A stretch of 64,000 bases of DNA from Weissella tructae. Lineage in GTDB: Bacteria > Bacillota > Bacilli > Lactobacillales > Lactobacillaceae. Below the pieces are notes generated by a model. It ran no database searches, was not told the origin of the DNA, and saw nothing but the letters and a program-made list of their open reading frames with translations. This document shows positions 1 through 64,000 of this stretch, in pieces (position 1 is the stretch's first letter; every line of letters starts with the position of its first letter). The DNA lies in assembly GCF_000732905.1 (NCBI RefSeq), contig NZ_CP007588.1, positions 1-64,000 of the forward strand, written 5' to 3'. A program made the position numbers and the translations under genes.

Positions 1-25
1 GATTACTCCAAACTTGATTGAGACA

Positions 26-67
26 AAAAGAAAACGCACAGCTCGGCCAGACGGCTTTACTGTGCGT
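26..67 (-). terminator. Rho-independent terminator of rpmH
   Basis: Read on the minus strand, an 8-bp inverted repeat (ACGCACAG/CTGTGCGT) is followed by a T-rich run. It lies about 40 bases beyond the rpmH stop, so rpmH appears to be transcribed alone or with partial read-through toward whatever lies left of the window. Confidence 0.75.
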
Positions 68-104
68 AATCGTTATCAGTAGTCCTATTAGCAGGTCTGA
101 CCAA

Positions 105-239
105 TTAGGCTGACAAAACCTTGCGGCCCTTTTGGCGGCGACGAGCTAAGACCTTACGTCCGTTGCTAGTGCTCATACGCTTACGGAATCCGTGAACACG
201 TTCGCGGTGACGCTTCTTTGGTTGGTATGTACGCTTCAT
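105..239 (-). CDS. rpmH: 50S ribosomal protein L34
   Basis: This 44-residue, strongly basic protein starts [18 protein letters not shown] and ends [10 protein letters not shown], which matches L34 over its full length. L34 is a small protein of the large ribosomal subunit. The start ATG is at 237-239 and an SD-like GGGGGTG lies just upstream on the minus strand. Its position next to oriC and divergent from dnaA is the classical Firmicutes arrangement. The usual partner rnpA is not in the window, because a terminator follows and the window ends there. Confidence 0.97.
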
Positions 240-503
240 AGTGAATGCACCCCCATTTCTTCTTTTTTATTTTAGTAACGTGAAGCTAACTCAAATAGCC
301 TACTCCACAATTCACGTTTAATCATACCATGCCAAAAAATCAATAGCAAGCAAATATATGGTTTTTACTTGCGTCTTTTTCGATATTTATAACGATGAAA
401 AACAGAACGAAATATATACATTCATATGAGTCCGAAACCTATGGGATTAATGGGTTTTGCAAGTGTTACTAATAAAAAATAAAATAAATTATAACTCTAA
501 GAG

Positions 504-827
504 TTATCCAGAATCTAACGCTCCGTTATGTGGATAACGAAACACTACCTAACGTAGCGTTAGATGAGTTGTACACAGTTTCCACAGGTTATCCACAGTT
601 TCCACAGGGTGGGAAAACTTTTCTACAGAACCCCTGTGAATATGTGGATAACTTCTGTAAACATGAATGTATCAACGTTGAGTTATCCACAAATGCCTAT
701 GGAAAACCTCTTTTTTCGAAAGTTATCCACATTTATCCACAGGTAGGTCGTTTTTTTTACACACACCCCTGTGGAATTCTGGATAAAGTTATCCACAGCC
801 TGTGGATATCCCAGCGTGTTATCCACA
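504..827. other. oriC: oriC, upstream DnaA-box cluster (incA/incB-like)
   Basis: Perfect 9-mer DnaA boxes (TTATCCACA) lie on the plus strand at 589-597, 683-691, 723-731, 733-741, 789-797 and 819-827, and on the minus strand at 529-537 and 643-651. Near matches are at 504-512, 778-786 and 801-809, and several TTTCCACAG relatives fill the gaps. The 240-530 part of this intergenic region is AT-rich. Together with the boxes after dnaA this makes the bipartite origin typical of Firmicutes. The boxes overlap the likely dnaA promoter region, so autoregulation by DnaA is expected. Confidence 0.93.
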
Positions 828-976
828 GGTTAGCATATATATCGTCTTTCACTTCGTTTGCCTGTGGAAAACTCATATCCCGCCTGTTAAAATAGTCATT
901 GTGATTATGAGTCATTTCGGGTTTTCCCGTGAAAAAAAAGCAACTCATCAAATATTTATCGAAGGAGGTCGAGCAA

Positions 977-2368
977 ATGGATCCTGCTGAACTATGGACT
1001 GCGATTAAAGAACAGCTCCGTGAAAGCATGTCAGGTGACTTTGGCTACCAAACATACGTCGAACGTCTACAGGTCATTGACTTAGTTTCAAATGAATTTT
1101 CTGCTCAAACGCTTCATCTCTCAACAGACCAAGAAAAGGTCGCAGAAGAATGGCGTAATCCAGAAGGTCACTATTATCGTACGTTTATTCAAGCGGCGAT
1201 GACTGCTACGGCACAACTCTATGCGCAACCTATTTTCATTTCACCTAGTGTCATGTACGTACCAGCTGAAGCCGTTAAGCCTTTAGCAGAAACACCAGTA
1301 GATACACAAATGGTTGGAACTGAAGTAACAGCAAACTTTATCTCAACGACCCTAGATCCAGATTTTCGTTTTGATACCTTTGTTTCATCAGTAGAAAATA
1401 AAGAAGCTTATTCAGTTGCCCAAGCTGTTGCTGAAAATCCAGGTACACAATGGAATCCATTGCTAATTTATGGTGGCGTTGGGCTGGGAAAGACCCACTT
1501 AATGCAATCAATTGGAAATGAAGTTCTGCGTAAGAATCCTAACGCCAAAGTTAAGTTCATTACGACCGAAGATTTCATTAATGATTTCACTGATGCTTTG
1601 CGTCGTGGAACAATGGACGAATTCAAGCATGAATATCGTACAACTAACCTATTAATGGTCGACGACGTACAATTCTTGGCGGACAAGACAAAAATCCAAG
1701 AAGAATTCTTTAATACGTTCAATGCGATTACGCGTGAAAACAACCAAATCGTCCTAACGTCTGACAAGCTACCTAAAGAAATCCCTGGGCTTGAAATGCG
1801 TCTAGTTACCCGTTTCGGTCAAGGATACTCAGCTAATATTACTAAGCCTGATTTGCCAACTCGTGTTGCCATTTTGCGTAATAAGTCAGAACAAGATGGT
1901 TTGAATATTCCAAACGATATTATTGATGAAATTGCTGCGGCTGTTGATACCAATGTGCGTGATCTTGAATCTGTCTTCAATCAAGTTGCTGCTAAGATTA
2001 AGTTCAGTCCGCAACCTGTAACGGTTGATGCGACCCGCAACATCTTAGAACAGATGAGTTTCAAGCGACAAAAGGTAGTTACTGTTCCTATTATTCAAAC
2101 GATTGTTTCTAATTACTTTGATTTAACAGTTGATGACTTAACTGGAACACGTCGTAATAAACAAATTGTCACACCACGTCAAATCGCCATGTACCTTGCA
2201 CGTGAATTAACACAAGATTCATTGCCGCAAATCGGTCGTGCCTTTGGTGGTCGAGATCATACTACTGTGATGCATTCAACTGAAAAAATTGAAGGTGCCA
2301 TTGGAGAAGATCACATTTTGGAACAACAAGTCCAAGAAATCCGCGAACGCTTGAGTGATAACGGGTAA
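977..2368 (+). CDS. dnaA: Chromosomal replication initiator protein DnaA
   Basis: DnaA is an AAA+ ATPase that binds the DnaA boxes of oriC and opens the duplex. The ATG at 977 is chosen because a near-perfect SD (GAAGGAGGT, 961-969) sits 7 bases upstream, giving 463 residues. A GTG at 929 would add 16 residues upstream of that SD and is unlikely. Visible features are an N-terminal DnaB/DnaD-interaction domain, Walker A GGVGLGKT at residues 166-173, Walker B LLMVDD, and the C-terminal DnaA signature GRDHTTVMHS around residue 425, which reads the 9-mer box. DnaA boxes flank the gene on both sides. No oddities were seen. Confidence 0.98.
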   Translation: MDPAELWTAIKEQLRESMSGDFGYQTYVERLQVIDLVSNEFSAQTLHLSTDQEKVAEEWRNPEGHYYRTFIQAAMTATAQLYAQPIFISPSVMYVPAEAVKPLAETPVDTQMVGTEVTANFISTTLDPDFRFDTFVSSVENKEAYSVAQAVAENPGTQWNPLLIYGGVGLGKTHLMQSIGNEVLRKNPNAKVKFITTEDFINDFTDALRRGTMDEFKHEYRTTNLLMVDDVQFLADKTKIQEEFFNTFNAITRENNQIVLTSDKLPKEIPGLEMRLVTRFGQGYSANITKPDLPTRVAILRNKSEQDGLNIPNDIIDEIAAAVDTNVRDLESVFNQVAAKIKFSPQPVTVDATRNILEQMSFKRQKVVTVPIIQTIVSNYFDLTVDDLTGTRRNKQIVTPRQIAMYLARELTQDSLPQIGRAFGGRDHTTVMHSTEKIEGAIGEDHILEQQVQEIRERLSDNG

Positions 2369-2373
2369 TTGCC

Positions 2374-2515
2374 TGTGGATAAGTATCTAAGTTGTTCTAT
2401 AGTTTTCCACAAGGTTATCAACAGGTCTAAACCGTTGATATAATCAACTTAGTTATAGTTTTCCACAGTTTCCACACCCCCTATTACTATTATTATCTTT
2501 TTATTACTTAATTAA
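2374..2515. other. oriC: oriC, dnaA-dnaN part with DnaA boxes and putative unwinding element
   Basis: A perfect reverse DnaA box (2374-2382), a weaker box TTATCAACA (2415-2423) and TTTCCACA-type boxes (about 2458-2476) lead into a short C-run. That is followed at 2481-2495 by CTATTACTATTATTA, a tandem of trinucleotides like the DnaA-trio element that directs strand opening in Bacillus subtilis. AT-rich DNA follows to 2515. The order box, GC cluster, trios, AT-rich tract matches the known architecture of a Firmicutes DNA unwinding element. A TATAAT at 2439-2444 may be the dnaN promoter -10. Confidence 0.8.
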
Positions 2516-2563
2516 GAGATAATAGCGGCCGCTATTAAATCAAAACAGTGCCTAGGAGAAATC

Positions 2564-3694
2564 ATGCAATTTACAATTAATCGAGCAGAATTTATTAAAG
2601 CAATGAATAACGTTAGCCGAGCTATTTCTTCACGTACATCAATGCCAATCCTTACAGGGGTTAAGCTTGAAGTTGAAGAAAGTGGTTTGATCCTAACAGG
2701 TTCAGATACAGATATCTCAATTGAAATTAAAATTCCCGTGACAGATGACAAAGCAAAGCTTGTCAATCTAGAAGCAGGTTCACTTGTTCTACCAGCAACA
2801 TTCTTTGCAAATATCGTTAAGCGTTTGCCAGGTGAAACATTCACATTAACAAACACGGATGGATTACAAGCAAAGATCACATCAGAAAGTGCTGAATTTG
2901 ATATCAATGGTCAAGATGCAAATGCATATCCTCGTCTACCAGAAGTAGAAGTGACGAATCAATTGATTTTGCCAGCTGAAACTTTGACTGAAGTTATTGG
3001 TCAAACAGTTATTGCTGTATCAAAGCAATTGAGCCAACCTATTTTGACAGGGGTCCACTTTATTATTGCTGGTGGAAACTTAACAGCAGTTGCAACAGAC
3101 CGTCATCGTTTGGCCCAACGAACAGTGTCATTTGGAAATGAAGATGTTAATGCTGACATCATTATTCCAGGACCATCATTGATTCAATTGCAAGCCATGC
3201 TTGATACAGTTGAATCAGTGGAAGTTCGTGTGTCAGAAAACCAAGTTGTTTTCCAACTAGGTGATGACACATTGTTCTATTCACGTTTGTTGGAAGGAAA
3301 CTATCCAGATGCTTCACGTTTGATTCCAACGGAAAAGCGTACAACATTGACAATCAATTCTCGTGATTTGCTACAAACAATTGAACGTGCCGCACTTTTG
3401 AGTCACGAAGGTCGCTCAAATGTTATTCAATTTACAGTTAGTGATGACCGTTCATCAATTTCTTCAAACTCACCTGAAGTTGGTCGTGTTGAAGAAGAAA
3501 TTTTTGCTGCTGAAACAGCAGGTGATGAATTGACAATTTCATTTAACCCAGATTACATGCGTGAAGCATTGAAGTCTTTTGGTGATGAAGAAATCCAAAT
3601 CGGATTTAAGACACCATTGGATCCATTTACGTTGGTACCAACGAACAATGCAACGAATTTCATCCAATTAATTACACCAGTACGTACGTACTAA
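2564..3694 (+). CDS. dnaN: DNA polymerase III beta subunit (sliding clamp)
   Basis: This 376-residue protein starts MQFTINRAEFIKAMNNVSRAIS and ends in FIQLITPVRTY, the clamp-type C-terminus. The dimeric ring tethers the replicase and other enzymes to DNA. It has the length and three-domain repeat pattern of bacterial clamps. An SD (AGGAGAAA) lies just before the ATG. It lies downstream of dnaA across the origin element, and a strong terminator follows, so it is separated from yaaA-recF. No unusual residues were noticed. Confidence 0.98.
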   Translation: MQFTINRAEFIKAMNNVSRAISSRTSMPILTGVKLEVEESGLILTGSDTDISIEIKIPVTDDKAKLVNLEAGSLVLPATFFANIVKRLPGETFTLTNTDGLQAKITSESAEFDINGQDANAYPRLPEVEVTNQLILPAETLTEVIGQTVIAVSKQLSQPILTGVHFIIAGGNLTAVATDRHRLAQRTVSFGNEDVNADIIIPGPSLIQLQAMLDTVESVEVRVSENQVVFQLGDDTLFYSRLLEGNYPDASRLIPTEKRTTLTINSRDLLQTIERAALLSHEGRSNVIQFTVSDDRSSISSNSPEVGRVEEEIFAAETAGDELTISFNPDYMREALKSFGDEEIQIGFKTPLDPFTLVPTNNATNFIQLITPVRTY

Positions 3695-3711
3695 GCTTAA
3701 ACAGCATAATA

Positions 3712-3762
3712 AAACGCCAAAAATGACTATTTGAACCATTTAAAGTCATTTTTGGCGTTTTT
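3712..3762 (+). terminator. Terminator after dnaN
   Basis: The arms AAACGCCAAAAATGACT and its complement flank a 15-17-base loop, and a T-run follows. It ends the dnaA/dnaN transcription unit. Confidence 0.85.
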
Positions 3763-3812
3763 GTATATTTTGGTATTAAATTTAATACAGTAGGTAAATA
3801 TGGCTATTTCGT

Positions 3813-3841
3813 TTGTGCCAGGTCTGAAAAAAGCGTATAAT
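3813..3841 (+). promoter_or_regulatory. Putative promoter of yaaA-recF-gyrBA
   Basis: A perfect TATAAT at 3836-3841 lies between the dnaN terminator and yaaA. The -35 at 17-bp spacing is weak (TTGTGC). It is the only good candidate before the yaaA-gyrA run. Confidence 0.5.
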
Positions 3842-3901
3842 TAGACTAACTATTGAGACTTAATTATGATGTAACTTCCCAGTGAAAAGAGGACCCAAAT
3901 T

Positions 3902-4129
3902 TTGGCACAAGAAATTCATATTCAAACACCTTATATCACGCTAGGACAATTGCTAAAGCAATCTAGTGTTATTCAAACTGGTGGGCAAGCAAAGTGGTAC
4001 TTGCAAGAAAATACTGTTTTGGTTAACCAAGAACCAGATGCACGTCGTGGACGTAAGCTATACCCAGGAGATATTGTTGCGATTCCAGATGGTGAACGTT
4101 TTGTCATCAATGGGATGGGTGCTGAGTAA
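3902..4129 (+). CDS. yaaA: S4-domain RNA-binding protein YaaA
   Basis: A 75-residue protein starting at TTG 3902, with AAGAGGA about 8 bases upstream. The sequence ([11 protein letters not shown], then KWYLQEN, then the [17 protein letters not shown] stretch) is an S4 RNA-binding fold like that of RluB or ribosomal S4. In Firmicutes this small protein lies between dnaN and recF, as it does here. It has been linked to ribosome assembly, but its exact role is not settled. Its stop lies 2 bases before the recF ATG, so the two are translationally coupled. Confidence 0.92.
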
Positions 4130-4131
4130 CT

Positions 4132-7226
<3,095 letters not shown>

Positions 7227-7267
7227 TCAAGATGATCGGGATTAAAACCAAGTAGAGAGGGAGAAAA

Positions 7268-9808
7268 ATGACTGAAAACGAACAAAATATCAGTCGCACA
7301 GTTAACGCCAATATTGGCGAACAAATGAAGTCATCATTTTTGGACTATGCGATGTCAGTTATTGTGGCGCGTGCGTTGCCAGATGTCCGTGACGGAATGA
7401 AGCCTGTTCATCGTCGTATTATGTACGGTATGAATGAATTGGGAGTTATGCCGGATAAGCCATACAAGAAATCTGCCCGTATTGTTGGGGACGTCATGGG
7501 TAAGTATCACCCCCATGGTGATTCAGCGATTTACGAATCAATGGTTCGTATGGCACAAGACTTTAGTTACCGCTACATGCTTGTAGATGGTCATGGAAAC
7601 TTTGGATCAATTGACGGTGACTCAGCTGCCGCCATGCGTTATACCGAAGCCCGTTTGAGCAAGATTGCGACAGAAATGTTGCGTGATATTAACAAGAACA
7701 CGGTTAACTTTGTAGATAACTATGATGGAACTGATCGTGAACCTGCTGTCTTGCCTGCTCGTTTCCCTAACTTGTTGGTTAACGGAGCGAACGGAATTGC
7801 GGTTGGAATGGCAACAAACATTCCACCACATAATCTAGGTGAAATTATCTCAGCAATTCATTTGTTGATGGAAAACCCTGACGTAACAACAGCTGAATTG
7901 ATGGAAGCTGTTCCGGGACCTGATTTCCCTACGGGTGGAATTGCCCTAGGTAAGTCTGGAATTCGTAAGGCCTATGAAACTGGAAAGGGAACTGTTACAG
8001 TTCGCTCAAAGGTTGAAATTGAAACTGAAAAGTCAGGTAAAGAACGTATCATCGTGACTGAATTACCATACATGGTTAACAAGGCACGTTTGATTGAACG
8101 TATTGCTGAATTGGCACGTGATAAGCGAATCGAAGGAATTACATCAATCAACGATGAATCCGACCGTGAAGGATACCGAATTGCGATTGATATTCGTCGT
8201 GATGTATCTGCATCTGTGGTTTTGAACAATTTGTACAAGAACACATTGATGCAAACAAACTTCAGCTTTAACATGTTGGCTGTTCAAGATGGTCGTCCAA
8301 AGTTGTTGAGCTTGAAGGACATGCTTAAGGCATACTTGAAGCACCAACAAGAAGTGATTCGTCGTCGTACTGAATTCGAATTGAAGAAGGCAGAAGCACG
8401 TGCGCACATCTTAGAAGGTTTGCGTATTGCTTTGGATCATATTGATGCCATCATCAAGATTATCCGTTCTTCAACAACTGCAGAAATTGCGAAGACACAA
8501 TTGATTAGTGATTACGCATTGTCAGATAAGCAAGCGCAAGCCATTTTGGACATGCGTTTGGTTCGTTTGACTGGACTAGAACGTGACAAGATTGAAAAGG
8601 AATACCAAGAATTGATGGCTGAAATTGCTGAATTCAAGGACATCTTGTCAAAGCCAGAACGTATTGACCAAATCATCTACACTGAATTACTTGAAATTCA
8701 AGAAAAGCATGGTGATGATCGTCGTACCGAACTACAAATCGGTGATGTGACGTCAATCGAAGATGAAGATTTGATTGAAGAAGAAGACGTTATCGTGTCA
8801 TTGACGCGTGGTGGTTACATCAAGCGTATGGCACAAAGCGAATTCCGTGCGCAAAACCGTGGTGGTCGTGGTGTTCAAGGTATGGGTGTCAATGATGATG
8901 ACTTTATTGACCAAATTGCCGGAACTTCAACTCACGATACTTTGTTGTTCTTTACCAATGCAGGTAAGGTCTACAAGTTGAAGGGATACGAAATTCCAGA
9001 ATATGGCCGCACTGCGAAGGGAATCCCAGTTATTAATCTGTTAGGAATTGAATCAGGTGAGACGATTCAAACAATGATTAGTGTTAATGACGATCCTGAA
9101 AACAGTGATGACTACTTGTTCTTTACAACACGTGATGGTGTTGTGAAGCGTACAGCCATTAGTGAATTCGGTAATATTCGTGCCCACGGATTGCGCGCCA
9201 TTAACTTGCGTGAAAATGATGAACTTATCAAGGTTATGAAGACTGTTGATAGTGACAACATCTTGATCGCAACACAAGGTGGATACGCGGTGTCATTTAA
9301 GATGGACACAATTCGTGCAATGGGTCGTACTGCTGCTGGGGTGCGTGGAATTAACTTACGTGAAAATGACATGGTTATCGGTGCAGAAGTACTGGTTGAT
9401 GATGCCCACGTATTAGTGATTACGCAAAACGGTTACGGTAAGAAGACCGCTGTTAGCGAATACCCAATCAAGGGACGTGGTGGTAAGGGAATCAAGACTG
9501 CCCAAATCACTGAAAAGAATGGACCATTGGCCGGTGTGGCTGTTGTTCAAGGTGGCGAAGACGTCGTCCTAACAACTAACATGGGTGTTATGATTCGATT
9601 TAACGTCGCAACTGTTTCAGAAACAGGACGTGCCACACAAGGTGTACGTTTGATTCGTTTGGATGAAGAAGCAACTGTTGCAACATTTACAACAGTTGAG
9701 CCAGAACCAGAAGAAGACACAACTGTGACTGACGATAGTATGACTGAACAAGTTGAAGCGCTTGTTGATCGTGCTATGAGTGAAGAAGCAGATACAACTG
9801 AAGCATAA
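7268..9808 (+). CDS. gyrA: DNA gyrase subunit A
   Basis: GyrA cleaves and religates DNA through a tyrosine, here in AAMRYTEAR at residue 125. The quinolone-determining region [13 protein letters not shown] has Ser86 and Glu90, residues usual for a susceptible enzyme. The GyrA-box type motif [13 protein letters not shown] opens the C-terminal beta-pinwheel that wraps DNA and distinguishes gyrase from topoisomerase IV. The 846-residue length includes an acidic tail, as is common in gyrases. The SD is AGAGAGGGAG. It closes the yaaA-recF-gyrB-gyrA unit. Confidence 0.98.
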
Positions 9809-9811
9809 ATA

Positions 9812-9846
9812 AAAAGCAGCCCAGTGGAAACTGAGCTGCTTTTTTG
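9812..9846 (+). terminator. Terminator after gyrA
   Basis: AAGCAGC...CAG and CTG...GCTGCTT arms are followed by six T. It lies 4 bases beyond the gyrA stop. Confidence 0.85.
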
Positions 9847-9969
9847 TGGATTAATAGCGTAATTTAGAAAGAAAAGCTAGCTAATCTAGGGTAAATTTAA
9901 CCTCAGTGACGTATAATGGTAACCATTGTAATAAAAACCAATTTTTGAAAGAATGTATAAGGTACCCTT

Positions 9970-12144
9970 ATGAAACACTATAGTCGGTTTGACTGGCTCA
10001 AAACTCGAATTGGCTTTGTCTTGTTGTTGGTTATGCTGACGTGGGCAAAGACCCAAATGGCAAACGTTTTAGATTTTAAATTGTATGCCGATGCAACATT
10101 CGTCCAATATTTGACGCTGTTGTTAAATCCAATTCCGATTGCGATGTTACTTATTGGCGCTAGCCTGTATTTTAAATCCGCAAAAATTTTCTATCCAGTC
10201 GCATTGATTGCGTATATCTCGAACTTGGTATTACTTCAAGTAAATATGATTTATTATCGTGAGTTTTCTGATTTCATGTCGTTTAATGTCATGATGGGAT
10301 ACGACAAGGTTAATCAGGGGCTTGGTGCATCTGGATTTGCATTAAGTGATCCCCACGATATTTTCCTATGGTTAGATTTGGTGATTATCGTCGGATTAAT
10401 TCTATTTAGAAAAATGCGTTTGAATGCACCCGCTGTATCAAAATTAGCCAGTTTTTCAATTACAACATTCGCGATTTTCATTGGGATGATTACGTTAATG
10501 TTAGGTGAAATGGAACGCCCACAACTTATTACACGTCAATTTGATAGTAAATTGATGGTGAAGTATTTGGGAGTTGATGGTTATACAATTTTTGATATTG
10601 GTCGTGTACGAAATGTATCTGAATTAAAAAAGACCGCCAAGAAGAGCGATATTGATAAAATCCGTGATTACATGTCGAGTGAGTACGCACCAGCGAATGC
10701 TAAATATGCCGGTGTTGCGGAAGGTAAAAATGTCTTTGTGATTCATTTGGAATCTTTCCAACAATTCTCATTGAACTTGGATGTGAATGGGCAACCAGTA
10801 ACGCCGTTCTTGAACAGTATCTACAATTCAAAGGATACAATTGCATTTGATAATTTCTTCAACCAAGTGGGACAAGGGAAGACATCAGATGCCGAAAATC
10901 TATTAGAAACGTCAACCTTTGGATTACCGCAAGGATCATTGTTTGCCAACCAAGGTAGTGAGCAAACGTTCCAAGCAATGCCAGCTATTTTACGTCAAGA
11001 AGGTGGCTATTCATCAGCTGTATTCCACGGTAATACAGCTGGCTTCTGGAATCGAAATAATGTCTATAAGAATATGGGATACCAATATTTCTTTGACGCC
11101 AGTTATTTTGATACATCTGGTAATAAGGCTGCTGGATATGGATTGAAGGATAAATTACTATTTTATGATGCAGTGCCATACCTAGAACGTATGCAACAAC
11201 CGTTCTATAGTAAATTTATTACGGTCACAAATCATTTCCCTTATACAAGCGATGATGTTGATAAGGACCCAACATTCCAAACAACCGATAGTGGTTCAAA
11301 GATTGTTGATGGTTATTTTGAAACCAACCGTTATTTGGACAAATCAATTGAAGAATTCTATGCCTACTTGAAGAAGTCTGGCTTATATGACAACTCAATT
11401 GTTGTGATGTACGGAGATCACTACGGTATCTCAAATTCTGAAAGTAAATATCTAGCATCATTGCTAGGTAAGAACCCAGAAGATTGGGATGCTTATGATA
11501 TGATGCAACTGCAACGTGTGCCATTTATCATTAACATGCCAGGTTATGGTCAAGGACATATTGATCATACATTTGGTGGTGAAGTTGACGTGGCACCAAC
11601 CTTGTTACATCTTTTGGGTGTGAAGGATACTGAAAAGTATATGCAAGTTGGTCATGATTTGTTGAGTAAGAAAAAGTCTAATATTGTGGCGATGCGTGAC
11701 GGTAGCTTCATCACACCAAAGTACACTTATGTGAATGAGCGTGTGTATGTTACTGCTACGGGTGAAGAACTTGTGGATCCAGCCCCAGCTATCGAAGCTG
11801 AAATTGAAGAAGCAAAGCAAAAAGCCGCAAAGCAATTGAAGGTTTCTGATGAAATCAACCAAAAAGACTTACTGCGTTTCTACACGCCAGAAGGATTTGA
11901 ACCTGTTAAGGCGAAAGATTATAACTATTCAAATGCGCTAGCTAAGCTAAAGCGTTTAGAAGATGAACGTGGAAAGCATTCAACGAGTCTTTTCTCTGAG
12001 AATAATAAGCAATTCACGCAAAAGTTATATGAAACAAATGCACCACAAAAGGATGAACCGCGCTCAGACACAACACGTTTGAAGCAAACGAATCCAGATG
12101 CAGGTGAAGCATCTGAACCTGGTTTTGATCAACCGAATCCGTAA
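9970..12144 (+). CDS. ltaS: Lipoteichoic acid synthase LtaS-type sulfatase-fold membrane enzyme
   Basis: This 724-residue enzyme transfers glycerol-phosphate from phosphatidylglycerol to build lipoteichoic acid on the outer membrane face. Five transmembrane segments fill residues about 12-180. An extracellular alkaline phosphatase/sulfatase domain follows. The catalytic nucleophile lies in GQGKTSDAE (Thr305). Metal-binding residues are seen in HLESFQ (Glu261) and in the later VFHGN, TNHFPY and YGDHYG motifs. The C-terminal 90 residues are charged and proline-containing, a longer tail than in Staphylococcus LtaS. TATAAT at 9912-9917 is the likely -10. It is monocistronic between two terminators. 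Confidence 0.93.
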   Translation: MKHYSRFDWLKTRIGFVLLLVMLTWAKTQMANVLDFKLYADATFVQYLTLLLNPIPIAMLLIGASLYFKSAKIFYPVALIAYISNLVLLQVNMIYYREFSDFMSFNVMMGYDKVNQGLGASGFALSDPHDIFLWLDLVIIVGLILFRKMRLNAPAVSKLASFSITTFAIFIGMITLMLGEMERPQLITRQFDSKLMVKYLGVDGYTIFDIGRVRNVSELKKTAKKSDIDKIRDYMSSEYAPANAKYAGVAEGKNVFVIHLESFQQFSLNLDVNGQPVTPFLNSIYNSKDTIAFDNFFNQVGQGKTSDAENLLETSTFGLPQGSLFANQGSEQTFQAMPAILRQEGGYSSAVFHGNTAGFWNRNNVYKNMGYQYFFDASYFDTSGNKAAGYGLKDKLLFYDAVPYLERMQQPFYSKFITVTNHFPYTSDDVDKDPTFQTTDSGSKIVDGYFETNRYLDKSIEEFYAYLKKSGLYDNSIVVMYGDHYGISNSESKYLASLLGKNPEDWDAYDMMQLQRVPFIINMPGYGQGHIDHTFGGEVDVAPTLLHLLGVKDTEKYMQVGHDLLSKKKSNIVAMRDGSFITPKYTYVNERVYVTATGEELVDPAPAIEAEIEEAKQKAAKQLKVSDEINQKDLLRFYTPEGFEPVKAKDYNYSNALAKLKRLEDERGKHSTSLFSENNKQFTQKLYETNAPQKDEPRSDTTRLKQTNPDAGEASEPGFDQPNP

Positions 12145-12149
12145 TCATT

Positions 12150-12188
12150 AAAACCAGTTTTCAATCTAATGATTGAGAACTGGTTTTT
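12150..12188 (+). terminator. Terminator after ltaS
   Basis: AAACCAGTTTTCAAT pairs with ATTGAGAACTGGTTT and six T follow. Confidence 0.85.
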
Positions 12189-12246
12189 TGAATTAAGATG
12201 ATATGATAGAGAAGACAAAAAACGTTAAGCGAGAAAGGGTGACCTT

Positions 12247-13503
12247 ATGATGAATCAGTGGCAAGGTTTTTATAAATTACCTTGGGCAGAACGATTGGCA
12301 TTGACTGCCAAAAATCGTGACTTAAATGCTGAACAGGTGGCATTGATTGAACAACATTATGATGCCGTTGGAGCGCAGTTAATTGAAAACTATCTATATA
12401 ACTTTGGTGTGCCAACCGGTTTGTTGCTTGATTTACCAGTTGATGGTGAGTTAGCAGTAGTACCCATGAGTACTGAAGAACCTAGTGTGATTGCAGCTGC
12501 CAACAATGGTGCGAAGATGATGCGCGCTGGTGAGGGTGTAACCACCACGATGGAAACACGATTAGTGCGTGGGCAAATTATCATTACTGATGTGACAGAC
12601 ATGGATGAGTTACGAGCCTGGATTGTAGCTCATGAATCTGAATTAATGACGCAAATTAACGCAACACGTCCATCTATGGTTCGACGTGGTGGTGGGCTAA
12701 AGAAGTTAGCGCTTCAAGAGCTGGCGGATGATATTGCTGAGGTTACGTTATTTGTTGATCCTAAAGCGGCAATGGGAGCGAACGTTGTTAATTCACTGGC
12801 GGAATACACAAGCTCTATTTTCAGAGCGCAAGGTTACAATGTGTTGATGGGGATTCTTTCCAATTACGCCACAGAAAGCGTTGTACATGGAGCGGTTAAA
12901 ATTCCAGTGTCGGCATTAGTAGCCAAAGACGGGACACCAGGTGCAACAATCGCCGCTAAAATTGAACAGGCAAGTCGTATTGAACAATTAACTCCTTATA
13001 GAGCTGTCACATCAAACAAAGGTATTATGAATGGAGTAGAAGCTGTTGCATTGGCTAGTGGTAATGATACCCGTGCAATCAACGCTGCCCTACATGCATA
13101 TGCTAGTCGAGATGGACAATATCGTGGGTTGATTAATTGGACCGTAGAACAAGATATGTTAGTTGGTAAAACGGACTTACCAATTTTAATTGGTGTTGTG
13201 GGTGGATCAATCGGTATCGTACCAGCGGTGCAATTGAATCATGTGTTGATGGGCAACCCAACCGTTGAACGACTATCTAGTCTTTTAGCTGGTGTGGCCT
13301 TAGCGCAAAACTTAGCCGCTTTACGTGCCTTGGTCTCAACAGGGATTCAAGCAGGACATATGGCACTACAAGGAAAGTCACTTGCCTTACAAGTTGGTGC
13401 GACTCCTGAAGAAGTACCAGCTGTCGCGCTTGCATTAGAACAACAAGGTCATTTTGATGAATTGACTGCACGTGAGATTTTAGAGACATTGCGTCAATCG
13501 TAA
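12247..13503 (+). CDS. mvaA: Hydroxymethylglutaryl-CoA reductase, class II
   Basis: This 418-residue enzyme reduces HMG-CoA to mevalonate, the committed step of the mevalonate isoprenoid route that lactic acid bacteria use for undecaprenyl and quinone chains. Class II features are the ENYLYNFGVP motif near residue 48, the DPKAAMGANVVN cofactor motif near 175, and the catalytic His371 in AGHMALQ. TATGAT at 12202-12207 is the probable -10, and GAGAAAGGGTGACC is the SD. No other mevalonate gene is in the window. The following gene is 56 bases downstream with no terminator between, so they may be co-transcribed. Confidence 0.93.
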   Translation: MMNQWQGFYKLPWAERLALTAKNRDLNAEQVALIEQHYDAVGAQLIENYLYNFGVPTGLLLDLPVDGELAVVPMSTEEPSVIAAANNGAKMMRAGEGVTTTMETRLVRGQIIITDVTDMDELRAWIVAHESELMTQINATRPSMVRRGGGLKKLALQELADDIAEVTLFVDPKAAMGANVVNSLAEYTSSIFRAQGYNVLMGILSNYATESVVHGAVKIPVSALVAKDGTPGATIAAKIEQASRIEQLTPYRAVTSNKGIMNGVEAVALASGNDTRAINAALHAYASRDGQYRGLINWTVEQDMLVGKTDLPILIGVVGGSIGIVPAVQLNHVLMGNPTVERLSSLLAGVALAQNLAALRALVSTGIQAGHMALQGKSLALQVGATPEEVPAVALALEQQGHFDELTAREILETLRQS

Positions 13504-13559
13504 AATTCGTATTACTATAGAGAGAACACAGTATATTAATTAAGAGGATGGAAAGAATA

Positions 13560-14510
13560 ATGATTTTTTCAGAAGATACACAACGTTTGTTGGCACAAGC
13601 AAATGCCATCTACCCGGGATCAATCATCTTACGTGCGTCAGGTGACAACACTGGGATTATTAATAATGAACAAGTTCAAACTGAGATGCTAGGATCTCGT
13701 ATGGTGTTGGAAGTCACAGACATGACTGCGCCAGATTACATTGCCACACACGAATTACTACACATGGTACTGTCATTGAATGGGTTCCCTCAAGTATTCT
13801 TCCAATTAGAAACAGAAGATGAAGCCTTAACAGAACAAATGATTGTTATGGGAACATACCTATATCAACCAGCTGCTAATATCATTGTGTATCGTGAACA
13901 AGCGAAGCATGGACTGTTGACTGAAGAAGTTGTGGCAGCATATGCCAAGGGTGTATTGGCACAACTAACTAAGGAAGATGGCACACGTGCTGAATCAGCT
14001 CTACGTTTCTTGACACTATTGGATGCCAAAATCTTCATGGCTTCAGTTGATATGGAAACAACAAAGTACACAGACAGCTTTAATGATATGTATCCAGAAG
14101 CATGGGAAGCTGCTGAAGCATTGTTCATGGAAATGAACGTCGCTCAAGTGCAAGACCCTGCAACAATGCATCATGCCATCATGGATGTGTTTGCTGGATT
14201 CGACCGTCAAATGAACGCATGGGGACTTCCTGAATTAAATGCAAAAGAATTCTGTACAGTAACACCTGTTCTTTCTGAACGCCAAATGCGTTTGAAGGTA
14301 AGCCAAGTGTTTGAAATCAAGCATGTTCCATACGTAAACCGTACAACCAAGTCAGCTGCGTTTGTTGGTTTGGGTAAAAAGGACAAGCAAAACAGCTTTG
14401 TTTTGGCCGTTCCGGTGGATGCAACACCAGAATTCTTCAAAGGAATGTACGATTTAACAGTGCAAGAACTGTTTGATCAACTACAACAACCTTTCACATT
14501 ACGTGCATAA
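13560..14510 (+). CDS. Uncharacterised protein with an HELLH zinc-peptidase-like motif
   Basis: A 316-residue soluble protein of unknown function. The ATG at 13560 is chosen because AAGAGGA (13541-13547) is its SD; an ATG at 13548 overlaps that SD. Residues 64-68 read HELLH, inside IATHELLHMVLSL, which fits the HExxH helix of zincin metallopeptidases. A convincing third ligand is not obvious, although Glu residues follow at 80-95. There is no signal peptide. The second half (about 200-316) has no motif I recognise. I have a vague memory that lactobacilli carry related proteins labelled IpaB/EvcA family, but that label says nothing reliable about function. It lies between mvaA and a terminator. 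Confidence 0.8.
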   Translation: MIFSEDTQRLLAQANAIYPGSIILRASGDNTGIINNEQVQTEMLGSRMVLEVTDMTAPDYIATHELLHMVLSLNGFPQVFFQLETEDEALTEQMIVMGTYLYQPAANIIVYREQAKHGLLTEEVVAAYAKGVLAQLTKEDGTRAESALRFLTLLDAKIFMASVDMETTKYTDSFNDMYPEAWEAAEALFMEMNVAQVQDPATMHHAIMDVFAGFDRQMNAWGLPELNAKEFCTVTPVLSERQMRLKVSQVFEIKHVPYVNRTTKSAAFVGLGKKDKQNSFVLAVPVDATPEFFKGMYDLTVQELFDQLQQPFTLRA

Positions 14511-14530
14511 AACTAAAAATGAATATAATA

Positions 14531-14584
14531 AATAACCACTGACTATATAACAAATATTGTTTATTGTCGGTGGTTATTTTTATT
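14531..14584 (+). terminator. Terminator before the rRNA operon
   Basis: ATAACCACTGAC pairs with GTCGGTGGTTAT around a 21-base loop, followed by a T-rich tract. It insulates the HExxH gene from the rrn promoters. Confidence 0.8.
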
Positions 14585-14605
14585 TAAAAAACTTTGGAAA
14601 AAGCG

Positions 14606-14634
14606 TTGACAGTAGAGCATCTAGTCTGTAATAT
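14606..14634 (+). promoter_or_regulatory. rRNA operon promoter P1
   Basis: Consensus TTGACA (14606-14611), a 17-bp spacer and TAATAT (14629-14634). The preceding AAAAGCG is shared with P2. Confidence 0.9.
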
Positions 14635-14700
14635 AGTAAAAGTTGTCAGGGGCAAGCAAGACAAGCCAACCTTAGGGGCGCAAGTCATTTGCTCAATCGC

Positions 14701-14734
14701 TTCTCAAAAAAGTTTCAAAAAACTTTTGAGAAAA
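14701..14734 (+). repeat. Inverted repeat between rRNA promoters P1 and P2
   Basis: TTCTCAAAA...AGTTT and AAACTTTTGAGAA form a long A/T-rich hairpin with a four-base loop. It ends just before the P2 -35 box. There is no T-run after it, so it is not a classical terminator. It could act on P1 transcripts or on P2 access. Confidence 0.7.
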
Positions 14735-14737
14735 GCG

Positions 14738-14767
14738 TTGACATTATCATCTTCTCGATGGTATGAT
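14738..14767 (+). promoter_or_regulatory. rRNA operon promoter P2
   Basis: TTGACA (14738-14743), an 18-bp spacer and TATGAT (14762-14767), in the same AAAAGCG context as P1. Confidence 0.85.
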
Positions 14768-14831
14768 AATTAAGTTGTTTCAGGGAGATGCAAATCAAAC
14801 AAAAGCAACGAAGTAGATCATTGAAAACTGA

Positions 14832-14860
14832 ATATCGTTTCGATGTAACAAATGTGTAGG
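14832..14860 (+). other. 5' arm of the 16S pre-rRNA processing stalk
   Basis: ATATCGTTTC...AAATGTGTAGG is complementary to 16550-16575 beyond the 16S 3' end (CCTACACATT...GAAACGATAT). The pair forms the long helix that RNase III cuts. The segment TTGAAAACTGAATA just before it recurs at about 16806, ahead of 23S. Confidence 0.8.
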
Positions 14861-14961
14861 TCGACCAACTATTAGTTGGTCCAAACATTTGCGAAGTCAA
14901 TTCGCTAGTAAATTCGTTTAACATCTGTTAAACAACAAAAAAATTGAGTTATACTCAAACT

Positions 14962-16539
<1,578 letters not shown>

Positions 16540-16624
16540 AAATCGGAAACCTACACATTCGCATTGAAACGATATTTAGTTTTGAGTGGTTTACACTCAA
16601 TGTAATAGACGAGAGAAGAACCTC

Positions 16625-16697
16625 GGGACTGTAGCTCAGCTGGTTAGAGCGCACCCTGATAAGGGTGAGGTCGGAGGTTCGAGTCCTCTCAGTCCCA
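16625..16697 (+). tRNA. tRNA-Ile (GAT), in the 16S-23S spacer
   Basis: The acceptor arms GGGACTG/CAGTCCC, the D arm and the T arm are normal. The anticodon arm reads CACCC TGATAA GGGTG, so the loop has 6 bases instead of 7. The usual bacterial sequence has four C before TGATAA. This is probably the same homopolymer-contraction artefact seen in the flanking rRNAs. No CCA is encoded. Confidence 0.93.
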
Positions 16698-16703
16698 TTC
16701 TAC

Positions 16704-16776
16704 GGGGAATTAGCTCAGCTGGGAGAGCACCTGCTTTGCAAGCAGGGGGTCATCGGTTCGATCCCGATATTCTCCA
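16704..16776 (+). tRNA. tRNA-Ala (TGC), in the 16S-23S spacer
   Basis: A 73-base cloverleaf with acceptor GGGGAAT/ATTCTCC and anticodon loop TTTGCAA. It follows tRNA-Ile by 6 bases, the standard Ile-Ala spacer pair. Confidence 0.96.
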
Positions 16777-16980
16777 TTGCCACTCACGTGGCAGTGACTT
16801 AGATCTTTGAAAACTGAATAATATTGTAAATTTTAAATTCATTTCAAATTAATTATTTAATTAAATTGAGAATGCCGAAAAAAATAACTAACCGCGTAAT
16901 TTTTGAGTTTTTAAATTAGTTTAAATCGCATGTGGCCTTGAGCCACATACTCAAACTTGAATCATCAACGTAAGTTGATA

Positions 16981-19887
<2,907 letters not shown>

Positions 19888-19980
19888 GTTGAACAAAACG
19901 TGGTGTTAAGGCTCAATTAAAGAGTGAAGTAAAATTTACATATTATTCAGTTTTGAGAGACGTAAGTCTTGAAAATATCG

Positions 19981-20097
19981 TGTTGTGATGATGGCATTGA
20001 GGCCACACCTGTTCCCATACCGAACACAGAAGTTAAGCTCAATAGCGCCAAAAGTAGTTGGGGGATCGCCCCCTGCGAGGATAGGACGTCGCAATGC
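19981..20097 (+). rRNA. 5S ribosomal RNA, copy 1
   Basis: About 117 bases containing the conserved CCACACCTGTTCCCATACCG and GAAGTTAAGC. The ends GTTGTGA/TCGCAAT form helix I. The copy at 20660 is identical. Confidence 0.95.
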
Positions 20098-20102
20098 ATT
20101 AT

Positions 20103-20175
20103 TCCGAATTAGCTCAGTTGGTAGAGCACACGACTGTTAATCGTGTTGTCGTCGGTTCGAGCCCGACATTCGGAG
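20103..20175 (+). tRNA. tRNA-Asn (GTT), copy 1
   Basis: Acceptor TCCGAAT/ATTCGGA, anticodon loop CTGTTAA. It lies 5 bases after 5S. Confidence 0.96.
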
Positions 20176-20183
20176 TCTGATTT

Positions 20184-20256
20184 GCCGACTTAGCTCAGTT
20201 GGTAGAGCAACGGTATCGTAAACCGTAGGTCGAGGGTTCGAATCCCCCAGTCGGCA
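20184..20256 (+). tRNA. tRNA-Thr (CGT)
   Basis: Acceptor GCCGACT/AGTCGGC, anticodon stem ACGGT/ACCGT with CGT in the loop ATCGTAA. Part of the operon tail. Confidence 0.95.
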
Positions 20257-20338
20257 TTATGATGAAGGTTAAGCCTTGTACCCTGTATGAGGTTTTTCTT
20301 TTAGGGTAATGCCGCCGACCAGAAAATTGAATGTATTT

Positions 20339-20411
20339 GGACGTTTAGCTCAGCTGGGAGAGCACCTGCCTTACAAGCAGGGGGTCACAGGTTCGATCCC
20401 TGTAACGTCCA
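20339..20411 (+). tRNA. tRNA-Val (TAC)
   Basis: Acceptor GGACGTT/AACGTCC, anticodon TAC in CTTACAA. It is identical to the gene at 31531. The 80-base gap before it contains no further tRNA. Confidence 0.95.
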
Positions 20412-20444
20412 TCGGTTACATCAGTAACCTGGTAATATTATATT

Positions 20445-20517
20445 GCCGACTTAGCTCAGTTGGTAGAGCATCGCTCTTGTAAAGCGAGGGTCGAAGGTTC
20501 GAGTCCTTTAGTCGGCA
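20445..20517 (+). tRNA. tRNA-Thr (TGT)
   Basis: Acceptor GCCGACT/AGTCGGC, anticodon TGT in CTTGTAA. Together with the CGT gene it covers ACA and ACG threonine codons. Confidence 0.95.
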
Positions 20518-20525
20518 TCATTGAA

Positions 20526-20564
20526 AATAACCTGAACAGTTAATCTGTTCAGGTTATTTTTTTG
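20526..20564 (+). terminator. Terminator of the main rRNA operon
   Basis: ATAACCTGAACAG pairs with CTGTTCAGGTTAT and a run of T follows. Confidence 0.9.
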
Positions 20565-20608
20565 TCTATACAATAAAATCTGGAACCAGAGTTATTTAAT
20601 CGGAACTC

Positions 20609-20637
20609 TTGACAAAGAATCAAGTATTCGGTAATAT
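20609..20637 (+). promoter_or_regulatory. Promoter of the second 5S-tRNA-Asn unit
   Basis: TTGACA (20609-20614), a 17-bp spacer and TAATAT (20632-20637). It has the same box pair as rrn P1. It lies between the rrn terminator and the duplicated 5S. Confidence 0.88.
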
Positions 20638-20659
20638 AATATCTCGTAAGTACAAAACG

Positions 20660-20776
20660 TGTTGTGATGATGGCATTGAGGCCACACCTGTTCCCATACC
20701 GAACACAGAAGTTAAGCTCAATAGCGCCAAAAGTAGTTGGGGGATCGCCCCCTGCGAGGATAGGACGTCGCAATGC
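20660..20776 (+). rRNA. 5S ribosomal RNA, copy 2
   Basis: Identical to the 5S at 19981-20097 but driven by its own promoter at 20609-20637 and not linked to 16S or 23S. Confidence 0.95.
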
Positions 20777-20781
20777 ATTAT

Positions 20782-20854
20782 TCCGAATTAGCTCAGTTGG
20801 TAGAGCACACGACTGTTAATCGTGTTGTCGTCGGTTCGAGCCCGACATTCGGAG
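20782..20854 (+). tRNA. tRNA-Asn (GTT), copy 2
   Basis: Identical to the gene at 20103. It follows the extra 5S by 5 bases. Confidence 0.96.
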
Positions 20855-20860
20855 TCTGAT

Positions 20861-20895
20861 AAACACCCACTGAGTACAGTGAGGTGTTTTTATTT
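20861..20895 (+). terminator. Terminator of the second 5S-tRNA-Asn unit
   Basis: AAACACC...ACT pairs with AGT...GGTGTTT and a T-rich tract follows. Confidence 0.8.
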
Positions 20896-20917
20896 TTCTT
20901 TTAGAAGAGGTACTGTG

Positions 20918-21556
20918 ATGGTGAAACAAGGGAAGTTTGCTAGTACAACCAAACAAATGCAAGGACAAACGAATCGTTACAAAGCAATGTCTGGCCAGGG
21001 TAAAATTAACGCTGAAGAGGTGTCAGAGTATCTGATGGTTCGTTATCATTTAACACGTGGGAAAAAGCAATCAACGTTGATTGAAAACACGCTTTTAAGA
21101 GTATTAGACGTGCTTGTGCCTACCATACAGGCAAACAGTGGCGCGTTAGATGAAAGCCTAGCAGAACACCTTAAAAGCGTATCTATGACAGTGCCTTGGC
21201 AATACTACAAAGTCATGAACGATGAATGGGCGCCGCTACAACGATGGCTAAAGAAAGAACTACCGGCTGTGCCGTTAACGGAAACATTGCGAGTGACGAC
21301 TGAAGTAGAACCAGTGGATGAATTGATTGCACAGCAATTAGCGATTAATTGGTGGTTAAATCAAAGTCAAGGAAATACGCAACGACTAGCCGCAGTGACA
21401 GAAGAAAAGATTACATCGTTGATGGAAACATTTATACCTAACGGCAAGCTAGATTGGCAGATTGTACAAACCATCTATTCTACAATCGTATTTAATGCGA
21501 ATGCGACGTTAGATGTAGAAACGCAAAATTGGTTAAAAGAATTGTCTGAATTGTAG
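20918..21556 (+). CDS. Hypothetical protein
   Basis: A 212-residue soluble protein that I do not recognise. The ATG at 20918 follows AGAAGAGG by 7 bases; the open frame extends upstream into tRNA-Asn but cannot be coding there. The N-terminus is basic and Gln/Lys-rich (MVKQGKFASTTKQMQGQ), and the rest is predicted mainly helical, with Trp-containing amphipathic segments (WQYYKVMNDEWAPLQRWLKK). There is no signal peptide or membrane segment. No clear promoter lies between the 5S-tRNA terminator and the start, so partial read-through is possible. A bidirectional terminator follows. Confidence 0.75.
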   Translation: MVKQGKFASTTKQMQGQTNRYKAMSGQGKINAEEVSEYLMVRYHLTRGKKQSTLIENTLLRVLDVLVPTIQANSGALDESLAEHLKSVSMTVPWQYYKVMNDEWAPLQRWLKKELPAVPLTETLRVTTEVEPVDELIAQQLAINWWLNQSQGNTQRLAAVTEEKITSLMETFIPNGKLDWQIVQTIYSTIVFNANATLDVETQNWLKELSEL

Positions 21557-21595
21557 TGGGTTATGTCGATTACGATATATCATAATACAAAGTAA

Positions 21596-21628
21596 AAAGG
21601 GTCGTGCATATGCACGACCCTTTTATTT
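21596..21628. terminator. Bidirectional terminator
   Basis: AAAGGGTCGTGCA/TGCACGACCCTTT is a perfect palindrome with A and T runs on both sides. It serves the hypothetical gene on the left and the minus-strand regulator on the right. Confidence 0.88.
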
Positions 21629-21652
21629 TAGATTCATTTTTAGACGGATGTC

Positions 21653-22495
21653 TTACTCACGTGTACTATCAATCGCTGTACGCATTTGATCAACGATGCC
21701 TTGCGTATCTTCGGCCAGCTTAACCCCAACAAGGGTAAACAAACTGTCCATAATCGTAATTTGAGCAACTAATGAAGACATTGATTCGCTACGCATGTTC
21801 ACTTCTTCAGCAGAGCTAGCAAGTACTAGATCGGCTAATTGTGCCAAGCCTGAATTAGGGAAGGCCGTAATAGCGATGACTTTAACATTATTTGCTTTTA
21901 ATTGACGGGTAATTTTTAATGTATCTTTATTACGCCCTGAGTGTGAAATCACAATAGCAACATCATCGTGGCGCATACGAACGGATTGCATTAATTGCAC
22001 ATCATAGTCGGGGTGTTGTTCAACGTCTAGTGGGGTACGTAATAATTTGTGATAACCGTTCAACGCGACAATAGATGAACCACCAATTCCAAATAGACCA
22101 ACGCGACGCGCGTTAATTAACCATTCGGCGGCGCATTGCCAATCCTTAGCCGCAATCATTTCATAGGTTGCATCAATGGCATTTTTAGCCCCATTAAAAA
22201 CTTTTTGTGCGATTTGTTCTGTATTATCTTGTGGTTCAATTTCACCGAAGAAAGTATTTGAGCGTTGGCTAGGAACAGCCAAACTTAATGAGAATTCACG
22301 GTAAGAACTAAAGCCAATACGTTTTACGAAACGTGAGACAGTGGCCGTCGACACGTTAACTGCGTTAGCTAATCCTTGGATAGTTAACGCTTGCTTATCA
22401 GTTGCGTCATCTAAAATATAATTGGCAATTTTTTGATCAGATCCGCTCAATTGTTGTTGCATGGATTTGATACGTGCATATGCTGATTGTGGCAT
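21653..22495 (-). CDS. MurR/RpiR family transcriptional regulator
   Basis: A 280-residue regulator with an N-terminal RpiR-type helix-turn-helix (residues about 1-77; LTIQGLANAVNVSTATVSRF) and a C-terminal SIS domain (about 120-250; GIGGSSIVAL, ISHSGRNKDT), which binds phosphosugars. It is divergent from gnd, and the 143-base gap holds a TGTAAA palindrome that may be its operator. I infer that it controls gnd in response to a sugar-phosphate intermediate. A gene symbol is not justified. Confidence 0.92.
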   Translation of the reverse strand: MPQSAYARIKSMQQQLSGSDQKIANYILDDATDKQALTIQGLANAVNVSTATVSRFVKRIGFSSYREFSLSLAVPSQRSNTFFGEIEPQDNTEQIAQKVFNGAKNAIDATYEMIAAKDWQCAAEWLINARRVGLFGIGGSSIVALNGYHKLLRTPLDVEQHPDYDVQLMQSVRMRHDDVAIVISHSGRNKDTLKITRQLKANNVKVIAITAFPNSGLAQLADLVLASSAEEVNMRSESMSSLVAQITIMDSLFTLVGVKLAEDTQGIVDQMRTAIDSTRE

Positions 22496-22540
22496 GTCAT
22501 GACCTCGTTTCCGTTAAAATGTAAAAACCAAATTTGTTTA

Positions 22541-22555
22541 TGTAAATATTTTACA
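22541..22555. promoter_or_regulatory. Putative RpiR-type operator palindrome
   Basis: TGTAAATATTTTACA is a perfect 6-3-6 palindrome in the divergent rpiR-gnd gap. The half-site TGTAAA recurs at 22520-22525 and at 22573-22578, the latter between the gnd -35 and -10. Confidence 0.55.
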
Positions 22556-22564
22556 ACATTTCGC

Positions 22565-22594
22565 TTGCAAAGTGTAAAACTTTTGCATTATAAT
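22565..22594 (+). promoter_or_regulatory. gnd promoter
   Basis: TTGCAA (22565-22570), an 18-bp spacer and TATAAT (22589-22594). A TGTAAA half-site sits in the spacer. Confidence 0.8.
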
Positions 22595-22638
22595 ATAGAG
22601 GTAGATAAATAATAAAAAAGAAAATAGAGGTATTCATA

Positions 22639-23547
22639 ATGAAGTTCGCAATGATCGGTCTTGGAAAGATGGGATTGAACCTAGTTAAGAACGCTGTTGA
22701 TAACGGCAACGAAGTTGTTGTATTCGACTTGAACAAGGATTTTGTTGCAGAAGCAGCTGCATACTCAGACGCAGTTACACCTGCTGACTCAATCGACGAT
22801 ATGTTGGCAAAGTTGCCTACTCCTAAGATTGCTTGGGTAATGGTTCCTGCCGGAGTTCCTACTAACTCAACTATCGACACTTTGATCGAAAAGATGGATG
22901 AAGGAGACTTCATCATCGACGGTGGAAACTCAAACTACAAGGACAACTTGGAACAAAACAAGCGCACAACTGCTGCTGGAATCAAGTTCTTCGATGCTGG
23001 TACTTCAGGTGGTATGAGTGGAGCACGTAACGGTGGAAACTTCATGATCGGTGGAGATGACGAAGCTGCATGGAAGGTTCTAGAACCTTTGTTCAAGGGA
23101 ATCGCTTTGGAAGATGGTTACCTATACACAGGACGTTTGGGATCAGGTCACTACTTGAAGATGGTCCACAACGGAATCGAATACGGAATGATGCAAGCCA
23201 TCGCCGAAGGATTCGAAATCTTGGAAGCTTCACAATTCGACTACGACTACGAAGCCGTAGCTAAGTTGTGGAACCACGGATCAGTTGTTCGTTCATGGTT
23301 GATGGAATTGGCCGAAGAACAATTCGCCAAGGACCCTAAGCTATCAGCTATCTCAGGACGTATGCACTCATCTGGTGAAGGTAAGTGGACTGTTGAAGAA
23401 TCATTGGACTTGGATGTTCCAGCTCCAGTTATCGCTTTGTCATTGATGATGCGTTACCGTTCATTGCAAGAAGACACTTTCACTGGTAAGGTTGTCTCAG
23501 CTTTGCGTAACGGATTCGGTGGACACGCCATGGATTCAGCTAAGTAA
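22639..23547 (+). CDS. gnd: 6-phosphogluconate dehydrogenase, short (YqeC/Gnd) type
   Basis: A 302-residue oxidative decarboxylase that converts 6-phosphogluconate to ribulose-5-phosphate and CO2, the entry to the phosphoketolase route. The Rossmann motif GLGKMG is at residues 7-12. The substrate loop GTSGGMSGARNGGNFMIGG and catalytic [12 protein letters not shown] are present. It is about 170 residues shorter than the classical enzyme encoded at 29776. Short enzymes of this type often prefer NAD, but the cofactor cannot be read here with certainty. Codon use is strongly biased (AAG, TTG, GGA), which fits high expression. The promoter and likely RpiR operator lie immediately upstream. Confidence 0.92.
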   Translation: MKFAMIGLGKMGLNLVKNAVDNGNEVVVFDLNKDFVAEAAAYSDAVTPADSIDDMLAKLPTPKIAWVMVPAGVPTNSTIDTLIEKMDEGDFIIDGGNSNYKDNLEQNKRTTAAGIKFFDAGTSGGMSGARNGGNFMIGGDDEAAWKVLEPLFKGIALEDGYLYTGRLGSGHYLKMVHNGIEYGMMQAIAEGFEILEASQFDYDYEAVAKLWNHGSVVRSWLMELAEEQFAKDPKLSAISGRMHSSGEGKWTVEESLDLDVPAPVIALSLMMRYRSLQEDTFTGKVVSALRNGFGGHAMDSAK

Positions 23548-23566
23548 GCTTAATTAAATCAATTGA

Positions 23567-23603
23567 AACACTTAATGGTTTTAAACCGTTAAGTGTTTTT
23601 TTG
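23567..23603 (+). terminator. Terminator after gnd
   Basis: AACACTTAA.GGTTT pairs with AAACC.TTAAGTGTT and seven T follow. Confidence 0.88.
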
Positions 23604-23691
23604 TGCCTAAAATATCGGTTGCATGTAATATGAACGGGAGTCGTATGTTGTATAATAAAGAGATATCATGCAGAATGAACCGGGAGAAATG

Positions 23692-24123
23692 ATGATTACT
23701 TTAGTGGATTGGTCTGATGAACAACAACGTGAACGTGTGTTGGCGTTATGGTTACAAACAAATACAGTCACGCATGACTTTATTCCATCAGAGTATTGGC
23801 AAAAAATGTATCCGATGGTTTCAGACCTTATGGCTGATGCAACGATTTACGTTTACTGGCAAGATAATCAAATTATTGGCTTCATTGGTTTGATGGAGAC
23901 CTATATAGCAGGAATTTTTGTAGATAGTAAACATCAAAATCAAGGTGTGGGGTATCAATTGATACAATATGTGCAAAATAAGACAGCTGTTTTAGATCTA
24001 TCAGTATATGCGTTAAATGAACCAGCATGGCGTTTTTATGAACGACAAGGGTTTAAGATTGTGTCTGAAAATCTGGATGATGCAGTTGGCGAAATCGAGT
24101 ATCAAATGCATTGGGCACGATAA
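23692..24123 (+). CDS. GNAT family N-acetyltransferase
   Basis: A 143-residue acetyl-CoA-dependent acetyltransferase. The acetyl-CoA binding motif A is visible as GIFVDSKHQNQGVGYQLIQYVQ (Q/R-x-x-G-x-G/A type: QNQGVG), and the motif B region reads LNEPAWRFYERQGFKIV. The acceptor cannot be predicted. I prefer the ATG at 23692 with GGGAG 5 bases upstream; an ATG at 23668 lies only about 12 bases from TATAAT at 23651-23656. The next gene starts 31 bases after the stop and is probably co-transcribed. Confidence 0.85.
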   Translation: MITLVDWSDEQQRERVLALWLQTNTVTHDFIPSEYWQKMYPMVSDLMADATIYVYWQDNQIIGFIGLMETYIAGIFVDSKHQNQGVGYQLIQYVQNKTAVLDLSVYALNEPAWRFYERQGFKIVSENLDDAVGEIEYQMHWAR

Positions 24124-24154
24124 TATTATGATCGAGATAAGAAAAGGGAATATA

Positions 24155-24799
24155 ATGACAAACACATTAACTGTTCATGTAACAATGAATCAAATTACTG
24201 CAACATGGCAAGGTGCGCATGTTGCCATGGAATTACCGCTGCAAGTTACAGCGGAAACGCTGGTTAAGACACTGACAGATACGATGGTTAGTGTTTTGGC
24301 AGGTGATACACCAGACAACATTGATATTAACAATGCCATTGAAGGACTTGTGGCACTAAATGAAAATTCTGAAAGTGTTGCACCGATTCTGATTGCAGAC
24401 AAAAATGATCAACATTTTATAGAAGCGTTGACGATGAATGGTATTGGTGGTCAATTAGCCCGTAAGAATGCTCATGATTTGACGACGACTATGCCGGTTG
24501 TTCAAATCCTACGTTTAAAGAACAATGCTGCTGAAGTCTATGCCACAGCAACAATGTATCGCCCATTAACTGCATATCTTCGCACTGTTTTGACAGGCCA
24601 CAATATTTTGACAGAACAAGAAGCAAGTATGACCGGGATGTTTGATCAAGCGTCTCATCAATGGGATACGCAAGCATTAGCGTTAACTGGTCTAACCGCA
24701 ATTCAACTACCAGAAGTTGGGGATGTTGTTGATTATGCTGTCATAGCACAAGCATTAACAGCGGAAATGGCTGCTGTTCCAAGCGTAAAAGTCCACTAG
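24155..24799 (+). CDS. Hypothetical protein
   Basis: A 214-residue protein of unknown function. The ATG at 24155 follows AAAAGGGAA; an in-frame extension upstream overlaps the acetyltransferase gene. The sequence is Thr/Ala-rich and soluble, with no signal peptide, membrane segment or motif that I recognise. It may form a unit with the acetyltransferase. An extended -10 promoter for the RNA at 24829 starts within 20 bases of its stop. Confidence 0.75.
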   Translation: MTNTLTVHVTMNQITATWQGAHVAMELPLQVTAETLVKTLTDTMVSVLAGDTPDNIDINNAIEGLVALNENSESVAPILIADKNDQHFIEALTMNGIGGQLARKNAHDLTTTMPVVQILRLKNNAAEVYATATMYRPLTAYLRTVLTGHNILTEQEASMTGMFDQASHQWDTQALALTGLTAIQLPEVGDVVDYAVIAQALTAEMAAVPSVKVH

Positions 24800-24813
24800 G
24801 CTAGGCATGGATA

Positions 24814-24822
24814 TGCTATAAT
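24814..24822 (+). promoter_or_regulatory. Extended -10 promoter of the structured RNA
   Basis: TGCTATAAT is a consensus extended -10, with no clear -35. It would start transcription at about 24829. Confidence 0.7.
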
Positions 24823-24828
24823 GACTGT

Positions 24829-25103
24829 GTTGTCGGAGATGCAGTTAGCCAAGGAGTGATGACCTGGGGCTGCTAGCAATAGAAGGTTCGATGCCTTGCT
24901 GTCCGACAATGTTGTAATTTGGAGGTGAAGGACCAAATTGCAACGGAGAAAAATTTATATTGAGAAGTGATGAGCTCAATATAAGGGGATTTGTTGAATG
25001 TGTGGTAGCAATCAACAAGGATTATGGAGAATTTTTAGTGAATCTTGGTGGGTTCACTAAAGTGAAAGACCTGCACTCGTTTAGCGAGACAGGTCTTTTT
25101 TTA
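24829..25103 (+). ncRNA. Unassigned structured RNA with five hairpins and its own terminator
   Basis: From its promoter to a terminator there are about 275 bases without a convincing gene. The outer helix TTGTCGGA/TCCGACAA (24830-24909) encloses two sub-hairpins. Further hairpins are at 24911-24944 (GTTG.AATTTGG/CCAAATT.CAAC), about 24957-24981 (ATATTGAG/CTCAATAT), 24991-25018 (TTGTTGA/TCAACAA) and 25035-25060 (TTAGTGAA/TTCACTAA). The terminator follows at 25066-25103. The loop AGTGATGA occurs twice, and other loops carry GGAGGTGA or GGTGGG. I could not match it to tmRNA, RNase P, SRP, 6S or a known riboswitch. A 20-codon frame at 24998-25060 has an AAGGGG 9 bases upstream and could be translated. 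Confidence 0.6.
25066..25103 (+). terminator. Terminator of the structured RNA
   Basis: AAGACCTG pairs with CAGGTCTT, with an inner CTCG/CGAG helix, followed by a T-run. Confidence 0.88.
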
Positions 25104-25197
25104 TGCCTTTTTTTGTTAAAGTGGTATACATCGTAAAATTCGTGTGCTATTATTAACTTACTTTTAGTAAATGAAATGACAAACGAGGAGACTTATC

Positions 25198-25833
25198 ATG
25201 AAATTAGCAATTATTGGTGCAACAGGAATGACAGGTAAGGCAGTTTACGCACAAGCCAAAGAACAAGGTTTTGATGTAACAGGAATCGTACGTAATGAAA
25301 GTAAGGGACGCGATGTACTTGGTGCAGACGCGCAATTGCTTGTCAGTGATGTATTTGATTTGACAACAGAAGATTTAACACAATTTGACGTTGTTGTTGA
25401 CGCCTTTGCCAACCACGAAAAGTCATATTTGAACTTGGATGCTTTGACACATTTGATTCATGCCCTACGTGAACAAACAACACGTTTGATGGTTGTTTTG
25501 GGTGCCGGACCATTGTTGGATGAATCTGGAACTTATCACTATGAATTCTTGAAGACATTGCCAGGTGCAGAAGCATGGGTTGATGAACCAAAGTATGGTG
25601 TGACTGCCTTGCAAGTTTTGCAAAGCACAACCAACGTGAACTGGACAGCGATTTCAGCACAAGATGGTTACGTGGATGGTCCAGCAACTGAATACAAGAT
25701 GGGTAAGGATCATGTTATGTTGGCTGAAGATGGAGAATCTCACGTCACATCAGGAAACTTAGCTAAGGCATTAGTTGCGGAAGTTGTAACACCACAATTC
25801 AAGCAAGACCGATTCACTGTGTCTGATATCTAG
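25198..25833 (+). CDS. NAD(P)-binding, NmrA/YwnB-like Rossmann protein
   Basis: A 211-residue short-chain type Rossmann protein. The nucleotide-binding loop IIGATGMTGKAV is at residues 5-16, and GIVRNESKGR after the second strand fits phosphate recognition of NADP. Proteins like this are NAD(P)H-dependent reductases or redox sensors of uncertain substrate. The ACGAGGAG SD precedes the ATG. It lies between the structured RNA and the tyrS T-box, probably on its own promoter (TATTAT near 25148). Confidence 0.85.
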   Translation: MKLAIIGATGMTGKAVYAQAKEQGFDVTGIVRNESKGRDVLGADAQLLVSDVFDLTTEDLTQFDVVVDAFANHEKSYLNLDALTHLIHALREQTTRLMVVLGAGPLLDESGTYHYEFLKTLPGAEAWVDEPKYGVTALQVLQSTTNVNWTAISAQDGYVDGPATEYKMGKDHVMLAEDGESHVTSGNLAKALVAEVVTPQFKQDRFTVSDI

Positions 25834-25871
25834 CGCTAGCGACGAATACATGAACATGTTATACTAGCTTT

Positions 25872-26082
25872 ATGTATTGATGACTCAAGTAGGAGAATTG
25901 GTGGACAATCAGAAACGTAGTGTAAGCTGTGAACTACGCAAATCCAATGACCGAATTACACCATCAGAAAAAATACACGCGACTCAGCGTTATGAGGTTA
26001 AGTGGCCAACACGTTGGCAATTTAGGTGGTACCGCGTTTAACAAGCGTCCTAATCGATTAGTCGATTTGGGGCGCTTTTTTC
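25872..26082 (+). promoter_or_regulatory. T-box leader (tyrosine) of tyrS
   Basis: The T-box core AGGTGGTACCGCG is at 26024-26036, and a terminator (AAGCGTCC...GGGGCGCTT plus T-run) at 26044-26082. The candidate specifier is TAC at 25935-25937 in the stem I loop, reading tRNA-Tyr. TATACT at 25860-25865 is the likely -10. Uncharged tRNA-Tyr should stabilise the antiterminator and switch on tyrS. Confidence 0.92.
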
Positions 26083-26110
26083 ATACACATAAAGCATAAG
26101 GAGAAGAGAC

Positions 26111-27370
26111 ATGACTGAAAATATTCTACAAGAATTAGCATGGCGTGGCGCAATTAACCAACAAACAGACGAACAAGGTTTGTTGGCAGAAATGGAAAAG
26201 GGACAAATTGGGGTATACGTTGGGATTGACCCAACTGGATCATCAATGCATATTGGACACTTGATTCCATTTATGATGTTGAAGCGATTCCAAAAAGCCG
26301 GACAACGCCCAGTTATCGTTGTGGGTGGTGCTACTGGTTCAATTGGTGACCCATCAGGTAAGAAGTCAGAACGTGCGATGATTTCAGAAGAAGACGTGAC
26401 ATACAACGTAGCAAAAATCCGCGAACAAATGACAAAGTTGTTTGGTAAAGATGGATTTGCGATTGTGAACAACCGTGACTGGCTTGGAGAATTGACATTG
26501 ATCGACTTCTTGCGTGATTACGGAAAGATGTTCTCAATTAACACAATGTTGGCAAAGGATATTGTGGCTTCTCGTTTGGAAACAGGAATTTCATTCACTG
26601 AATTTACTTACCAAATCATGCAAGCAATTGATTTCCATGAATTGTGGACACGTGAAAACGTACGTTTGCAATTGGGTGGTTCTGACCAATGGGGAAACAT
26701 TACAGGTGGAATCGACCTAATCCACAAGCTAGAAGGATCAGATGCACCAGCCTTCGGATTGACAGTACCATTGCTATTGAAGTCAGACGGAACAAAGTTT
26801 GGTAAGTCTGAAGGGGGAGCTATTTGGTTGGACCCTGAAAAGACAACACCTTACGAATTCTTCCAATTCTGGTTGAATACAGCGGATGCTGACGTAGAAA
26901 AGATGTTGAAGTTCTTTACTTTCTTGTCAGAAGAAGAAATCGCTGAATTGATGGTTGCGACTACTGAAGACGCTGCTGCTCGTAAGGCTCAACGTCGTTT
27001 GGCTGAAGAAGTAACTAAGTTTGTTCATGGAGAAGACGCTGTTAAGACAGCTGAACTAATGACAAACGTTTTGTTTGGTAAGGCAGATGTAGCCAACTTG
27101 TCACGTGACGAAGTTGCGGCATTGGCTGGTAATGTGCCAAGTTTTGAAATCGCTGCAGAACCAATCAACGTTGTTGATTTGGTTGTTGCTGCAGGGATGG
27201 AAGCCTCAAAGACACGTGCACGTGAAGCTGTGACTAACGGTGCTATTCGTGTAAATGGTGAACAAATCACTGATATCGAAACAGTTATCGATCCAGCTGC
27301 TAATTACGAAGGAGACTTTGTCATTGTAAAGCGTGGAAAGAAGAAGTGGGCTGTGGCACGCGTTAAGTAA
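26111..27370 (+). CDS. tyrS: Tyrosyl-tRNA synthetase
   Basis: A class I synthetase of 419 residues that charges tRNA-Tyr. Motif HIGH is at residues 47-50, and the KMSKS equivalent KFGKS at 229-233. The anticodon-binding S4 domain lies at the C-terminus (KTRAREAVTNGAIRVNGE). The SD AAGGAGAAGA is well placed. It is under T-box control, as usual in Firmicutes. Confidence 0.97.
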   Translation: MTENILQELAWRGAINQQTDEQGLLAEMEKGQIGVYVGIDPTGSSMHIGHLIPFMMLKRFQKAGQRPVIVVGGATGSIGDPSGKKSERAMISEEDVTYNVAKIREQMTKLFGKDGFAIVNNRDWLGELTLIDFLRDYGKMFSINTMLAKDIVASRLETGISFTEFTYQIMQAIDFHELWTRENVRLQLGGSDQWGNITGGIDLIHKLEGSDAPAFGLTVPLLLKSDGTKFGKSEGGAIWLDPEKTTPYEFFQFWLNTADADVEKMLKFFTFLSEEEIAELMVATTEDAAARKAQRRLAEEVTKFVHGEDAVKTAELMTNVLFGKADVANLSRDEVAALAGNVPSFEIAAEPINVVDLVVAAGMEASKTRAREAVTNGAIRVNGEQITDIETVIDPAANYEGDFVIVKRGKKKWAVARVK

Positions 27371-27447
27371 TTTTGACGCTAAAACGTTTAAAAATCGAAC
27401 AAAGTATCTTTATTAGAATGTTAATAGCATTTAAATAAGAACTTTGC

Positions 27448-27590
27448 TATACTAAAACAAATCAAATAACGCTTGAGAGTATAATAGTTGGAGAATGGCC
27501 AACGAGTATCTACCTTTGTCCCTAGACGAAGACTACTCCCTTAAACGAAAAAACACCCATTCCTATTGCAATGGGTGTTTTTTGTTTATT
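27448..27590 (+). promoter_or_regulatory. Guanine-class purine riboswitch of pbuX-xpt
   Basis: An extended -10 (TGCTATACT, 27445-27453) precedes an aptamer at about 27474-27541 with core GAGTATCTACC and GACTAC. The specificity base, position 74 in the Bacillus subtilis xpt aptamer, is C (27533), which selects guanine or hypoxanthine over adenine. P1 partners are GAGAGTA and TACTCCC. The terminator AAACACCCATT/AATGGGTGTTT lies at 27549-27584. Ligand binding should switch transcription off. Confidence 0.93.
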
Positions 27591-27639
27591 TCCCCACATT
27601 ATTTTACTTTCAGGTTCATTCATAGGAGGATGAGCACAA

Positions 27640-28926
27640 ATGGAAACGACGCAGCCAAATCCCTTTAAATCAGCAATTCTAGGACTACAACACGTTCTAG
27701 CAATGTATTCTGGGGGAATTTTAGTTCCGCTTTTAATTGGAACGGCCCTGCAATTTAATGCACAACAAATGACCGTTTTGATTTCAGCCGATATCTTTAT
27801 GACTGGAATTGGAACTTTGTTGCAATTGAAGCGCACAGCCTTTACGGGAATTGGTCTGCCGGTTGTCTTAGGATCAGCTATTCAATCCGTCACACCAATG
27901 ATTAATATTGGAAGTACTCTAGGAATTGGTGCCATGTATGGTGCTGCAATGGGAGCCGGAATCTTTATTATTTTGATTTCAAGTCTCTTTGCAAAGTTAC
28001 GTAACTACTTCCCACCTGTTGTAACGGGATCATTGATTACTGTTATTGGATTCTCATTGATTCCAATTGCTATCATGAATTTAGGTGGTGGTGATCCTGA
28101 AGCCGCAAACTTTGGTGACTTATCACATCTATTAGTTGGATTAGTGACCATGTTAATCATTGTTGGATTGACTTTGTTTGCTAAGAATTTTACGAAGGCA
28201 ATCGCCGTATTGTTGGGTATTATTGGTGGAACAATCTTTGCTTCATTCTTGGGTGAAGTATCATTGGCGCCAATTGGCTCAGCCGCTTGGTTCCAAGTAC
28301 CAACACCGTTTGTCTTTGGAACACCAAGTTTCCATCTATCAGCCATTATCACAATGAGTGTGGTGGCGCTGACATCATTGATTGAATCAACTGGTGTTTA
28401 CTTTGCTTTGTCAGATTTGACAGGGGATAAGTTGACGGAAAAAGATTTGGCACGTGGATACCGTGCAGAAGGATTAGCTGTTACTGTATCAGCTATCTTC
28501 GGAGCATTTCCATATTCAACGTTCTCACAAAATGTGGGAGTTGTTCGTTTGTCAGGTTTGAAGTCTAAGCGTCCCATTTATTACGCTGCCGGTATTTTGC
28601 TATTGATTGGACTATTACCAAAGATTGGTGCGTTAGCAACGATCATTCCAAATTCAGTTTTGGGTGGCGCAATGTTCATCTTATTTGGTACGATTGGTAT
28701 TCAAGGTATTACAATTTTGAGTAAGGTTGATTTTTCAACAGATCGTAATTTGATGATTGCGGCTATTTCTATTAGTGCTGGTATTGGGGTGGCAATGTAC
28801 CCTCAAATTTTCCAACAATTACCAGACATGGTTCGTTTGATTATCCAAAATGCGGTTGTGGTAACGTCAATGCTAGCGGTATTTCTTAATATTGTGCTAC
28901 CAAATCGAGAAAAGGAGCTTGTATAA
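27640..28926 (+). CDS. pbuX: Xanthine/nucleobase permease, NCS2/NAT family
   Basis: A 428-residue polytopic membrane protein (12-14 helices) of the nucleobase-ascorbate transporter family. The start MLAMYSGG-like region ([17 protein letters not shown]) and the NAT signature region near residue 300 ([20 protein letters not shown]) are typical of xanthine permeases. The SD is AGGAGG. Its stop overlaps the xpt start (TAATG). Control by a guanine riboswitch supports purine, rather than uracil, transport. Confidence 0.93.
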
Positions 28927-29498
28927 TGCAATTGTTAGAAGAAAAAATTCGTCGCGAGGGACGTGTCTTAGGGACAGAGGTCTTGAAAGTTGATAATTTC
29001 TTGAACCACCAAGTGGATCCAGAATTAATGGCGGCCATGGGACGTGAATTTGCGCAATTATTTGCGGATAAGGGAATTACAAAGGTCATGACTGTGGAAT
29101 CTTCAGGTATCGCACCTGCTGTCTTTACCGCTTTGGAACTACAAGTGCCAATGGTATTTGCACGTAAGAAGAAGTCATTGACGCTAACAGATGATAATTA
29201 CACAGCTGACGTCTATTCATTTACAAAGCAAGAAACAAACCACATCATTGTGGATAAGCGTTTTATCAGTTCAAATGATAAGGTGCTTTTGATTGATGAT
29301 TTCTTGGCCAATGGACAAGCGGTTCAAGGAATGATGGAAATCTTAGACGCCGCTGATGCTGACTTGGTTGGTGTTGGTATTGTTATTGAAAAGACTTTCC
29401 AAAAGGGTCGTGAACTACTAGATGAAAAGGGGATTCACGTTGAGTCTCTAGCACGTATTAGTGCATTTGAAGATGGACAAGTTGTTTTCGCAGACTAA
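28926..29498 (+). CDS. xpt: Xanthine phosphoribosyltransferase
   Basis: A 190-residue salvage enzyme that makes XMP from xanthine and PRPP. The PRPP motif [13 protein letters not shown] is at residues 120-132. The N-terminus [23 protein letters not shown] is family-typical. It overlaps pbuX by one base and is co-transcribed from the riboswitch promoter. A terminator follows. Confidence 0.96.
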
Positions 29499-29538
29499 TT
29501 TTTGGTCCTTTCAGAAAGCATAATCATAAATAAAATAA

Positions 29539-29573
29539 AAACCTCATGAAAATATATTTTCATGAGGTTTTAT
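29539..29573 (+). terminator. Terminator after xpt
   Basis: AAAACCTCATGAAAAT pairs with ATTTTCATGAGGTTTT, followed by T-rich DNA. Confidence 0.88.
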
Positions 29574-29670
29574 TTATTTATCTGACTAAATGGCGTATAT
29601 AGTTTGGATATGGGGATGTCGTTGTTGTGCAATGTGTGACGTTTGCTATAAATAGCAGGTTATGTTTAAA

Positions 29671-29684
29671 TGAAAGCGTTACCA
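29671..29684 (+). promoter_or_regulatory. cre-like CcpA site upstream of gndA
   Basis: TGAAAGCGTTACCA fits the Firmicutes cre consensus TGWNANCGNTNNCA in every fixed position. It lies about 92 bases before the gndA start. Confidence 0.65.
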
Positions 29685-29775
29685 GTGCTGGGTAACTAGA
29701 CCAATAGTAGTCAAATATAGAAATAACATCGTTAAACGTCAGATGAGTCTTAAAGGACATGGGAGGTTTCGCACA

Positions 29776-31203
29776 ATGAAAGAAGCAGATTTTGGTGTTG
29801 TCGGATTAGCCGTGATGGGTCGTAATTTGGCATTGAACGTTGAATCACGTGGATATACGGTGGCCGTATATAATCGTTCATCAGAACGTACAGAAGATTT
29901 AGTTGAAACTCATGCAGATAAGCATTTTGTACCAACATACTCAGTGAAGGAGTTTGTTGCATCTATTAAAACACCTCGCCGTATTCTTATGATGGTTAAA
30001 GCGGGTGCCCCAACTGATGCCACTATTGATGAGTTATTACCCTACTTGGATGAAGGGGATATTTTATTGGACGGTGGAAACACATTCTTTGAAGATACAA
30101 TTGCACGCTCGGAACGCCTAGCACATTCCGGTGTTAATTTCATTGGAATGGGTGTCTCAGGTGGTGAGTTGGGTGCCTTGCAAGGACCTTCAATGATGCC
30201 TGGTGGGCAACGTGCAGCGTATGATTTAGTAGAACCTATTCTAAAACAAATTGCAGCTAAAGCACCAGAAGATGGGAAGCCAACGGTTGCATATGTGGGA
30301 CCGGATGGTGCAGGTCATTATGTCAAAATGGTTCACAATGGTATTGAATATGGCGATATGCAATTGATTGCGGAAGCTTATGATCTCCTAAAACGTGTTG
30401 TTGGATTGAATAAGGATGAACTAGCCAAGACATTTGCGACATGGAACGATGGAGAATTGAATTCTTATCTAACAGAAATTACAGCAGACATTCTGACACG
30501 AGATGATGATTTAGGATCAGGAAAGCCAATGGTAGAGATGATTCTAGACCGTGCTGGAAACAAGGGTACGGGTAAATGGTCATCACAATCTGCGTTGGAG
30601 ATTGGAGCACCACAATCATTGATTACAGAATCTGTGTATGCACGATACTTGTCAGCCATGAAGGATGACCGTATGATTGCGGCAGATGTTTTAGCGGGAC
30701 CTGAATTTGTATTCTCGGGTGATAAGCAGGCAACCATTGAAGACATTCGCGAAGCGCTCTACTTTGGTAAAATCATGTCTTATGCGCAAGGATTTGACCA
30801 ATTACGTCTGGCCTCTAACCATTATGGATGGCAGCTGCAATATGGCGAACTAGCCCAATTATGGCGCGCGGGGGCCATTATTCGTGCACGTTTCTTGCAA
30901 CGAATTACAGATGCGTACGATGTTAATCCTGACCTACACAATTTGTTGTTAGATCCATACTTCCAAGAAATTGCGGAAAAGTATCAAGCATCTGCCCGTC
31001 GAGTAATTGCATTAGCAGTAGCGGCTGGTATTCCAGTACCGTCATTGTCTTCAGCGATTGCATACTATGATTCATATCGCTCTGCAGTATTGCCAGCTAA
31101 TTTAATCCAAGCACAACGTGATTATTTTGGTGCACATACGTATGAACGTGTCGATAAGCCTGCGGGTGAGATGTATCACTACTCTTGGTATGATGAAGCG
31201 TAA
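29776..31203 (+). CDS. gndA: 6-phosphogluconate dehydrogenase, long NADP type
   Basis: A 475-residue enzyme for 6-phosphogluconate to ribulose-5-phosphate. The ATG at 29776 follows GGGAGG by 9 bases; the open frame begins 33 bases earlier without an SD. Rossmann motif [12 protein letters not shown] is near residue 10, with NRSSERT typical of NADP binding. The substrate motif [21 protein letters not shown] and catalytic [12 protein letters not shown] are present, with the C-terminal all-helical dimer domain. It is the second 6PGDH in the window, only 7 kb from the short one. Confidence 0.94.
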
Positions 31204-31226
31204 ATTTACGATCTAATTGATAAAAA

Positions 31227-31276
31227 AATACCCGGTCATGCGTTTAATTAACTAAACGCATGACCGGGTATTTTTA
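31227..31276. terminator. Terminator after gndA (bidirectional)
   Basis: A perfect 21-bp stem, AAATACCCGGTCATGCGTTT with its complement, around a six-base loop. It also faces the minus-strand tRNA-Cys. Confidence 0.92.
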
Positions 31277-31281
31277 TGTGA

Positions 31282-31352
31282 AGGTGGTGACGGGAGTCGA
31301 ACCCGCGATCACGGTTTTGCAGACCACTGCCTTACCACTTGGCTACACCACC
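31282..31352 (-). tRNA. tRNA-Cys (GCA)
   Basis: A 71-base cloverleaf on the minus strand with acceptor GGTGGTG/CACCACC, anticodon loop CTGCAAA and T arm CGGGTTCGACTCCCG. It is the only minus-strand tRNA in the window. Confidence 0.94.
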
Positions 31353-31458
31353 ACAACAAGTCTCTATTATATAAGAAAAGGCACGTAGATGCAATGCATT
31401 TAGATGGGCAAGTCTGTGTAGTTTGAACAACTTTTTTAAAACTTTATCCACAAAAGGC

Positions 31459-31487
31459 TTGCAATGTAGGGTTATGCTAGGTATAAT
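31459..31487 (+). promoter_or_regulatory. Promoter of the seven-tRNA cluster
   Basis: TTGCAA (31459-31464), a 17-bp spacer and TATAAT (31482-31487). A perfect DnaA box TTATCCACA (31444-31452) lies 6 bases upstream of the -35. Confidence 0.85.
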
Positions 31488-31530
31488 AATTTTTGTTGTT
31501 AAAGTTGATTTAGCAATAAAACATGTATAT

Positions 31531-31603
31531 GGACGTTTAGCTCAGCTGGGAGAGCACCTGCCTTACAAGCAGGGGGTCACAGGTTCGATCCCTGTAACGT
31601 CCA
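31531..31603 (+). tRNA. tRNA-Val (TAC), second copy
   Basis: Identical to the gene at 20339-20411. First of the cluster. Confidence 0.95.
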
Positions 31604-31607
31604 CTTT

Positions 31608-31681
31608 GGTCGCATGGTCTAGGTGGTTAGGACGCCTGCCTGTCACGCAGGAGATCACGGGTTCGAGTCCCGTTGTGACCG
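31608..31681 (+). tRNA. tRNA-Asp (GTC)
   Basis: Acceptor GGTCGCA/TGTGACC, anticodon loop CTGTCAC. It follows tRNA-Val by 4 bases. Confidence 0.95.
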
Positions 31682-31692
31682 TAGTAATACAT

Positions 31693-31765
31693 GGCGCGAT
31701 AGCTCAGTTGGTAGAGCATACGATTGAAGCTCGTAGTGTCGACGGTTCGATTCCGCCTCGCGCCA
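31693..31765 (+). tRNA. tRNA-Phe (GAA)
   Basis: Acceptor GGCGCGA/TCGCGCC, anticodon GAA in TTGAAGC. Confidence 0.94.
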
Positions 31766-31788
31766 TTTGCAATCTAACGATTGCCTTT

Positions 31789-31859
31789 AGGGGTATAGTT
31801 TAACGGTAGAACGACGGTCTCCAAAACCGTTGGTGTGGGTTCGATTCCCTCTACCCCTG
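31789..31859 (+). tRNA. tRNA-Trp (CCA)
   Basis: Acceptor AGGGGTA/TACCCCT, anticodon CCA in CTCCAAA. Confidence 0.95.
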
Positions 31860-31872
31860 CTTGTATTATTAT

Positions 31873-31947
31873 GGCGGTTGTGGTGAAGTTGGTTAACACA
31901 CTGGTTTGTGGTTCCAGCATGCGCGGGTTCGAGTCCCGTCAATCGCC
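31873..31947 (+). tRNA. tRNA-His (GTG)
   Basis: The acceptor GCGGTTG/CAATCGC is preceded by the encoded G-1, which pairs with C73, the tRNA-His identity element. Anticodon loop TTGTGGT. Confidence 0.94.
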
Positions 31948-31987
31948 CTTTGAAACATTGTTTCATTATTGATTATTATTGGTATTT

Positions 31988-32071
31988 GCCGTTGTGGCGG
32001 AACTGGTAGACGCGCTGGACTCAAAATCCAGTTCCCGCAAGGGAGTGTGGGTTCGATTCCCACCGACGGCA
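31988..32071 (+). tRNA. tRNA-Leu (CAA), copy 1
   Basis: A class II tRNA of 84 bases with a long variable arm (CCCGCAAGGG). Anticodon CAA in CTCAAAA. Confidence 0.94.
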
Positions 32072-32117
32072 TTCCTAGATTTTATAATCTGGATAGCACG
32101 TACCGAATAATCAAATT

Positions 32118-32201
32118 GCCGTTGTGGCGGAACTGGTAGACGCGCTGGACTCAAAATCCAGTTCTCGCAAGAGAGTGTGGGTTCGATTCCCACCGACGGC
32201 A
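32118..32201 (+). tRNA. tRNA-Leu (CAA), copy 2
   Basis: Same as copy 1 except for two compensating changes in the variable arm (CTCGCAAGAG), which keep the helix paired. It probably arose by tandem duplication. Confidence 0.94.
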
Positions 32202-32207
32202 TTCCGT

Positions 32208-32243
32208 AAACAGCTAGTTGAGAAATCAACTAGCTGTTTTTTT
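32208..32243 (+). terminator. Terminator of the tRNA cluster
   Basis: AAACAGCTAGTTGA pairs with TCAACTAGCTGTTT around GAAA, followed by T. Confidence 0.9.
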
Positions 32244-32283
32244 GTTTAAATTTTATAAGATACAACAGGCTAATAAGATGTAA

Positions 32284-32321
32284 AAAAAGACGTAATCATC
32301 AATTGATGATTACGTCTTTTT
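32284..32321 (-). terminator. Terminator of the purine permease
   Basis: AAAGACGTAATCATCAA/TTGATGATTACGTCTTT palindrome with flanking A and T runs, 3 bases after the minus-strand stop. Confidence 0.88.
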
Positions 32322-32323
32322 GA

Positions 32324-33553
32324 TTAGCGTGAGCGAACCTTAGAAAGCGTCCAGTCAACCAAGCTAAGTACTAGGTAGATAACTCCACCAAGTAGAATAC
32401 CGTCACTAATTGAGTGTGTTAATGGCATTCCTAGAACAATCAAGAAAGCAGATGCTGCAATCTTGAAATTGCTCCAGTCAATTTCTTTTAGGTTACCAAG
32501 CATCAAAACTCCGACAACGATTAGAGCGCTAGCAGTAATGTGTGGTGTGATAACAGTTAGTAATGGTGAGAAGAATAGTGATAGTCCGAATAATCCGGCC
32601 ACAACTACAGAAGTCAAACCAGTACGTCCACCAGCAGAAACACCGGCTGTTGATTCAACGAACGCAGTGGCTGGAGATGTTCCAAAGATTGATGATGATA
32701 AGTTACCCAATGAGCTAGCAAACAATGACTTGTTTGTGCCACGGTCTGACTTCATCGCTCCTTGGACACCAAGGATTGTTCCTGTTGTATCAAAGAATGG
32801 TACTAGGAAGAACGTGATTACGATTGGTAAGATGTGCCAATTCATAACGTCTGGTAGGTGTGTAACGGCTTGTCCGAACGTTGGTGCCATACTTGGAACA
32901 GATGATACCAATGTTGTTGGTTGTTGAATAAGACCTGTGAATAGCCCGATAAGAGCTGTGATAAGCATTCCGACGAAGATTGCTCCAGGGATGCGATAGT
33001 AGAACAATGTAAAGCTGATTAGAATACCTGCGATTGTCAAAAGTGACAATGGGGCAGTCAAATCACCCAATGTTGTAAATGTTGCTGGATCAGCAACGAT
33101 TAGGCCACTTCCAGTCAATCCGATTGTGGCAATCAATAGTCCGATTCCGGCACTAATGGCAGCCTTCAAATCAGAAGGGAAGATATTGATAATCCAGTCA
33201 CGTGCAGGCGTTAACACGACGATCGTGTAAAGAATACCAGCCAATAACATGGCGCTTAGAGCTTCTTGCCAGCTGTATCCTTGTTGGATGACAACTGAGA
33301 AGACGAATGCGGAATTGATTCCCATTCCAGTAGAGACAGCGATTGGCATATTCGCAATCAAAGCCATCATTAACGTTCCGAAGATCGTAACTAAGGCAGT
33401 GGCAGTAAAGACTGCACCTTTATCCATACCAGCTTGAGACAACATTTCAGGTTGTACAAAAAGGATGTACGACATTGAAATAAAGGTCGTGAAACCGGCG
33501 GTGATTTCCTTGCGAAGGGTTGTACCGTTTTGTGTTAATTGAAAGAACTGCAT
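32324..33553 (-). CDS. NCS2 (AzgA/PbuG-type) adenine/guanine/hypoxanthine permease
   Basis: A 409-residue polytopic membrane protein with about 12 helices. The features GFTTFISMSYILFVQP near the N-terminus, GMGINSAFVFSVV near residue 75 and FFDTTGTILGV near 250 are hallmarks of the AzgA/PbuG subgroup that imports purine bases by proton symport. This differs from PbuX at 27640, so the cell has two purine importers here. The SD is AGGAG. I see no purine riboswitch or clear PurBox in the 186 bases upstream. The exact substrate is uncertain. Confidence 0.9.
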   Translation of the reverse strand: MQFFQLTQNGTTLRKEITAGFTTFISMSYILFVQPEMLSQAGMDKGAVFTATALVTIFGTLMMALIANMPIAVSTGMGINSAFVFSVVIQQGYSWQEALSAMLLAGILYTIVVLTPARDWIINIFPSDLKAAISAGIGLLIATIGLTGSGLIVADPATFTTLGDLTAPLSLLTIAGILISFTLFYYRIPGAIFVGMLITALIGLFTGLIQQPTTLVSSVPSMAPTFGQAVTHLPDVMNWHILPIVITFFLVPFFDTTGTILGVQGAMKSDRGTNKSLFASSLGNLSSSIFGTSPATAFVESTAGVSAGGRTGLTSVVVAGLFGLSLFFSPLLTVITPHITASALIVVGVLMLGNLKEIDWSNFKIAASAFLIVLGMPLTHSISDGILLGGVIYLVLSLVDWTLSKVRSR

Positions 33554-33739
33554 ATTAACTCCTAACTTCTTATTAACTTGTGTAAGTTATAAAATTACCA
33601 CTGTTTGTCTGCTTAGACAAGTTTTTGTGGAGGTTTGGAATGTTAAGGGGTTTAAGCATTACAACGAAAGCGAGTGCATGATATACTGAACGTATGACAT
33701 TAAGAAAGATACTGTAAGGTACTTGGAGGAGAACTAACG

Positions 33740-34342
33740 ATGAAATTCGTTAAAAAAGTGATTTTTGTTATTTTGGGTTTGGGATTGTTAGCGTTAGGGG
33801 CTGCAATCTTGAGTGCTTCTGGAGTTGGTGTTGATCCATATACGGCAATGAACTTGGGAATTGGGCAAGTTACCGGACTTGGATTGGGAACAGCGCAATT
33901 ACTTGTGAATGTTGTCTTGTTTGTGTTTGTTATTTTGAATCGACCAAGTGTTATCGGATTAGGAACAGCCATCAACATTGTGTTTGTGGGATATGCTGTT
34001 CAATTCTTCAGTGGCATTTTAAATAATGGACCATTGAATCTACAAGCGAATTATTTTGTCATGGCGCTTGGGCTTGTTGTTGGGATTCTAGTATATGCGC
34101 TTGGAATTACAATGTATGTTGATGCGGGCTTAGGACAAGCTCCTTATGAAGCAGTTGCGCTTATTTTGAGTGATAAGTTGGGAACGACTTATTCAATGGT
34201 TCGTACAACACAAGACGTGTTAGTACTTGCGTTAGCTTTGGTTTGTGCCGGATTTACGTACGTTGGAATTGGAACGATTATCTGTGCTGTTGGGACAGGA
34301 AGTTTAATTACAGCGTGGCGTAAAGTTTTGCCAGGTGTTTAA
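33740..34342 (+). CDS. YczE/YyaS-type membrane protein
   Basis: A 200-residue protein with five to six predicted membrane helices. The repeated glycine/proline signatures GVGVDPYTAMN (residues 29-39) and AGLGQAPYEAV (about 130-140) mark the YczE/YitT-like superfamily. The function of these proteins is not established. The SD GGAGGAG precedes the ATG, and TATACT at 33682-33687 is a probable -10. A terminator follows, so it is separate from the YitT gene downstream. Confidence 0.88.
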   Translation: MKFVKKVIFVILGLGLLALGAAILSASGVGVDPYTAMNLGIGQVTGLGLGTAQLLVNVVLFVFVILNRPSVIGLGTAINIVFVGYAVQFFSGILNNGPLNLQANYFVMALGLVVGILVYALGITMYVDAGLGQAPYEAVALILSDKLGTTYSMVRTTQDVLVLALALVCAGFTYVGIGTIICAVGTGSLITAWRKVLPGV

Positions 34343-34358
34343 AGTAAAATATACGTTA

Positions 34359-34386
34359 GACTACCCTTTTGAGGGTAGTTTTTTAT
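34359..34386 (+). terminator. Terminator after the YczE-type gene
   Basis: ACTACCCT pairs with AGGGTAGT around TTTG, followed by a T-run. Confidence 0.85.
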
Positions 34387-34523
34387 TTTTATTTTATATA
34401 TAAATAAAAAAATCGCGAAAACACGCGTAGTATGCGGTAAATAAATGCTTCTTACATGGTTTTTTAAGGTTAATTCCCATATAATGAGAATAACAACTAA
34501 ATGATTTGAAGGAGATATTATTC

Positions 34524-35378
34524 ATGAGAAAACGCCGTCAAAAGCTTATAAATGCAACTTGGTTTCGTACATTAGTAATACTATTTGCTCTAGAATTAAT
34601 TGCAATCGCGATTAATTTCTTTTATGCCCCGATTAACGTCGCCGCAGGAGGTGCAACTGGTGTATCTATCTTGTTGAATGCTGCATTTGGCTTGGATCGT
34701 GCGTTGACCGTATTGGTTATCAACTTAATGATGATTGCCTTAGCCGCATGCTTCTTAGAAGCACGTGTGGTCAAGAATATCGCCTTTGGAAGTCTTTCCT
34801 TACCCGTTTTGATGCATTATACGCCCAGCTTTCAAGTTGTGGATGATAGTCTGATGGCGGTAATTATTGGTGGAGCAGTTTTTGCTACAGGAGTAGCGAT
34901 GCTATATCGTTTAGATGCCTCTGCCGGAGGAACAACAGTACCACCAATGATTTTGAAGAAGTATTTTAATATTAATACTGCGTATTCATTGTTAGCGATT
35001 GATATGCTGATTACGGTGTTTAATTTGTTTGTTGCTGGAACAAACGCTTTCTTCTTGGCTGGATTCTCATTGGTTATCACATCAATGGTGATGCGTCGTA
35101 TTGAGACAGGGTTAGATTTGAAGCAACAAGTAACGATTATGAGTAATGATTATGGACAAGCAATTCGCGATGCGTTGTTGGCTGAAGAACAAAGTTTAAC
35201 AATTTTTGATGTGCGTGGTGGATATACTGATAATAATCGAGAAATGTTGATGGTCTTAGTGGATAGCCAAGATTATGGACACTTAATTCGTATTATTCGT
35301 GATATTGATGATGAAGCCTTTGTGGTCACAACGAATGTTACGGAATCACATGGTGGTACAATGCGACTAGGATCATAA
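34524..35378 (+). CDS. YitT family protein (DUF161 + DUF2179)
   Basis: A 284-residue membrane protein. The ATG at 34524 is supported by AAGGAGA 9 bases upstream, which lies inside the longer open frame. Five to six helices (about 15-200) include the NVAAGGATGVSILL and ASAGGTTVPPMIL repeats. The cytosolic C-terminal ferredoxin-like DUF2179 domain covers about 215-280. The function is unknown; a transport role is often assumed. TATAAT at 34480-34485 is the likely -10. The zinc-ribbon gene follows 38 bases later. Confidence 0.9.
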   Translation: MRKRRQKLINATWFRTLVILFALELIAIAINFFYAPINVAAGGATGVSILLNAAFGLDRALTVLVINLMMIALAACFLEARVVKNIAFGSLSLPVLMHYTPSFQVVDDSLMAVIIGGAVFATGVAMLYRLDASAGGTTVPPMILKKYFNINTAYSLLAIDMLITVFNLFVAGTNAFFLAGFSLVITSMVMRRIETGLDLKQQVTIMSNDYGQAIRDALLAEEQSLTIFDVRGGYTDNNREMLMVLVDSQDYGHLIRIIRDIDDEAFVVTTNVTESHGGTMRLGS

Positions 35379-35416
35379 AAAGACGGTTTTTATAGAAGTA
35401 ATGGTGGAAATAGGAA

Positions 35417-35710
35417 ATGATGAAGTTAAAAAAGTACTGTCAAAGTTGTGGCATTAAATTGACCGCTGAGAATGCAGGTACAAATGCAGATGGATCAGAA
35501 AGTCATCTGTATTGTGGTGTTTGCTTTGTAAAAGGACGTTACACACAACCATATTTAACGTACCGTGATATGGTTAAGCGTGGATATGTGTCATTTAAAG
35601 AACAAAATTTACCTTGGTGGCGTCGTGTTGCATGTATTATTGCATTCCCAATATTTTTGCGTACTTTGGCCCGTTGGCGTAGCGAGGTGTGTCTTAAAAA
35701 GATATTGTAG
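35417..35710 (+). CDS. Small zinc-ribbon protein
   Basis: A 97-residue protein with a treble-Cys zinc site: CQSCGIKL near residue 8 and YCGVCFVKG near residue 33, four cysteines in CxxC pairs. The rest is basic and ends in a short hydrophobic stretch (RVACIIAFPIFL), possibly membrane-associating. Proteins with this N-terminal ribbon are common but uncharacterised. An ATG at 35420 is an equal alternative start. It probably shares transcription with the YitT gene. Confidence 0.82.
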   Translation: MMKLKKYCQSCGIKLTAENAGTNADGSESHLYCGVCFVKGRYTQPYLTYRDMVKRGYVSFKEQNLPWWRRVACIIAFPIFLRTLARWRSEVCLKKIL

Positions 35711-35983
35711 TTATTACTAAAGGGCGTTAAACACTGATATATAAGGGTTTTTTGGTTTTTTCATAATATATTTTATGGATAAAAAAGGTAATTTTCGAAA
35801 AAAGATGGAATTATCTTAAAGTTATCTTAATTCATTTAAATTAGGCTGTTAATTTAATTTTTTCAATGAAAATTAAAACAAAAAACATTTTTTTGTATAT
35901 AAAATATAACGTATATAATCTAGTAAAACGTTATAATATGCGATTTTTTTGAAAAAACAATGAAAAATAAACGTATTGATGTG
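35711..35983. other. AT-rich intergenic stretch without recognised features
   Basis: About 270 very AT-rich bases with A and T tracts follow the zinc-ribbon gene. I see no credible gene or terminator here. The promoter of the first small RNA begins at 35984. Confidence 0.5.
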
Positions 35984-36169
35984 TTGATTTTTATATTCAG
36001 AGACGGTATTATAATAAATGTTGAAAGGGCGACCTTTCGACATCCCATATAGTAACATACACTACTCATATTTTCGCAGCTTTCCCAACTGCGAACCTAC
36101 TCCGATTCCCTGTCTTTCCCAGCCTGTCTTGATCCGAAAAAGCCCTGGACTCCCAACCAGGGCTTTTTT
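35984..36169 (+). ncRNA. C-rich small RNA A (promoter included)
   Basis: The promoter is TTGATT (35984-35989), a 17-bp spacer and TATTAT (36007-36012), giving a start near 36019. The RNA opens with hairpin GTTGAAAGG/CCTTTCGAC (36020-36041). A second hairpin TTCGCAG/CTGCGAA exposes loop CTTTCCCAA. A single-stranded stretch contains several TCCC/TTCCC repeats. The terminator AAGCCCTGG/CCAGGGCTT (36140-36165) has loop ACTCCCAA. UCCC-type unpaired motifs are typical of Gram-positive RNAs that pair with SD sequences. The 66-codon frame across it runs through the terminator and is not coding. Confidence 0.7.
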
Positions 36170-36265
36170 GTTGCATTTTTTATCTATTTATATAGATAAA
36201 AGAATGGAAACCACATAAAATCAAAAAAATACTTATTTAAGGTTAGTTTTATTTGATTTTATTTT

Positions 36266-36483
36266 TTGTTTAAGTTGCAAGCGTTATTATTATTTATGTC
36301 GAAAGGGATAACCAATCGACAACCCAAGCAAAAACATATACTCATAATTGTCATCTGATGAAGATGACAGCTCCTATTCCTAAATTGGGTGTTCGAGAGA
36401 ACATCTGTTAATTGTCTACATATATGCCCCTAACATATGTGTAGACTAGAACGACCACGAAACCTCATTCGTGGTCGTTTTTT
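36266..36483 (+). ncRNA. C-rich small RNA B, related to RNA A (promoter included)
   Basis: The promoter is TTGTTT (36266-36271), a 16-bp spacer and TATTAT (36288-36293), with the RNA starting near 36298. The 5' part resembles RNA A: TGTCGAAAGGG...ACC...TCGACA.CCC, then AACATA and CTCATA. A hairpin TGTCATCT/AGATGACA follows, then unpaired CTCCTATTCC, then a strong hairpin GTCTACATAT/ATATGTGTAGAC with loop containing GCCCC. The terminator ACGACCACGAA/TTCGTGGTCGT ends at about 36483. The shared 5' end with a different 3' half suggests duplication and divergence. Confidence 0.7.
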
Positions 36484-36509
36484 ATTTAACAAAAATAGAA
36501 AAAATAGAT

Positions 36510-36538
36510 TTGGCAAATCAGATAAATAGTGCTAATAT
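36510..36538 (+). promoter_or_regulatory. Promoter of the 51-residue membrane protein
   Basis: TTGGCA (36510-36515), a 17-bp spacer and TAATAT (36533-36538), extended by TGC. A strong promoter for so small a gene. Confidence 0.75.
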
Positions 36539-36578
36539 AGTCATCTGTATTTAAAACACATAGATTTATGGAGGTATT

Positions 36579-36734
36579 ATGAAAGATAAAGCTGTACATA
36601 TGGAAAAGTTAATTGTGCTATTTTTAGCGATGTTGTTGGTGGGAGGGGCTTGTTTAGCAATTACAGGTCACTACACACACTATACATTTGGGCAACAAAC
36701 GCCAGCGCAAGAACAACAAAACTTGGTTTATTAG
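36579..36734 (+). CDS. Small single-pass membrane protein
   Basis: A 51-residue protein with a charged N-terminus (MKDKAVHMEK), one membrane helix at about 11-29 (LIVLFLAMLLVGGACLAI) and a polar Gln-rich tail. GGAGG lies 4 bases before the ATG, and a consensus-like promoter lies upstream. An in-frame ATG at residue 8 is possible but lacks an SD. I do not recognise the family. It sits between the two small RNAs and the metK riboswitch. Confidence 0.68.
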   Translation: MKDKAVHMEKLIVLFLAMLLVGGACLAITGHYTHYTFGQQTPAQEQQNLVY

Positions 36735-36805
36735 TTTGGAGTCTTGATTCTCCTAGCTAAACCAGTTAGAATAATTACTTAGACAAAAAACAAATAATCA
36801 GACAA

Positions 36806-36945
36806 CCTATCAAGAGTTCAGGGAGGGAGTAGACCCGATGATCTGGCGCCAGCTTACCCCTATTTGGGCGATGTGGTAATTTCTAGCAGATAGGCACATA
36901 TCGAACCCCGACATGTTGCCTAGTATCAGGTATGTCGGGGTTATT
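36806..36945 (+). promoter_or_regulatory. S-box (SAM-I) riboswitch of metK
   Basis: P1 pairs CCTATC (36806-36811) with GATAGG (36889-36894). The aptamer core shows TCAAGAG, GAGGGAGTAGACCCGATGA (kink-turn region) and GTGGTAATTTCTAGCAGA. The terminator AACCCCGACAT/ATGTCGGGGTT lies at 36904-36942. A TAGGCA/TGCCTA pair can form the antiterminator. The P2/P3 junction (ATGATCTGGCGCC) departs from the usual GAAGCCCGGCAACC. SAM binding should stop transcription before metK. Confidence 0.85.
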
Positions 36946-36969
36946 TATTTCCAGAAGGGGAGATATATT

Positions 36970-38163
36970 ATGATTGAAAAGCGCTTATTTACTTCAGAAT
37001 CAGTTTCTGAAGGACACCCAGACAAGGTTTCGGACCAAATTTCAGATGCCATTTTGGATGCTGTTTTGGCCGAAGACCCACAAGCTCGTACAGCGATCGA
37101 AACATCAGTAACAACAGGTTACGTGAATGTGTTTGGTGAAATCTCAACGAGTGCCTACGTGAACATTAACCAAATTGTACGTGATACTTTGACACGTATT
37201 GGTTATGACGACCCAGATGCTGGATTCCTAGCAGATGACGTGCACGTTGGAATTACAATTGACGAACAATCACCCGACATTGCTCAAGGTGTTGATTCTG
37301 CGATTGAACAACGTGAAGATGGTGGAAAAGATCCTTTGGATGAAATCGGAGCCGGAGACCAAGGTTTGATGTTTGGTTACGCAACGAACGAAACTGAAGA
37401 ATTTATGCCATTGTCAGTTGTTTTGTCACACGAATTGGTTAAGAAGCAAGCTGAACTACGTCGTTCAGGTGCATTGAACTACTTGTTGCCTGACGCAAAG
37501 GCACAAGTAACGGTTGAATTAGATGACAATGACCAACCAACACGTATTGATGCTGTTGTGTTGTCAACACAACACCGTGAAAACGTGACTTTGGAACAAT
37601 TGCGTGCCGATGTACGTGAACAAATCATTGACCCAATTCTACCAGCAGAATTAGTTGACGAAGACACACGTTACTACATTAACCCAACAGGTCGTTTCGT
37701 AATTGGAGGACCTAAGGGTGACTCAGGTATGACTGGTCGTAAGATCATCGTGGACACTTACGGTGGATACGCTCGTCATGGTGGTGGTGCCTTCTCAGGA
37801 AAGGACGCAACTAAGGTTGACCGTTCTGCTGCCTACGCGGTTCGTCACATTGCCAAGAACATTGTTGCGGCTGAATTGGCTGACAAGGTTGAACTACAAG
37901 TTGCGTACGCTATTGGTGTTGCAGCGCCTGTTTCAATCAACGTAAATACATTTGGTACTGGTAAGGTTAGTGATACTGAATTGGTTTCTGCTGTACGTGA
38001 ATTGTTTGAATTACGTCCTGCTGGAATCATTGCGGAATTGGATCTACGTCAACCACGTTACCAAGCAACGGCAGCTTATGGACACTTTGGTCGTCCTGAG
38101 CTAGACTTGCCATGGGAACGCCTAAACAAGGTTGAAGACCTAAAGGCTTACTTTAATAAGTAA
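36970..38163 (+). CDS. metK: S-adenosylmethionine synthetase
   Basis: A 397-residue enzyme that makes SAM from methionine and ATP. The ATG at 36970 follows AAGGGGAG by 7 bases; the open frame extends upstream into the riboswitch terminator, which rules out the longer start. Motifs [12 protein letters not shown] (15-26), [12 protein letters not shown] and [13 protein letters not shown] are all present. It is under S-box control, which fits its product. A terminator follows. Confidence 0.97.
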
Positions 38164-38169
38164 ACAAAA

Positions 38170-38197
38170 AAGTACCTATATTATATAGGTACTTTTT
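38170..38197 (+). terminator. Terminator after metK
   Basis: AAAGTACCTATA pairs with TATAGGTACTTT with a short loop, then T. Confidence 0.88.
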
Positions 38198-38309
38198 CTT
38201 TATCATTAAAACACTAAATACACATGATGAAACGCATATGACTGTTTTGTTAGGTGGCCCATTGTATGGCATAATGTAAGATAACTAAACTGAGATTGGG
38301 ATAATAGAT

Positions 38310-39704
38310 ATGAGACCTAAAGTAAACATTCCCGTGAAAATGGGCGAACACCATACTGGTGTCGTACAAGAAGTGCAATATAATGGGCAAGCCGTTGTAT
38401 TGGTGGATGAATATCCAATTCACTTGGACAATGCATATCCAAATGAAGAAGTGACATTTGAAATCACACAAGTTAACCGTAAATTTGCGCGTGCAGTATT
38501 GGTAGATGTTGTGACACCTTCAGTAGACCGTGTTGATGCAGGGCGTGATGATTTGTTGATGACGGGAATTGCGCCATATATTAATTTAGCGTACCCAGCA
38601 CAATTACAATTGAAGCAACAACAAGTTGAAAAGATATTTGAACGTGCTGGTGTACCTGCTAATGTTGCACCAACGATTGGTATGGAAGATCCAACTCATT
38701 ACCGAAACAAGACGGTTGTACCAATGCAATATCGAGACGGGAAGTTGCAGACAGGATTTATCAAACGTGGAACGCCAGATACGATTGTGCCGTTAGATGA
38801 TTACTTCGTGAATGACCCTGTCATTGATGAGGTTATTGGATTAGTGCGTGACGTTTTGGACCGCCATAAGGTATCTATCTATTCAGACGTAACTGAACAA
38901 GGTGAGATGCGCTATATCATGGTACGTCGAGGTTACTACACACATGAAACAATGGTTGTGTTAGTGACGCAAACAGACACACTACAAGATGAAGCAGAGA
39001 TTGCACAAGAAATTGCCGCAATTGTACCGGGGATAAAGAGTATCGTCTTAAATCACAACCCACGTTCATTACATTTGATGACGTCTGGTGATAATCGTAC
39101 GCTTTGGGGTGCGGATGCAATTCATGATCAACTGTTGGGCATCGATTTTGAAATCGGACCTAATTCTTTCTACCAAGTTAATCCACAAACGACAGAAGTA
39201 CTTTATGCATTAGCGGCGGAGAAGGCTAAATTAACACCAAATGATACAGTGATTGATGCGTATTCAGGTATTGGAACAATTGGTCTTTCTGTGGCTAATC
39301 AAGTTAAGGAAGTCATTGGAGTGGAATGGGTTGCGCGTGCGGTAGAAGACGCTGAAAAGAACGTGGCCAACAATGAAATTACAAATGCTCGTTTTGTGAC
39401 AGGGGATGCACCTGCTCAAATGAAAGCGTGGCATGCGGAAGGTGTTCGTCCAGAAGTTGTGTTCGTAGATCCAACTCGTCCAGGATTAACACCTGAATTG
39501 ATGGATGCGGTTGTGGCAATGCGTCCAACGCGTTTTGTCTACATTTCATGTAATCCTGAAACAATGGCTCGCGACGCTCGCTACATGCTAGATAAGGGCT
39601 TTGTATTGCATGGAGATGTGCAACCGCTCGATCAATTCCCACAAACAGCACACGTTGAGACTGTAGCCGTGTTTGTACCAGGAGAAGATAGTAATGAAGA
39701 TTAA
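38310..39704 (+). CDS. rlmD: 23S rRNA (uracil-5-)-methyltransferase, RlmD/RlmCD type
   Basis: A 464-residue SAM-dependent enzyme of the TrmA/RumA family that forms m5U in 23S rRNA. An N-terminal TRAM-like OB domain covers about 1-65. The SAM motif DAYSGIGTIGLSVA lies near residue 315. The motif VDPTRPGL and the catalytic cysteine in YISCNPETMARD are near the C-terminus. The iron-sulfur cysteines of E. coli RlmD are not evident, as in many Firmicutes relatives. The exact uridine cannot be told from sequence. It overlaps the next small gene by 11 bases. Confidence 0.9.
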   Translation: MRPKVNIPVKMGEHHTGVVQEVQYNGQAVVLVDEYPIHLDNAYPNEEVTFEITQVNRKFARAVLVDVVTPSVDRVDAGRDDLLMTGIAPYINLAYPAQLQLKQQQVEKIFERAGVPANVAPTIGMEDPTHYRNKTVVPMQYRDGKLQTGFIKRGTPDTIVPLDDYFVNDPVIDEVIGLVRDVLDRHKVSIYSDVTEQGEMRYIMVRRGYYTHETMVVLVTQTDTLQDEAEIAQEIAAIVPGIKSIVLNHNPRSLHLMTSGDNRTLWGADAIHDQLLGIDFEIGPNSFYQVNPQTTEVLYALAAEKAKLTPNDTVIDAYSGIGTIGLSVANQVKEVIGVEWVARAVEDAEKNVANNEITNARFVTGDAPAQMKAWHAEGVRPEVVFVDPTRPGLTPELMDAVVAMRPTRFVYISCNPETMARDARYMLDKGFVLHGDVQPLDQFPQTAHVETVAVFVPGEDSNED

Positions 39705-39867
39705 GAAAAGTACGTTTTACATGGTTGTTTTGATGTTTTTGTTTGTTGTGGCAATGACAAGCATTAAGCAAAATAACCCATGGTTAGCAGTTCCGGTAAT
39801 GGTGATTATTTTTGCTATTATCGTTAAGTGGTCAATCGAACGTTTTAAAGAAACACATCGTAAATAA
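39694..39867 (+). CDS. Small membrane protein
   Basis: A 57-residue protein with a basic N-terminus (MKIKKSTFYM), two hydrophobic segments (about 8-22 and 30-45) and a basic tail (ERFKETHRK). AGGAGAAGAT precedes the ATG within the end of the methyltransferase gene, so it is translationally coupled. I do not recognise the family. Confidence 0.75.
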   Translation: MKIKKSTFYMVVLMFLFVVAMTSIKQNNPWLAVPVMVIIFAIIVKWSIERFKETHRK

Positions 39868-39877
39868 TAATTATAAA

Positions 39878-39913
39878 AAGCCTGATTCACGGTGCGTGAA
39901 TCAGGCTTTTTAT
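39878..39913. terminator. Bidirectional terminator between the small membrane protein and tag
   Basis: AAAAGCCTGATTCACG pairs with CGTGAATCAGGCTTTT, with A and T runs on both sides. Confidence 0.9.
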
Positions 39914-39926
39914 TGGCATCTATTTA

Positions 39927-40481
39927 TTAATCTTGATGTTTAAAACAATACACCACATGATCGTCGACCATACCAATGGCCTGCATAAATGCATATATGG
40001 TGGTAGAACCGACGAATTTAAAACCATGTTTTTTAAGGTCTTTACTAATGATATCGGATAATGCTGTGGTTGCGGGGACGTCTGCTATAGTCGTCCAATG
40101 ATTCACGAGAGGTTCGTCAACGAATTGCCAGATATAATTATCGAAACTCCCAAACTCATTTTGAATGTTCATGAAAGCTTGGGCATTTGATATAGTTGCT
40201 TCGATTTTCCGCTTATGGCGAATAACGCCAGTGTCTAGCATCAGTGCATCAACTTTTTCGGCTTGATACTGTGCAATCAGCTGATAGTTGAAATGGTCAT
40301 ATGCGGCGCGAAGGGTGCTTCGTTTGCGTAAAATAGTTGACCAACTTAAACCAGCTTGCATTGTTTCTAAAAACAATGTTTCAAAGAGTTCCGTATCATC
40401 GTGTGTTACGACACCCCATTCGTTGTCGTGATAGATAGAATCTTGTTCACTTACGTTAGCCCAGTCACAGCGTGTTAGCAT
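39927..40481 (-). CDS. tag: DNA-3-methyladenine glycosylase I
   Basis: A 184-residue base-excision enzyme that removes 3-methyladenine. The start RCDWANVSEQDSIYHDNEWGV matches TAG. Zinc-snap ligands are visible: Cys5 and His18 near the N-terminus, His175 and Cys179 near the C-terminus (HVVYC). The length is normal. It lies 25 bases after the methyltransferase gene on the same strand, probably in one unit. The SD is weak (AGG). Confidence 0.94.
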   Translation of the reverse strand: MLTRCDWANVSEQDSIYHDNEWGVVTHDDTELFETLFLETMQAGLSWSTILRKRSTLRAAYDHFNYQLIAQYQAEKVDALMLDTGVIRHKRKIEATISNAQAFMNIQNEFGSFDNYIWQFVDEPLVNHWTTIADVPATTALSDIISKDLKKHGFKFVGSTTIYAFMQAIGMVDDHVVYCFKHQD

Positions 40482-40506
40482 GAACGTACCTCGCGTTTAT
40501 ATCTGA

Positions 40507-41019
40507 TTATTTACGTTGTAAAAGTAGGGCTGTTTCACCAATCAATAAATCAGTGAATTGTTCAACTTCATACGTATTGGTAGGTAATTTCGTTGCATAT
40601 TCTGCAATATTGGCAATATGCGCCGCTTGAGGTGCTAGTAACAAAATTAGACCATTTTCTTTTAAGTTCAAAAGAAGCATCTTGATTGTTGTTAGTAGTG
40701 TCTCTTGATTATCGTTTTCGTCAATTTGAAAAATTGCAGCACCAATTGGTGTAGTTGGATCTAAGTAATTGGGGATGGCGGTGTATGGCTTGCTAATTAG
40801 ATCCACTCGTTCATGAAGCCCGCTTAAAAACAAAGACGTTGCGACGTCATCGATATGAGCTTTAGTTTCTGAAAAAGCCAAGACTTTTCCGTCGACTCCT
40901 ACGCGACTAGCTAGGAAACGTGTGATATCACCATGGTTGATGGTTGCATCAATCGTTAAATCTCCAATTTGAATAGCTTCATCGAGCGTTGTTTGCGCTA
41001 ATTTTTGTACAGAACGCAT
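40507..41019 (-). CDS. YtqB/MnmM-like class I methyltransferase
   Basis: A 170-residue Rossmann-like protein. LAQTTLDEAIQIGDLTIDAT resembles the N-terminus of YtqB (MnmM, a tRNA U34 mnm5s2U methyltransferase). The SAM motif, usually DATxGNGxDT, reads DATINHGDIT here, so the glycine loop is degenerate. The middle part (GAAIFQIDEND) and LKENGLILLLAP fit the family. Whether it still binds SAM is open. GGAGGAAATGCC precedes the ATG. It is divergent from leuS and upstream of tag. Confidence 0.7.
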   Translation of the reverse strand: MRSVQKLAQTTLDEAIQIGDLTIDATINHGDITRFLASRVGVDGKVLAFSETKAHIDDVATSLFLSGLHERVDLISKPYTAIPNYLDPTTPIGAAIFQIDENDNQETLLTTIKMLLLNLKENGLILLLAPQAAHIANIAEYATKLPTNTYEVEQFTDLLIGETALLLQRK

Positions 41020-41146
41020 GGCATTTCCTCCGGTTTAAGATATTGGTTTCAGTGTACCATAAAACCAAGGACGACATTAGGTGTGGAACATTGAAAGCAA
41101 GGCTATTTTTTGGTACAGTTAAGTGATTAAAGTGAGGATATTTAAA

Positions 41147-43561
41147 ATGGCATATCAACATCAAACAATTGAAAAAAAGTGGCAACACTATTGGGATGCG
41201 AACCAAACGTTCAAGACTTCTAGTGCCCATGATAAAGAAAAGTATTTTGCAATGGACATGTTCCCATTCCCATCAGGGCAAGGGCTACACGTTGGTCATC
41301 CAGAAGGATACACAGCGACTGATATCGTTTCTCGTATGAAGCGTATGCAAGGGTTTAATGTCTTGCATCCAATGGGATTTGATGCGTTCGGTTTGCCAAC
41401 TGAAGAATACGCAATCAAGACAGGATCTGATCCTAAGACTGTGACACGTGAAAACGTTAAGAACTTCCGTCGTCAAATGAAGGCATTGGGACTATCATAC
41501 GATTGGTCACGTGAAGTGAATACAACAGATCCTAACTACTACAAGTGGACACAATGGATCTTTGAACAATTGTACAAGATGGACTTGGCATACGAAGATG
41601 AAATTATGGTTAACTGGGCACCAGATTACAACGGTGGAACAGTTGTGGCCAACGAAGAAATCATCGATGGTAAGACGGAACGTGGTGGATTCCCAGTGTA
41701 CCGTGTACCAATGCGTCAATGGGCATTGAAGATCACTGCTTATGCTGATCGTTTGATTGATGATTTGGAAGACTTGGACTGGCCAGATGCAATTAAGGAA
41801 CAACAACGTAACTGGATTGGTCGTTCAATTGGAGCGGCTGTAAACTTCCCTGTTGTTGGTAACGATGCAGCAATTGAAGTCTTTACAACACGTGCAGACA
41901 CATTGCATGGGGCAACTTACGTTGTTTTGTCTCCTGAACATGACCTAGTTGAAAAGATTGTGACTGACGACCAAAAGGCCGCAGTTGCTGACTTCAAGGA
42001 AACTTTGGCAACAAAGTCTGACTTGGAACGTACAGACTTGAACAAGGATAAGTCTGGGGTCTTTACTGGTGCCTACGCAACTAACCCTGTAAATGGTGAA
42101 CAATTACCAATCTGGGTTGGGGATTATGTTTTGGCTTCATATGGAACTGGAGCGGTTATGGCCGTGCCAGCCCATGACCAACGTGATTTTGAATTTGCAA
42201 CAAAGTACGGATTGCCAATGGTACAAGTTATTGAAGGTGGCGACATCTCAGAAGCAGCGTACACTGGTGATGGTGTTCACATTAACTCAGGAGACTGGGA
42301 TGGGATGGACAAGGCCACTGCAATTGATGCAGCCATTACTTGGTTGACTGAAAACGGTGCTGGTGAAAAGCGTGTGAACTATCGTTTGCGCGATTGGATT
42401 TTCTCACGTCAACGTTACTGGGGTGAACCAATTCCAGTAATTCACTGGGAAGATGGCGAAACAACACTTGTACCAGAAGAAGAATTGCCATTGCGTTTGC
42501 CAGAAGTTGATAACATCATGCCTTCAGGTACGGGTGAATCACCATTGGTTAACGTTGATGACTGGGTTAACGTTGTTGACGAAAATGGACGTAAGGGAAA
42601 GCGTGAAACGAACACAATGCCACAATGGGCTGGTTCATCATGGTACTACCTACGCTACATGGATCCACACAATGACAAGGAATTGGTTTCTAAGGAAGCA
42701 ATTGATTACTGGCAATCAGTAGACTTGTACATTGGTGGAGCAGAACACGCCGTATTGCACTTGTTGTACGCCCGTTTCTGGCACAAGGTGTTGTACGATC
42801 TAGGCGTTGTTCCAACAAAGGAACCATTCCAATCATTGGCTAACCAAGGTATGATTCTTGGTGAAAACCATGAAAAGATGTCTAAGTCTAAGGGTAACGT
42901 TGTTAACCCTGATGATGTCGTTGAAGAATATGGTGCCGACACACTTCGTATGTACGAAATGTTTATGGGACCTTTGGACCAATCAATTGCTTGGTCTGAA
43001 GAAGGTTTGGCTGGATCACGTCGTTGGTTGGATCGTGTATGGCGTTTGTTTATCGATGAAGAAGATAAGCTACGTGACCGTATCACAACTGCAGATGATG
43101 AAAAGCTAAAGAAGGTCTACAACGAAACAGTTAAGAAGGTAACAGACGATTACGAAAACTTACGTTTCAACACAGCAATTTCACAAATGATGATTTTCGT
43201 GAACGAAGCATACAAGGTTGATATGATTCCTGTTGCTTACATGGAAGGATTCTTGCAATTGTTGAACCCAGTTGCACCGCATTTGGCAGAAGAGCTATGG
43301 TCATTCCTTCACCCTGAAGAAACAATGACTTACAGCGCTTGGCCAACATACGATGAAGCTGCGCTAGTTGAATCAGAAATCAAGTTGGTTGTACAAGTGA
43401 ACGGTAAGGTTCGTGCAAACATCATGATTCCTGCTGACGCTGATCGTGAACAAATGCAAGCTCTTGCGCTAGCGGATGAAACAATCCAAAAGTGGCTAGA
43501 TGGTGCAGAACCTAAGAAGGTTATTGCAGTTCCAGGAAAGCTTGTTAACATCGTTGTTTAA
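41147..43561 (+). CDS. leuS: Leucyl-tRNA synthetase
   Basis: A class I synthetase of 804 residues that charges tRNA-Leu, with editing domain. The ATG at 41147 is preferred (GAGGA 8 bases upstream, family-typical start [13 protein letters not shown]). HVGH is at residues 48-51 and KMSKS at 577-581. The CP1 editing domain lies between, with [18 protein letters not shown] containing the editing-site Asp. No T-box is present in the 127 bases upstream. Confidence 0.97.
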
Positions 43562-43575
43562 TTGAATTTAATGGA

Positions 43576-43601
43576 AAAGACACTTTCGAGTGTCTTTTTT
43601 T
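43576..43601 (+). terminator. Terminator after leuS
   Basis: AAAGACACT pairs with AGTGTCTTT around TTCG, followed by T. Confidence 0.88.
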
Positions 43602-43738
43602 GTTATATCCATGAATTAAACCGCTTTAAAATATGAACCGTAGAAATTGTTTGTAAAATTGCTTGTGAATAGTGCTGATTTTAAGGTTAAATCGGTTATA
43701 ATTGGAGTTAGCGTGGCTATTTTATGTCATAGTAACTT

Positions 43739-43811
43739 GGCGCTATAGTTCAACGGGATAGAACAAGGGCCTCCTAAGCCTTAGATCACAGTTCGAGTCT
43801 GTGTAGCGTCA
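43739..43811 (+). tRNA. tRNA-Arg (CCT)
   Basis: Acceptor GGCGCTA/TAGCGTC (one GT pair), anticodon stem AGGGC/GCCTT, loop CTCCTAA. A TATAAT at 43697-43702 is the likely promoter -10. It may be co-transcribed with the flippase 26 bases downstream. Confidence 0.93.
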
Positions 43812-43836
43812 TCAAATTTGGGGAGGAGAACAACCA

Positions 43837-45762
43837 ATGACGGATGAAGATGAACGCCCAGTATCGCTGCAGGATACTGATACCAAACAATTAAATACAG
43901 TACCAACCCCAGCATCAGAACCAAAGGAAATCGATGTACATGAAGTATCCGATCCCTTTGCTAAGGATGCACCAAATCCGGAAGAATTGACGTTCACCGA
44001 ACCAGAAGGGCCAACTTATGTTGCAGGAAATCAATTTGTGGACCAAGCACCTCGTCTAGGTGCAACAACACTAATTGATTTGTCTCAAGTACAACAAGAG
44101 TTGGATGCTTTGGAAGCGACAGGAGAAGAGGAAGAGATTTCTGACTTCGATGAAGCAAATGCAGCCTCACGTATGTTACGAGGTTCAATGTGGATGACCA
44201 TTGGAAGTCTTGCTTCTCGATTCCTAGGGGCAATTTACATTATTCCGTGGGTTGCGATGATTGGAAATGTGTATTTCAATCAAGCGAATTCGCTATATGC
44301 CCAAGGATATCAAATCTACGGTGTGGCCTTGATGGTTGCGACTGCCGGTCTGCCTAATGTGGTAGCCCGTTTAGTAGCTGAGTACAGTGCTAAAAAAGAA
44401 TTTACGACAGTTAAACAAGTTTTGAGACAATCTTTGTTACTTGGTGGTGCAATGGGATTCGCCGCAGCTGCATTTTTGTATCTGTTTGCCGGTCTTCTAT
44501 CACAAGGTGACCCGAATGTTGTCTTAGTCATTCGTTCATTGTCTGCGGCCGTATTGGTTATTCCAATTTTGGCGATGTTGCGTGGTTTCTTGCAAGGATA
44601 TGAAATGATGGGGCCATCAGCGCTGTCACAATTCATTGAGCAAGTTGTCCGTGTCATCTACATGTTGGCCTTAACATACTGGATTATGGTGGTTAACCAA
44701 GGTAGCTGGGTAGACGCAACTGTGCAATCTACTTTCGCTGCTTTCTGGGGAGCCCTAGCTGGAATCGTGGTTTTGATTTACTGCATTTTCCGTCGTCGTG
44801 ATTTCTTCAAGCGTCAAGAAGAACAATCAACACAAGTTGAAGATGTTGATACACGTCAATTAATGTTACGCATGGCTCGCCAATCTGTTCCAGTTATTCT
44901 GGGTGGATCAGCGATTGCCCTAGTACAATTGATTGACCAGTATACGTTTGGAAATATTATGCGCACTTTTACGTCTTTTGGGACTTTAGATATCCAAACT
45001 ATGTATGCGCAATTCGCATTCAATTCAAATAAGTTGGTCATGCTGACAGTATCTTTAGCAGTCGGACTAGCTGAAACGGCGTTGCCTTTGTTGGCACGTG
45101 CGCGTGAAACCGGTGATCGTGAAGTCATTAGTGACCGTATCACGTATGCTATGAAGCTATTGAGCTTTGTTATGGTTCCTGCAGCGTTGGGGATGGCAGT
45201 GATTGCGCAACCATTATACTTGTTGTTCTACAACACAAATGACCTACACAATGGAACATTGATCTTGCAATATGCAAGTATTACATCAATCGTTCTCGGG
45301 TTATACATGGTTGTTTTGGCCTTGTATCAAGGATTAGGTCGTTTACGAGAGACTGTTCTATTACTTGGTATCATTATTTTTGCTAAGTTAGCTTTGCAAG
45401 TACCATTAACGCTTTGGTTTGCGGGAATGGGCCCATTGATGTCAACGGCTATTGCGTTCGCAATCGGAATTTATCTAGCTTTGCGTCGACTAAGTCGAGA
45501 TTATGAAATTGATTGGGAACCATTTAATAAGTCTCTTGTGATTATCTTGTTCTGGAGCCTAATTATGTTCGCGGTGACACTACCATTAAGCATGATGCTG
45601 AGTGGTGTATTGGGGACAGGTAAGTTGATGCAGCTTATTATTATTATCATAGTTGGTGGTGTAGGGGCCGCTATCTATGGTATTGCTGCTTTAAAGACAC
45701 CATTAGCAGTAGATGTACTTGGTCCGCGTGCTGAGCGTCTAGCAAAGAAATTACCATTCTAA
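43837..45762 (+). CDS. Polytopic flippase, MurJ/YtgP (polysaccharide biosynthesis) family
   Basis: A 641-residue membrane protein of the MOP superfamily with about 14 helices from residue 110 on (SRMLRGSMWMTIGSLASRFLGAIYIIPW). This matches the YtgP/MurJ group that flips lipid II or related undecaprenyl-linked precursors. The first about 110 residues form a Pro/Glu/Asp-rich cytosolic extension, which is long for the family. GGGGAGGAG is the SD. The DnaA-box cluster begins 4 bases after its stop. The substrate is inferred from the family only. Confidence 0.87.
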   Translation: MTDEDERPVSLQDTDTKQLNTVPTPASEPKEIDVHEVSDPFAKDAPNPEELTFTEPEGPTYVAGNQFVDQAPRLGATTLIDLSQVQQELDALEATGEEEEISDFDEANAASRMLRGSMWMTIGSLASRFLGAIYIIPWVAMIGNVYFNQANSLYAQGYQIYGVALMVATAGLPNVVARLVAEYSAKKEFTTVKQVLRQSLLLGGAMGFAAAAFLYLFAGLLSQGDPNVVLVIRSLSAAVLVIPILAMLRGFLQGYEMMGPSALSQFIEQVVRVIYMLALTYWIMVVNQGSWVDATVQSTFAAFWGALAGIVVLIYCIFRRRDFFKRQEEQSTQVEDVDTRQLMLRMARQSVPVILGGSAIALVQLIDQYTFGNIMRTFTSFGTLDIQTMYAQFAFNSNKLVMLTVSLAVGLAETALPLLARARETGDREVISDRITYAMKLLSFVMVPAALGMAVIAQPLYLLFYNTNDLHNGTLILQYASITSIVLGLYMVVLALYQGLGRLRETVLLLGIIIFAKLALQVPLTLWFAGMGPLMSTAIAFAIGIYLALRRLSRDYEIDWEPFNKSLVIILFWSLIMFAVTLPLSMMLSGVLGTGKLMQLIIIIIVGGVGAAIYGIAALKTPLAVDVLGPRAERLAKKLPF

Positions 45763-45765
45763 AAG

Positions 45766-45820
45766 TTATCCACAAAAACCTGTGGATAACCTGTGGAAAA
45801 CACCAATAATATGTGGATAA
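45766..45820. other. Remote DnaA-box cluster
   Basis: Three perfect DnaA boxes lie within 55 bases: TTATCCACA at 45766-45774, and reverse boxes at 45781-45789 and 45812-45820. A TGTGGAAAA relative sits at 45792-45800 and GTGGAAA repeats follow at about 45834-45848. The site is about 43 kb from oriC, in the gap before the 45-residue gene. It looks like a DnaA titration or regulatory site. Confidence 0.75.
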
Positions 45821-45873
45821 CTCAATATATATAGTGGAAAAGTGGAAACCTAATGCAAATGTCTCTAATTGAT

Positions 45874-45902
45874 TTGACGTTAGGTTGAATAATGGCTATA
45901 AT
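45874..45902 (+). promoter_or_regulatory. Promoter of the 45-residue protein
   Basis: TTGACG (45874-45879), a 17-bp spacer and TATAAT (45897-45902). One mismatch to the full consensus, one of the strongest promoters in the window. Confidence 0.88.
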
Positions 45903-45941
45903 AATATGGTTATCGATAACACTAGATGGAGGAATTTAACT

Positions 45942-46079
45942 ATGGCTATGAAGTCACCATATAACTCATGGGCAAGCCGTCGTCCAGTTGGAAACGACAC
46001 TAAGAAGAAGCAACGTGTTGCTGAAATTGTCAACATCCAACAATGGGCTAAGGGTACTGCCGAATTGAACTCAAAGTAA
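45942..46079 (+). CDS. Small basic protein of unknown function
   Basis: A 45-residue soluble protein, MAMKSPYNSWASRRPVG then a Lys-rich stretch NDTKKKQR and a helical tail. The ATG at 45942 follows GGAGGA by 8 bases, a strong SD. Promoter and SD strength suggest high expression. I do not recognise a family. There is no signal or membrane segment. It lies just downstream of the DnaA-box cluster and has its own terminator. Confidence 0.78.
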   Translation: MAMKSPYNSWASRRPVGNDTKKKQRVAEIVNIQQWAKGTAELNSK

Positions 46080-46100
46080 TTTGATATTTCAATTTATAAA

Positions 46101-46135
46101 AAAGACCAACGTAGATATACGTTGGTCTTTTTTTT
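46101..46135. terminator. Bidirectional terminator
   Basis: AAAGACCAACGTA/TACGTTGGTCTTT with flanking A and T runs, between convergent genes. Confidence 0.9.
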
Positions 46136-46138
46136 GCC

Positions 46139-46435
46139 TTAAATTTTGCCTAGTAGGCGGTCAAATGTCTCGGGATCAAGATTAGTCGTTAAGAATCTAC
46201 TCATAGGTGTTATGTCATGACGTGCGTTGAACTTTAAGGCACGTGTATCCATAATAACGACAGTTTGTTGATTTTCAGTTAAAAATAATTGACCAGGTTG
46301 CGTATATTTACCCTTTGTATGTTTCCCAATACGCCAACTATGCGTCGTAATGGGCTCTTTGGGGGTAAAGCCACCGTTATTTGTAGGCGTTAGGACAATG
46401 CCGATTAATTCGAGCGTGGGATATTTACTTGCCAT
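46139..46435 (-). CDS. Hypothetical protein
   Basis: A 98-residue protein of unknown function. The ATG at 46435 (MASKYPTLELIG) follows AGAAAGGTGG; the longer open frame has no SD. It is probably a small beta-rich soluble protein (ELIGIVLTPTNN, QLFLTENQQTVVIMDTRAL). No signal peptide, membrane segment or metal motif is visible. It is convergent with the 45-residue gene. Confidence 0.72.
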   Translation of the reverse strand: MASKYPTLELIGIVLTPTNNGGFTPKEPITTHSWRIGKHTKGKYTQPGQLFLTENQQTVVIMDTRALKFNARHDITPMSRFLTTNLDPETFDRLLGKI

Positions 46436-46656
46436 TATCAAACCACCTTTCTGATGGTTCTTATTATAACAAAAGGGCAAGAAAATCGGCGTCGAATCTG
46501 ATTTTATGATCAAAATGGCTTTCGTAAGGGGACGATTTTTATTACAGAAAACATAAAATAATTAAGCTAAAACCGAACTATGTAATTACTTGTTTTCTTA
46601 ATCATTCAGTTATATGAAAAAAATGAGTAGAAAACAGCCTTTTTAAATTTTAATGT

Positions 46657-46686
46657 TTGCTTTATGGCGGAAATGTGTGATATTCT
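46657..46686 (+). promoter_or_regulatory. Putative promoter of the amino acid transporter
   Basis: TTGCTT (46657-46662), an 18-bp spacer and TATTCT (46681-46686). The leader contains a hairpin (TATTGC/GCAATA with AAACG/CGTTT, 46700-46737) without a T-run. The rest of the 46514-46656 gap shows nothing else. Confidence 0.6.
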
Positions 46687-46790
46687 AAATGTCGTTGAAT
46701 ATTGCGGTTATCAAACGTTAATCGTTTAACAGCAATACCACGTTATCAATGTTATTTATCGGAACAGAACATATTAAGGGGTTTGGAGTA

Positions 46791-48128
46791 ATGTCAGAAG
46801 GTGTCAAACTAAAGCGTTCAATGGGGCTGTGGGCAGGATTGTCTTTGGTTATTGGAACAGTTATTGGATCAGGAGTCTTTTTTAAGCAAGCGAGTGTTTT
46901 GGAACAAGCCGGTGGGACAACTGCTGGTCTTTCAGCTTGGGTTGTTGGGGGTATTATTACACTAGCAGCGGGACTAACTATTTCAGAAGTCGCAGCACGT
47001 TTACCAAAGACTGGTGGACTATATAGTTACATTGAATCATTGTATGGTTCTGCAGCCGGGTTCTTAACTGGTTGGATGCAAGTTATCGTTTATGCCCCAG
47101 CTGTTATTGCCTCAATTGGGGGATATGCAGCATATTTGACAGCAAACTTCTTGGGATTACCAATTGAATCAGCACGTTGGATCACAATTTCATATATCTT
47201 GTTGGTTGTTTTGATTAACGTTTTGGAAAACCGTGTAACGGCTGCGTTCCAAATGCTAACAACATCAATCAAGATGATTCCAATTGTCTTGTTGATTGGA
47301 TACGGATTGTTCTTTGGTGAAGTACATGCCTTAGGTCAAACAGTAGAACAATTAACATCAACTGCTAAGGGTGGATTCGGAATGGCCGTTTTGGCAACAT
47401 TGTTTGCCTATGATGGTTGGATTTTGCTATCTAACTTGGCTGGAGAATTAAAGAACCCACGTCGTGACATGCCTCGTTCAATCGTATACGGTGTAACAAT
47501 CATCGTTTTGGCCTATGTTGGAGTCACATACGCTGTATACCGTGCATTACCAGCTTCTGAAATTATTCAATTGCAAAACAACTCAACTTTCGTCATGGCA
47601 ACACAAGCCTTCGGTGAATTTGGTGGACGTGCCTTGAGTATTACAATCATTATCTCAATGTGGGGAACATTGAACGGTAAGATGATTGCGTTCCCTCGTA
47701 TGGCTTACGCAATGGCTAAGGATGGTTTGTTCCCTAAGTACTTGTCACACCTAAACAAGAAGACTCAAGAACCAATCTCAGCTATCTTGTCAGTTGCTTC
47801 TATGGCAATTGCAATTGCTTTGTTTACAAACTCAGCTGACCGTCTATCAGATATTGCGATCTTTACAATCTGGATTTTCTACACAGCTGCTTTCTTCGGA
47901 ATCTTTATCTTGCGTCACCAAAGCAAGAAGAACCCAGATACACAAGAAGCGCCTTTGTTTAAGACACCTTTGTACCCAATCACACCATTGATTGCGATTG
48001 GTGGAGCTATCTTTGTATTGGTTTCAACCCTACGATACGATTTCCAAAGTGTTATGATTTCAATGGTTATGGTTGGACTGGGATTACCAGTCTATTACTA
48101 CTACACTAAGAAAAATAACGTAAAATAA
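46791..48128 (+). CDS. APC-family amino acid transporter (LAT/SteT-like)
   Basis: A 445-residue, 12-helix permease. GLSLVIGTVIGSGVFFKQAS (residues about 16-35) is the substrate-binding unwound helix 1 of the APC superfamily. FAYDGWILLSNLAGELKNPRRDMP near 220 is typical of the LAT subgroup, which includes the SteT serine/threonine exchanger. The ATG at 46791 is preferred, with GGAG 5-6 bases upstream. The substrate cannot be fixed. A terminator follows. Confidence 0.9.
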   Translation: MSEGVKLKRSMGLWAGLSLVIGTVIGSGVFFKQASVLEQAGGTTAGLSAWVVGGIITLAAGLTISEVAARLPKTGGLYSYIESLYGSAAGFLTGWMQVIVYAPAVIASIGGYAAYLTANFLGLPIESARWITISYILLVVLINVLENRVTAAFQMLTTSIKMIPIVLLIGYGLFFGEVHALGQTVEQLTSTAKGGFGMAVLATLFAYDGWILLSNLAGELKNPRRDMPRSIVYGVTIIVLAYVGVTYAVYRALPASEIIQLQNNSTFVMATQAFGEFGGRALSITIIISMWGTLNGKMIAFPRMAYAMAKDGLFPKYLSHLNKKTQEPISAILSVASMAIAIALFTNSADRLSDIAIFTIWIFYTAAFFGIFILRHQSKKNPDTQEAPLFKTPLYPITPLIAIGGAIFVLVSTLRYDFQSVMISMVMVGLGLPVYYYYTKKNNVK

Positions 48129-48138
48129 CATCATACAA

Positions 48139-48172
48139 AAACCTCGAAAGGATTCTTTCGAGGTTTTTTATA
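48139..48172 (+). terminator. Terminator after the amino acid transporter
   Basis: AAAACCTCGAAAG pairs with CTTTCGAGGTTTT, then T. Confidence 0.9.
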
Positions 48173-48274
48173 TGCGTTCGTGAATAAGGTATGTATATTA
48201 GAAAAGAATGTTTTTGTATATGATGTGTTTGTTGTAAAATAGAAACAAATGTTGGGAATAGGGGGACTGAGTAT

Positions 48275-49330
48275 ATGTCAGTTGGGCAGCAATTTATCGG
48301 ATTGCCAATTTCATTTGAATTGGTCACAGAAAGAAATACAGAAATCAGTGAAACACAACGCATCGAAGTTAAAAATGATGGTAGTGTGACATTTGATACG
48401 TTAGAGAAACAAGTTGATGCCGCACAGGCGATGAACGTAATTCATACAGTGACGGCTTATTTTAGAGAGATTCACCCATCGGGCGTTGGATTAGTAGAAA
48501 ATGTTTGGCATATTGCAATCACAAATGATGAAGGGAACGTATTTCATTTTCGGGGTCATTTCGGGCAAACGTTATTAGTTGGACAACACAATTTATCTGA
48601 TTTAATTCGTGAAGCGTTGAATCTACAAGTTTGGGCGTTTGATGGAAAAACACGAGATGTGGAAATTAAACATCTTGAATTGAAGTATTATGAACCAATC
48701 GAAACCGCTGACTGGGAACATGATTATAAAGAGCAATTAATATTGCGTCGTTCGCCAGAATCGATTGTGTATGAAACCCTAACGACTGCTGGGGCTGTTG
48801 TGACACAAAATATTGTGTTTAAAAAGAAACAGCAGATTACACGAGCACTATCGGTTTTAGAACAAGCTAACCTGGTTCAAATAGCCCATCAACAAGGTGC
48901 GCCTGTGATTCAAGCGTTGAATAAACAGGAAAGCACGTATTATCATATGCACATCACATTTGCTGATGATTCTGAGGCGGAAATCGTAGGTGCTTTTGAT
49001 GATAAAGGCTTACCGGAATTGTTTGCTGATTTCACATATGAGGTGCAAAAGTCATTAACAGCACATACGCTGGGAGACATATTTAAAGGCGGTAACACGC
49101 ATGAATATATTTACTGTAGCGTTGAATTTACCGATGGTGGGAATACGTACTATTATCTGACAGATGATGACTCGATTGATGTGGGGGATCATGTTGTTGT
49201 GCCTGTTGGTGGCGCGGGTACGCCTAAAATTGTTGAAGTGGTGGATGTTGAATACTTCGATGAAAAGCATGTACCAATGCCACTATACAAAGTGAAAAAG
49301 ATTATTCAAAAAGTCAAAACGATTGATTAA
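48275..49330 (+). CDS. Uncharacterised protein with a PriA-N-terminal-like C-terminal segment
   Basis: A 351-residue soluble protein that I cannot assign. Residues about 1-150 look beta-rich. Residues 155-215 are polar (RRSPESIVYETLTTAGAVV). The C-terminal 75 residues (YYYLTDDDSIDVGDHVVVPVG, then VEYFDEKHVPMPLYKVKKII) recall small beta-barrel segments such as the PriA 3'-DNA-binding domain, but this is a pattern impression only. There is no signal or membrane segment. The ATG at 48275 has a weak GGGGGA upstream. It is flanked by terminators, so it is monocistronic. Confidence 0.75.
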   Translation: MSVGQQFIGLPISFELVTERNTEISETQRIEVKNDGSVTFDTLEKQVDAAQAMNVIHTVTAYFREIHPSGVGLVENVWHIAITNDEGNVFHFRGHFGQTLLVGQHNLSDLIREALNLQVWAFDGKTRDVEIKHLELKYYEPIETADWEHDYKEQLILRRSPESIVYETLTTAGAVVTQNIVFKKKQQITRALSVLEQANLVQIAHQQGAPVIQALNKQESTYYHMHITFADDSEAEIVGAFDDKGLPELFADFTYEVQKSLTAHTLGDIFKGGNTHEYIYCSVEFTDGGNTYYYLTDDDSIDVGDHVVVPVGGAGTPKIVEVVDVEYFDEKHVPMPLYKVKKIIQKVKTID

Positions 49331-49358
49331 CCACGATCACTCAGAGCCTATTCATATA

Positions 49359-49408
49359 CACCGAAACAAGTCGTTCAATTCAGAACCGTTTGTTTTGGTG
49401 TTTTTTTA
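49359..49408 (+). terminator. Terminator after the 351-residue protein
   Basis: ACACCGAAACAA pairs with TTTGTTTTGGTGT around a long loop, then T. Confidence 0.7.
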
Positions 49409-49538
49409 ATCGATCACAATGTTTATACGTATAAATATTGTTTTTAAACAATTGATATGAAATTTTATCTATGAATCATCAAGTAAACTTTCGTGTTTTG
49501 TTATACTAGATAAAGATAATAACAGGGATATATCAGGT

Positions 49539-49676
49539 ATGTGCATACAATTACAACATGCCGAAGCATCGAGAATTGTAGCGAGTATGGTGCTTAAAAT
49601 GGCATTTGAGTTATACCGAAATGTCAGAGATATAAATAGAACAATTTGGGTGATACATAGACACCGGGGATTGTGA
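49539..49676 (+). CDS. Possible small ORF in the addB leader
   Basis: A 45-codon frame (start MCIQLQHAEASRIVASM) with AACAGGGA 10 bases upstream and TATACT at 49502-49507 as a possible -10. It has no recognisable family and mildly unusual codon use for this genome, so it may be chance. It occupies most of the 330-base gap before addB. A second promoter-like pair, TTGACT (49680-49685) and TAGTAT (49705-49710), lies just after it. Confidence 0.3.
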   Translation: MCIQLQHAEASRIVASMVLKMAFELYRNVRDINRTIWVIHRHRGL

Positions 49677-49737
49677 GGATTGACTACCTTTTTGTTGGGC
49701 AGGATAGTATGAGGTTACTCACGAAGGAGGAGATGAA

Positions 49738-52700
49738 ATGTTGAATTTGAAATTCGGTCCAGCAAGTGCTGATCATGAATATGCTTTGTTAGAAGACATG
49801 AAGCAGCTCCTAGAGGCTGATTCAGAAGCACAATTATTCTATATTGTGCCAAACCATATTAAGTTTGAAAGCGAAATTAACGTGCTGACACGTCTATCTG
49901 AAATGATGGGACATCAAGGACGTGCTTTAGCTGTTCCACGTGTACAAGTATTCTCGCTAAGTCGGTTGGCTTGGTATTACATGCAAGATGATGCTTTGTA
50001 CCAACAAGCGAATGTATCAAGTGATGGATTAGCGATGTTGGTACAACGTTTATTGCGTGGGGCAAAAGATGAGTTAGCGTTATACGGTAATATGTTGTCT
50101 AAGCCTGGATTCATCAGCCAATTTTCGGATCAATTACTAGAAATTAAACAAGCGAATTTGAGTTGGGATGAAGTGGCAGAATTAAGTGTTGATGAACAAA
50201 CACCTGAAACTCTGCAACGTAAGATGCACGATTTAAGTCTAATTGGCCAACGCCTAGATGCTTTTCTAAAAGATCAAGGGCGTTATTTAAGTGCGGACTT
50301 ACTACAAGCGTTGAAAGTGTTTTTACGTACAGATAAAGTTGATTTATCAAAACATCATTTCTTTATTAATCGTTATTCTCAAATGACGAACGGTGAAGCG
50401 GGTGTGGTTGAAGCGTTAATCGCAGAAGCAGGGAATGTCACTATTGCACTACCTTCTGATGCAGGATCTGCAAGTTTACGTGAAGCACAAACAGATGAAA
50501 ATGATTTATTCTATAAGCCTAAGATGTTAGGGCGTCGTTTCCAAGGTGTTGCCCAAGATGGCGGGATTGAAACAAGTGTGGTAAACATTGAAGCGCAACG
50601 TGATATGAGCGCAACGATGAAAGCAGTTGAAAAATTCTGGATTACGTATGAACAAGAAGGCGTACCGCAAGAAAAGGCCCATGTAGTTGCTAATGAACTA
50701 GAGGTTTGGAAAGCGAATACGGCCTATCAAGAAATTGAACAAATGGCTCGTCAAATTCGACAAGAAGTGGCCATGGGTAATGCCCGTTATCGCGATTATT
50801 TGTTGATGGCGCGTGATCTGAATCCATATACCAACATGATTCCAGCGATTTTTAATCGCATGGGTATTCCGTTCTTTATGGATGCGGACAAGCAAATGAA
50901 CACGCATCCGTTGGTAGCGTTTATTAAGCAATTATTGGGATTAGAACGCTTCACAACACGTACATTGATGCAATTATTGAAAAATGAATTACTTGTACCA
51001 ACCGATGTGGATATTCAAGACTACCGGGAAGCGTTGGCGATTACTGAAAATTACGTGCTAGCTAAGAATATTCAAGGATGGCAATGGGAATCAGAGACAC
51101 CGTGGCAATATGATTGGAAGGTTTCAAATGTCGAAGATGAGGCGACGCAAGCACAATTAACTTTACGTAACCGTCAACTGGCTTTGATTCATGACCAAGT
51201 TAGTCAAATCATTGTGCCTTTTTTGCAGGCATTAAAGGACGCACCGGATACGCAAACAATGGTGCGAGCATTGTATGTCTTTTTGACTGAGCAAGGTGTG
51301 AGCGCACGTTTGCTAGGTTGGCGTGATGAAGCAATTCAACAAGGTGATTTGTTCCGTGGGCAACAACCAGAACAAGTTTGGCAAACTTTGATGAATCTCT
51401 TGGACGATTTCGTGGATATCTTTGGAAATGAACATATGAGTGTGCCGGATTTACGTGAAACCTTAGTCGCTGGTTTTGACAGTGCGACATACACAGGTAT
51501 TCCAGCCACGATGGACCAAGTTCGTATTACTGAAAGTGGAATCGTGCAAGGACAGAACTATCAAACAGCAATTATTTTTGGTGCCACAGCCCAACAATTG
51601 CCGGCAACGACTCGTACAAAAGCGATTTTGAATGATGGGGATCGTGAATTGCTCTTGCCATTACTACCAGAGTCAGCGAAATTACGTGATACAGCAGATA
51701 AGCAAATGGCCGAAGAATCACTTTTGATGTATAACGCCATGATGAGTCCAACCCAACGTTTAATTTGGTCATATCCAACGAGTGACGGGGATAGTAGTTT
51801 ATCCGGATCAACTTATATCGTTCGTTTAAACGCTCATTTTGTGAACATGGCAGAAACAACATTTGTGCCATTACCTGACCCAACGAGTGAAAATATCGGA
51901 CAATTCGTCGGCTCTCCAGCCACGACTTTGGCGCATGTCATTCGTATGGAACAAATTGCGCATCTAAACAAATTGCCAATTAGTACTGCATGGCAAAGTC
52001 TACGCCAACAAGTATCACAAATTAAACCTGAAATGACGATGCATCTGATGCAGAGTTTGAATTATCACAACCAGGTTGCCCAGCTATCAAGTGGATTAGT
52101 GGACGCTTTATTTGGACGTGATTTGAAGATGTCAGTGTCTCGCCTACAAACTTTTGCACGCAATCCATATGAATTTTTCTTATCATATGGGCTTCGTTTG
52201 CAAGAACGACAAGTCTTACAGCTAACCCCTGCAGATAAAGGAACGTTAATTCACGCCGGCTTTGAACAATTTTTCATGTCGTTAATTCAAGAAAATCTCG
52301 TACTAGGTGAATTAACGGATACTGAGATTACTCAGCGCGTGACGAAAACAATGGAAACTATCTTAGCGGGCGAAGAACAAGAATTAGAAATTTTCAAAAG
52401 TTCACCACAGATGGCTTATTTGACAACCCAATTGGTTCAACAAGTTGCGGCAACGGTATTGAAGATGAAGCGTGGTCAACCAACCAACCATCGTGTGCAA
52501 ACACAAGCGGTCGAAACAACATTTGGATTGGGTGCTCAAGGCTTAGCGCCGGTAAAGTATGATCTTAACCAAGGTAGTTTAACTTTGCGTGGAAAGATTG
52601 ACCGTATGGATGAAATGCAAGCTGGCGACCAACGTTTTGTTACTGTCGTTGATTACAAGTCTAGTGAACGTGATTTCAAATTGAATAAGGTTATTGCCGG

Positions 52701-53271
52701 ACTTGAATTACAATTAATGACTTATTGGGCAGCGATTGCACAAAACACAACGACACCGGTGGGTGGTGCATTGTATTGGAATGCACAAGTACCATGGGTT
52801 AAAGCAAGTGATTTAGACAGTAATTTAGCTTGGTCAGAGATGGTTTCAGCTAGTACAGAAGTGAATGCGACCAATGGAAGTTACGCCGGTGTGTTGACTC
52901 GAGATGAATCATACCTAGAGACGTTAGACCCACAAGAAGGACAACCTAGCTTGTACGGCTTTAAGCGTACGTCAAAGGGAGCGATTAGTAAGACAGGTGA
53001 TAATACCTATACTGATGATGAATTAGCTGTTTTGACACAATTTAACGAATATCAAGTTCGTCGTATTGGGGATGAAATTCTAACGGGTCATTTTGATCTA
53101 CAACCATTTAAAGATGGGAATACGTCAACTGGCTTAGCCAATAGTGCATATAAGCCGGTGATGATGTTTGATGCGGCATTGGGAAACCAATATAAAGACA
53201 TCAGTATGTTCCCAACAAAGCGTCAAGATGCGTTAACTTGGATGCAAGAAGAGATGGAGGAAGAGGAATGA
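49738..53271 (+). CDS. rexB: ATP-dependent nuclease subunit B (AddB/RexB)
   Basis: A 1177-residue subunit of the AddAB/RexAB helicase-nuclease that resects double-strand breaks for RecA. The N-terminal half is a helicase-like fold (NLKFGPASADHEYALLEDM). The C-terminal RecB-family nuclease domain shows GTLIHAGFEQFF near 840 and the catalytic VTVVDYKSSERDFKL near 980. The Walker A of AddB and the full iron-sulfur cysteine set are absent, as is usual for the lactobacillales RexB branch. A strong SD GAAGGAGGAG is present. It overlaps rexA by 4 bases. Confidence 0.92.
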   Translation: MLNLKFGPASADHEYALLEDMKQLLEADSEAQLFYIVPNHIKFESEINVLTRLSEMMGHQGRALAVPRVQVFSLSRLAWYYMQDDALYQQANVSSDGLAMLVQRLLRGAKDELALYGNMLSKPGFISQFSDQLLEIKQANLSWDEVAELSVDEQTPETLQRKMHDLSLIGQRLDAFLKDQGRYLSADLLQALKVFLRTDKVDLSKHHFFINRYSQMTNGEAGVVEALIAEAGNVTIALPSDAGSASLREAQTDENDLFYKPKMLGRRFQGVAQDGGIETSVVNIEAQRDMSATMKAVEKFWITYEQEGVPQEKAHVVANELEVWKANTAYQEIEQMARQIRQEVAMGNARYRDYLLMARDLNPYTNMIPAIFNRMGIPFFMDADKQMNTHPLVAFIKQLLGLERFTTRTLMQLLKNELLVPTDVDIQDYREALAITENYVLAKNIQGWQWESETPWQYDWKVSNVEDEATQAQLTLRNRQLALIHDQVSQIIVPFLQALKDAPDTQTMVRALYVFLTEQGVSARLLGWRDEAIQQGDLFRGQQPEQVWQTLMNLLDDFVDIFGNEHMSVPDLRETLVAGFDSATYTGIPATMDQVRITESGIVQGQNYQTAIIFGATAQQLPATTRTKAILNDGDRELLLPLLPESAKLRDTADKQMAEESLLMYNAMMSPTQRLIWSYPTSDGDSSLSGSTYIVRLNAHFVNMAETTFVPLPDPTSENIGQFVGSPATTLAHVIRMEQIAHLNKLPISTAWQSLRQQVSQIKPEMTMHLMQSLNYHNQVAQLSSGLVDALFGRDLKMSVSRLQTFARNPYEFFLSYGLRLQERQVLQLTPADKGTLIHAGFEQFFMSLIQENLVLGELTDTEITQRVTKTMETILAGEEQELEIFKSSPQMAYLTTQLVQQVAATVLKMKRGQPTNHRVQTQAVETTFGLGAQGLAPVKYDLNQGSLTLRGKIDRMDEMQAGDQRFVTVVDYKSSERDFKLNKVIAGLELQLMTYWAAIAQNTTTPVGGALYWNAQVPWVKASDLDSNLAWSEMVSASTEVNATNGSYAGVLTRDESYLETLDPQEGQPSLYGFKRTSKGAISKTGDNTYTDDELAVLTQFNEYQVRRIGDEILTGHFDLQPFKDGNTSTGLANSAYKPVMMFDAALGNQYKDISMFPTKRQDALTWMQEEMEEEE

Positions 53272-56200
53272 ATTTTACGCCAACGCAATCGGCAGCGATT
53301 GAAACAAAAGGTAAAAATATTCTAGTTTCGGCTTCAGCCGGATCTGGGAAAACGCGTGTCCTAGTTGAACGTGTGTTGCGTCGCTTGTTGGCTGGTGAGA
53401 ACATCAATGAATTTTTGATTGTAACTTTTACCGAAGCCGCAGCCGCAGAAATGAAAGAACGACTAGAAAAGGTTATTCGCACCAATTTACAGGATGCTGA
53501 AGGAGACCAACGCCAACATTTATTGAAACAATTACGTTTGTTGAATGTGGCTAATATTTCGACACTGCACGCCTTTGCGCTACGTCTCATTGAACAATAT
53601 CACTATACAATTGATTTGGATCCACAATTTCGATTGTTAGATGATGCTGAGCGGACTTTATTGATGCACAATGTGTATCAATCTCTTTTGAATGATGCCT
53701 ATGAAAATGATGATGCGGGGACCTTTAAAGCGTTGGTCACGCAATTTAAATCTGCAAGTCAAGATGATGGTCCCTTACGGGAAGCAGTCTTTACGCTATT
53801 TAATTTTGCAATGGCACGACCAGATACGTCAGAATGGTTAGCTAATTTGGTCACAGCATACGCATATGAAGGTAACTTTACGCAAACAGTGTTTTACCAA
53901 ACGGAAGTTCTGCCATTATTGAAGGCTGAAATCATTGGATTAGCAGCGGAAGCAGAGCGTGCGTTACGCCAAGCACCAGATACAGATGAAAGTGAAGCAG
54001 CATTAAATCGTAAAGCGAATTTGGAAAACGATGCCGATTTCTTTGATAGCATGAACCAAATGTTGGCGAATCCTGATTTGAGTTGGGATGATTTACGTCG
54101 CATGATGTTAAATGATGACCAACCTACAAAGTGGGGAGCAGCACGTCATGCAAAAGCGAAAGCCAGTCGTTTTAGTAAAGATGACGCAGAACTGAAAGAA
54201 GCCTGGGATGCAGTTAAAATTGGGCGTGACTATCGTTTAACACAATTGGATAAATTGCGTAGCCAATACTTTATCTTGGATGAGGCTGGGCAAGAGGTGG
54301 CGTTGACTGGTGCGCAAGCAACATTACGTCAATTAGTGACCTTTACAGAACAATTCCGAGATGCGTTTTTGAAAGAAAAATTGGCACAAAAGACGGTTGA
54401 TTTTAATGACCTGGAACATTTTGCGTTAGAAATTGTGCAACAAGATGCCGTTGTACAAGAATTGTCAGCGCGTTACAGCGAAGTCATGGTCGATGAATAC
54501 CAAGACACAAATCAATTACAAGAAGCCATCTTGAGTCGGATTGCTGGGGATGATAATACCTTCCAAGTAGGAGATATTAAGCAATCGATTTATAAGTTCC
54601 GACAAGCCGACCCTTCTTTGTTTGGGAGTAAATTACATGACTATCCGTTGGATGATCAAAGTGATGTGATTACCCTACAAGAGAATTTCCGTTCACATCC
54701 TAATGTTACGAAGTTTATTAACTACATTTTCGGACAAATTATGAGTGAACAATTAGGGGATGTGGAATATACCGGTACGGCAGAATTAGTGGCTGGTGCG
54801 GATTATTATCCCAAAGAAGTAAGTAAGCATGCAGAGTTGTTGGTTTATCTGAGCGAAGTTGACGATGATGCTGATAAGTACACAAGTACCATTGGACAAA
54901 TTCGCTTAATGGCTTGGAAAATTAAAGCGTTGATGGCTGATGAAACAACACGTATTTTTGATCGTGAAGAGAAAGAATTACGTCGACCAACCTATGATGA
55001 CTTTACAATTCTGGTGCCGACTAAATTACAGAACTTAGATGTGATTGATGTCTTCAATAAATTGGACTTACCATTGGCGGTGGATGGGACCGAAAACTTT
55101 TTCCAAACCACTGAAATTTCCGTCATGCTGAGCTTGTTGCGTATCATTGATAATCCACATCAAGATATCCCGTTGGCGGCGGTATTACGTTCACCAATGT
55201 ATGGGCTTGATGAAAATGCATTGGCTGTAATCCGTTTACAAGATATGCAGGGTGATTTTTATCAAGCATTAACATGTTTCAATGAATTGGAAATTGCTGA
55301 TGTGACCTTTGGTGGGATGGATGTGGAAGCCATTCAGCGCATTAAGATGATTGTTAGTCGCTTTATGGATCAACTAGCTGAATTTAAGATTTTGGCGACA
55401 CAAAATCAATTGGTTGACTTGATTTGGCGTATTTTTGATAAGACAGGTTGGCTAGATTACGTGGGTGGCTTACCGTCTGGACCACAACGTCAAGCGAATT
55501 TACATGCGCTATATGAACGAGCCGCTAGTTTCCAACAATCGAATTTTGTTGGCTTGTATCAATTCGTCAGCTACATTACTGAATTACAAGAAAAAGAACG
55601 TGATTTAGGTGTTGCGGATGCCAATGTTACGGATAACAGTATTCGTTTGATGACCATCCATCGTTCAAAAGGATTGGAATTTCCAATTGTATTCTTACTA
55701 AACAGTACCCGCGACATGGTTTCTACCAATGAAGTTAAGGGGAAAGTGTTAGTGGATGCGTATGCAGGAGCTGGAATTGATTACGTTGATGTGGAACATC
55801 AACTGCAATTGCCAACAATTCAACGTGAAGTCGTTAAAACGGCCCGCCAAAAAGGTGCCTTTGCGGAACAATTACGTGTGCTGTATGTTGCGTTGACACG
55901 TGCGGAACAAGAAGTGTTCCTAGTGGGATCATATGATACTGCTAAGCAAATGCTCGATAAGTGGCAATTGAGTCAACATGGACAAGACTGGATGTTACCT
56001 GAATGGGTACGTCTACAAGGAAAGTCATATATGGATTTGGCAGGGATGGCCTTGTTACGTCATCCTGATATTGAACAACGCTTGCACATCACAGATGCTG
56101 AAGTTGACTTGACGGATATTAAACCATTAGTACCAAAGGATGAATTCGTGAAGCCAGCAGAAGAAGAGATGGCGGAATTTTTGGCGAATCAGCTCAAATT

Positions 56201-57065
56201 CAATATCGATACTAAGACATTTTCAGAGTTGCAAGCCGATGAAGTAGCTCAATATGATGCAAAAATTGTTGAGACTACGCCGGTTGTTGATCCGCTAATC
56301 ACAAATGTGGATGTAACGAATTGGCAACCAGTTCTAGAATATGATTATTCATTTGATTCAGCGACACATGCAACAGCCTATCAATCTGTTTCAGAAGTAA
56401 AGCGTCTATTTGAAGACCCAGACCTTACAGCAGGACGTGGTGTGGCAGATACGCGTCTAGATCCACAAGCCACGACTGGATTGCGTTTTGTAAATGATGA
56501 ATTGCCAGAACCTAAATTCATGCAAGTGGCGACTAATCAAGTTACTGCAGCTGCAATTGGAACGGGGACGCATTTAGTGTTGCAAAGTATTAATCTAGCT
56601 AAGGGTGTTCCAACGTTAGATGGCATTGGGCAAACAATCGATGATTTGGTTAAATCAGAATTATTAGATGTTGCTGTCGCCAAGAAAATCAATCGAGAAA
56701 GTATCCTAACATTCTTTACTGGAACCGATTTAGGCCAACAGATGGTCTTGAACCAGGCTAGTTTAAAGCGAGAAGTGCCCTTTTCATTGTTGTTGGATGC
56801 GAAAATGTTATATAAAGACTTTGCAGGCGACGATCGTGTGTTAGTGCATGGTATTATCGATGGATATTTCATGAAGGGGGATGAATTATGGTTATTTGAC
56901 TATAAAACAGACCGCATGATTGATGATAATGCTGAGCAAATGCTTAAAGAACGCTATGCGGGGCAATTAAATATCTATGCGCAGGCACTAATTGCAATGG
57001 GATTGCCACAACCTAAGAAGTTTATCTATGCATTATCAATTGGAAAAACAATTGAATTAGGATAA
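53268..57065 (+). CDS. rexA: ATP-dependent helicase/nuclease subunit A (AddA/RexA)
   Basis: A 1265-residue UvrD-type superfamily 1 helicase with a C-terminal nuclease. The ATG at 53268 overlaps the rexB stop (ATGA). Walker A SASAGSGKTRVLVERVL is near residue 20. Motif II reads VMVDEYQDTNQLQ near 412, and motif VI VLYVALTRAEQEVFLVG near 885. The nuclease motif LWLFDYKTDRM lies near the C-terminus. It partners RexB in one heterodimer. A terminator follows. Confidence 0.95.
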   Translation: MNFTPTQSAAIETKGKNILVSASAGSGKTRVLVERVLRRLLAGENINEFLIVTFTEAAAAEMKERLEKVIRTNLQDAEGDQRQHLLKQLRLLNVANISTLHAFALRLIEQYHYTIDLDPQFRLLDDAERTLLMHNVYQSLLNDAYENDDAGTFKALVTQFKSASQDDGPLREAVFTLFNFAMARPDTSEWLANLVTAYAYEGNFTQTVFYQTEVLPLLKAEIIGLAAEAERALRQAPDTDESEAALNRKANLENDADFFDSMNQMLANPDLSWDDLRRMMLNDDQPTKWGAARHAKAKASRFSKDDAELKEAWDAVKIGRDYRLTQLDKLRSQYFILDEAGQEVALTGAQATLRQLVTFTEQFRDAFLKEKLAQKTVDFNDLEHFALEIVQQDAVVQELSARYSEVMVDEYQDTNQLQEAILSRIAGDDNTFQVGDIKQSIYKFRQADPSLFGSKLHDYPLDDQSDVITLQENFRSHPNVTKFINYIFGQIMSEQLGDVEYTGTAELVAGADYYPKEVSKHAELLVYLSEVDDDADKYTSTIGQIRLMAWKIKALMADETTRIFDREEKELRRPTYDDFTILVPTKLQNLDVIDVFNKLDLPLAVDGTENFFQTTEISVMLSLLRIIDNPHQDIPLAAVLRSPMYGLDENALAVIRLQDMQGDFYQALTCFNELEIADVTFGGMDVEAIQRIKMIVSRFMDQLAEFKILATQNQLVDLIWRIFDKTGWLDYVGGLPSGPQRQANLHALYERAASFQQSNFVGLYQFVSYITELQEKERDLGVADANVTDNSIRLMTIHRSKGLEFPIVFLLNSTRDMVSTNEVKGKVLVDAYAGAGIDYVDVEHQLQLPTIQREVVKTARQKGAFAEQLRVLYVALTRAEQEVFLVGSYDTAKQMLDKWQLSQHGQDWMLPEWVRLQGKSYMDLAGMALLRHPDIEQRLHITDAEVDLTDIKPLVPKDEFVKPAEEEMAEFLANQLKFNIDTKTFSELQADEVAQYDAKIVETTPVVDPLITNVDVTNWQPVLEYDYSFDSATHATAYQSVSEVKRLFEDPDLTAGRGVADTRLDPQATTGLRFVNDELPEPKFMQVATNQVTAAAIGTGTHLVLQSINLAKGVPTLDGIGQTIDDLVKSELLDVAVAKKINRESILTFFTGTDLGQQMVLNQASLKREVPFSLLLDAKMLYKDFAGDDRVLVHGIIDGYFMKGDELWLFDYKTDRMIDDNAEQMLKERYAGQLNIYAQALIAMGLPQPKKFIYALSIGKTIELG

Positions 57066-57092
57066 TCTATTAAAAATATAACGAATGAAAAA

Positions 57093-57137
57093 GATGACGG
57101 GATAGCCCTTTGAGGGCTTAACTGTCATCTTTTTTTA
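57093..57137 (+). terminator. Terminator after rexA
   Basis: AAGATGAC with inner AGCCC and their complements, then seven T. Confidence 0.85.
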
Positions 57138-57155
57138 AATTATTTGCCTTTTGTT

Positions 57156-57173
57156 TTGTGATTTAATTCACAT
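57156..57173. promoter_or_regulatory. Upstream Rex/CRP-like palindrome at adhP
   Basis: TTGTGATTTAATTCACAT matches the Rex consensus TTGTGAANNNNTTCACAA with two mismatches. It also fits TGTGA-N6-TCACA, so a CRP/FNR-type protein is an alternative. It lies 7 bases upstream of the -35. Confidence 0.5.
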
Positions 57174-57179
57174 TTTAGA

Positions 57180-57208
57180 TTGAAAGATAACCGGCTCTTT
57201 GTTAAAAT
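57180..57208 (+). promoter_or_regulatory. adhP promoter
   Basis: TTGAAA (57180-57185), a 17-bp spacer and TAAAAT (57203-57208). Flanked on both sides by Rex-like palindromes. Confidence 0.75.
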
Positions 57209-57212
57209 TAAC

Positions 57213-57230
57213 TTGTGAAGTAGTTAACAA
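57213..57230. promoter_or_regulatory. Rex-like operator downstream of the adhP -10
   Basis: TTGTGAAGTAGTTAACAA matches TTGTGAANNNNTTCACAA with one mismatch. It is the core of a larger 15-bp perfect inverted repeat (57202-57216 and 57227-57241). The position, just past the -10, suits repression by NADH-responsive Rex. Confidence 0.6.
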
Positions 57231-57258
57231 GTTAATTTTAATCGGAGGATTGGGAATT

Positions 57259-58305
57259 ATGAAAGCAGCAGTTGTACGTCAAAATTTAGATGGATACGTA
57301 GATTTAATTGATAATTGGCAACCACGTGCATTGGGGTTTGGGGAAGCTTTGATCGATATGGAATATTGTGGATTGTGTCATACTGATTTGCATGTGGCAA
57401 ATGGTGATTTTGGTGATCCAAACCAATTTAACCCGCGTGAGTTTAGCCGCGTTATTGGTCACGAAGGAGTGGGGATTGTGTCTAAGTTGGGAGAAGGCGC
57501 ATCCGACTATCTAAAGGTTGGGGATCGTGTTTCTGTTGCTTGGTTCTATGATGCCTGTGGAAACTGTGAATTCTGTAATACAGGGAACGAAACATTTTGT
57601 CGTAAGGTACGCAATTCAGGTTATTCAATTGACGGTGGTATGGCACAACAAGCGGTTGTTAATGCCAAGTACGCTGTTAAAGTACCTGATGGACTTGATC
57701 CAATGGAAGCATCATCAATTACTTGTGCTGGAGTGACCATGTATAAGTCATTGAAGGTTGGAGAAACGAAGCCAGGGCAATGGGTTTCTGTTGTCGGAGC
57801 TGGTGGACTAGGTAATTTGGCAATTCAATATGCACATAACGTGTTTGGAGCCCGTGTTGTAGCGGTGGATGGAAATCCGGAAAAATTGGAAGCTGCTCGT
57901 GAAAACGGGGCCGAATTGTTGATTAACCGTAAGACGGAAGATGTGCCTGCAATTATTCAAGCGAAAACAGGTGGTGTCCACAATGCTCAGGTGACGGCCG
58001 TAAATGCCCAAGCTTTTAATCAAGCAGTAGAATCACTACGTCCAATGGGGAAGTTGGTAGCGGTGGCTTTGCCACAAGGTAACATGGATTTGAATATCGT
58101 GAAGACTGTATTGGATGGTATCACGGTTAGTGGATCATTGGTGGGAACGCGTACAGATCTAGCGGAAGCCTTTGAATTCGGAGCGCAAAAGAAAGTTAAG
58201 CCAATTGTACAACGTGCGGATATTCGTGATATTAATGATGTTATCGATGAAATGCACAACAATAAGATTACTGGGCGTATGGTCTTTGACTTTACATCAT
58301 TGTAA
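57259..58305 (+). CDS. adhP: Zinc-dependent alcohol dehydrogenase (AdhP type)
   Basis: A 348-residue medium-chain dehydrogenase that reduces acetaldehyde to ethanol with NADH, or the reverse. The ATG at 57259 follows GGAGGATTGGG. Catalytic zinc ligands are in [10 protein letters not shown] (near 37) and GHEGVG (near 66). The structural zinc cysteines are in [15 protein letters not shown] (near 98). The NAD loop [13 protein letters not shown] is near 183. In a heterofermenter the enzyme regenerates NAD from acetyl-phosphate-derived acetaldehyde. The Rex-like sites at its promoter support NADH control. Confidence 0.95.
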
Positions 58306-58319
58306 TGGCGTAAGTTTTA

Positions 58320-58347
58320 AGCGATAGTGAAAACTATCGGCTTTTTT
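58320..58347 (+). terminator. Terminator after adhP
   Basis: AGC.ATAGT pairs with ACTAT.GGCT around GAAA, then six T. Confidence 0.8.
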
Positions 58348-58348
58348 G

Positions 58349-58377
58349 TTGACAAAATAATCTAGGTATAATATTAT
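58349..58377 (+). promoter_or_regulatory. Promoter of the YxeA-type gene
   Basis: TTGACA (58349-58354), a 17-bp spacer and TATTAT (58372-58377). An overlapping TATAAT at 58367 is too close to this -35. Confidence 0.75.
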
Positions 58378-58441
58378 TCTTTGTATAGTATATAGTGTAT
58401 CGGATATAACATTTAAGAAAAGATATTTTGGAGGATGTATC

Positions 58442-58804
58442 ATGGCTAAGATTATTAAGTTTATTGCAATTGTTGGTGTGCTAGCGGCTGGAGTAGCTGG
58501 TGGTATGTATTACAAAGACACGTACATGGGGCAAGCGTACTACACGCAAGTTTCAACAAATGTGCAACCAACTACGATGAAGGATAATTCTGGAAAGTCT
58601 ATGGGTGAAGTCTTTACTTATAATGAAAAAGCCTTTAATGATAAAGGGGAAGCCCGTGATCTAGAATGGAATGCATTTGAAGATAAGGCGTTTCCTGTTG
58701 GTACATGGGTGAAAGTAGACGCAAGTAAGAAGCGTACAATTGGATATAAGGTTATTAAGCAAAACGAAGTTCCTGAAAAGGCACAAAAAGCACTAGGTGC
58801 GTAG
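58442..58804 (+). CDS. YxeA family protein (DUF1093)
   Basis: A 120-residue secreted or membrane-anchored small protein. An N-terminal hydrophobic helix (IIKFIAIVGVLAAGVAGGMYY, about 4-24) precedes YYTQV and the C-terminal OB-like core ending RTIGYKVIKQNEVPEKAQKAL, typical of DUF1093/YxeA. The function is unknown. GGAGGA precedes the ATG. It is monocistronic, with its own promoter and terminator. Confidence 0.87.
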   Translation: MAKIIKFIAIVGVLAAGVAGGMYYKDTYMGQAYYTQVSTNVQPTTMKDNSGKSMGEVFTYNEKAFNDKGEARDLEWNAFEDKAFPVGTWVKVDASKKRTIGYKVIKQNEVPEKAQKALGA

Positions 58805-58814
58805 AAGTAAATAG

Positions 58815-58851
58815 AAAAAGCCGTAGTTACTTAAGTAACTACGGCTTTTTT
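58815..58851. terminator. Bidirectional terminator between yxeA-type gene and zwf
   Basis: AAAGCCGTAGTTACTT/AAGTAACTACGGCTTT with A and T runs. Confidence 0.92.
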
Positions 58852-58869
58852 CATATTAAGCGATGTTAA

Positions 58870-60336
58870 TTAACCTTCAAATACCCAAGTAGCATTGTCC
58901 TTGGCCAAAAATTCATCTGACGCAGCAGGTCCCATTGAACCTGAAACGTAGTTAGGGAATTCAGCGTGTGAATTGTCCCAAGCTTCTTGTACGGCATCAA
59001 CGAACTTCCAAGCAACGGCAACACCGTTCCAGTCAGCGAAGTTAGAACCGTTTCCGTCCATCGCATCGTGAATCATACGTTCGTATGGTTCAGGAGTGAT
59101 AGCCTTGTCTTCTGCAGGTACTTGCCATTCCAATGTAACTGGACGTAGGGCGAAGTCTTCAGCAACCTTCTTAGCGTTCATCGTGAATTCAACCTTACCA
59201 ACTGGGTCGATTAGAATTGACAAAACAGGGTTTACCAAAGCATCACCGGCCATACCGAAGATGTTAGCATCCTTCTTGAAGACAACGTCAACACGTGTTT
59301 GCTTAGCAGCTAGACGCTTTCCTGAACGGATGAAGAAAGGAACACCTTCCCAACGATCCATATCGAATTGTAGCTTACCAGCAACGAATGTGTTGTTTTG
59401 TGATTCAGCAGGTACGTCAGGTTCGTCCAAGTAACGACGTTGGCTACCATCGGCTGATTCACCGTATTGACCACGAACGAAGTTTTCAGCAACTTCATCT
59501 GCTGAGTAAATCTTCAATGCGTTAAAGGCAGCGTTCTTAGCAGCACGGATATCTGTATCAGTAAATGATGCAGGCTTTTCCATGGCTAGCCAACCAATGA
59601 TTTGCATTGTGTGGTTTTGGATCATGTCGCGCAAAGCACCAGATGTATCGTAGTAACCAGCACGTTCTTCAACACCAAGTACTTCTGACAAAGTAACTTG
59701 GATGTTGTCGATGTAATCCTTGTTCCATGCAGCATCGATCAAGTTGTTTCCAAAACGAAGTGGTGCAATGTTTTGAACCATTTCCTTACCTAGGTAGTGG
59801 TCGATACGGAAGATTTGATCGTCATCAAATGCAGCAGACAATTCTGCTTGCAATTCTTCGGCTGTCGCGTATGATACACCGAATGGCTTTTCAATCATCA
59901 AACGGTTGTATTCACCGTTTTCAGTCAACAAACCTTCTGACTTCAAGTACTTAGCAATTGTACCGAAGAAACGAGGTGCCACAGACATGTAGAAGATACG
60001 GTTACCCTTCAAGTTGTACTTGGCATCCAATTCGTTGTTCAAGTCAAGCATTGGCTTGTAAGCCGCAGGGTCTGTAATATCTTGATGTACGTAGTAGAAA
60101 TGTGAAATGAATGCTTCAGCATTTGCTTCGTCTTCTACGAAATCAGCGATTGATTCGCGGACCATTTGGTGGAATTCTTCAGTCGTTAAGTCTTGGCGCG
60201 CAGCACCGACTACGGCGAAGTGTTCTTGAAGGAAGCCCTTCTTGTATAGGTTGTAAACTGAAGGGTATAGCTTACGCTTAGCAAGGTCTCCAGTTCCACC
60301 GAAAAATGTTAATAATGTTGTAATTTCTTCAGGCAC
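58870..60336 (-). CDS. zwf: Glucose-6-phosphate dehydrogenase
   Basis: A 488-residue enzyme that oxidises glucose-6-phosphate to 6-phosphogluconolactone, the first step of heterofermentative hexose use. The start is GTG (60334-60336) with AAAGGAG 7 bases upstream. The NAD(P) loop FGGTGDLAKRK is at residues 12-22, and the catalytic RIDHYLGKEMVQNI has His180. The length matches the Leuconostoc dual-cofactor enzyme. Cofactor choice cannot be read with certainty. The codon bias fits high expression. A cre-like site lies about 100 bases upstream. Confidence 0.96.
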   Translation of the reverse strand: MPEEITTLLTFFGGTGDLAKRKLYPSVYNLYKKGFLQEHFAVVGAARQDLTTEEFHQMVRESIADFVEDEANAEAFISHFYYVHQDITDPAAYKPMLDLNNELDAKYNLKGNRIFYMSVAPRFFGTIAKYLKSEGLLTENGEYNRLMIEKPFGVSYATAEELQAELSAAFDDDQIFRIDHYLGKEMVQNIAPLRFGNNLIDAAWNKDYIDNIQVTLSEVLGVEERAGYYDTSGALRDMIQNHTMQIIGWLAMEKPASFTDTDIRAAKNAAFNALKIYSADEVAENFVRGQYGESADGSQRRYLDEPDVPAESQNNTFVAGKLQFDMDRWEGVPFFIRSGKRLAAKQTRVDVVFKKDANIFGMAGDALVNPVLSILIDPVGKVEFTMNAKKVAEDFALRPVTLEWQVPAEDKAITPEPYERMIHDAMDGNGSNFADWNGVAVAWKFVDAVQEAWDNSHAEFPNYVSGSMGPAASDEFLAKDNATWVFEG

Positions 60337-60418
60337 GATAACGACTCCTTTGTTAACAAAAAAATAATGATTCCCATAACCAAATCGTCCAATGTTAAAT
60401 TGGGCATTTACATTGTCT

Positions 60419-60450
60419 ATTATAAACTTTTTTTGATGTAAACGCTATCT
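60419..60450 (-). promoter_or_regulatory. zwf promoter region with cre-like site
   Basis: On the minus strand TATAAT lies at 60424-60419. TGTAAACGCTATCT (60437-60450, plus strand) fits the cre consensus TGWAANCGNTNNCW and covers the -35 region. CcpA binding there would repress. The gap 60337-60512 shows no other feature. Confidence 0.6.
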
Positions 60451-60512
60451 TAAAATTAGCGATAAAACTGATAGATATAGGGTTATTTTGATACATTTTG
60501 ATGGATAAAAGA

Positions 60513-60545
60513 AAAAAGAGAACAACATCTGTTGTTCTCTTTTTA
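60513..60545 (-). terminator. Terminator after glpK
   Basis: AAAGAGAACAAC/GTTGTTCTCTTT with an ATCT loop and A/T runs, 12 bases past the glpK stop. Confidence 0.9.
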
Positions 60546-60556
60546 AATGTCTGTGT

Positions 60557-62062
60557 TTAATCATGGAAAGCACGCGTCGTGTTGATAGCCTTATGCCATC
60601 CTTTACGTAAGCGATCACGCTTTTCTGTTGTCATGTTAGGCACGAATTGGCGTCCTTGTTCTAGGTACTGTTCCATATCGGCAAGGTTGTGCCAGAAACC
60701 AATTGTACGACCGGCTAAAAAGGCGGCGCCAAGTGCAGTTGCGTCTTCATCCATGGCACGATTGATTTGAATATCTGCAATGTCTGCTTGGAATTGCATC
60801 AAATATGGATTTCGAGAGACGGAACCGTCCGCTAATAATGATTTTAATTCAATTTCTGAATCCAAAGTCATGGTTTTTAAAATGTCCGCAGTACTGTAGG
60901 CGATAGATTGTAGTGTTGCTTTAACAAAATCATCTTTTGTTGTGCCTAAAGTTAGACCTAATGCTGTGCCTTGAGCGTGTGGATCCCAGTAAGGGGCACC
61001 TAATCCATTAAAAGCTGGTACAACATACACTTCATCTTGGTTTTCTGAACGTTCGGCTGCGCGCCACGCATCAACTTGCGTATCAATAAGACCGAGTTGA
61101 TCATTTAACCATTGTAGTGCTGTTCCGGCAGAAAAGATTGATCCTTCTAAAGCATGTACAGGATGGTCGCCAACATGATAAGCGATGGTAGAAACCAAAC
61201 CGTGCTTAGAATGAATAGACTTATTACCAGTGTTCATCATCAAAAAGGCACCAGCACCATACGTTGCTTTAACATCACCATCTGATAACCCTAATTGACC
61301 GACAAGTGAGGCGTTTTGGTCCCCAATCAAACTAGCAATAGGGATTTTCGTGCCGAAAAATTGAACAGGGCTTGTTTCACCCACGATTTCACTACTTGTT
61401 CGGATTTCTGGTAACAGGCTGCGAGGAATATTGAATAGCTCTAATAATTCATCATCCCACGTCAATGTTTCTAAATTCATTAACATTGTTCGGGATGCAT
61501 TAGTTGTGTCTGTTACGTGAGTGGTTCCACCAGTTAGTTGCCAGGTTAGCCAAGTGTCGACCGTTCCAAATGCAAGTTCTCCCGCTTCAGCCGCAGCTTG
61601 TGCGCCAGGTACGTGGTCTAAAATCCAACGAATTTTAGTCGCTGAAAAGTAAGGGCTAACCGGTAGCCCTGTTCGTTCTTGAATGAAATCATGATGACCG
61701 TTTTGAATTAATTCTTCAGCAATATCTTTGGTTTGTACGGATGCCCAAGAAATTGCGTTATAGATTGGTTGGCCGGTTTGGCGATTCCAAATCATTGTGG
61801 TTTCGCGTTGGCTAGCGATAGCGATAGCTTTAATTTCCGTTGCGCGGATACCGGAATTAATCAAGGCATCAGCGATAGCGGTTTGGACTGATCCCCAGAT
61901 GTCCATGGGGCGTTGTTCTTGCCAACCAGCCTTCGGCACGATTGGTGTTAAAGAAACTGATGTGTTTACGACGCGTCGGGCGTTTTGATTGAATAGGGCG
62001 GCGCGTGTTCCGGTCGTCCCTTGGTCGATTGTTAAAATGAGTTCAGGGCGTTCGATTGCCAT
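60557..62062 (-). CDS. glpK: Glycerol kinase
   Basis: A 501-residue FGGY-family kinase that makes glycerol-3-phosphate. The ATG at 62062 (MAIERPELILTIDQGTTGTR) is preferred, with GGAG 8 bases upstream; the upstream ATG at 62086 lacks an SD. The phosphate-1 motif DQGTTGTR is at 13-20, and GDQNASLVGQ near 248. In Enterococcus-type GlpK the stretch SYHFYG carries the HPr-phosphorylated histidine. The equivalent segment here reads SPVQFFG (231-237), so that His is replaced by Gln. No glpF, glpD or glpO follows. A cre-like site lies upstream. Confidence 0.94.
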   Translation of the reverse strand: MAIERPELILTIDQGTTGTRAALFNQNARRVVNTSVSLTPIVPKAGWQEQRPMDIWGSVQTAIADALINSGIRATEIKAIAIASQRETTMIWNRQTGQPIYNAISWASVQTKDIAEELIQNGHHDFIQERTGLPVSPYFSATKIRWILDHVPGAQAAAEAGELAFGTVDTWLTWQLTGGTTHVTDTTNASRTMLMNLETLTWDDELLELFNIPRSLLPEIRTSSEIVGETSPVQFFGTKIPIASLIGDQNASLVGQLGLSDGDVKATYGAGAFLMMNTGNKSIHSKHGLVSTIAYHVGDHPVHALEGSIFSAGTALQWLNDQLGLIDTQVDAWRAAERSENQDEVYVVPAFNGLGAPYWDPHAQGTALGLTLGTTKDDFVKATLQSIAYSTADILKTMTLDSEIELKSLLADGSVSRNPYLMQFQADIADIQINRAMDEDATALGAAFLAGRTIGFWHNLADMEQYLEQGRQFVPNMTTEKRDRLRKGWHKAINTTRAFHD

Positions 62063-62120
62063 GGTTGTTTCTCCATCCCAGTACATGTACTTTTTAATTT
62101 ATAGAACTCAGTATACCAAA

Positions 62121-62134
62121 TGAAAGGGTTTTCA
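62121..62134 (-). promoter_or_regulatory. cre-like palindrome upstream of glpK
   Basis: TGAAAGGGTTTTCA fits the cre outline but has GG in place of the central CG. It lies about 60 bases upstream of the glpK start. A weak candidate. Confidence 0.4.
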
Positions 62135-62248
62135 CATAATCTAATTTAAATTCAGGGGTGTTGGGGCTGGTTGAGAGGTGATTAAGTGCGAATTATCAGC
62201 CTATTTTTCGTGTTTTGCTTATAAAACAGATGATTAAATGAACGGATA

Positions 62249-62289
62249 TGCTATAATTAGACCACTTATTATAAAAATAACCGAACGTT
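62249..62289 (+). promoter_or_regulatory. purR promoter and PurBox
   Basis: The extended -10 TGCTATAAT lies at 62249-62257. ATAACCGAACGTT at 62277-62289 matches the Lactococcus/Bacillus PurBox AWWWCCGAACWWT with one mismatch, and continues as the palindrome CGAACGTTCG. Its place just after the transcription start suggests autoregulation. Confidence 0.7.
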
Positions 62290-62303
62290 CGAGGAGCAAC
62301 AAA

Positions 62304-63155
62304 ATGAAAACAAGTCGCAGTGGTCGCTTAGTCGACATGACATATTATTTATTGGAACGTCCTCGCACACTTGTGTCGCTATCATACTTTTCTGATCGAT
62401 ACGACAGTGCGAAGTCATCCATTTCTGAAGATTTAACAATTCTAAAAAAGACGTTTGAAGAACGTGGAATTGGATTGTTGGAAACAATCTCTGGTGCCGC
62501 TGGTGGTGCTCGTTTTACACCATATATGTTGCGTGAAGAAGCTGATGAATTTATTTCATCTATGACCAATGCAATTGATGATGACACACGTGTCTTGCCA
62601 GGTGGATATGTTTATTTGTCAGACTTGTTAGGTGATCCACGCATGTTGAATCATATCGGTCGCTTGATTGCGACGCAATATTTGCGTGAACCTATTGATG
62701 CAGTTATGACAGCTGCTACAAAGGGTGTGCCGGTTGCACAAGCTGTTGCTAATGAATTGAATGTGCCATTTGTTATTGTTCGTGACGACACGAAAGTGAC
62801 GGAAGGACCTACCATGTCAGTTAATTATGTAACTGGACAATCACAGCGACTAGAAAAGTTGGAACTATCACGTCGCTCATTGCCAATGGGATCACGTGTT
62901 TTGATTGTGGATGACTTTATGAAGGCTGGAGGAACTATTCGTGGAATGGCTTCTTTGGTTAAGGAATTTGAAGGACAAGTTGTCGGGACAGCTGTTGTCG
63001 CAGAAGGTTACGCTGAGAGTCGTGTGATTGATAAGTACACATCATTGGTCCGTGTCGATGCAAACCAAGAAAATGGTGGTGTGACGGTAGCGCCTGGGAA
63101 TTATGCAACTGAAATTTACATTGGTAATGAACCAATTGGATTGCGTAACGTGTAG
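62304..63155 (+). CDS. purR: Pur operon regulator PurR
   Basis: A 283-residue regulator with an N-terminal winged helix (about 1-74; RSGRLVDMTYYLLERPRTLVSLSYFSDRY) and a phosphoribosyltransferase-fold effector domain carrying the PRPP motif VLIVDDFMKAGGT at 199-211. PRPP binding modulates its binding to PurBoxes at purine genes. The ATG at 62304 follows GAGGAG by 7 bases; the longer open frame starts inside the promoter. glmU starts 40 bases downstream, as in many Firmicutes. Confidence 0.95.
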   Translation: MKTSRSGRLVDMTYYLLERPRTLVSLSYFSDRYDSAKSSISEDLTILKKTFEERGIGLLETISGAAGGARFTPYMLREEADEFISSMTNAIDDDTRVLPGGYVYLSDLLGDPRMLNHIGRLIATQYLREPIDAVMTAATKGVPVAQAVANELNVPFVIVRDDTKVTEGPTMSVNYVTGQSQRLEKLELSRRSLPMGSRVLIVDDFMKAGGTIRGMASLVKEFEGQVVGTAVVAEGYAESRVIDKYTSLVRVDANQENGGVTVAPGNYATEIYIGNEPIGLRNV

Positions 63156-63195
63156 TGACCTCAACTAGGAAACAGAAAAAAGGGGAGAAAATAAT

Positions 63196-64000
63196 ATGGA
63201 ACGTCATGTCATTATTTTAGCTGCGGGTAAGGGAACTCGTATGAAGTCAGACTTACCAAAAGTTTTGCACCAAGTAGGTGGAAAGCCAATGGTAGAACTA
63301 GTGTTGGAAACAAGTCAAAAAGCCGGTGTTTCAGAAATTGTAACGGTTGTTGGTCATGGCGCTGAACAAGTTGAAGCGGTTATCGGTGACCGTAGCGCCA
63401 TTGCACTACAAGCAGAACAATTAGGAACAGGGCATGCCATTTTAATGGCAGAACCACAATTGGGTGGTAAAGAAGGGATGACATTGATTGCGTCTGGGGA
63501 TGCGCCTTTGTTTACTATTGATACATTTGAAGCTTTGTTTGCAAGTCATGCGGCTTCTGGTAATGCGGTGACTGTATTGACAGCGGATGCACCAAATCCA
63601 ACAGGATACGGACGTATTATCCGTGACGAATCTGGTAATGTTTTGCGCATTGTAGAACAAAAAGATGCCAATGCGGCTGAACAAGCAGTTCATGAAGTAA
63701 ACACAGGGGTTTATGTGTTTGATAATAAGCTTTTGTTTGAAAGTTTGCATGAAGTGACAAATGACAATGCGCAAGGTGAATACTACCTACCAGATACATT
63801 GGAAATTTTGCGTAAGCAAGGCCAAACGGTTGGTGCTTTCCAAATGGATGATTTTGATGAATCAATGGGTGTAAATGATCGTGTTGCCTTGGCGCAAGCA
63901 AACCGTGTTTTGCGTGATCGTATCAACACGATGCACATGCGTAATGGTGTTACATTGACTGACCCAAGTACGACTTACATTGAAGGTGATGTTGTTATCG
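63196..64000 (+). CDS. glmU: Bifunctional GlmU (N-acetylglucosamine-1-phosphate uridyltransferase/glucosamine-1-phosphate acetyltransferase), 5' part
   Basis: The first 268 codons are present and the gene runs off the window. It makes UDP-N-acetylglucosamine for the cell wall. The uridyltransferase signature [18 protein letters not shown] is at residues 8-25, followed by [13 protein letters not shown] and VNTGVYVF, all of the pyrophosphorylase domain. The end ([19 protein letters not shown]) is the beginning of the left-handed beta-helix acetyltransferase domain. AGGGGAGAAA is the SD. It is probably co-transcribed with purR. Confidence 0.96.

Follow-up and report, generated by a model that had tools for sequence, protein, structure and literature searches.

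The locus upstream of metK

In the window (the whole analysed stretch of 64 kb, which constitutes the beginning of a 1.36 Mb genome, labelled G000), two units lie on the plus strand between a gene encoding a zinc-ribbon protein (35417-35710; Pfam) and metK (Table 1). Their predicted starts (~36019 and ~36298) and their terminators place them where a sequence-only reading of this DNA had put a pair of C-rich small RNAs, and two further elements of that reading were recovered, namely the 5' module shared by the units (a GUYGAAAGGG hairpin followed by AACAUA and CUCAUA) and the stretches of UCCC or CCCC that are present in both. Downstream of its 5' hairpin, unit 2 consists of a single-stranded stretch (CCCAAGC...ACUCAUAA), a hairpin, the single-stranded CUCCUAUUCCUAAAUU, two hairpins, of which one has a GCCCC loop, and the terminator.

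Table 1. Predicted features of the two units (positions in the window).
Feature	Position	Strand	Basis and remarks
Unit 1, predicted csRNA-like small RNA gene	36019..36170	+	~150 nt; fold z -7.1, homologues, compensated pairs in seven orthologues
Unit 1 promoter-like site, TTGATT-17-TATTAT	35984..36012	+	promoter scan; without TTTAAG box
Unit 1 5' hairpin	36018..36043	+	fold; 6 of 9 pairs changed on both sides
Unit 1 second hairpin, loop ACAUACAC, then CUCAUA	36047..36071	+	fold; near-invariant in seven orthologues
Unit 1 hairpin, CUUUCCCAA loop	36073..36095	+	fold, alignment
Unit 1 mostly single-stranded CCUACUCCGAUUCCC...UUUCCCAG, candidate anti-Shine-Dalgarno segment	36096..36124	+	shortening relative to G021 falls here
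Unit 1 terminator, CUCCCAA loop	36135..36170	+	terminator scan, fold, compensated pairs
Unit 2, predicted csRNA-like small RNA gene	36298..36483	+	~186 nt; fold z -8.4; R1 E 1.4e-17 (unit 2 is in the R1 training set)
Unit 2 CiaR-type promoter (predicted)	36236..36290	+	TTTAAG 36236, TTTTAT 36247, TTTATT 36258, TTTAAG 36269, -10 TATTAT 36285-36290
Unit 2 5' hairpin	36298..36320	+	fold
Unit 2 single-stranded CUCCUAUUCCUAAAUU, candidate anti-Shine-Dalgarno segment	36371..36386	+	fold
Unit 2 hairpin, AUGCCCC loop segment	36414..36446	+	fold
Unit 2 terminator	36448..36481	+	terminator scan, fold

A scan for a conserved unit-1 string retrieved five named records (two of W. viridescens and one each of W. 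halotolerans, W. uvarum and W. minor), all of them Weissella, in agreement with the earlier attribution of the RNAs to this genus. With regard to synteny, the units are kept upstream of metK, whereas their adjacency is not, since genes intervene in other species: in G015 a catalase gene (Pfam) separates unit 1 from unit 2, in G005 and G017 a 487-aa frame with a start as in the G015 catalase lies between them, and in G008 the place is taken by genes for a GntP permease and a pyridine-nucleotide oxidoreductase (Pfam). No gene lies between the units in G000 and G021, and they adjoin in the window because none intervenes here. Judging from this gene order, we take the units to be paralogues, each at a conserved place of its own ahead of metK; the earlier description as a duplicated tandem pair is not supported as it stands, and tandem duplication was rejected as the pair's origin in view of the genes that relatives hold between the units. 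(In G002, locus L210, the catalase frame is present only in pieces, while it is whole in G015, G005 and G017.)

The space between unit 2 and metK holds a 51-aa frame (36579-36734) that had no Pfam match; its counterpart in G021 has 53 aa, and a 255-aa frame lies there in G008. The metK leader (36804-36896) scored 41.3 bits against the SAM riboswitch (S box; gathering score 44.4, E 1.2e-7 over 1.3 kb) and is probably a divergent SAM-I aptamer, and a purine riboswitch at 27457-27555 reached 49.9 bits, over its gathering score (Rfam). In another genome (G004:C18:157689-158882) the metK matches form six blocks of ~200 bases in reversed order, perhaps an oddity of assembly or storage.

Both units fold considerably better than their shuffled versions (unit 1: -48.9 kcal/mol against a shuffled mean of -25.9; unit 2: -66.5 kcal/mol against -33.3; none of 200 shuffles matched either unit), and the region contains five terminators where shuffles led us to expect 2.0. 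Structural conservation was assessed on an alignment (A2) of seven unit-1 orthologues (G000, G021, G008, G015, G005, G002 and G017), in which RNAalifold proposed three helices with 29 pairs, 98.5% of the cells pairing. Eleven of the 29 pairs are compensated (both sides changed), a number reached by none of 500 shuffles and to be read with the fact that the consensus structure was derived from the same seven sequences on which the pairs were counted; when the partner was slid by 1-3 columns, at most four compensated pairs were obtained. Further pair types in the seven orthologues showed no excess (20 versus 20.9 in shuffles). The second hairpin of unit 1 barely varies (seven of its eight pairs are invariant) and is hence conserved as sequence, not a proven helix. 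In single folds, several orthologues possess extra UCCC-loop hairpins downstream of the CUCC stretch and ahead of the terminator, and the window's unit 1 is ~32 nt shorter than that of G021 (150 versus 182 nt), the missing part comprising one hairpin together with half of the GAUCG..GAUCC module described below. On this body of sequence evidence we regard both units as real, conserved small RNA genes. A reading as a small protein was dropped, given that the ORF from 36018 runs through the terminator and that the helices are compensated.

An RNA family across the genus

When 60 related genomes were searched at the DNA level, unit 1 was recovered in G021 (81%) and G008 (75%), numerous short and weak matches turned up besides (33 of the 60 genomes at E<=1), and reading of the matched loci revealed an RNA family with a common plan. 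From 16 of the 19 first-collected copies (positions -62 to +32; alignment A1, from which unit 1 of G021 and two L009 copies close to those of L008 were omitted) we built a sequence-only model, R1, that spans the promoter and the 5' hairpin. At E<=1e-6 it found 56 matches in 26 of the 28 genus genomes (none in G007 and G026), so that the search for conservation, with these relatives and the 11 compensated pairs of the seven unit-1 orthologues, came out in favour of the sequence-only reading. At E<=1 all 28 genomes had matches, the weak ones being mostly due to chance. The strong copies in G000 are the two units (1.4e-17 and 3.0e-10, both used in building R1), and the next two matches in this genome lie at 0.018 and 0.11.

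As R1 stops at the 5' hairpin, the features downstream of it provide an independent test. A terminator was found within ~260 nt of all 56 R1 matches (control, opposite strand of the same stretch: 17 of 56), CTCCT downstream of 50 (control: 6) and CTACTCCT downstream of 44 (control: 0), and 37 of the 40 matches outside the model-building set carry CTCCT. Of the 56 matches, six lack CTCCT: three are copies of unit 1 (in G000, G021 and G008, each containing CCTACTCC), one lies in G012 (with CTACTTCT) and one each in G002 and G017; in the window, CCUACUCC is present in unit 1 and UUCCUAAAU in unit 2.

A wider set of 67 copies from 25 genomes was obtained by selecting 66 distinct copies for CTCCT, ACTCC or CTTCT, dropping two antisense rows and adding three. 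Because these copies were partly chosen for CTCCT-like strings, motif counts in them lean upward (the R1-match count is free of this): CUCCU(U)AA occurs in 47 of the 67 (shuffled mean 1.3) and the exact nonamer [AC]UCCUAAA[AC] in 10 (shuffled mean 0.7). CCC is in slight excess (2.8 versus 2.4 per RNA in shuffles), and single-position covariation of the hairpins, which were not in register across the 67 copies, was left out. The module composed of GAUCG, a CCC-loop stem and GAUCC directly 5' of the terminator was present in 24 of the 67 copies (shuffled mean 0.4), for example in unit 1 of G021 (L220:819-1000) and of G008 (L219:846-1028), and is disrupted in the window's unit 1. Many family copies lie away from metK, in part in tandem arrays. 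At one such locus (L227, G015:C8:20700-22000), three short csRNA-like copies with full sets of half-sites stand in tandem.

Promoters and the CiaR-type regulator

The sequence-only reading had assigned to each unit a -35/-10 pair of its own, which stands for unit 1 in the form of a weak site (9/12 in the promoter scan) and fails for unit 2, where the scan found no such pair and where TTTAAG-type half-sites recur instead every 11 bp, the last of them 10 bp before TATTAT. In the region as a whole, -35/-10 sites showed no excess (12 versus 11.9 in shuffles). Judged by these elements, the promoter of unit 2 is of an activator type, unlike that of unit 1.

The same arrangement recurs in the family: NTTAAG stands exactly ten bases before a -10-like box in 53 of the 56 R1 matches (a count that leans towards the box, since R1 includes the promoter), a half-site (NTTA/NTTG) follows 11 bp further upstream in 51 and another NTTAAG 33 bp upstream in 31, the typical promoter being TTTAAG-N5-TTTCAG-N5-GTTATT-N5-TTTAAG-N10-TATTAT. 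The three matches lacking the NTTAAG box are unit 1 of G000, unit 1 of G021 and one match in G019. Among the other unit-1 orthologues the box reads TTTAAG in G008, G005, G002 and G017 and CTTAAG in G015. Unit 1 was probably once under the same control as unit 2 and has an ordinary promoter now in this lineage, and, being boxless in G000 and G021 and boxed in relatives, it leaves a pair that may now answer to different signals. Neither the CiaR-type promoter nor the genus-wide family had been seen in the sequence-only reading.

In the text available of Marx et al. 2010 (PMC3091779), csRNAs are predicted from TTTAAG-N5-TTTAAG, ten bases, TATAAT and then a terminator, with matches mismatched at the G of TTTAAG dropped. 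Unit 2 presents TTTATT-N5-TTTAAG-N10-TATTAT, in which the downstream half-site and the spacing are exact and the upstream half-site is a variant (TTTATT mismatches at that G), with a TTTAAG 33 bp up. The two-box pattern occurs once on the plus strand of G000 and not on the minus strand (control: 0 and 1) and, as unit 2 fits it, this sole match is unit 2; single TTTAAG-N10 boxes in G000 are not commoner than the control (30 versus 36). We further counted the two-box pattern in three families (f4, f8 and f3, covering 102 of 246 genomes of the order), with the reversed pattern as control: the 33 f4 genomes (32 with the regulator) gave 152 versus 73, the 35 f8 genomes (1 with the regulator) 23 versus 56, and the 34 f3 genomes (27 with the regulator) 89 versus 92, i.e. 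no excess. The box counts hence lend support from f4 and none from f3. One f4 genome, G101, has nine two-box sites and, among the matches listed, no CiaR-type protein at E<=1e-50.

G000 encodes five OmpR-type regulators, of which one (G000:C1:1287526-1288215, minus strand) is CiaR-type. Its recognition helix (VVEVYMSNLRKNL) is the nearest to that of CiaR (VVEVYVSKVRKKL, as given in the accessible part of Marx et al. 2010, PMC3091779), it is 49% identical to an f4 protein with the helix VVEVYVSKIRKKL (the other four regulators reach at most 35.5%), and it is set apart from other regulators with a clade support of 0.999. From the helix VVEVYVSKIRKKL and the csRNAs found in f4 (see below) we infer that f4 is the streptococcal family. 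The CiaR-type protein is present in all 28 genus genomes (67-100% identical) and, at E<=1e-50, in 90 of the 246 order genomes. Moreover, 20 of the 24 resolved genus genomes (4 of the 28 being unresolved) have TTTAAG no more than ~200 bp ahead of the regulator gene, and in at least ten genomes outside the genus (G038, G046, G069, G092, G100, G102, G154, G183, G209 and G216) a two-box site is found ~100 bp or less upstream of the regulator match, pointing away. The adjoining kinase resembles f4 kinases in its kinase part only (36-40% identity, 175-181 bits); compared with the next own kinase (35-37%, 133-138 bits) it is hardly above in identity and higher in score, and a likeness so limited is in keeping with Marx et al. 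2010 (PMC3091779), who remark that they found no CiaH beyond the streptococci. The regulator's own mRNA, which seemed a possible target in G000, was dropped because conservation across the genus does not extend to its translation start.

Relation to known RNAs and proposed function

The Weissella RNAs share with the csRNAs of Streptococcus (as described in the available portions of PMC3091779 and PMC8186281) a TTTAAG-type repeat, spaced by N5 and placed ten bases ahead of the -10; the intergenic position; a 5' stem-loop and a terminator, with an unpaired region that carries anti-Shine-Dalgarno and CAU segments; the occurrence in several copies, some in tandem; and a CUCCUAA-type motif. Two of the features by which csRNAs are recognised are found here too: both units are, from their sequence, small intergenic RNAs with an intrinsic terminator, and the genome encodes a CiaR-type response regulator. 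They differ from csRNAs in belonging to another genus and family, in typically having a third and a fourth half-site upstream, in a half-site beside TTTAAG that is usually NTTATN and not NTTAAG, in the greater length and extra UCCC-loop hairpins of many copies, and in a motif that is usually CUACUCCU(U)AA and not the exact nonamer, which some streptococcal csRNAs also lack (PMC3091779, available part). Furthermore, no RNA homology was detectable: R1 matched no csRNA of the f4 genomes, so that a common descent of the RNAs with these is unsupported, and their likeness could reflect convergence under a shared regulator. When applied to the 246 order genomes with stricter filters, R1 matched five, three of the genus and two with weak matches (4.5e-4 and 6.5e-4) whose loci held nothing csRNA-like on reading.

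As a positive control, we took eight genomes chosen for having box sites (41 matches, 30 of them read). Two f4 genomes have csRNA-like RNAs with CUCCUAAC and AUCCUAAAC (the streptococcal csRNA motif) and a terminator, the f3 genomes G146 and G210 have short RNAs with ACUCCUAAUUUUUUC and a terminator, and in a third f3 genome (G138) ACUCCUAA follows the box and the terminator test failed; three f1 genomes outside the genus yielded no clear csRNA among the sites read, and the remaining box sites precede protein genes. Among the literature listed there was no report of csRNAs or of a CiaR-type sRNA regulon outside streptococci, a weak negative, as the lists were capped and most subscription journals lay outside the search.

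With regard to other C-rich regulators, the units resemble RsaE/RoxS and FsrA in having C-rich segments, which those RNAs direct against Shine-Dalgarno sequences (PMC4132741). No Rfam family matched either unit at its gathering score, and all unit matches at E<=10 over 1.3 kb lay below the families' gathering scores (FsrA, for instance, 16.9 bits with a cut-off of 80). By inspection, unit 1 follows the plan of LhrC, with three redundant UCCC/CU-rich sites (the UUUCCCAA loop, the GAUUCCC/UUUCCC stretch and the CUCCCAA terminator loop), whereas unit 2, with a terminator loop AACCUC, does not. This resemblance is one of plan and not of descent. The regulator of LhrC is LisR, other than the CiaR-type protein (no LisR site consensus is known according to the available text of the LhrC paper, PMC4132741), and the sequence relation, checked through Rfam only, gave no match.

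Target prediction over the 38 gene calls of the 64-kb window showed no clear excess of pairing at translation starts over shuffled segments. The anti-Shine-Dalgarno segment of unit 2 scored -10.2 on translation starts versus -7.9 on coding windows, a value only slightly better than that of its shuffles (-9.6, sd 0.38); on the same gene calls, neither the other unit-2 segment (-7.5 versus -7.5) nor the two unit-1 segments (-6.3 versus -7.9 and -13.1 versus -13.6) did better than shuffles.

Taken together, we consider it probable that the units are genes for csRNA-like trans-acting RNAs, that the CiaR-type regulator activates unit 2, and that the RNAs block ribosome binding, much as translation starts are described to be blocked by csRNAs (PMC8186281) and by LhrC (PMC4132741). 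The reading builds on the observed conservation as RNA, the terminators, the boxes (including those in the regulator's own promoter) and the presence of the regulator, and the kind of RNA named by the sequence-only reading, csRNA-type and trans-acting, is well supported by anatomy, conservation and promoter type. We call the RNAs csRNA-like by promoter, plan and regulator presence, a basis of which RNA homology or dependence on CiaR is no part; so defined, they lie outside the genus from which csRNAs were described in the literature searched. The response regulator, encoded elsewhere with a kinase beside it, would bind the TTTAAG half-sites and thereby activate the transcription of unit 2, while unit 1, probably once under the same control, would be transcribed from its ordinary promoter in this lineage. 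Through three kinds of unpaired segment, namely anti-Shine-Dalgarno (CUACUCCUUAAA-type), anti-start-codon (ACUCAUA-type) and UCCC loops, the RNAs would then pair with several mRNAs and repress them by blocking ribosome binding.

The binding of the regulator to its boxes is a prediction, and four further OmpR-type regulators are encoded in the genome; trans-acting sRNAs governed by one of these or by a different factor, outside a CiaR-type circuit, would also fit the lack of a box excess in the f3 genomes, 27 of 34 of which have the CiaR-type regulator. We deem this unlikely, in view of a recognition helix nearest to that of CiaR and of the boxes in the regulator's own promoter, both within the genus (20 of 24 genomes) and in at least ten genomes outside it. 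A role in which the UCCC loops titrate an RNA-binding protein or G-rich RNAs, with mRNAs not blocked directly, would accord with the repeated CCC loops and the conserved GAUCG..GAUCC module (24 of 67 copies); it appears very unlikely to us, given that the commonest conserved segment looks anti-Shine-Dalgarno (CTACTCCT in 44 of 56 matches), that the UCCC sites of LhrC in like positions pair with an mRNA (PMC4132741, available text) and that CCC is only slightly over shuffled. We consider it very improbable that the units act in cis on the gene that follows, as a leader or an attenuator, or that they are functionless remnants. Copies of the unit-2 type do precede metK in all seven genomes compared, but each unit has its own terminator, metK has its own SAM-riboswitch-like leader, and the genes after unit 1 vary among species; numerous further copies are found at other loci, some of them arrayed in tandem, and decay is made less likely by the compensated pairs.

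Retaining csRNA-like RNAs with a CiaR-type regulator as the preferred reading, we tentatively extend it, with somewhat less than even confidence, to a broader proposal: the CiaR-csRNA circuit may be an old system of the Lactobacillales. In Weissella the RNAs would have grown into long forms with many hairpins and several redundant UCCC sites, frequently arrayed in tandem; the window's unit 1 would have left the circuit by loss of its box, and the RNAs of G146, G210 and perhaps G138 (in another family) would be further members. If this holds, the presence of this promoter code in food-associated Weissella, along with the regulator and the RNA plan, would make the circuit older than streptococci, Weissella would provide harmless hosts for studying it, and its many natural variants, which differ in how many pairing sites they have and of what kind, would allow one to ask why such RNAs are multi-copy. 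Lastly, at one locus (L225, G011:C20:323100-324300) a CiaR-type box precedes a small frame starting with MFGMNMLNKKVDRAVRAYKSMD, with no obvious sRNA, and this frame is possibly a small-protein member of the regulon.
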